DNA of 35,881 nt from Syncephalis plumigaleata (lineage: Eukaryota > Zoopagomycota > Zoopagomycetes > Zoopagales > Piptocephalidaceae), in NCBI GenBank assembly GCA_025201365.1, contig JAIXMF010000122.1:1-35881 (forward strand), given 5' to 3'. The notes beneath the pieces are model-generated. The model had not been told where the DNA came from, ran no database searches, and saw nothing but the letters and a program-made list of their open reading frames with translations. Below, one piece after another: positions 1 to 35,881 of this stretch. The stretch's first letter is position 1, and each line of letters starts with the position of its first letter. The position numbers and the translations under genes were made by a program.

Positions 1-1424
1 GGTCGATTTCTTTTGGTATATTTCTTTTCGATTTCTTCCCATTATTCCAGTTCTTCTCATCCATCGCACTCTCTCGTTCTTATTAATTTCATCTTTCTCT
101 CATGTCCTGTGTCTTCTTAATTGTCTTTGCCAAAGGTCCATGGATGTTGTAGTTATTGTTGTAGTTATTGTTGTAGTTATTGTTGTTGTTGTTGTTGTTG
201 TTGTTGTTATGATACTATCAATTCCATGGACCAGTCCCGATTGATCTTTGCATGATAATGGTCGTATCATTTCATAGATGTCTATCTAGATATTATGATC
301 ATAGCTTATTCTAGTTCAATAGTACGCGTATGTGTTTGTGTCTACGCCGATCACATATCATCTATGATTTATTATCATGCGGATCAATCCTTATTATTGC
401 CGTTATTGCCGTTGTTGTCATTACCGTTGTCATGATTGCTGTTGCAGTTATTATACTCTACTCGTCGTATTACAATCATTTCTCTCTTTCTCTTTCTCTC
501 TCTCATTCCTCTCATTCCTCTGTTCAGGTCAGTTTCTTCATCTTTTCATCCATGTGCACATAGGAATGTGTTTACATGTTTGTTTATTTATTCAACACGT
601 AGCTACAATCCTCTGTGCAATGGATGAAAATATAGAAATACAACATACATACATATATGATGACTGCCATTATGTGACTGTGGCCATTCTACGCTGTCCT
701 ATTACAATTACTACTCATATCATCATCATCATCATCATCTGCTTCTTCTCATTCTTCTTCATATCTGTTCCTATTCTTTCCTTTGTAGATGACATTGTAA
801 CGATTTCCTTTCCATCGTTTATTATCATCTTCCATATGCGCTTTCTTGTCCGTTGTGCTCATGTGTATGTGTGTTTGTGCCTACTCACTACCGTATGCCT
901 CTAAACTTACTTGCATTCTTGTTGCTATCTCTTTATCACTTCTTCATCAATGCTCTCTTTCGTAGTACAATTGCACCAACTCATATCTCGATATTCATCC
1001 GCTCGTTCTCATTCGTTCTCATCCTTCATAGCTAATTCGTTTCTATTCTTGGCCTTGCACCTTTCATTCCGCGATAACTTTCAATAGCAATATTACCAGT
1101 AAAAGTAGGCAGTTTATTTGGTCTGGTATATAGATATAGATATAGATATAGATATAGCCAAGCATGTATTATTATTATTTATTAGTATCTGTAAATGATG
1201 TGCATATGTATATTATGTTGCTGTATCTTGGTTGTAATCAATATTAGTGGTAATCATACGATAACTAATCTATGTTTTGTAAATACTGGTAAATGAGTAA
1301 TCGTAGAAGAATGATTATAGTTGTTTTTAACGCCAATAGATAGAATTATAAAGACTAGTGTCGAGTAATACAGGTGCCATAGTAATGAAAAGTAATACGC
1401 CTAGTAGATGAACACCTAGTATCA
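1..1424. other. Intergenic region, pyrimidine-rich, no supported gene
   Basis: This stretch lies beyond the 3' end of RCE1. It is rich in TCT/CTT runs and simple repeats: a TTG-type trinucleotide run near 145-207, an ATC run near 719-740 and an ATATAG run near 1126-1157. The open frames here (for example 377-904 on the plus strand) are low-complexity, Cys/Tyr/Phe/Ser-rich translations of those repeats with no recognisable domain. I see no splice-joined coding potential. Confidence 0.6.
1126..1157. repeat. ATATAG hexanucleotide tandem repeat
   Basis: About five head-to-tail copies of the hexamer ATATAG/TATAGA lie in the intergenic region downstream of RCE1. This is a simple microsatellite; no function is implied. 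Confidence 0.85.
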
Positions 1425-2627
1425 CTAAATAACATCATCAGATTTTACTGTCTTATTTTCCTTGCTTAAAACAATCCACTCACGCCATTCCCAATGACCA
1501 TCCTCTGTGCGTAAACGACTACAATCTGGTAGACCCATAATATTACAGAAAGCATGGGATAGAATAGGACCTATAAGATGACCCGTACGTAGGAATAGCA
1601 ACATTACATAGGATCCAAATACTGTACAGTAAACTAGTTGGAAACCTAATGATTACAATTGTATTAGAATGATTGCACACATCTCATTATCTATTACAAT
1701 TATTACCAGTACGTGCCAATGCAATCTTAAGAGCATTCTTTTGTGTACGTGTACGAGCGTACATTTCCCAAGCATGATGTACATGAGCTAAATGTAAATC
1801 AATATCAATACAATAGTAACAAACTAGCTACGCTATAGTAATAACAATTACCAAGACCAAATATCCATGATGACATTAGTACAGTCGATGTTATAGAGAA
1901 ATTAGCATGCATAAATAGTGCACCTAAACAAGCACGGAATACGAATTCTTCACTTATTGGACCCTGATCACAAGTGAATTAATGATCAATATAGTATGTG
2001 TACGTGTATATGTACTTGTGCTATATCATTCAAATCCTTACCACAACATAATTACGTAAACGAATACGCCATCGATTAGAGTCAATGTAAATGGGACGTT
2101 CTACGGGATTGTTACGATCATCCCGGTAATCCTGCCAATGTACCACTAATGGTCCTAGAAATAGTAGCATAGTATGTAGTAATGGATATATTGTAACCAT
2201 TAACATTTTCTTTAAAGGTGCTAACCAATTCAATCCGTAAATGTGTAGTAATACATCCAGCTATAACGAATATTAGTATACTTGAAAGAATAATAACTAA
2301 TATTACTATACGCTTACTTACTTCAGCTACACTGGTACTAGTAGTGGAGGATTGCTGAACTGGAATAATCATGCGAGTGACAACACCGCGTCGTAGAAAT
2401 AGCCAGCCTAGCACGACTGCCACTAGTCCGCAACTAATAAACACCGCTCGTATTCGGTCCATAATCACTTGTGGATGATCACGATTCCAGTGGCAAGCCA
2501 CAAGTCTACGATTGCCAAGTGCGTAGAGTCCACCGACAAATACACTACCAATAGTAATACCGCCTAGTAGTGCCTCTGTTGTGGTAAAAGAAGCCACAGG
2601 TATGGATTCCATTATTACCGTCGACAT
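1425..2627 (-). CDS. RCE1: CAAX prenyl protease 2 (type II CAAX endopeptidase), five exons
   Basis: RCE1 is the ER membrane protease that removes the aaX tripeptide from prenylated CAAX proteins such as Ras and Rho. Exons, in transcript order: 2322-2627, 2042-2260, 1852-1963, 1707-1787, 1425-1645; the joined frame is 312 residues, close to the family size. The N-terminus has membrane segments and the SLYV-like stretch [12 protein letters not shown] followed by RDHP. Catalytic motifs are all present: [10 protein letters not shown] (E180, E181, R185), the FGLAHVHH motif (H214) and [16 protein letters not shown] (H270, N274), which match animal RCE1 closely. All introns start GTAA and end AG. 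The start at 2627 is the first Met of the open frame. It is divergently paired with GOS1, whose start is 238 bp away. Confidence 0.95.
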
Positions 2628-2865
2628 TATAACAAGTTCAACCGAGAACCGAGCTAATCTACTAGTGTATCGGCTGTCTCACTACTGTACTATCAAATGG
2701 AACAGAAAGCGATAGATAGAAAGATAGAGAGATAGAAAGAGCGAGAAAGGGAAAGCGGTAAGTCGTACGCTGAATAAAAACTATGACGATATTCAATGTG
2801 GCTTGTTTGCTTATTCAATTTTGTTTGCTTGTTTGCTATGACCTCACTCTTTTTTGCTTTGAACA

Positions 2866-3842
2866 ATGTCGTTTGCCAAGTATAAGAAACGCTGCTGGAC
2901 AACTGAACGTACACTTGTCGATCGTTTGGACTTGCTTCGCGAGGCAGCCACCACTGGTAAGGATACAGACCAGCTTGAACAAGAAACCGAATCACTATTG
3001 TCCGAGGTGGGTAGCTTGTCTTGAAATACGGTATCTCTCCTCTTATAAGCGTGTCCTTTATGATATTCAGTATGCACGTGCTATTGACGCACTTGAGAAA
3101 GCCCTTCATGAGGATGAACGAGCAGGCAAAGGAACTGCTAGTACGATTGCGTTCCGTACATCTTACTTGCAACGACAACAGGATACACTAAAAGAAACAC
3201 GCGCGACATTCACTTCCCTTAAGGTAGCTAAATAGTGGTATACCACCTGTAGTCGTGATAACTATTATTTATCGCATGCTAAATAGACAGCACGTCAACA
3301 AGCTGAACGTCAAGCCTTGATAGGCAGTGCATCCACATCTACAAAGTAAGTAATAGCAATGATAATCATTCCTGGTTACTTATCATTATTACTACTACTA
3401 TTATTTTATTCATTTGCAATATATGTATGACTAGACAATTCTCTAGTCAAACTGATTACTGGCTAGATGAACGAGGAAATATCGATCGATCCAATGATAT
3501 GACTGACACGCTCATCCAGTAAGCTAGTGGCAATAAGCGATAGATACTATCATAACACTAATGACTACTATCCTACTAGACATGCTTCAAATGTTCGTAT
3601 GGAGTTGGAAGAGCAACGAAATTCTATCTCTCGATCCACGGGCATTGTACGTACGCTTACACGTAAGTAAACTGTAACACTGCATTGATCATGATAGATT
3701 TATAACAATTCTATTAGAAACGGTACCTGGACTAAATGCAATCATTGGTAGAATTATGCGAAGACGTCGACGTGATATGCTTATTATGGTGGCCGTGATA
3801 TCTGTATGTTCCATTCTTCTCTTACTCTATATACAGCATTAG
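2866..3842 (+). CDS. GOS1: Golgi Qb-SNARE GOS1/GOSR1 (GS28), six exons
   Basis: This is a tail-anchored Qb-SNARE for ER-Golgi and intra-Golgi vesicle fusion. Exons: 2866-3006, 3071-3223, 3287-3345, 3435-3518, 3580-3662, 3718-3842; 214 residues, close to mammalian GOSR1. Family-diagnostic stretches are DTLKETRATFTSLK followed by ALIGS, the SNARE helix around LEEQRNSISRSTGIVRTL, and VPGLNAIIGRI with an RRRRRD basic patch directly before the C-terminal membrane segment (MLIMVAVISVCSILLLLY). The last residues YIQH resemble the YAFH end of the animal protein. The first donor (GTGGGT at 3007) is weak, but it is the only site that keeps phase into the next exon. A longer upstream open frame from 2783 is a shadow in another phase. 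Confidence 0.93.
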
Positions 3843-3979
3843 TAATAAATCATTTCTGTGTACTCTATCTACATGCAATGAGAGATAACATTGAATAGAG
3901 TAAATGTGTACAATTTATTATCATTTATCATCCCTAGAATGGCTACACTCATTCTTTTCCCTTTATTCCATCATAAAAT

Positions 3980-5919
3980 ATGTCTCATTCGTTGAATCCA
4001 CCAAAAGCACCAGGTGACGCGGCCAATGCCCACGTTCACTTGCATCCAGAGTTGCAGAAATGGGTATACAAGGATCTGAAGGATAATATCGAATATGAAT
4101 ATGACGAGGAGAAACGAGCCTGGTGAGTGGAGTGTATTATTACGACAAGCTTGATATTCTACACTTGTTAGTAGTATTCGTGACAACAACGACAATATTA
4201 ACATGTGGATCCCTTTAGGTTTCCAATGGTATTGTTCTATGACATTTATTCTATTTCTCTTCTTTGTAAAGTAACATTTGTATCTTCTTCCGGCATAAAT
4301 AGTGGAATGAGGCGTTGATTAACGCGCAACAGAGTATCTATGATAATTATCAGGTAGGCAGCAACCTCTGCTACTATTTAATGTTGCTGGCAAGGCGTAG
4401 AGTGGGAGAGACATATATATATCTATAAATATCTATCCATGAACTATGAAAGTAATGGCCAATGTACACAGCCTGATACCACGCCAGTCACTTCAAGTAA
4501 ACGGACCATTGACGCGGATGAGGAGGAGGGAAAGGAAGAAGAGAAATCAACTACTGCACCAGTAGTAGCATCCACATCGACATCATCAAATCAAAAGAAA
4601 AAGGTATTCTAGTTACATATTAATGCAGTCTATCAAATGCTTATACCATTCAATCAACGATATTGTTGTATCTTAATTGTGTGTAGCGACGTGGCAATCC
4701 AAAGAAACCACAAGATGAACCTATTGCTCGACCTGCCGGCAATGCCTCCATCTATGTTACAGGTCTACCGGTAGATGTTGACACCGAGGAATTGGCATCA
4801 TTCTTTAGCAAGTGTGGCATGTTAATGGATGACGTTAATACAGGTGAGTGATTGCATTAATACATGTCATGCTTAATGAATTGCTTGCTTGCTTGTTTAT
4901 TGATATCGTTCTTTTGTGTAGGACGGCCCAAAATTAAGATATATTGTGATTCGTATGGTAATCCAAAGGGAGATGCACTTATCACTTATTATCGACCAGA
5001 ATCAGTGGCATTGGCCATTCAACTGCTAGACGGTGTGGAATTACGCTTGGGTAAGCCCAATACAGTGATTCATATTCAAGAGGTAACTAGCTAGCTAGCA
5101 AGCAAGCAAGCAATAGAAGTAGTAACGAATAGAATGCATACTTATACTATTGACACGTAGGCGGTATTCAAGGAAAAGCCCAAGGATGAACAGAATTCAG
5201 AAACTAACAAAGAGAAGCCAAAAGTGGACAAGAAATTGGCGCAAAAGCATTTGAAACAAATGGAAAAGTAATGCATAACAGTAGTATACACGCGTGATGC
5301 CTTAAATACTTAACTAGTCGTATAATGTAGGAAATTAAATTGGCACGAAGCGATGGGCAAGGACAAGTCGTTACGATTTAAAAAGATTGTCGTTCTTAAG
5401 CATATGTTTACAACGGAGGAGATTGATGTAAGTAGCGCATTTGTAATAGGATTAACATGAAAATGATTCCTAATTATACGAATGTGTATTCAGGAGGATC
5501 CAACCTTACTCTTAGACTTGAAGATGGATATTCGAACAGAGGCAGAAAAGATCGGAGAAGTCACTAATGTTATTGTTTATGATGTAAGTATACATATACA
5601 CTCGTAGTATCAACGAGTATCTATGTGCTAATAACAAGTAGAAATCACCTGAAGGTGTTTGCTCGGTACGATTCAAGGAAGCGGAACATGCCGACAAGTG
5701 TGTCAAGGTAACACTAGTATCACTCTATTGCGTATTTATTATTCACTAATTCATATGGAAAAATATACACATTCGAATTAGCTAATGAATGGACGATATT
5801 TCGGAGGTCGTCAAGTGGAAGCGCATATTCATGATGGCAAGGAGAAATACGAGAAATCATCGGGCAAGGATGAAGAGGCAGCATCAGCTAGCTACGAGAA
5901 ATGGCTTACTGAGGAATAG
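3980..5919 (+). CDS. CUS2: Tat-SF1/CUS2-like U2 snRNP splicing factor, eleven exons
   Basis: HTATSF1/CUS2 binds U2 snRNP/SF3b and helps U2 fold before pre-spliceosome assembly. Exons: 3980-4122, 4219-4228, 4303-4353, 4472-4603, 4687-4843, 4922-5082, 5161-5267, 5331-5427, 5494-5583, 5642-5707, 5782-5919; 383 residues. The order is an N-terminal YEYDEEKRAWFP motif typical of the family, an acidic/Lys-rich linker, RRM1 (about residues 130-220, starting SIYVTGLPVDVD), a Lys-rich linker, and a C-terminal UHM-type RRM (about 270-365) carrying the RXF-type signature NGRYFGGRQVEAHIHDG. Exon 2 is only 10 nt and supplies the G of TGG plus FPM, completing the conserved AWFP motif; skipping it breaks the frame. 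The long acidic tail of the human protein is absent, as in fungal CUS2. Confidence 0.94.
4219..4228 (+). other. 10-nt microexon in CUS2/HTATSF1
   Basis: The exon GTTTCCAATG sits between an acceptor CCTTTAG and a donor GTATTG. It completes the Trp codon split by intron 1 and adds Phe-Pro-Met, giving the family motif AWFP. Joining exon 1 directly to the exon at 4303 would shift the frame. Confidence 0.85.
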
Positions 5920-6032
5920 AATAGCTTATAGTGATGATGAATATCATTTATTATTAGTATTGTTGTTGTTGTGATAACTATTATAATTATTTACACCATG
6001 AACACAAGTATCTATAAGAAACAGAGATGCCA

Positions 6033-6158
6033 TTAAGCAGCATTCTCGAAAAAGCTCTTCAACATGGCTTGTAGATTCTCCGGACTATACTTGACATACT
6101 TTGCGGCATTCTTGGTGAAATCCGACGTTTTATACCTGAATAAATAAACAATCAATCT

Positions 6159-6193
<35 letters not shown>

Positions 6194-8887
6194 CTCTTTT
6201 CACTTACTTATCGGCAAATCGAGAATACATAGGAATGAGAACTTGACCAATTTCTTGAATGATTTCTTGACGTAGATCCGGGTCAGGAATACTGTAACCA
6301 CGTTGATCACGATAGATCTGATCGAAGGCATCGTTAAAGTACTAGTTGTATCGAGTTAGTTACAAATGATGAATAATGAACATGTCTACAATACCTTGAA
6401 CTTCTCCTTAATCTGAGTCTTTTCCGCTCCACTAAGCGATCGTTTAACCTCGCCACCCTTAATATAAGTGACATCCATTAAAATACCAATAACTGGTTTC
6501 CAACTGGATAATATACAATTCACAATGATTAACATGATATTGCGTTTGTTATACCTTTCCTTGAATCGCTTACCTAGCCTGATACACTTCCCGTTGCTGT
6601 TTAACCAGTTGTTCGTATTTCTGTGCCTCTGATGGTCCCAACCAATTTTGGAAGGATGACTCGATCATTTTATAGATATATTGGTAGTTATTCATAAGGA
6701 AAATAGCACCTAATGTTCGTTTTCCATAGGAACGCGACAATTGTTCCAGCGATGCCGCTAATGTGTCAATAATATCCACTATATGAATGTGTATAAAATA
6801 CGAGTATCATCATATTTGACTAAGTCATCCTGTATAATACAATTGATTGATTGATTGCTAGCTAGCTAACTAGATCCACTTACAAACATAACTACCGACA
6901 ATACCCACGTTGGCCATATTCTTCGTATGTGTCTTGGTTTGTAGATTCCAATTACCACTACCGAGTGTAGTAAGCATTTGTTCAACTCGATCAGCGAACT
7001 CCAATAAACGTTTCAAGTTGTTTAAAGTCTAACAATAACCAGATATTCATGTCAATGAACAATGACATACTAATTGCTGTTGTTGCTATTACTTACCTCA
7101 GTGGTGAATTCATGCACTGTACCATCCTCAGCCAAAGGAGTAGGCTTATTGCCAGCAGCCTATTTATCACGAAAGGAAAAGGAAAGAACCAATTAATATA
7201 GGGTTACTTATTATTTCTAGATGAAAGTGTTCACTTACTCGAATACCTTCAAGGAATTCAGGAAAGAATGTAATAACACTGGCTCGAGCTGCTTTCTGTA
7301 ATTCGGCCACTTTTGATAGTTTCGATGTTCCCTGTTATGCCATCATTAGACAAACTATTACGGTATAGATCAATGTCAACGTATTCTATATGCTTACCTT
7401 GAAACATTTCTCAAAGGAAGATGACGATGACTCGAGTATATCGAGAATATCGAACAACATGAATACATTGTGGTGTAGACTACGTTGTGCGTTTCTAATA
7501 ATGGTGTCACCCGTAGCGACGTACATGTCAGTGACCGGTCCAATAGTATCATCAAGAATTGGATCCATATCAGCGTGTAGAATAACACGGGCTAGAATCT
7601 TACGCTCTGCCTATATGTATATACATATACAAATATCAGCAATGATATAACAAATTAATCTATCTATCATGATTACCTTTAACATTTTAATTAAACCTTC
7701 GGTAAACCCGATAAATGGACTCGAACCCTTTTGGTAGACACCACCTATTTTACCATCACCCATACCAGCTGATTGTGCCAACATTGTAAATGCTTTCTTA
7801 AGATAAGCCGATCGAACCTCGCTGTATATCTTGGTGTAATCGGTTTGATATTGAAACTCGGTCTCTGCACTGGACATGTATGTGCCAAGTGATGCTAGAC
7901 TATCCAGTACAGATGCAGGTACGGAATAATCACCTAAATGATCTATTAGTATGGATGGTTGTTGACTAGTGTCTCGTGTTATTGCTTACCATCAGCTTGT
8001 GCTGATGCATGACTGCATGACTGAAGTCGTTTACGGAATAGATCCTTAAGATGATGAAGCGATGCCTTCATGACTTGTGTCTGCATGTCATATCCAATAA
8101 GAATAATGATGAGTTACTTGATGTGGTGTAGCATTTCCATAGCTTACCGTTTGAGCTAGTACACGTTCACAGCATCGAAATTTACTATGTTGAAGTACTT
8201 CACATGCCTGCTTTACTCTAACATGCAAATATATCATCAATCAATGGTGTATATATATAATAATGCTTAACTACTAGATTACCTTGCAATCGATAATAAA
8301 TACTTGTCGAGATTACCATCAGTAGGTCTAATTGAATAGTTGACATCATCATGTTAATCAACTCATCTACTCGTGTTCAATCAATACTCATAATTACCCT
8401 CGTATAATAACAGCCTCTTCCTCACTTGCAATATCCATGTATTCAATGACTGTCTTCAACGATAATGCTTGTTGCTTTTGATCTATTCAATAGTAGTTAT
8501 TTAATCAGCTTGCTCTATCAATTGTAAAGTCATATACGACTAAATATATAGTAAGAGTACCTTCTTCCAAACGAGACATAGCCTGAGTCGACTCGTGTAT
8601 TGGTAGAATGGAGGACTCCAACGTACTTAGACGGTCATTAAGACGATCCAACATTGATACCTAGTTGTTAACAGTTAATGATGACTATGAACACGGCACA
8701 TTACTCATTATAAGCAACTTACCGACTTATTCGTTAGCGTGTCTAAACGTCGAAAACGAGCTTGTAATGTAGACAGTCGGTCATCATTATTGCTACTACC
8801 GTTATGAGTACTATTATTATTATTACTATTACTATTGGTGTTGTTACTACTGGTAAGGATACCAGCAGTATTGGATGATATTGCCAT
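6033..8887 (-). CDS. EXO70: Exocyst complex subunit EXO70, fifteen exons
   Basis: EXO70 is the exocyst subunit that binds PI(4,5)P2 and Rho GTPases to tether secretory vesicles to the plasma membrane. Exons in transcript order: 8723-8887, 8561-8660, 8398-8482, 8283-8327, 8148-8217, 7990-8080, 7677-7933, 7398-7610, 7239-7331, 7097-7159, 6884-7028, 6574-6778, 6395-6503, 6208-6341, 6033-6135; all phases agree and give 625 residues, typical for the family. An Asn-rich N-terminus is followed by coiled-coil helices. The Exo70 core includes the C-terminal run FLMNNYQYIYKMIE, a GEVKRSLSGAEKTQIKEKFK helix and the terminal KYVKYSPENLQAMLKSFFE, matching the conserved end. It converges on CUS2 (113 bp between stops) and diverges from METTL4, with 111 bp between start codons. 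Confidence 0.95.
6156..6192. repeat. ACT trinucleotide repeat inside EXO70 last intron
   Basis: About twelve copies of ACT (AGT on the coding strand) lie within the last EXO70 intron (6136-6207). They have no effect on the frame. Confidence 0.85.
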
Positions 8888-8998
8888 ATCGTGTATAGGT
8901 AAGATGAAGAAGAAAGATAGCGTATGTCCTTGACTAGAAGTGATTGATAGGCACCACCATTTGCTTTGAATTAATTTGTTAGTGTGTCAAAATGTAGC

Positions 8999-10540
<1,542 letters not shown>

Positions 10541-11016
10541 ATTATATCAAATTATATGAAATAAATTGAAATACTTTATTTATAATTGTATCGGAGTTTT
10601 GAGTTACATCGTCAAGATCATCATCGATCTTGTCTCATTTCTACGATCACAATTGATGTATTCAATATATATGTATACATACCACTAGTCTACTTGTACT
10701 AAATGATTGATAATGAATTAGTTGTATATGAATCTACTTGAATATCTCTTTGTCTAGTATAGATTAGGTGTGGTATGCTTGTTTCTGAATGATCACGGGT
10801 AACTTCGGATCTTATTTCGTGTTTTGCCCTCCTATTCTTTAATAGCTATTTTTCTTTTTGCATCGTTTAGCAAATCTATTTATACCTCCGACCCAACTGC
10901 CACGTGCCTGCAGGGCAACCGCGTGCAGCTTACTTTTATCGCTTCGCTTCTCTGTACGCATCACCCACCGCTTCTTTGATCTTTTTCCCGTTTAATTCTC
11001 GTCCTACACTCTAATC
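10541..11016. other. Intergenic region with METTL4 3' end and AGC1 promoter
   Basis: The left part is AT-rich (METTL4 3' flank, with AATAAA-like AAATAAATTG soon after the stop). The right part, 10880-11016, is locally GC-richer and pyrimidine-rich and precedes AGC1. No additional gene is visible. Confidence 0.5.
10878..10906 (+). promoter_or_regulatory. Possible AGC1 core promoter: TATA-like site and CACGTG E-box
   Basis: A TTTATACC TATA-like element near 10879-10886 and a palindromic CACGTG E-box at 10901-10906 lie 110-140 bp upstream of the AGC1 start codon. CACGTG is bound by bHLH factors in fungi and animals; its use here is inferred from position only. Confidence 0.35.
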
Positions 11017-13329
11017 ATGTCAGCTTCTGCTAGTACGGCGACTTCAGAGGCCACCCTAGCCACGGCTAATCGGGCAGCTACCAGTGACACTGCTCCTAAA
11101 ACCACACCTACTGCCACGCTAGGACTAGCAATGACTAGTCGTATGAGTGATGAGGAACTACAACGCTACCATGTTATATTTCATCGTTATGCCACACCTC
11201 ATACGGATGGCGAGCTGTATCTAGATGCCGACAGCTTCCTCGTTTGTATGGACCAACTGGTGGCGGGCGGTATTGGGGGACCACCGGTCGACGAAGCAGA
11301 AGCTGCGCAGGATATGATGGCCACGCGTCCAGTACGACTGAGCGAGGAGCATTGCCGTCTATTGTTCGACACGGCCGATCGACGACGACAGAATCGGGTT
11401 AGTCTAGACGATTTCATTGCATTCCAAAAGATTATCAGTCGTCCCGATGCCGAGTATCAGCTGGCCTATCGTGTATTCGATCCTGAAGGTTCGGGTAGGA
11501 TTAAGATGGAGCGTTTCCGCTACCTACTACGTAATGGTCTTCAAGCCGATTCGCCGCCATTCGATCCCGATTGCGACTGGCTTCGACTATACGATCATGC
11601 CGGCGTGAAAGGCGATGGACGCGACTGGTGGACGTACGCGGAGTTCGCCCAATTATTACGCGGGTTGCCGGGTGAACGGCTCCGCCAAGCGTTTCGTCAC
11701 TACGACACGGCCGGCATCGGTTACATATCACCGGAGGCATTCCGTGATATGGTAGCCTCGTTGGCACGACATAGATTATCGGCCTATGTGCTCAATAATA
11801 TCACCGGATTGTGCTCGGATATAGAATTTGAACGGGAGTCGGGTATGGCGGATGAACCATTAGATGCATCTGGCGAACCCAGTACCGTGCGTGGACGTGT
11901 CAATTATGCAACTATTCGCGCGTTTTACAACGTGGTGCGTCAACTCGACAGTATAGAATCGGTTATCCGTGTGGCATCACGTCATAGTCACGACGGACGT
12001 ATAGATAGAATGGATTTCGCAGAAGCTGCCGCTAAACTGGGTCGATCGGCCATGTTCTCCCCTCTTGAAGTGAACATCATCTTTCATTTCGTTAAGCTCG
12101 AACATCCCGGCACCAATCGATTCCTACCGCGAGACTTTCGTCTATTGATCGATCCTGGATGGCGGGCACCTCCCCAGGACGAGGGTCAACTGGATGATGA
12201 TAATAAAATACCCGAGAAGAAAACAGCGAGTATAGCGGCTAATTTTGGTTTAGAGGCTGCACGTCAAGCTTATAGCTTTGTACTCGGTGCGATTGGTGGT
12301 GCTGTCGGTGCAACCGTCGTCTATCCGATTGATCTTGTCAAGACACGTATGCAGAATCAACGCTCTGCCGTGGTGGGCGAACTACGCTACCGAAATAGTA
12401 TGGACTGCTTCCGTCAAGTCATCCGTAATGAGGGTGTGCTCGGTTTATACGGCGGTCTTGGCCCGCAACTCGTAGGCGTGGCACCGGAGAAAGCGATTAA
12501 ACTAGTGATGAACGATTTCGTACGTAGCATGTTCAAGGATCCACGCACCGGTGAACTTAAGATATGGCATGAGATCGCGGCTGGTTGCGCGGCCGGTGGC
12601 AGTCAAGTCATCTTCACCAATCCATTGGAGATTGTCAAGATTCGCTTGCAAATCCAAGGTGAAATGGCCAAGGTAACGAATGTACCAAAACGATCGGCCG
12701 TACACATTGTCAAGGAACTCGGCTTGCTAGGTCTGTACAAAGGTGCCGGTGCATGTCTACTACGTGATATTCCATTCTCGGGCATCTACTTTACCGCGTA
12801 TGCTCATCTAAAGAAGGATCTATTCCACGAAGGACGTAACAACAAACGCTTGAGCATTTGGGAGTTGTTGTCGGCCGGTGCCATTGCCGGTATGCCTGCC
12901 GCCTACTTGACCACGCCGGCCGATGTTATTAAAACCCGCTTGCAAGTGGAGGCACGCCAGGGTCAAACGCAATACACGGGCATTGCAGATGCTGCACGTA
13001 AGATTTATCGCGAAGAAGGGTTCCGCGCTTTCTTCAAGGGTGGACCGGCACGTGTACTTCGTTCATCGCCTCAATTCGGTACGACATTGATGGTGTACGA
13101 GTTATTGCAGAACTGGCTACCATTCTCGCAGATTGAAAATACACTTGGTTGGGGTGCCGTTGGAGCAGAAGTGAAGCGTGAACGCGAGCGTACAAGTATC
13201 GAGAAGATTGCCGATGTTAATCTACGACGAACACGACGTGCACTTCGTCTTTTACAGGATCTTGACTTCCGCTTCGGCGTTTTATCACCTAGTGTGGCAA
13301 ATGCCGCGGTGTCTGCTCACGTTAAATGA
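11017..13329 (+). CDS. AGC1: Calcium-binding mitochondrial aspartate/glutamate carrier (Aralar/AGC1), single exon
   Basis: This inner-membrane carrier exchanges mitochondrial aspartate for cytosolic glutamate plus a proton in the malate-aspartate shuttle. The 770-residue frame has a Ser/Thr/Ala-rich start, an EF-hand-type regulatory region (about residues 45-390, with loops such as DPEGSGRIKMERF near 152 and DTAGIGYISPEAF), then three mitochondrial carrier repeats with signatures PIDLVKTRMQNQR (P437), NPLEIVKIRLQ (P536) and PADVIKTRLQ (P634), about 98 residues apart as expected, and a C-terminal helix. The triplet residues match Aralar/citrin rather than the shorter ATP-Mg carriers. It has no intron, whereas the neighbours average more than five per kb of coding sequence, and its codons are visibly GC-richer. 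Confidence 0.96.
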   Translation: MSASASTATSEATLATANRAATSDTAPKTTPTATLGLAMTSRMSDEELQRYHVIFHRYATPHTDGELYLDADSFLVCMDQLVAGGIGGPPVDEAEAAQDMMATRPVRLSEEHCRLLFDTADRRRQNRVSLDDFIAFQKIISRPDAEYQLAYRVFDPEGSGRIKMERFRYLLRNGLQADSPPFDPDCDWLRLYDHAGVKGDGRDWWTYAEFAQLLRGLPGERLRQAFRHYDTAGIGYISPEAFRDMVASLARHRLSAYVLNNITGLCSDIEFERESGMADEPLDASGEPSTVRGRVNYATIRAFYNVVRQLDSIESVIRVASRHSHDGRIDRMDFAEAAAKLGRSAMFSPLEVNIIFHFVKLEHPGTNRFLPRDFRLLIDPGWRAPPQDEGQLDDDNKIPEKKTASIAANFGLEAARQAYSFVLGAIGGAVGATVVYPIDLVKTRMQNQRSAVVGELRYRNSMDCFRQVIRNEGVLGLYGGLGPQLVGVAPEKAIKLVMNDFVRSMFKDPRTGELKIWHEIAAGCAAGGSQVIFTNPLEIVKIRLQIQGEMAKVTNVPKRSAVHIVKELGLLGLYKGAGACLLRDIPFSGIYFTAYAHLKKDLFHEGRNNKRLSIWELLSAGAIAGMPAAYLTTPADVIKTRLQVEARQGQTQYTGIADAARKIYREEGFRAFFKGGPARVLRSSPQFGTTLMVYELLQNWLPFSQIENTLGWGAVGAEVKRERERTSIEKIADVNLRRTRRALRLLQDLDFRFGVLSPSVANAAVSAHVK

Positions 13330-13363
13330 ACACTATCTTATTCACATTAATATTCTATTTCCC

Positions 13364-13396
<33 letters not shown>

Positions 13397-13800
13397 ATCT
13401 ACTATAAAGTAAAATAAACTACTCGGATACATTCATATCTATATTCTATTGAATACAACATCTTATACTGGAACAATATCGAGATTACACGGCAATGGTC
13501 ATCATCAGTGTCGTGATTGAAGTTGTACTGATTGAATTGGTATTACTCCAAGTATCATGTCATATTTGAGTGATGACAACCTTAAGCGAATCATCCAATC
13601 CATCCACGCCAACACACTTGATAGTATACATCGCACACTCTACACACAACGCAATACACGCACGTATTCATTTCTCTGCCGCCGTTTTATCCGCTTTATT
13701 ATTACTTACTTATTGGCACGATCTAGCTAGCCAGCCAGAGTATAAACCACCTTTGCCCGTTTAACAATTGTCACCTTGTTATTTTATTAGTACATTTACC
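13330..13800. other. Intergenic region with ATT microsatellite and ERV25 promoter
   Basis: A run of about eleven ATT/TTA units (about 13363-13395) follows the AGC1 stop. A TATAAA at 13741-13746 lies 60 bp upstream of the ERV25 start codon and is a plausible TATA box. The 13570-13764 open frame is low-complexity and unsupported. Confidence 0.5.
13741..13746 (+). promoter_or_regulatory. TATAAA box upstream of ERV25
   Basis: A perfect TATAAA lies 60 bp before the ATG of the p24 gene, a normal spacing for a TATA promoter. No experimental support is visible. Confidence 0.4.
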
Positions 13801-14802
13801 ATGCTGGGCAGCATTGCAGCGCGTGTCTTTATCACACTTACTTGTCTGGCAGTATTTGCCAATGCCTTAAAGTTTAACATGGCCGCAGTGCCATACGCGG
13901 CAGGCAAAAAGAAATGCTTTACCCAATGGGTTCCTCAGAATACACTGGTCATGTTGAATGTTAACGCATCTCCTGGAGCACATATGCGTGTTGATGTTGA
14001 GGTAGGTGGATCATCTCATCTTTCATCTTGATTGCTCGTTTTCAAGTCAGATTAGCGATAGTTTCTGTCATTATTATCGATATCGATATTGCTCTCTATG
14101 CTATCTGCTCGAGTCAAATATACGTGTGTGTGTATAGAAATAGCTAAAATAACATTATAATCTGTTTATCTTACAGGTATCCGATCTTACCGAGAGCCGC
14201 AACGAATATGCACGCAAAAAGGATATCACCGAAACTAAAATCGCGTTTACTACACATGAATTCTCCGATATATCAGTCTGTATTATGAATCATCTTGCTC
14301 AAGGTAATAGCGATAGCAGTAGTGGACATGTTTAGTGAATGACGTGCTAATATTCTATTTACATATGTGCTACTTTAATTGTGCGTGTTCACATAAACAC
14401 TAGGCTATACGCAGGGACCCGAGTTCTTCCGTCGTATTGAAATGCATTTGGACGTTGGCGCAGATGCAATTGACTATGACACCATTGCTAAGCGCGAGAA
14501 ATTGAAACCAATGGAAGTTGAATTGCGACGACTAGAGAAGATGGTTGAGGAGATTGTCGATGACATTGAGTATCTTAAGCGACGTGAAGCCAAGATGCGC
14601 GACACTAATGGTACGTTCATTTGCACAATTACCCGGTAGATATATAACAGTTTACTTACTTGTACATCATTCTATTTGTGTAGAATCTACCAATGAGCGC
14701 GTTCAATGGTTCAACATTCTGTCTATCATTGCGCTTATCGGTCTTGGTCTATGGCAACTCGTGTATCTACGCCAGTTCTTCCATTCAAAGAAACTTATCT
14801 AA
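13801..14802 (+). CDS. ERV25: p24 family cargo receptor, delta type (Erv25/TMED10), four exons
   Basis: p24 proteins cycle between ER and Golgi in COPI/COPII vesicles and select cargo such as GPI-anchored proteins. Exons: 13801-14001, 14177-14303, 14404-14610, 14684-14802; 217 residues, the standard family size. Visible parts are an N-terminal signal peptide (cleavage likely after ...FANA, residue about 22), a GOLD domain with the disulfide cysteines of KKCFTQW and VCIMNHL, a coiled coil (about 140-175: [19 protein letters not shown]), the juxtamembrane TNERVQWFN, a membrane helix and a short tail with YLRQFF and the C-terminal dilysine KKLI. The FF plus KKXX combination is the classic COPI-binding tail. 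Confidence 0.96.
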
Positions 14803-15339
14803 GGGTAAATATTAAGCGAGAATGTTTGGTATTAGTCTTTAAACGGAATTTTCATATCCAGCGAATAAAAGAGCTGTACGGCGTATTGTTTCTATTCGTA
14901 TCACATAATATGTTCTTTGAAATAAGGATTATGCATCCGATGCTGCTTGTGGTTTAAGCCATTCAAGTAAAAACGTATTATGGCGTACCATTCATTCTAT
15001 ACGTCGTATAGGGCAATAGACATTGTCATCTAATAGTCAATTCCAATAGAATGATGATGACTTATTAGGAATGGGAATGATGCCATTGTAATTGTTATTC
15101 CTGTTCAGTATTCATTGATTTGAACCATTGATTTATCGTTTGGCTGCTTACAAATGTAATAATAATGCGTGATCACAAACATGGATGCCGATACTCGTGT
15201 ATTCACTTAATATCATTGCTCATACAAAACATCAAAGCAATGAAGAAATAGAAGATGATACTATTGTGTTTATACATTCTTGAATGAGTAAGCTAGTGTA
15301 TATCATAGGGTATTCAAAGAATTACGATAATTATAATGG
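14803..15339. other. Intergenic region between ERV25 and the microexon gene
   Basis: This is AT-rich sequence between two convergent genes and presumably holds both 3' UTRs. An AATAAA lies at about 14863-14868 for the plus strand. No open frame with domain similarity is seen. Confidence 0.5.
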
Positions 15340-18300
15340 TCAAAACACGACATATTTATTCAATAAATGATTGAATGATCTTGTAGATGTACTTGTTGCT
15401 GTTGTACCAAGGAATAATGACTTGAATAGCATGGACACTAAATGAGGGTCTTGCACCAATACATTCTTGACTTGAATACCTATAATATCTACTTGATGAT
15501 GTCCTTGTCTTGTTCTGTAATCATAATGGATTAGTATGGGTATGATCATTGTGGATTATCACCTCACCATTCCTCAAGATGTCTTAACAATTAACGTGTA
15601 TTCCATTACAATTAATGCGGTATTTGTTATCGTCATACTGCCAACTTACAAGCTATCATACAATCATACGCATATCGTATCGTACATTGATTGTAATCAG
15701 TGTATAGCCTATGATAATCGGAAAGATAACTTACAATCTGATGTATGTCAGCATACGTGGATAACATCCCCCATTGCAATGAGTAATGCGTATACATTGA
15801 CTGGCATGCTCACTTACTTCCTATTATTATTGTTATTTACAATCCACATGGATCGAGTATCACATTATCATTGAGTGATCATACACGATCATCGGAAATA
15901 CCAGCTTACTTGCTATTCGATATGATTGTATCGGATTGCATATCACACATCGATTAGTTGTACATCATGCATTGTGGCTATGCCTTCGTTTGACTTACAT
16001 CCTGTGTTATGCCATTGTGAATGAGCCATGTTACATGTTGCAATCAATGAATCATCCATCGTAGTCGAGATGATTGCTTACTTTCTATTGCCCATTATTG
16101 TATATTAGTCAAGTCGTATTGCATTTAGCATAGCATAGCTTGTCATCAATCCATTGACTTGCCTCCTGTTGTATGTTATTATGCATGGATTGCATGTCGT
16201 ATTGCCATTAGCACATGACATATCACGATCGAATCACTGGCTTGCCTTCTGTTAATCCGGTAATACGTGAATTGTATGCCACATATCGTCATTAGCATGC
16301 CATACATAAAATGAAAAATGCTATCCTACTTTCTTCTATCATACATGATCATACATAAATTATACGACACGAACAGTTAGTTCACCGTATACCTTAATTG
16401 CTATATTAGCTTACTCGCTGTCATGTATCATCATAGGAAGACCATATGTTAATTGCAGTTGGTTCACCATATGGTAACAATCATTCTATTAACCTACTAT
16501 CTGTCATTCATGAACACATGCGAATTGCATGCCACATCGCAATTAGTCCATCGTATGGGGTAAGCACTACGCCAACTCACCAGCTGCCATGCATAATCAT
16601 ACAAAATTCGTGGCATTATAATTAGCTTATCGCACGCTGCGACAAATATGTTTGTTTACCAGCTGTCATTTGTGATCATTCATGAGTTGTATGCCAATTT
16701 ATAGTTAGTTCACCGCATGTTAAATCGTGTACGTTAACTTACTTCCTGTCACATATAATCATATAGGAATCATATTCCGCTCTACAATTAATTCGTCGTA
16801 TGCTGTACTCATTATGTTAATTTACCATCTGACATTAATAAAAATGCATCAAGCATATGACCGAGTTACAATTAGTTTGTCGTGTGCTATGATCGATGCG
16901 TTAACTTACTTCCTGTCGTGTGTAATCATGCGGGAATTATATTTCGATTTACAATCAGTTCATTGCATAGTGAAATCACTATGCTAACTCACTTTCTGTA
17001 GTGAGTAATTATACGGGAATTGTATGATGTACCATGATCAGCTCATTGTATGCTATGGTCAACGTGCTAACTCACTTTCTATCGTTCATAACCATATGCG
17101 AATTGTATGTCATATTGCAATTATTATCTTGTGTACTACAATCAAAATACTAGCTTACCGACTGATACGCATAATCACATAGGAATTGTATGACATAGCA
17201 CTATTAGTGTATCGCTTGCAGTACCCATTATATTACATTACCACCTGATATACATAATCATATAGAAAGTTTATGTCAATTACAATCAGTTCATTGCACG
17301 TCATAGTTGCATATTGACTTACAGTCTACCATGCATAAGCATAGATTGACGATGTTTTACACAATAATTAGTTTATCATACGTTGTGGCCACTCTGCTAA
17401 CTCACTCTCTATCATTCATAAATGCATATGGATTGCATGTCACGTCACGATTAGCATATCACTCATTGTCATTATAGTACTAGCTTACTATTCGCTGTGC
17501 ATAATCGTATACAAATCATGTGCCACATTCCTATTAGTGCACTGTCTATTGTCATTAACATGCTAGCCTACCTTCTGTTGTACGTGATAGTACGTGGATT
17601 GGTTGTATTCCACACTCCAATCAATGTCTCGTATGCTTCACTCGAAATGATAACTTACGGCCTAGTGTATTCCATAGTCATAGGTGAGCTACATTTTAGG
17701 GTTGTAGTCCACGTGATAACTTACACTCTATGTTGTGTGATCACCATACACACACACATATATATGTATATGAATTGTATGAAGCATTTCACTTAGCATG
17801 TCATCCATTATGATTATTGTGATTATTATTAGAATGCTAGCTTACATCTTTCTGCATGTGTTGTTACAAGTCAATCATGTATCATACTACAATCAGCATA
17901 CTGTATCCTATAGTCATCATAATGACTTGCCTCCTATTATTCGTAATAATAAATAAATAATACTTTGATTAGTATGCCGTATACTGACACTGGAATGCCA
18001 ACCTACAATCTATGCCGTGTAATCATCCATCATGATCCATGTTCCTCATTTCGATTAACACATCACACATATCACCATAGGAATGTCTAGTTACCCTCTG
18101 TTACATGGATGCATGCGTGAATCATCAATCAGCTTGTAATTAACCGATCGCACATTGCAATAATCATCACTTACATACTATTACTCGTAATCATATGTGA
18201 ATTGTATGCCATAGGGTAATGAGTACATCGACTAGTAAGACTGGAATGCTAACTTCTTACAATCTATTATGTATGTGTGTGTGTGTGATGCATTGCTATT

Positions 18301-19220
18301 AACACTTTATGCATTAGTATGGAAATGTCCACTTACATACTGGTGCAATCATATGCGAAGAGAATGATGATTGTTGTTGTTGTTAGTAGTACATTATACG
18401 ATGATGCTAGACTAACAACTTACATCCTGTTACAGGTCATCGTACACGTATCATGACATGTCAACTTGTAATGAGCACATCGTATGCTATGATCGAAATG
18501 ATCACCTACATGCTGTCATATATATATGTGTGTGTGTGTGGAATGGCAAGTGAAGCAATTGTGTCATTGCAATTAGCATGACGTATACTGCAATCAGAAT
18601 ACCGCCCACTTACAATCTATTACGCGTCATCATCGGTGAATCGAATGCCACATTCCAACGAGTGCTCGCTTACCCACTAATGCATGCAACCATACGTGAA
18701 TCAAATGGCTCATTACAATGATACTAGTAGCTTACAGGTTCCTATGCATGATAATCATACGGGAATCGATTGCCACATTCCAATGAGCGTATGGCATAGT
18801 ATCATCGTGATTCACAACTCACCTCCTATCATACGAGTATTGCAATCAGTACGTTGTATGTTTATTTAGACAGAATATCAACTTACGTCTGAATCTAGAA
18901 TAGTAATATATGATTTTGATTTACATTCCAGTCAACACGATGTATGTCATGCTCACTCGTTATTTAACTCACCAGCTATGATTGACAGCATCATAGGTGA
19001 CATCATCATTAGTATCGCAATCAATGTCATACGATATAGACTTACCATCTATTGATTGTCATTAGAAAGACCATTAGATAGTAGTATTACAATTAGTATG
19101 TTGACTAGTATCGATGATGATGATGATGATAGAAATACCAGGGGAATTTGATGATACGGATGTTGTATCATTGACTATAGGCTGGCTGTTATTGTTATTG
19201 TTATCAGCAGATGATTCCAT
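15340..19220 (-). CDS. Unidentified gene built from about 42 consecutive microexons, mostly one codon each
   Basis: I do not recognise the product. Exon 1 (19139-19220) starts MESSADNNNNNSQP and ends in phase 1 (CCT G). Microexons in transcript order: 19046-19048 ATG; 18973-18975 CTG; 18887-18894 ATTCAGAC; 18823 GAG; 18736 GAACCT; 18674 TGG; 18614 ATT; 18510 CAT; 18424 GAT; 18337 TAT; 18261 ATT; 18175 TAT; 18095 AGG; 18007 ATT; 17931 GAG; 17846 AAAGAT; 17725 AGT; 17659 GCC; 17572 AAG; 17489 CGAATA; 17406 AGA; 17323 ACT; 17242 GTG; 17159 TCG; 17076 AAA; 16993 AAA; 16910 GAA; 16826 ATG; 16743 GAA; 16660 CTG; 16581 CTG; 16498 ATA; 16415 CGA; 16330 AAGAAA; 16246 AAG; 16163 GAG; 16082 AAA; 15999 GAT; 15910 CAA; 15818 GAA; 15735 ATT; 15650 CTT (lowest plus-strand coordinate given). 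Each is preceded by CAG or TAG and followed by GTRAGT-like or GCAAG sequence. After the 8-nt exon everything stays in phase 0, reading EEPWIHDYIYRIEKD and later, with S/T cap, SKKEMELLIRKKKEKDQE, a charged helix. The other two phases contain stops. The last exon begins at 15514; its frame is unresolved: 15340-15514 holds an open frame including VDIIGIQVKNVLVQDPHLV, and an alternative frame ends at 15356. The peptide might instead be non-functional. Confidence 0.72.
15653..19138 (-). repeat. Tandem array of about 42 homologous introns, period about 83 bp
   Basis: Read on the plus strand this is a highly diverged satellite whose units carry CTAACTTAC-NNN-CTGTCAT. On the minus strand each unit is a complete intron: a GTAAGTTAGC-like 5' end, a middle with GCATACGATG and ACTAATTG, then GTGGCATACAATTC, CGTATGATTATG and a GACAG/ATAG 3' end. 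Thirteen of the introns are exactly 80 nt and most others are 76-90; outliers (57-63, 101, 118) reflect internal loss or growth of CA/TA runs. Similarity between units is partial, so the array is old. No similar motif is visible in the other introns of the window. Confidence 0.85.
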
Positions 19221-20157
19221 GTTGATATTGTCCTAATGGAAGAGCAAGAGAAACAAACAAACAAACAAGCAAACGAAATGGAGTAATGAGTATAGAATAG
19301 AATAAAAAGAGTAGATACGCTTGATGATGATGATGATAAGATGAATCAATTATCATTGTTTATTTATAGGTGGAATAGGCGTAATACAACAATGCCCTGC
19401 AGAATAGACAAATCGATATCATCGCATATCCAATAATTGCTTCTGAGTGATGCTACCATGCATGAATGTCGCCTTTGTCCTAATGAACATCAAACAGGCT
19501 GTAATTGTGCCATGTCAATCATATGGATATTGGACAGTAGATACGCAATTAAATTGGTCACATCTAGACACTTTTACCTGATCCACAATGACTACTACTA
19601 GTATCTATCAGTATGACAGCACATTCATTGATTGATTACAGATGCTACATTTACTTGATACTAATTAAACAATGAGATATACGCTGACTTGCCATTGTTA
19701 ATGGATGATGTGGTGTAAACATGAATAGGCTAAGGTATTGAGTGTATGATTGCGTCATCAGTTCTAGTGAGATCAACAAGCAATATCCACGCATACAAAT
19801 CATTCCTCTTAGCATGAATGTACAACGTATGAGCTATTACCATTTGGCCATACATACAACTAGTGAGTGACATGATCAATTGAGTATAGACATGCTAGTC
19901 AATACAGATCATTCATTAATCTATTAGCAATGATAGACACGATATGAATATCACATATTTATTTGATACTGCTTATTGTCCTATTAATATGGAATTACTA
20001 CATATTCATACTGGATACAAGTAGTGCTTATTCGATGTTGAATGTTGTAAGCTGAAATTATTGTGTAAATATCGCTTGAATTGGAATAAATGGCATTAAA
20101 TTTATTTTTTATTTTTTTGTTTTTGAATCAGTAAATTCTATCCTTATTACTGCTTCA
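19221..20157. other. Divergent intergenic region between the microexon gene and BRD7/9
   Basis: About 0.94 kb separates the two start codons, unusually long for this window. Simple runs occur (AAAC near 19252-19270, ATG near 19321-19336, a T-rich tract near 20100-20122). The array motif does not continue here, and no coding exon could be supported; 5' UTR exons cannot be excluded. Confidence 0.5.
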
Positions 20158-21667
20158 ATGACAAGTCATCATCAAAGTAGCGCGGACGACGCTGACCACG
20201 ATACAGAGGCACGTTCGCAATCGTCCAAACGTAAGCGTGATGCAGACAAACGAGCCAAATCGAATGCTGGCACGAGTAGCATGCGCAAGCGTGATTTCTG
20301 GTCTGGTTTAACCCGATTCCTGGACGCATTCTTCAGGTTAGTTGCCACGAGCTATTTCCCTTCAGCACTAGTAAGCGCGAATATCACTATTACAGGAAGG
20401 ATGCGTATGGCTTTTTCCACGAACCTGTGGATACTACGCTGGTAACGGACTATCTTACGGTGATACGCGAACCAATGGACTTGACCACTATGCGGAACAA
20501 AGTGCAACAACAAGTGTATACGACTCTAGATGAATTTCGCGTAAGTACTACTTCATCTACTAGATACCAATCGTTGTAGTTGCGATTTCATCATACTCAT
20601 TATACAATTAGAGTGATATCAAGTTGATATGCGATAATGCGCGTATCTACAATAAACCGGATACAATTTATTATCGCGAGGCCAGTCGATTGTGGGAGTA
20701 TGCCGATCGCGTACTTACTAAGAGCGGGTCGCATTTACACTTGCCCGGGAAGGAGGAGGAGTCCGAGCCGACAACACCACTTCCACAGGAATCATTCGAG
20801 TGGAATAGGAAACAAGTAAATGAAGAAGAGGTTGATGTAGTTGGTATACTGGCCGATAGTCAACCAATCTCGAAAACGAATAGTGGCACGACAGTTACAA
20901 CATCAGAGATAGCACGTACATCCACGTCAAACGCGGAAAAGACATCATCTTATACCGCTATCAATTCGCCTCGTAAGTAGCGTTTATTGCATAGTACCAG
21001 TAATCAACTAGCTCACAATAATGATGTATGTTATTGCTATCATTATTACTATCATTATCGTAGCACCAGCAAAGAAGCCTGCATATCATAATATACGTCG
21101 TCGTAAGTATGTGGATGCATCATTTCGTACATTGGCCGATGGCAGTTTTAAAGAGTGTAAGTGATTGTGAATAGCCAATTGCAATTCAACGTAAAGCTCA
21201 TGATATAATGTGCCATTTATGATTGTCCTAGTTCAACAGGATCAATGGCTGGCCAGTCTGCCTGATTATGGCCAGTTGCCGACCATTAAGGTGACATCGA
21301 ATGTCAATAAGAGCAATGAGATTATAGAGAAACAAGGTAGCTACTGCGTATATTATATTTATATTCATCAATAGTAAATATTAAAATTTACTTTCATGTA
21401 GCCGGTTTACTTGATTATGGTCCATTTGCACGATTAACGCCCAAGAACCCGCCACCTACTGCTGATCGTGCCATGTATCTATTCTCTAGTTATGGCGACG
21501 AGATTGGAGAGGCATACGCGCGCAGTCTTGAGGCATTCACCTGCGACATGGACGATGACGTTAAACTGATTGTACACGAGCGACTAAACCGATTGTCGGA
21601 AGGTGCACACGCGATTGTGCATCAAGTGGTGAATATTGCCGCTGCACAACAAACAAAGCATAAATAA
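20158..21667 (+). CDS. BRD9: BRD7/BRD9-like bromodomain protein, six exons
   Basis: Animal BRD7/BRD9 are acetyl-lysine readers of PBAF and ncBAF SWI/SNF complexes. Exons: 20158-20336, 20396-20540, 20612-20972, 21064-21156, 21232-21336, 21402-21667; 382 residues. A Lys/Arg-rich N-terminus with KRKRDADKR is followed by the bromodomain (about residues 48-140) with the BRD7/9-type GFFHEPV shelf, the REPMDLTTMRNKV ZA/AB region and the acetyl-lysine asparagine N122 in CDNARIYNKPDTIYY. An acidic Ser/Thr-rich linker leads to a C-terminal region (GLLDYGPFARLTPK, YGDEIGEAYARSL) resembling the conserved BRD7/9 C-terminal domain. The bromodomain is certain; the assignment to BRD7/9 rather than another bromodomain class rests on the GFF shelf and the C-terminal part. 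Confidence 0.9.
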
Positions 21668-21807
21668 TTAATTTAGAGAAGAGCTAGGGATATAGTTCAT
21701 TTTGTAATAAACCAAATAATTAGTAATAATACTATAGAAGCACTAGATAGATTTGGGAAGGGAATGAAACTGAATAGAGGAATGATAATAATAATAAAGT
21801 GATAGCG

Positions 21808-24800
21808 TTAAATACGCGATGCAGTAGATGAAGCAATGGTGTGTGATTGCATCATATTTCCCGATTCGTAAGAAGCACGACGACTAGCGCTTAAGCTATG
21901 TGACATCGACTTGTACTCGTTGGCCAGCGTGTTATGTAAGGCTTGACTGGCCAGTTCACCTCGTGGAATTTGTTTGGTTGGCGAGTCAACGGCAAACGGC
22001 AAAGGAATCTCACGAATGGCACGGAAGTTACCGCAATTATTGACGTGCTAAAAGAGAGAATAACGCGATAATATGTCATTAGAGGCACTGGGACATCATA
22101 ATGGCTCTCGTTTACGTATATCAGATACTTACCTCGTTCTCCATACGATAGAAATTCCATTGGAAACGACTAGTTTTACGCATTAATCAATGATCATGTT
22201 AGTATAAGATGATGCTAAAGCTAATCGAGGGATACCGTTGACTTACCGTAGGATTTCTATTACAGCGAGTACGAAGGCAACAATGCGATGATCGTAGAAG
22301 ATGCCCCATAAACTGGGAGAGATATTTAGTAGCCAAGCGGCACGTAGGAATAGATCCGATCCCATTGCAAAGTAGTAAGCCTAGCATCCATTGTGGTTAG
22401 TAGTGTAATGCAATTATTAGCGATTGAAATTATTGACGATTTACCGATTTGTAAGGAAAGACGAGCTCATCTCGTAGAAATCGATTTTTACTATTAGGCT
22501 GGAAGAATCCCCAATCCATGTAAAGATCCCAGAAGGTAGCATAACCAGTCACTAATACCGATACGATCAACCATAGTATATTCCAAATAGGTGACTCTAT
22601 TAGTAAGATAAAGGAAAAGTTGGTTAACATTAATTACTACTACTAGGATATGTATTAGTTATATAATACTTGCGTGTGATGCGATAAGCAGCCGCTAGAA
22701 ATGCTACAGAGATTGTGCCCGAGTATTTGAGTGCATTGGCAAGATGAGGCCATGCTGCTTTGGAATCATGATAACGACGAATGCATTGCATTAGACGCCA
22801 GAATGGTGGTAACACGGCAATGAATGGGGTCAACCAACTACGCTGATAATCACAATGAGCACCTGTGTAAAGACAAACAAACATATTAATATATTTGTAG
22901 ATAAGTAGATAAGCAAAAATGCTATAGATGACCCACCGAGTTCGTCCCAGTTGGTAGCGTAGGTGCATGCCGTCAACTGTAGCATGGTGAATAGATAGAT
23001 GAGACTACAAAGTTCATCAGCAATGAAAAAGTCCCGGAATTGAACATTGAATAAACCACTGAAAATGATACGTGTCTAATCGAGCAATGATGATTAGTAC
23101 GAGAGTGCGCATACATACACATATAGAGATAGTAGGATGTTTACTTACCGCAACGATGATAGACCAGCGTCGAGCAGAGTGATAGAGTACTTTAAATGGT
23201 AGAAACAATAGTGTCAAAATAATAAGAATAAATATAGCAGGGAAATATCGTGCCGGCAGAACGTTAGGCCAGGGATCGGTCATGGCAAACGCAAGACAAT
23301 AGGCGAATATAACAAAAAATACACCAGGAAACTAGTAGTAATAGAGTAAGTAATTATGGAATAGTGAAATATACAATATATGCGCGTGTGTGTGTGTTAT
23401 GATAGTTTACCTCTAGAAATTGATAAAAGTGCAAGTGATCACGGGGATCCACCTCAAATATAAACTTGTAATTGACGTGATAACGTGTCCAAGCTCGTAC
23501 GTTAACGGCGAATAGTAGCATGAAGAGTACAGGCAAGAAGAAACTACTAAAAATTTGTAATAGACGAGAATCTAACGAGTCTCTTTCCGCTCCATGATTC
23601 AATACTGTATCGAGTAATAGGTAATGTCAATGATACACGTTAGACATGATGATCAATGATTATAGTAAGTCAACGCTATTCACCTGAATGAAGTGCATAA
23701 AGAAGGGCTGGAATACCCAGTCCTAGATATAAACCAAAACGAAACGTTGGTGCTCGGAATGACTATATACATATACACATATCAACATTAATTAGCTATT
23801 TCTAGTGTATTTACAATCTGCGATATTATACTTGCGTGTGTTTCTTCTGTAGGTAGTCTAAGTAATTGCATAGCTCGTCGTCGTGATCCATCCTCGAAAT
23901 ATTTAGTGAATAGTTCCTATTGTATAATAAGATGTATTAACTAATCTATTGATACAATGCCAATGAAAACGAGTCATTTACCTCGGCTCTTCCCTGGGTC
24001 GTTTGAAGATTGACCGGCTGATTGAATTTGTAGTCCTCCATCTTCTTCAGGTACAGCTCCTTACACTCATTACCAGTCATCTGGAATAGTGTAGTTCGAA
24101 TAAATACACATATTAGTCAGTTAGCGAACCTAGTGGTGCAATACTAATCACTACTGCTCTACACATGATCACTAGTTTACCTTGTCAAACTTTTTAAGAA
24201 TCTTGACAAATCCAGTTTGATTCAATGCCTAACATATGGATTAGTAAATGCATTAATGGCCGTTGCATCTACTTACTCGATAGTTCTGTAAAAGTCTGAT
24301 ATTACGATAAAATTCAAGTAACGCTTTACGAATACGTCGTTTAGCAGCTTTTGCCTGATTCTCAATGCGATGCTCCTCCGATAATGAAGCGGTAATGGCC
24401 TCACGCTCAGTATTAATGGAGGGTGTAGGCGAGGGTGATGGATGCCATGCATTCCCCAATTGACGTAGATAGCCAACATTAGCAGTTTGTAAACGAGTGA
24501 TTATGCCATTGGATGTCGATGCTCTCATTTCATCTGTTAAGGAAACGGTCAATGGAATAACACCGCTCTCCATGTTACGTGGAGAGGGTGCAGCTATACA
24601 AATGTAATCACATACATACATACATATCATAGATGTTAGTATTATTGTCGTATAATCAAATACAAACGAATGATTCATGCATGCTTACCCGTAAGAGAAA
24701 TGGGTAGATTAGCCGATGTTATTTGTTTATTCTCGTAGGCCACCACCATTTCACATTGTTTCTGTAGTAATTCTAATCGTTCCACTAGCTTGACCTCATT

Positions 24801-25797
24801 TTCTTAATTAATTAATTACCATCATTGTTAGTATAATGTAGTGAAATGCAATGATAATAGTTGATCGCATCTATCAATGTCTTACCCTTATAAAATTGTT
24901 CTACCATTTCAAGTTCAGCATTAAGCATATCGAAGAAATCAATCTCCTCTTGTGTGCATCCCAGTAGGATCATTGATAATGCACGTTCCGCTTCTATTGG
25001 CACATCACAAATGATCAGCCAATGTGTATTCAGTATTGAAATGACCTACCTTCTGGTGTCATTTTACTAATGGGTGCAATCTCATCCTTGCTATGTGATG
25101 GCTGTCTCGAGTGTGATTTATCCTCATTGACTTGATCTAACGGTGCTAATGGCCAGCCGAAACTAGTCGATACACGACGTAGCATCCTCATACCGGATTG
25201 AGTGCTGAAATTACGAAAATGTTTACGCCGTGCCGCCATTGGCACAGGAGTCATGACTTCCTTTGCAGCTGCTATTGCCACTACTGACGACGATGCTGAT
25301 GCTGATGCTACTGATGCTGAAGGCAACAAAGGTTGACGAGACACCGATGGATTATCCTGTGTCATGGTAGGTGTATCAAAGGCAACCGCCTTGCTTGGTG
25401 GCACATTAGAATGGACGGGTGCGACATCCGTCTCCTTTGGTGGTTGTGCAGAATTCTGACTTGATGTCGAGGTTAAATCATTAACATCGTTAGTGTGGGG
25501 ATCACGCGGTAAAGAAGAGGTATTATGCTCGTTAAGGGTGCCATAATGACGATCTATCCGGCCGACATCCAGTGAAGTGCGCTGCTGATCCCTCTGACTG
25601 AATCGTTTGACCGATACACCAACAACAGACGACGACGACGACGGTTCTTGTTGCTGTTCTTGCAGTTGTGGTTGTTGCGAGGCTGACACTTTCGCTTGGT
25701 GTGCTCGTTTAATGGCCTTTTTTAAGCCTTTATAGTCGATATACTTTTTCCTCCATTCGGGTACGGACTCTGCGTGCAGATATTTCGCAAACTTCAT
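21808..25797 (-). CDS. SYG1: SPX-EXS phosphate-sensing/exporting membrane protein (SYG1/XPR1), sixteen exons
   Basis: XPR1/SYG1 proteins bind inositol pyrophosphates through SPX and export phosphate. Exons in transcript order: 25050-25797, 24886-24993, 24689-24802, 24277-24593, 24181-24228, 23982-24080, 23836-23916, 23684-23762, 23411-23604, 23149-23331, 22937-23075, 22674-22862, 22445-22596, 22247-22380, 22133-22169, 21808-22047; 953 residues. SPX begins MKFAKYLHAESVPEWRKKY with the DYKGLKKAIKR lysine cluster, is interrupted by a roughly 200-residue low-complexity insert, and resumes at TQEEIDFFDMLNAELEMVEQF and LQNYRALNQTGFVKILKKFDK. Several membrane segments follow, then EXS signatures SGLFNVQFRDFFIADE, HLANALKYSGTISVAF, RRFQWNFYRMENE and HVNNCGNFRAIREIPLPF. 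Two introns require GC donors (GCAAGT) to keep phase. Confidence 0.95.
22597..22673 (-). other. GC-AG intron in SYG1/XPR1 (intron 12)
   Basis: The donor on the coding strand is C|GCAAGT (22668-22673) and the acceptor is AATAG. Using the GT two bases downstream puts the conserved SPIWNILW segment out of frame; the GC donor restores it. Confidence 0.75.
23763..23835 (-). other. GC-AG intron in SYG1/XPR1 (intron 7)
   Basis: The donor on the coding strand is CAC|GCAAGT (23830-23835) and the acceptor is TATAG. The alternative GT at GCAA|GTATAA leaves phase 1, while the next exon (SFRAPTFRFGLYLGLG) needs phase 0, so GC is preferred. Confidence 0.75.
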
Positions 25798-26611
25798 ACT
25801 GTTAAGAGCAGATTACAGTGTGAATGTGTGTGTGTGTGTGTGTGTGTGTCGGCGATAATAACGCTAATACAGGACAGTAAGGTAAATACGGGTTCTAATG
25901 GTGAAGAGGAAAGAGAATTGTTACTGACATTCACTGGACTGTCAATAGCTGCAGCTTTTTGTACTGCAGGCAGATGAATAAGGCCACTTCAAATATACAG
26001 AGTAAGAATAATCCACCAATAACAGGGCTGTATGATTGACAGCATCAGTAGAGCCCAGGCGACATGTGTATATCCAAACTAAAGCAGGTATACTCCCGTG
26101 TTCACTATGTCGCCTATTGATATACTGCCGAACTATACAAACGTCAATCCGTCAAGCACTTTAACGGGAAAAGATCGGATAATGCTAATAGACTAATGAA
26201 GTCGGTGTTTTACGTTAAAACTGATATTGTAAGGAGCACTATTTATATTATAAATAAGATAAGAGGCGCAAGTGGGGCGGAAATACAAGCGGATAAACAA
26301 ATTACCAGGCCTATCTTTATTACTATTATTATCATTATTATGTGAGAAATATACCATTAGCTTATGTAGAAGTTGTCAACAGTATTACTACTGCGCTACA
26401 AGTGTTACCCCATTCATCATTGACAATGACCAACGTCACAATATCACTCGTGTAAGTCACGTGTACTATTTGTCGTTTCTTTATTCTCTCTTTCTTCTTA
26501 TTTGTACAAAAACAGCGCATACAAGACGCTAAAACGACGTCATCTCCTCCTTGTATTCTTTCTTCAACTAACAAGCTAGAGAAAATATCCTTGTTGCCAA
26601 TATTGCCAACC
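25798..26611. other. Divergent promoter region between SYG1/XPR1 and FIG4
   Basis: It contains a GT dinucleotide run (about 25824-25849) just upstream of the SYG1 start, AT-rich sequence, and a pyrimidine-rich tract before FIG4. A possible inverted pair, GGCGACATG near 26058 and TATGTCGCC near 26107, was noticed. No gene is supported. Confidence 0.5.
25824..25849. repeat. GT dinucleotide repeat upstream of SYG1/XPR1
   Basis: About twelve GT units lie 27-52 bp upstream of the SYG1 start codon (CA on the coding strand), probably in its 5' UTR or promoter. Confidence 0.85.
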
Positions 26612-29600
26612 ATGTCTACACCCACACTCAGTAACGAGTCAGCTGGCTTGTCAAATACCACAAATGGTAGTGGATCTCGTTCTACGACAGACGCAGGAGG
26701 ACCTTCACTGACACGTACCCATACATCACCACTTGAGGAACGACCATCTCGAGTCATTCCTCCACCACAGTCATTACCGGCACGTTGTATAGCGAATACC
26801 GTGCCAACGCGAGACCGGGTTATTCTATCAAAGTTCTCACTCTATGAGACGAAAGCTGTAAGTAACACGTAATAGTAGCAGTAGAAGAAGTAGTAGTAGT
26901 AGTGATTTATGATGTTATAATACAGCGTTATTATATCGTGGGATGTGACGAGGCCGAGTCGCACTTTCGTGTATTGAAACTCGATCGTACACTAGTATAC
27001 ATGGGTAAGGGCGCGGCAACTCATGCTAATACTACGACATCGACCAATGCTGCCGCCACCGCTGCCACCGCTGGCACTCCATCTATTCCTAATTCTACGG
27101 CTTCTACCATAGTGAATATGGTACTGCCTAATAGTGGTATGCCTAGCAATTCAGCTCGTACAGTGTATCACATGGAATCAGGTGGGGCACCAGTTGGTAC
27201 TGCATCAATGTCATCGAGTGCATCTATCGCTTCCTCTAGCACATTAGTGGATACACGAACAAGTTATACCGGCAATGCAACGATGATATCGAATGGTGTC
27301 AATGCTCCCTATCAGACTACGAACATGGTAGCGAATGCAGCAAAGGCAACAACAACAACAACAACAGTACCAGCATCCCAGTCCACTGATCAACCCGATT
27401 ATGACTCGTCATCCAGTTCATCAGAGTATAATCAAGGCTACAATCGTTCTACCATGGAGGAACCACCGGTAGTCGAGGTGGCCGCAGTCTATTCACGGGA
27501 AGAGTGTGAAAATCTACTTGCAACCATTCGTGTGGGTAATAAAGCAAGCGGTGGCATGCATAAAATAATGGACTTTTACGGCGTGATTGGTAAGTGAATG
27601 ATAACGGGGCTTTTGGCTTGGTTAATCTAATTACACGATGTATATCGATACGATTAGGATTTGTTCGTTTTACCGAGGGCTACTACATGGTGCTCATTAC
27701 TCGTCGACGTCCTGTGGCCACACTAGGAGGTCATTTTATATATCATATTGAAGATACCGCCCTCTTGAGTATTCGTGGAGTATCGAAACTAGAACGGAAA
27801 ACCGAAGAGAGTCGGTAAGCGTCATCGATTATAGATTGTAGATTGTAGATGATATAGATGATGTGATGTGATTATTAATTGTATTTTAGTTATGTGAGCA
27901 TTTTCCAGAGTGTCGATTTGAATCAAAACTTTTACTTTTCCTACGCGTACGATTTAACGAATACACTGCAGCGTAATATGTCGCGTGATCCAATGGAGCC
28001 ACCACGTTATAACTCTATGTTCATGTGGAACCATTATCTGGTGGCGTCGGCATTCCCGGGACTTGTTTCTGACTGGGTACTACCGGTAGTTCATGGATTC
28101 GTAGATCAACGATGTAGGCTATTGAATAGGATTAACTGCTAGATTACGCTAGCTAATATCACTACTATTGCTATTGAATTATGATAGGTTTGGAAATGCT
28201 CGGACATGATTTGTATTTAACATTGGTGGCTCGTCGATCCCGACACTTTGCCGGTACACGCTTCCTTAAACGAGGTGCCAACGATCGAGGTTATGTCGCG
28301 AATGACGTTGAAACGGAGCAGATCGTGCATGACACTCGTTTCACCTCGATGCATCAACCGGCTCGTATAGCCAATGGTAATCCTGGTTATACGGCTTACG
28401 TGCAGCATCGAGGTAGTATCCCATTGAATTGGTCGCAGGACACATCGAATATGGCGCGTAAACCTCCTATTCATCGTAAGCATACGCCTATTTCCAAAGT
28501 ATCTGTTTAACACTATAGTAATGATATCTAGTTAATGTGGTGGATCCGTATTATAGTGCTGCTGCTCGACATTTCGATAATATGTTTGCACGCTATGGCA
28601 CACCTATTATTGTGCTTAACTTGGTAAAGGTAAGCAATATCATTACATAACTGCTGATGCTATGCTAATATCATTGTCTTTGACATAGAAACGAGAGAAA
28701 ACACGTCGTGAAGTCATTTTGTTAGATGAATTTACCGAGGCTGTTAATTATCTTAATCAATTTCTACCAAAAGGTAAAATTCAATATATTGCCTGGGATA
28801 TGTCACGCGCATTTAAAAGGTATTAGTTAGACGGGTAGTAGTAGAGCATCACATATATCATTAATGCTTATGTATGTATATACATACACATACAGCGAGA
28901 AAGAGGATGTCATTAGTATGTTAGAGAAAATAGGAGAAGATGCACTAAAGGAAACGGGATTCTTTCATAGTGGACGTGAACCACATATCAACAAGATTCG
29001 ACGGGAGATCTATGGGTATGTGTACACGCACTTGACTGATAATAGAGAGGAAGACTACTCACTAGCTGAATCATTTACAGCACCGGTGAACCATTGCATG
29101 GAACAGATGCCCCAAATCAATTGCAACATGGTGTAGTACGCACGAATTGCATCGATTGTATAGATCGAACAAATGCAGCTCAGTTTGTTATAGGTAAATG
29201 TGCATTTGCTCATCAGGTAAGCATTAACTAAACTGGCAATGAATGGGAATACATATTAACTTGCTGTATTTACATGATAAATGCTACAAATACTATACCA
29301 GTTGTATGCATTGGGTATTGTTGAAAATCCTACGGTAGAATTCGATTCTGATGCAGTGGATGCACTCACCGAACTGTATCATGATCATGGTAATACAATC
29401 GCATTGCAGTATGGCGGTTCCAATCTAGTGAATACCACGCAAACTTATCGTAAAATGAATCCATGGTCCAACCAATCTCGTGACATGCTAGAAGCAATTA
29501 AACGATACTATAGCAATTCATTTGTGGGTAAGTTACATGTTCAGACATGCATCTAGAATGAGCATATGACTAGTTTATTTACATTGTGCATTACATTATG

Positions 29601-30495
29601 CCACTGTGTAAAATAGATGCGGAGAAACAGGGCGCTATTAATCTATTCCTTGGTAACTACATACCACATCATGGCGGTCCACCTTTATGGGAATTACTAT
29701 CAGATCATCATTTGCATAATATGGATCCACGAATACGTAGACCTCGTCACAGGTAGTGTATTAATGCCTAGTACAATAGGAGACATCATGCTAATGCGTG
29801 CCATTCCTGCACTAGTTACATTCATTGGTATTCGGATAAACACATGAAAGAACAACCGAAATATAAAGAGCCACCAAAAATGGATACACAGCCGACGGAA
29901 CTATCCATAGCCACACCATTTATTAACATTAATGAAGAGGACTTGGCAGACGATGTCTATAGAAGATACTGGCTTGAATTCTATCCGGCTTACGACTTGG
30001 TTTCATTGACAAAACTATTTACGTTTAATATGAAGAATACACACGAGTAAGTGATAATGATAATAATAAGAGTTTCATTATTTACACTTGTATCAACATT
30101 CATTGACATGCTCTAGTAGAAAGGAAACGGACGAGTACTCGAGTCCATTCAAGGCAAGAATCAACGATGGTTCGAATTCAACAACAGTTGGGTAAGTAGC
30201 AAATTGAGAAAAGAATGAAGAAATATGACATTGACTATACTCGTATTGACTCATCGAATGAATAGACTGAATATTGGTGGATTTAAACGCTGGCTAACCC
30301 TAAGTAATAAAAATACTAAACCAATCCAGTCGTCATCAGAAGTAGAATCATTATCTGGTGGTGCAGTGGAATCCACCGAGCCTACTAGTCCCGAACCGAA
30401 ACCATTACCACCAGTATCCACGATGGAAGGTATGGTGGCACGCCTACTACAACCTCAAGTGTCCGAGCAAGAGGAACATGAATATGGCCGGTACG

Positions 30496-30529
<34 letters not shown>

Positions 30530-31077
30530 CTAATTGTCTCATGATGTATTAATCGATTACACATTAATCTAGTTACGTTGACCAATTCCGCACGACATCC
30601 ATGCTACTTAAACCGGTGCCACATAATGGATCTATCCAGGATCCAACTATTCTCAAACATCCCGAGTATCGTACGTATGCCAATTATGTAGGACGCACCT
30701 ATACACGTCCACATGAATTGCGAACAAGTCATAATGACGAACAAATCTACAACACTTATGTTAAATTACCACACGAGTTAATGGAACATGGATTTGATAC
30801 GGAACGTGAAGAGAGTCAAAGTGCTCGTCAACGGCGAGAAGCCTATCAACGATGGCTAAAAACGGGTAAATTCCGAGGTAAACATCCACTGGCTAAATCA
30901 TTAGCTACCACGAATAAATCAGTATCAGTGCAACATTCTGATGGAACAACAACAACATCAGTATCAGTATCAGCATCAGCATCAACAGTATCAACAGCTA
31001 TAGCCACGCCAAATGATATGACATCAACATCATCCGATTATGGTTCACAAGCAGTAACATTCACTTCTATACAATAA
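26612..31077 (+). CDS. FIG4: FIG4/SAC3 polyphosphoinositide phosphatase (Sac domain), fifteen exons
   Basis: FIG4 dephosphorylates PI(3,5)P2 in the complex with Vac14 and Fab1/PIKfyve on endolysosomes. Exons: 26612-26857, 26926-27589, 27658-27814, 27890-28113, 28188-28475, 28532-28629, 28689-28819, 28896-29015, 29081-29216, 29302-29527, 29617-29752, 29816-30046, 30117-30191, 30266-30490, 30573-31077; 1153 residues, longer than human FIG4 (907). Landmarks: [10 protein letters not shown] then [19 protein letters not shown] (about 73-105), [35 protein letters not shown], and the catalytic [16 protein letters not shown] with CX5R at C666-R672. The C-terminus matches FIG4, not SAC1: [14 protein letters not shown]. 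The extra length comes from a Ser/Thr/Ala/Asn-rich insert at about 114-262 and Ser-rich C-terminal stretches. There is no membrane anchor, as expected. Confidence 0.95.
30496..30529. repeat. TTG trinucleotide repeat in FIG4 intron 14
   Basis: About ten TTG units lie directly after the GTACGTG donor of the last FIG4 intron. They are intronic, so no residues are affected. Confidence 0.85.
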
Positions 31078-31146
31078 TCCACTTCATTTCCCTCTCTATT
31101 TCATTATAGTCACACTACTATTAGTGGCATTGTATAATCCAGTTTA

Positions 31147-31991
31147 TTAAGATGCAGCTGCTTTAGCTCCTTCTGCCGCCGCTTGTTGTTGCGCCGTCAA
31201 TTTCATTTGCATCACATTGACCACACCTAATGATGATGATGATTATATGTTAATACTCATCAGTCATTCATTACTAATTACCCATAGAAGCACAACTTAC
31301 TGCGCAGATTGCTTTGTTTCGTATCAATTGTATCCTCCAACTTCTCCATGTTACTACGTAAAAAGTCAACTTTACTCTTATAGAACTTTGTCGCATCCTC
31401 CGGTGACTATATAAACAATCAGATATAGTTTAGCCATTATTCAACATCACGCATCGTTGTATTATCATTCAATTTGTACACTTGCCTTTTCAACAAAATA
31501 GCCTGTGCCCACATCTACAATCAACTTTTCCACGCTAGTCAATTCAGCGGGTACATACATGTATATTAGTGCGGTCAAGGTATAACTAAATTATTATTCA
31601 GATTCAGTAATAAAGGATATCGATGAAGTGAGTGGAGCAAGAATTGTACGGCCTATATTCAACACGTTAGCATAGGCAGATGAATATACACGTATAATGA
31701 ATAGAAACTATTACCTTCATTCTCCGGTGTTATCTCTTTGATAGCATCTATACAGTCGGAAAAGGTGGACTGAATACGCTTCAATGAGACGAAAGAACCA
31801 TTAAAATGCGATAGTTCCTATATATATATCCATATGCCTATGTTAATTGAAACAGCTACTACAGTTACTAAAGCAATAATAGTTACATCTTCCAGTTGTT
31901 GTTTAACTGATTGTAGTTGTTGTAAATCAAGATCCTGTAGTTGAACAGTGGATCCACCTGAGGAAGCAGCAGCACTAGACGATGATGCCAT
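31147..31991 (-). CDS. GIM5: Prefoldin subunit 5 (GIM5/PFDN5), six exons including a U12-type intron
   Basis: PFDN5 is an alpha-type prefoldin subunit; the hexamer passes unfolded actin and tubulin to the chaperonin CCT. Exons in transcript order: 31887-31991, 31715-31817, 31621-31652, 31486-31560, 31301-31406, 31147-31226; 166 residues, the usual size. The first helix (DLDLQQLQSVKQQLEDELSH) leads to the beta hairpins with EGRTILAPLTSS, MYVPAELTSVEKLIVDVGTG and YFVEK, then the second helix (DATKFYKSKVDFLRSNMEKL) and an Ala/Gln-rich tail. The order SS-MYVP-DVGTGYFVEK is diagnostic of PFDN5. The split between LTSS and MYVP can be joined only through an AT-AC intron, and the next intron needs a GC donor. 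It is convergent with FIG4 (69 bp between stops) and divergent from PRP46 (158 bp). Confidence 0.92.
31407..31485 (-). other. GC-AG intron in GIM5/PFDN5
   Basis: On the coding strand the exon ends GAAAAG and the intron starts GCAAGTG, ending TATAG. The join keeps YFVEK-SPEDA in frame, as in the family. No GT close by gives the required phase 0. Confidence 0.8.
31561..31620 (-). other. U12-type AT-AC intron in GIM5/PFDN5
   Basis: The 60-nt intron begins ATATCCTTT, an exact match to the U12-type AT-AC 5' splice site, holds CCTTGAC (plus-strand 31574-31580), a good U12 branch-site match, with its adenosine about 14 nt before the end, and ends ATAC. It is in phase 0 and joins LTSS to MYVP exactly where PFDN5 proteins are continuous. 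There is no usable GT donor in this part of the exon. Confidence 0.85.
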
Positions 31992-32040
31992 AACGTCAAC
32001 TAAAGAAATACTGATAGAACCGAGAAAGAGTGACGAACGG

Positions 32041-32078
32041 GTGAAAGTGAGTGAGTGAGTGAGTGAGTGAGTGAGTGG
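32041..32078. repeat. GTGA tetranucleotide repeat in the GIM5-PRP46 promoter
   Basis: About nine GTGA/GTGAGT-like units lie in the 158-bp region between the divergent GIM5 and PRP46 start codons. They may be in the GIM5 5' UTR. Confidence 0.8.
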
Positions 32079-32149
32079 AAAAGGTCAGTTAACTAACTAG
32101 CTAATCGATTGGAAAAATCCTGTATTGATTGTATCTTTTCTTCTTCGTA

Positions 32150-34074
32150 ATGGTTTCCCCAACTGATCACAATATGGAGGTGACAGCGGCAGTGCCAGAT
32201 CCCGATCTAATCATACGACGCTCCCTTCAACAAACTAATAAGCTATTTCATAATGAATCTATACTCTCGTTAGATGCCAATGATAGGTAAATAGTAGGAT
32301 AGAGTAGTAGTAACTGACTATTCCAATACTTACACGTTATTTATAGTCAACGAGTAAAGTTGACTAGCAAGATTCTTGATGAATATGCTCAAGTGCAGGA
32401 ATTACCACAAGTTATTGCAAAGAAACAGGGCAGTACTGCACCAGCATCTACTGCGAAACGAGTAAAGGTAGATGCAACGGCAGAACAAGCAGTATCACAA
32501 ATAACCATGCTAGGTAAATTATATAGAAGCGATATACCATGATGATTTACTTACCAGTTCTATACATATTTATATACTATTTGATTAGAGGATCATGATA
32601 CTATTGAAAAGGATGGTATTCAACAAACGATTGATGGATTAGCCGTTACAAAGAAGAGGTAAATAATGAGCATAACTTGAAATGAATTAGAATGTAATAA
32701 TAATGCCATTACTATTACTATTGGTTAGTACTAGATCTAGTAGTAACAATAATAATGCTTTGGTTATTCGTGGTCGTGATCCAATGTCATCTCAGTTTGG
32801 CAGTGAAGGAAGTGGCGACTCTATGATAATGCGACAGCCTATTCTTAAAGCAGTACGACCAGCATGGCATCCACCATGGAAGTTGATGCGAGTAAGTTTT
32901 ACGATATAACAATGTGTACACATGAATAATAACAGGCAATTGTAACTATGCTCTAGGTTATATCTGGTCATTTGGGTTGGGTACGCTGTCTAGCAGTTGA
33001 ACCGGGTAACAAATGGTTTGCCAGTGGTGCTGGTGATCGAACAATCAAGGTATACACGTAGTATAATTGTTGCTGTCGTTGTTGTTGCTATTTGCCAACG
33101 AGTATTAACTATTAGACATTATTGATAGATATGGGATCTTGCATCGGGTACACTTAAGCTCTCGCTTACTGGACATATCTCATCGGTGCGTGGACTAGCC
33201 GTCTCCAATCGACATCCTTATTTGTTCAGTGCAGGTGAAGACAAGATGGTCAAGTGTTGGGATCTCGAGTATAACAAGGTGATACGTCATTATCATGGTC
33301 ATCTTAGCGGCGTCTACTCGCTTGCCGTTCATCCCACACTTGATGTCCTCGTATCAGCAGGTCGTGATGCGGTAGCACGCGTAAGTAGTCATTTTTGAAC
33401 ATGATGTCATTATTTAGTGTTCTAATATATGTATGTATATATATATATAAATATATATGAATACTGAATAGGTATGGGATATGCGTACTAAACAATCGAT
33501 TCATGTGTTAACTGGCCATACTAACACGGTGGCATCGGTACGTACGCAAGCGGTTGATCCACAAATTATCACGGGTTCCATGGACTCTACAATTCGTTTA
33601 TGGGATTTGGCAGCCGGTAAGACGATGTCCATATTGACACATCATAAGAAATCTGTACGTGCCCTCGAGTTACATCCGCGTGAATTCACCTTTGCCAGTG
33701 GAAGTGCGGACAACATTAAGCAATGGAAGTTCCCCGATGGTAAATTCTTACAGAATTTCGAGGGACATAACGCGATAGTGAACACGCTATCCGTCAACGA
33801 AGATGGTGTCATGTTCTCGGGAGCGGATAATGGCACGATGCGATTCTGGGACTGGAACACCGGTCATTGCTTCCAATCGAGTGATGCCATCGTGCAGCCT
33901 GGTTCGCTAGAGAGCGAGGCAGGCATATTCACCTCGACCTTTGATCAATCGGGTCTTCGTCTTATCACAGGCGAGGCGGATAAAACGATTAAAGTATGGA
34001 AAGAGGATGAAACGGCCACGGAAGAAACACATCCACTTGATTGGACACCTACATTGGCACGAAAACGCTATTAG
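32150..34074 (+). CDS. PRP46: WD40 splicing factor PRP46/PLRG1 of the Prp19 complex, seven exons
   Basis: PRP46/PLRG1 is a core NineTeen-complex WD40 protein needed to activate the spliceosome. Exons: 32150-32286, 32347-32513, 32589-32658, 32729-32891, 32957-33049, 33129-33380, 33472-34074; 494 residues. The N-terminal region is followed by [26 protein letters not shown], diagnostic of PLRG1, then seven WD repeats from about residue 180 ([63 protein letters not shown]) and the conserved end. Exon 4 has two candidate acceptors 6 nt apart (32728 and 32734), both in frame. A TAATAAA at 34141-34147 could be its poly(A) signal. Confidence 0.95.
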
Positions 34075-35881
34075 AGAGTGAAAGAAATATATAGGCATTT
34101 TATTGTTCTTGTTGTTGCTGTTGTTGCTGTTTTCCATTTTTAATAATAAACTCATTCATGTAGTTGTTTATACAATAGAAGAATGATATAGCTATTATAA
34201 TTATTGGATGTAGCGCAATGTACTCGAGTGTCATGTGATTAGTCAAGACAGCAATAAGCTAAGCATTTCCACCATGTGGTGCACAAAGAATAATGGCCAT
34301 AAGGTAGGCTGACACATGGATATTGGCTCTATTGACGTGAATAGAAGTAAGAGAGAAAGGGAGAGAGAGAGACAGAAGCAAGCACATGGGACTAAGCCAA
34401 CAATCAGAACAATACACACATTCGACGACTTTAGAAGGTGCCATGCTTTCTTGACTACACAAATGCACCTAGAATAATACTAGTGAATAAAACAGTAATG
34501 GCACATATGTACATGGCCATGTGTGCGTGAGTGTGTGTATTCTCTTGTTCTCTATAATATGACGATGAGAGATCACGCTGCCATACGAGTGATACACGCG
34601 TTCACGCATGTGAAGGTACACGCGTCATATCAATATCGATATGCTTGTAATTTTAACAGCAATAGTATCAGTATCAATAGTAGCAATTATCTTTAACTTA
34701 CTATTCTGCTATTATGTTTAACGTATACACATTGATAATAGCTAGTTATCTAGTACATCATATAAAGGATATTCAGCCATTCTCTACAATTTATACGAAT
34801 GTGGAAGTGCGGAGACAATAGCATGGAAGCCTCGTGTCTAAATTCAAGCATTCATCCATCCACACAAGACACACGCACCACATCATCCATACAGTCATTG
34901 CCAGCACTACATGCACACACACACACACAGCCATCATCATCATCATCATCGTTATCATCATTATCACCCGCATTCACGCGCACACTTCAAATAGCTGGCG
35001 TTCAACCTTCACACTTCCTCTGTCTTTCTTCTTCTCATTTACTCATTTCGCTTGTTTCCTTCTATTTACTTTCATCTACTGTTACATTTGCTCTCGTATT
35101 GAGACTAGCAAGGTGAGTGGTCTAGTGTATGCTGGATAGGTGTGTTTGCAATAGTGGCTATCACCATTGCTACAGTGTTGAAACGGCGATATCAAGATGT
35201 CCATCTGCCTAATAGAACTATAAGCAATGACGCGACTGTTACCTACCTCTATTATCATACTATGCAAATGACGCATTATTAGACTATAGTCATGTATATC
35301 GTCGATATACTCTACTTAAATCTAAGAAGGATGATGATGATGGTAATAGTGATGTATATGTATATGACAAATACGTTGTCGTAATCAGCTTATATTATAT
35401 GCGTCTTGACGTGGTACTATTTATTGTTAGCGCGACAAGATGAAAAAAGCTATAAATGAAGTATGGCTTGTTCTACGCTTGTCTACGTGAAAACATGCGC
35501 TTTTCCTATAGTTAGTCATATGGTAGATGATGTGTAGATGGCGTTGTATGTACAGGCATCATCCTACCCGTGCAATTATACAGCTATACAGTCTTTCGGA
35601 ATAAGCTTATTTCTACAAATGATGCTGTTGTCACGTGGCAAGAGGGTAGCCGGTTCTTGCCCTGGCTGTTAGCGTGCGCATAGTGACGAGATGAGAGGAA
35701 GGTGTTTGTTGTTCGGCATGTGTCAGCCAGTTGAGATTATGCTATGTGATGACAACCATGTAATATGTATACATGTGTGTATTATTTCATATATATATAT
35801 ATCCTCTTTCTATGTGATAACGATAGAAATATAATACACGGAGATATGAATGCATATTTCATGCAATTAGATGAATAGGCT
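34075..35881. other. Right-end intergenic region, no supported gene
   Basis: About 1.8 kb follows PRP46. It contains purine-rich GAGA tracts (about 34348-34372), a CA run and ATC run (about 34911-34952), TG/TA runs and many TACACG-like words. Open frames such as 34799-35116 and 34834-35139 are driven by these repeats and show no domain. A gene may start beyond the right edge. Confidence 0.5.
34911..34952. repeat. CA and ATC simple-repeat cluster
   Basis: A run of about ten CA units is followed by about six ATC units in the right-end intergenic region. Confidence 0.8.

Follow-up and report, generated by a model that had tools for sequence, protein, structure and literature searches.

Can a coding sequence be split by introns into single codons over dozens of consecutive exons and still be read as one gene? 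The question is raised by a locus of the fungus Syncephalis plumigaleata, and it was addressed here by rebuilding the gene in the stretch of 35,881 nucleotides that contains it (hereafter the window) and by following its architecture through the deposited assembly of the species, which comprises 32.6 Mb in 383 contigs.

Anatomy of the gene in the window

An earlier note on this DNA had pointed to a minus-strand gene with about 42 microexons, 37 of them exactly one codon long, and the exon-by-exon rebuild gives the same count: between 19048 and 15650 there are 37 exons of 3 nt, 4 of 6 nt and one of 8 nt. The note had also described repeating units of acceptor, microexon and donor, and every microexon is indeed preceded by YAG and followed by G(T/C)RR. 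The 44 introns of the gene measure 53-118 nt, 31 of them falling between 76 and 86 nt. The exon list was corrected by hand from visible splice sites; automatic parsers that used signals alone misplaced a few exons. The resulting features are as follows.

19139..19220, minus strand: exon 1, 82 nt, from the ATG to the phase-1 donor GTATTT, encoding MESSADNNNNNSQPIVNDTTSVSSNSP plus 1 nt
17317..19048, minus strand: 5' part of the microexon array, ATG ... ACT
18887..18894, minus strand: 8-nt phase-restoring exon, from phase 1 to phase 0
16303..17316, minus strand: largely private middle of the array, GTG TCG AAA AAA GAA ATG GAA CTG CTG ATA CGA AAGAAA
15650..16302, minus strand: 3' part of the array, AAG GAG AAA GAT CAA GAA ATT CTT
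15568..15582, minus strand: terminal coding exon ACATCTTGAGGAATG, 15 nt, with the stop codon TGA, preceded by AAG and not by YAG
15360..15514, minus strand: common 3'UTR exon, beginning AACAAGACAAGGACATC, drawn to the first base of AATAAA (15360)
15653..18613, minus strand: region with 28 introns of the gene, out of 44, that fit the profile of the array introns of about 80 nt

The single shift from phase 1 to phase 0 that the note had proposed thus lies in the exon at 18887-18894. When the exons are joined, frame 0 is open to the TGA at 15568-15582, and frames 1 and 2 contain stops, in agreement with what had been reported before. The predicted product is MESSADNNNNNSQPIVNDTTSVSSNSPDADSDEEPWIHDYIYRIEKDSAKRIRTVSKKEMELLIRKKKEKDQEILTS; it is charged and carries no secretory-type leader, the product of exon 1 having no resemblance to a signal peptide.

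A gene family and the reading of its triplets

The architecture is not confined to this locus. A pattern of three successive units was matched 702+566 times in the genome (1268) versus 14+0 times in the reversed control, and in the window and 14 loci, on both strands, 221 of 374 GTAAGT sites have a YAG exactly 3 nt upstream, versus 9 of 287 sites of a control hexamer. As both counts are far above their controls, the array is not a product of chance. Exact pattern matches to the leader ATGAAGTTCTCT... number 91 genome-wide and exact copies of the start of the 3'UTR exon 73, with none in the control in either case; a similarity search with the 3'UTR exon returned 204 candidates, of which 40 were scored. 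The region of the window's exon 1 has 34 genome-wide matches including itself, and 27 of these, again with the window included, span the full 211-base query at 90-100% identity. By crude scaling, the assembly holds some 2400-2900 three-nt exons. A first pattern built on the stop exon was set aside (70 matches versus 51 in the control). On contig C340 the window array recurs collinearly at 95%; the two contigs may carry different haplotypes of this region, and family counts may therefore include allelic doubles. Elsewhere in the window, the AGC carrier at 10996-13329 has 89% identity to its counterpart in S. fuscata; aligned with P0001, a model from S. plumigaleata, it agrees at 683 of 685 residues, a further 47 being in gaps. 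The contig bearing P0001 (1,204,813 bases) is assumed, without proof, to be C340.

In total, 33 family genes were parsed, 13 via the first array matches (that of the window included) and 20 chosen by similarity of their leader, mostly with a known 3' end; because of the latter choice, the branches of the family are not sampled in their genomic proportions. L047 and L049, which were fetched with the first set, are genes of another type and were left out. Of the reading in the earlier note, the codons and the architecture stand, and the single gene described there gives way to a gene family with 33 members parsed.

The earlier proposal that the triplets act as codons was examined with a parser that received donor, acceptor and branch-site scores and intron length, and no codon information, and that had a flat prior on exon length from 1 to 30 nt. 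In the first 30 genes it returned 743 internal exons, of which 637 were 3 nt long and 704 divisible by three. Not one of the 637 triplets is a stop codon, versus 47 expected from intron trinucleotides (P = 6e-22, for units that are not independent), and in the two shifted frames of the joined runs 8 and 66 stops occur among about 564 codons. With three further genes, the numbers rise to 796 internal exons and 682 triplets, still with no stop. The amino acids encoded by the arrays also depart from the intron background, glycine occurring 69 times versus 13 expected, lysine 50 times versus 6, and tyrosine 10 times versus 49. The stop test rules out readings of the array as a single intron or as random triplets.

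In 17 of the 33 genes, the frame of the automatic parse stays open from the ATG until a stop codon in the final coding exon; in the other 16 it does not. Ten of the latter cases appear to reflect, at least in part, errors of the parser or of its anchors: a longer exon was taken in the window gene, L041 and L045; in L044, L058 and L070 the 5-nt exon is given by an AG two bases upstream; and the 3' anchor was at fault in L061, L065, L071 and L072. Of these, L045, L061, L065 and L072 were open in a second parse. L040, L043, L055, L063 and also L044 appear to be frame-broken; L055 has no phase-restoring length, and in L063 and L044 a 2-nt exon shifts the frame. L046 and L050, which were also not open, belong to neither set.

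Two branches can be told apart. In the secreted branch, exon 1 carries a signal-peptide-like leader, found in 31 of the 33 parsed genes, 20 of which had been picked by that leader. This exon is mostly 94 nt long and encodes MKFSAVIAIAVAVVALTSLVAVEASPVLERR and similar sequences. The leader ends in RR, which we take to be a Kex2-like dibasic site, in 28 of the 31 genes (the exceptions are L039, L043 and L051); the leaders of L040, which ends in RR, and L043 are frame-broken. Exon 1 is usually followed by one to three small exons, with many more in L061, then by a 2- or 5-nt exon that takes phase 1 to phase 0 and is the counterpart of the 8-nt exon of the window gene, by a run of single codons, by NNN(...)TAAGCR or a variant of it, and by the common UTR exon. 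The residues that follow RR are thus encoded almost wholly by tiny exons. The cysteine order C ... CC ... C recurs in 10 of the 31 exon lists (L044, L051, L052, L059, L060, L062, L063, L069, L070 and L072).

The window gene is a member of the second branch, which lacks a signal-peptide-like leader and has common ends and a largely private middle. Among the 40 of 155 candidates that were scored, 24 other copies match its 5' part, from 18830 down, with a DNA identity of 82-93% and stop at differing points between about 17526 and 16901; its 3' part has 14 copies at 90-94%, C340 apart. In the same scored set, only three copies besides C340 reach into the middle (about 17316-16303) at 82-86%, the remaining matches there being at 65-77%. 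The paralogue L041 has the 8-nt phase-restoring exon and the same terminal coding exon.

Deposited gene models preserve parts of these arrays. P0130 and P0131 have an N-terminus nearly identical to the product of the window's exon 1, all six models that match the window branch (P0129-P0134) retain W-I(-D)-Y-I-Y from single-codon exons, and P0129 and P0130 have EEHWI-DYIY, likewise spelled by single-codon exons. The best by far of the seven deposited secreted models is P0125, which reads ...PPIHWKD-KTYEMHFENGKGCMFSNG--PGWISPSD-IGPVQ against the parse of L068, in which 38 of the 43 array residues appear in the same order; P0124 has a short run in common with L060, and in the other secreted models the similarity is largely limited to the leader or the UTR. 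The reading of the array as coding in the earlier note is supported by the many one-codon exons that these models also read and by the N-terminal codons, which L041 keeps. The deposited models lack several codons, and different single codons are omitted in different models; they were rejected as proof of transcription, as the omitted codons could be errors of the gene caller.

Taken from its sequence, the family is very probably a real one, in which genes are written one codon per exon between dedicated spliceosomal introns of about 80 nt. In the mechanism that we propose, intron definition would remove these introns singly and the codons would be joined in phase 0. Most sampled members would give a secreted pre-pro-peptide, with the signal peptide in exon 1 ending at the dibasic site, and Kex2-type cleavage there would release a peptide of which nearly every codon has its own exon; in the window member the same architecture would yield a charged, leaderless product.

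Introns, codons and their change

The array introns form a homogeneous set. A strict selection of 527 has an 80-nt consensus with the donor GTAAGT, a TACTAAY branch site and a branch A whose commonest position is 42 nt upstream of the intron's 3' end, and the branch motif is at its expected place in 454 of these 527 introns, which had been selected for GTRRGY and YAG. The 637 three-nt exons are flanked by 627 YAG acceptors and by 499 GTAAGT and 50 GTAAGC donors, and the array introns show the features of U2-type introns (GTRAGY donor, CTRAY branch site, YAG acceptor). The profile of the 527 introns had no match elsewhere in the window (E 0.01) nor in 8 scattered loci. Rfam returned no RNA in the window at gathering score, and there is thus no sign of known RNAs encoded in its introns. 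U1 normally pairs also with the last bases of the exon; these are free codons here, which could explain why the intronic half of the donor is nearly perfect. The earlier note had seen in the gene a challenge to models of exon definition, a challenge that it need not pose, as introns that are short and uniform and donors that are nearly perfect GTAAGT would point instead to intron definition. Intron identity is 0.765 at lag 1, 0.747 at lag 12 and 0.752 between genes, and local tandem duplication was rejected as the sole source of the arrays because it drops so little with distance.

Each 3-nt unit is frame-neutral, so that codons could be replaced, gained or lost without a frameshift while the intron scaffold stays. 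Below about 95% intron identity, most unit pairs match by chance through the consensus that all introns share, and pairs that are collinear or matched on both flanks were used instead. In the secreted branch, 41 pairs of array units, which are not independent, have both flanking introns at least 90% identical; their introns differ at 3.2% of positions and their exons at 20.3% (25/123). Twelve codons are changed, all of them non-synonymously and nine at 2 or 3 nt, and 29 are the same. L060 and L069 supply 19 of the 41 pairs, and without L060 the values are 3.9% for introns and 11.1% for exons (7/63, P = 0.013). Across 27 aligned units, these two genes have 95.6% intron identity and only 13 of 26 codons equal, although intron matches are poor next to a few units in the middle; the cysteine codons of the two genes are retained. 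In some secreted members, codons thus seem to change faster than introns, on few pairs that come mostly from one gene pair. The opposite contrast is seen between the window gene and L041, where 12 unit pairs have no exon differences (0/36 nt) and flanking introns that differ by 6.3%, a comparison that is suggestive only.

Strong but ordinary positive selection, acting on point mutations, probably accounts for the rapid codon change of the secreted branch without any special mechanism. All 12 changed codons being non-synonymous and the retention of cysteine codons fit this explanation, as does the ratio of transitions to transversions in the 41 array pairs, which is not clearly different between exons (12/13) and introns (140/67, P = 0.07). 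Accelerated evolution has also been published for secreted proteins of parasites (PMC4350168). Less easily accommodated are the nine codons that differ at two or three positions and one unit of L060 and L069 in which CTG is replaced by CGT between flanking introns with 0/141 differences. In a wider set of 61 pairs, which are not independent, transitions do not predominate among exon changes as they do in introns (17/23 versus 297/124, P = 6e-4), a contrast that derives largely from the small phase-1 exons that precede the array and make up 20 of these pairs. These observations would suit a diversification by codon cassettes, in which whole codons are swapped at exact exon borders and the introns stay, rather than stepwise point mutation, an idea that we regard as unlikely.

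A further possibility, which we hold to be somewhat improbable, is that the codons are real and mainly optional, and that the 3-nt exons are combinatorially included or skipped to give a swarm of peptides per gene. The frame neutrality of every such exon would permit this, the deposited models miss differing single codons, and MEGs (microexon genes) appear to vary their proteins via alternative splicing (PMC5825161); the donors are, however, mostly strong, the 499 GTAAGT sites favoring constitutive use, and the omissions may be those of a gene caller. That the array is a non-coding, introner-like tandem repeat, removed as one long intron with the triplets as meaningless spacers, is highly improbable. 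The units are repeat-like in their mean identity (0.752 between genes, 0.747-0.766 within genes), but stops are missing from the triplets, the amino acid composition departs strongly from the intron background, phase-restoring lengths recur, as do a terminal stop exon and cysteine patterns, and the N-terminal codons of the window gene and L041 stay while their introns change.

Related systems and biological meaning

Syncephalis is a genus of mycoparasites, and S. pseudoplumigaleata is described as obligate (PMC6784888). A large and fast-changing set of small, putatively secreted peptides is most simply read as one of host-interface peptides. In Pfam, 10 proteins gave no match above the cut-off and three weak ones below it; a weak likeness of the L069 protein to the chitin-binding domain CBM_14 stays below the gathering cut-off (E = 0.017, 15.7 bits versus 22.1). 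For one mature peptide, no sequence match was found in the PDB.

Parallels exist with the MEGs of schistosomes, which are described as having short symmetric exons of 6-36 bp that make up about 80% of the coding region (PMC5825161), with exons of 3-81 bp and introns of up to 5 kbp given elsewhere (PMC10526429). As portrayed in these sources, they also belong to a parasite, have secreted or exposed products and consist of short symmetric exons over much of their coding region; they differ in that the Syncephalis internal exons are mostly of one codon, stand tens in a row between homologous introns of about 80 nt and belong to a fungal parasite. A secreted product together with symmetric microexons as most of the coding region is found in the secreted branch, where secretion is predicted from the leader, and the window gene lacks that leader. 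The array genes may be likened to MEGs in their working, and no homology is claimed. Two protein searches, which are of limited reach for fast-changing short proteins, gave 14 matches, 13 from S. plumigaleata and one protein of 40 aa, with no MEG among them. None of the 14 is from S. fuscata, and these matches give the family no support from another species.

Introner elements are homologous introns of uniform length that occur many times in one genome, dispersed over unrelated genes and with marks of mobility, and the array introns are alike in number, homology and uniformity but were found only in arrays in the window and the 8 scattered loci. The internal exons of aphid bicycle genes are longer than 3 nt. 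These genes, which code for putative effectors, are reported to average about 17 exons, with numerous internal ones that are unusually small and share one phase (PMC9168663). The likeness lies in a family of putative effectors with many tiny internal exons of one phase; by that account, the phase is 2, whereas the Syncephalis array exons are of 3 nt and in phase 0 after the 3n+2 exon. That a 3-nt exon can be spliced is documented for mouse Ncam and Drosophila TnT (PMC8042270), but as isolated exons and not as arrays. No description of one-codon exon arrays was found in the literature searched by title and abstract start, a scope outside which lay subscription journals and most preprints. The arrays may be regarded as an extreme variant of the microexon-gene kind known from parasites, with MEGs and bicycle genes as the nearest kinds.

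With single codons as exons, tens of them in succession and in tens of genes of the same genome, the family marks the lower limit of what an exon can encode. Very short exons are too small for exon definition or for deposition of the exon junction complex, and the arrays would be a natural test of the spliceosome under these conditions. Gene callers, and therefore proteomes, can garble families of this kind. If the contrast between codons and introns holds beyond a few pairs, the usual rule by which exons are conserved and introns are free would be inverted, and codon cassettes, if true, would allow new peptides to arise by the swapping of single residues as units. For the parasite, the architecture suggests a route to varied secreted peptides without breakage of the reading frame.

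A paralogue of the window gene and other family members

G000:C1 1411300-1417700, L041+L073, paralogue of the window gene

The splice-signal parse of this paralogue, located in the S. plumigaleata assembly (G000), contains 62 three-nt exons as well as exons of 21 and 27 nt, the latter two sizes encoding the middle of the product, which was judged by eye to be coiled-coil-like. Two of the 27-nt exons give rise to PSYNHIPEE and PSYNHTPEE, and both peptides are also present in P0129, a deposited protein model of the window-gene branch. Family members L040, L043, L055, L063, and L044 carry frame-breaking changes, namely, leader deletions, a missing phase correction, and a 2-nt exon, and are likely to be decaying copies or assembly errors. 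The mature peptide of L069, a secreted-branch member, weakly resembled the peritrophin-A (CBM_14) domain, with a match (E=0.017) that fell short of the cut-off.

The window contig and contig C340

Window 10996-13329, plus strand, mitochondrial aspartate/glutamate carrier ORF, 777 aa, uninterrupted
Window 15514-18830 and G000:C340:752028-755312, array copies compared

The two array copies differ by about 5%. The window carrier agrees with the deposited carrier model at 683 of 685 aligned residues, the model's contig (1,204,813 bases) being assumed to equate with C340; two stretches missing from this model (47 aa of alignment gaps) are both open in frame in the window ORF. It is possible that the window contig represents a second haplotype of C340.

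Other repeats and 3-nt units

G000:C1 about 2256144-2256391, L047, four 3-nt units spaced 75-85 nt apart

Among the stop-exon-pattern matches, a second intron-like repeat, GTAAGTTGCATTATCACTAATATCACGATAGAATACTAATTATTTATTAG..., was noted in several contigs (e.g., G000:C24:67952 and G000:C112:1496191). The introns of the four L047 units did not match the array-intron profile, and this locus is possibly an independent case of 3-nt units.
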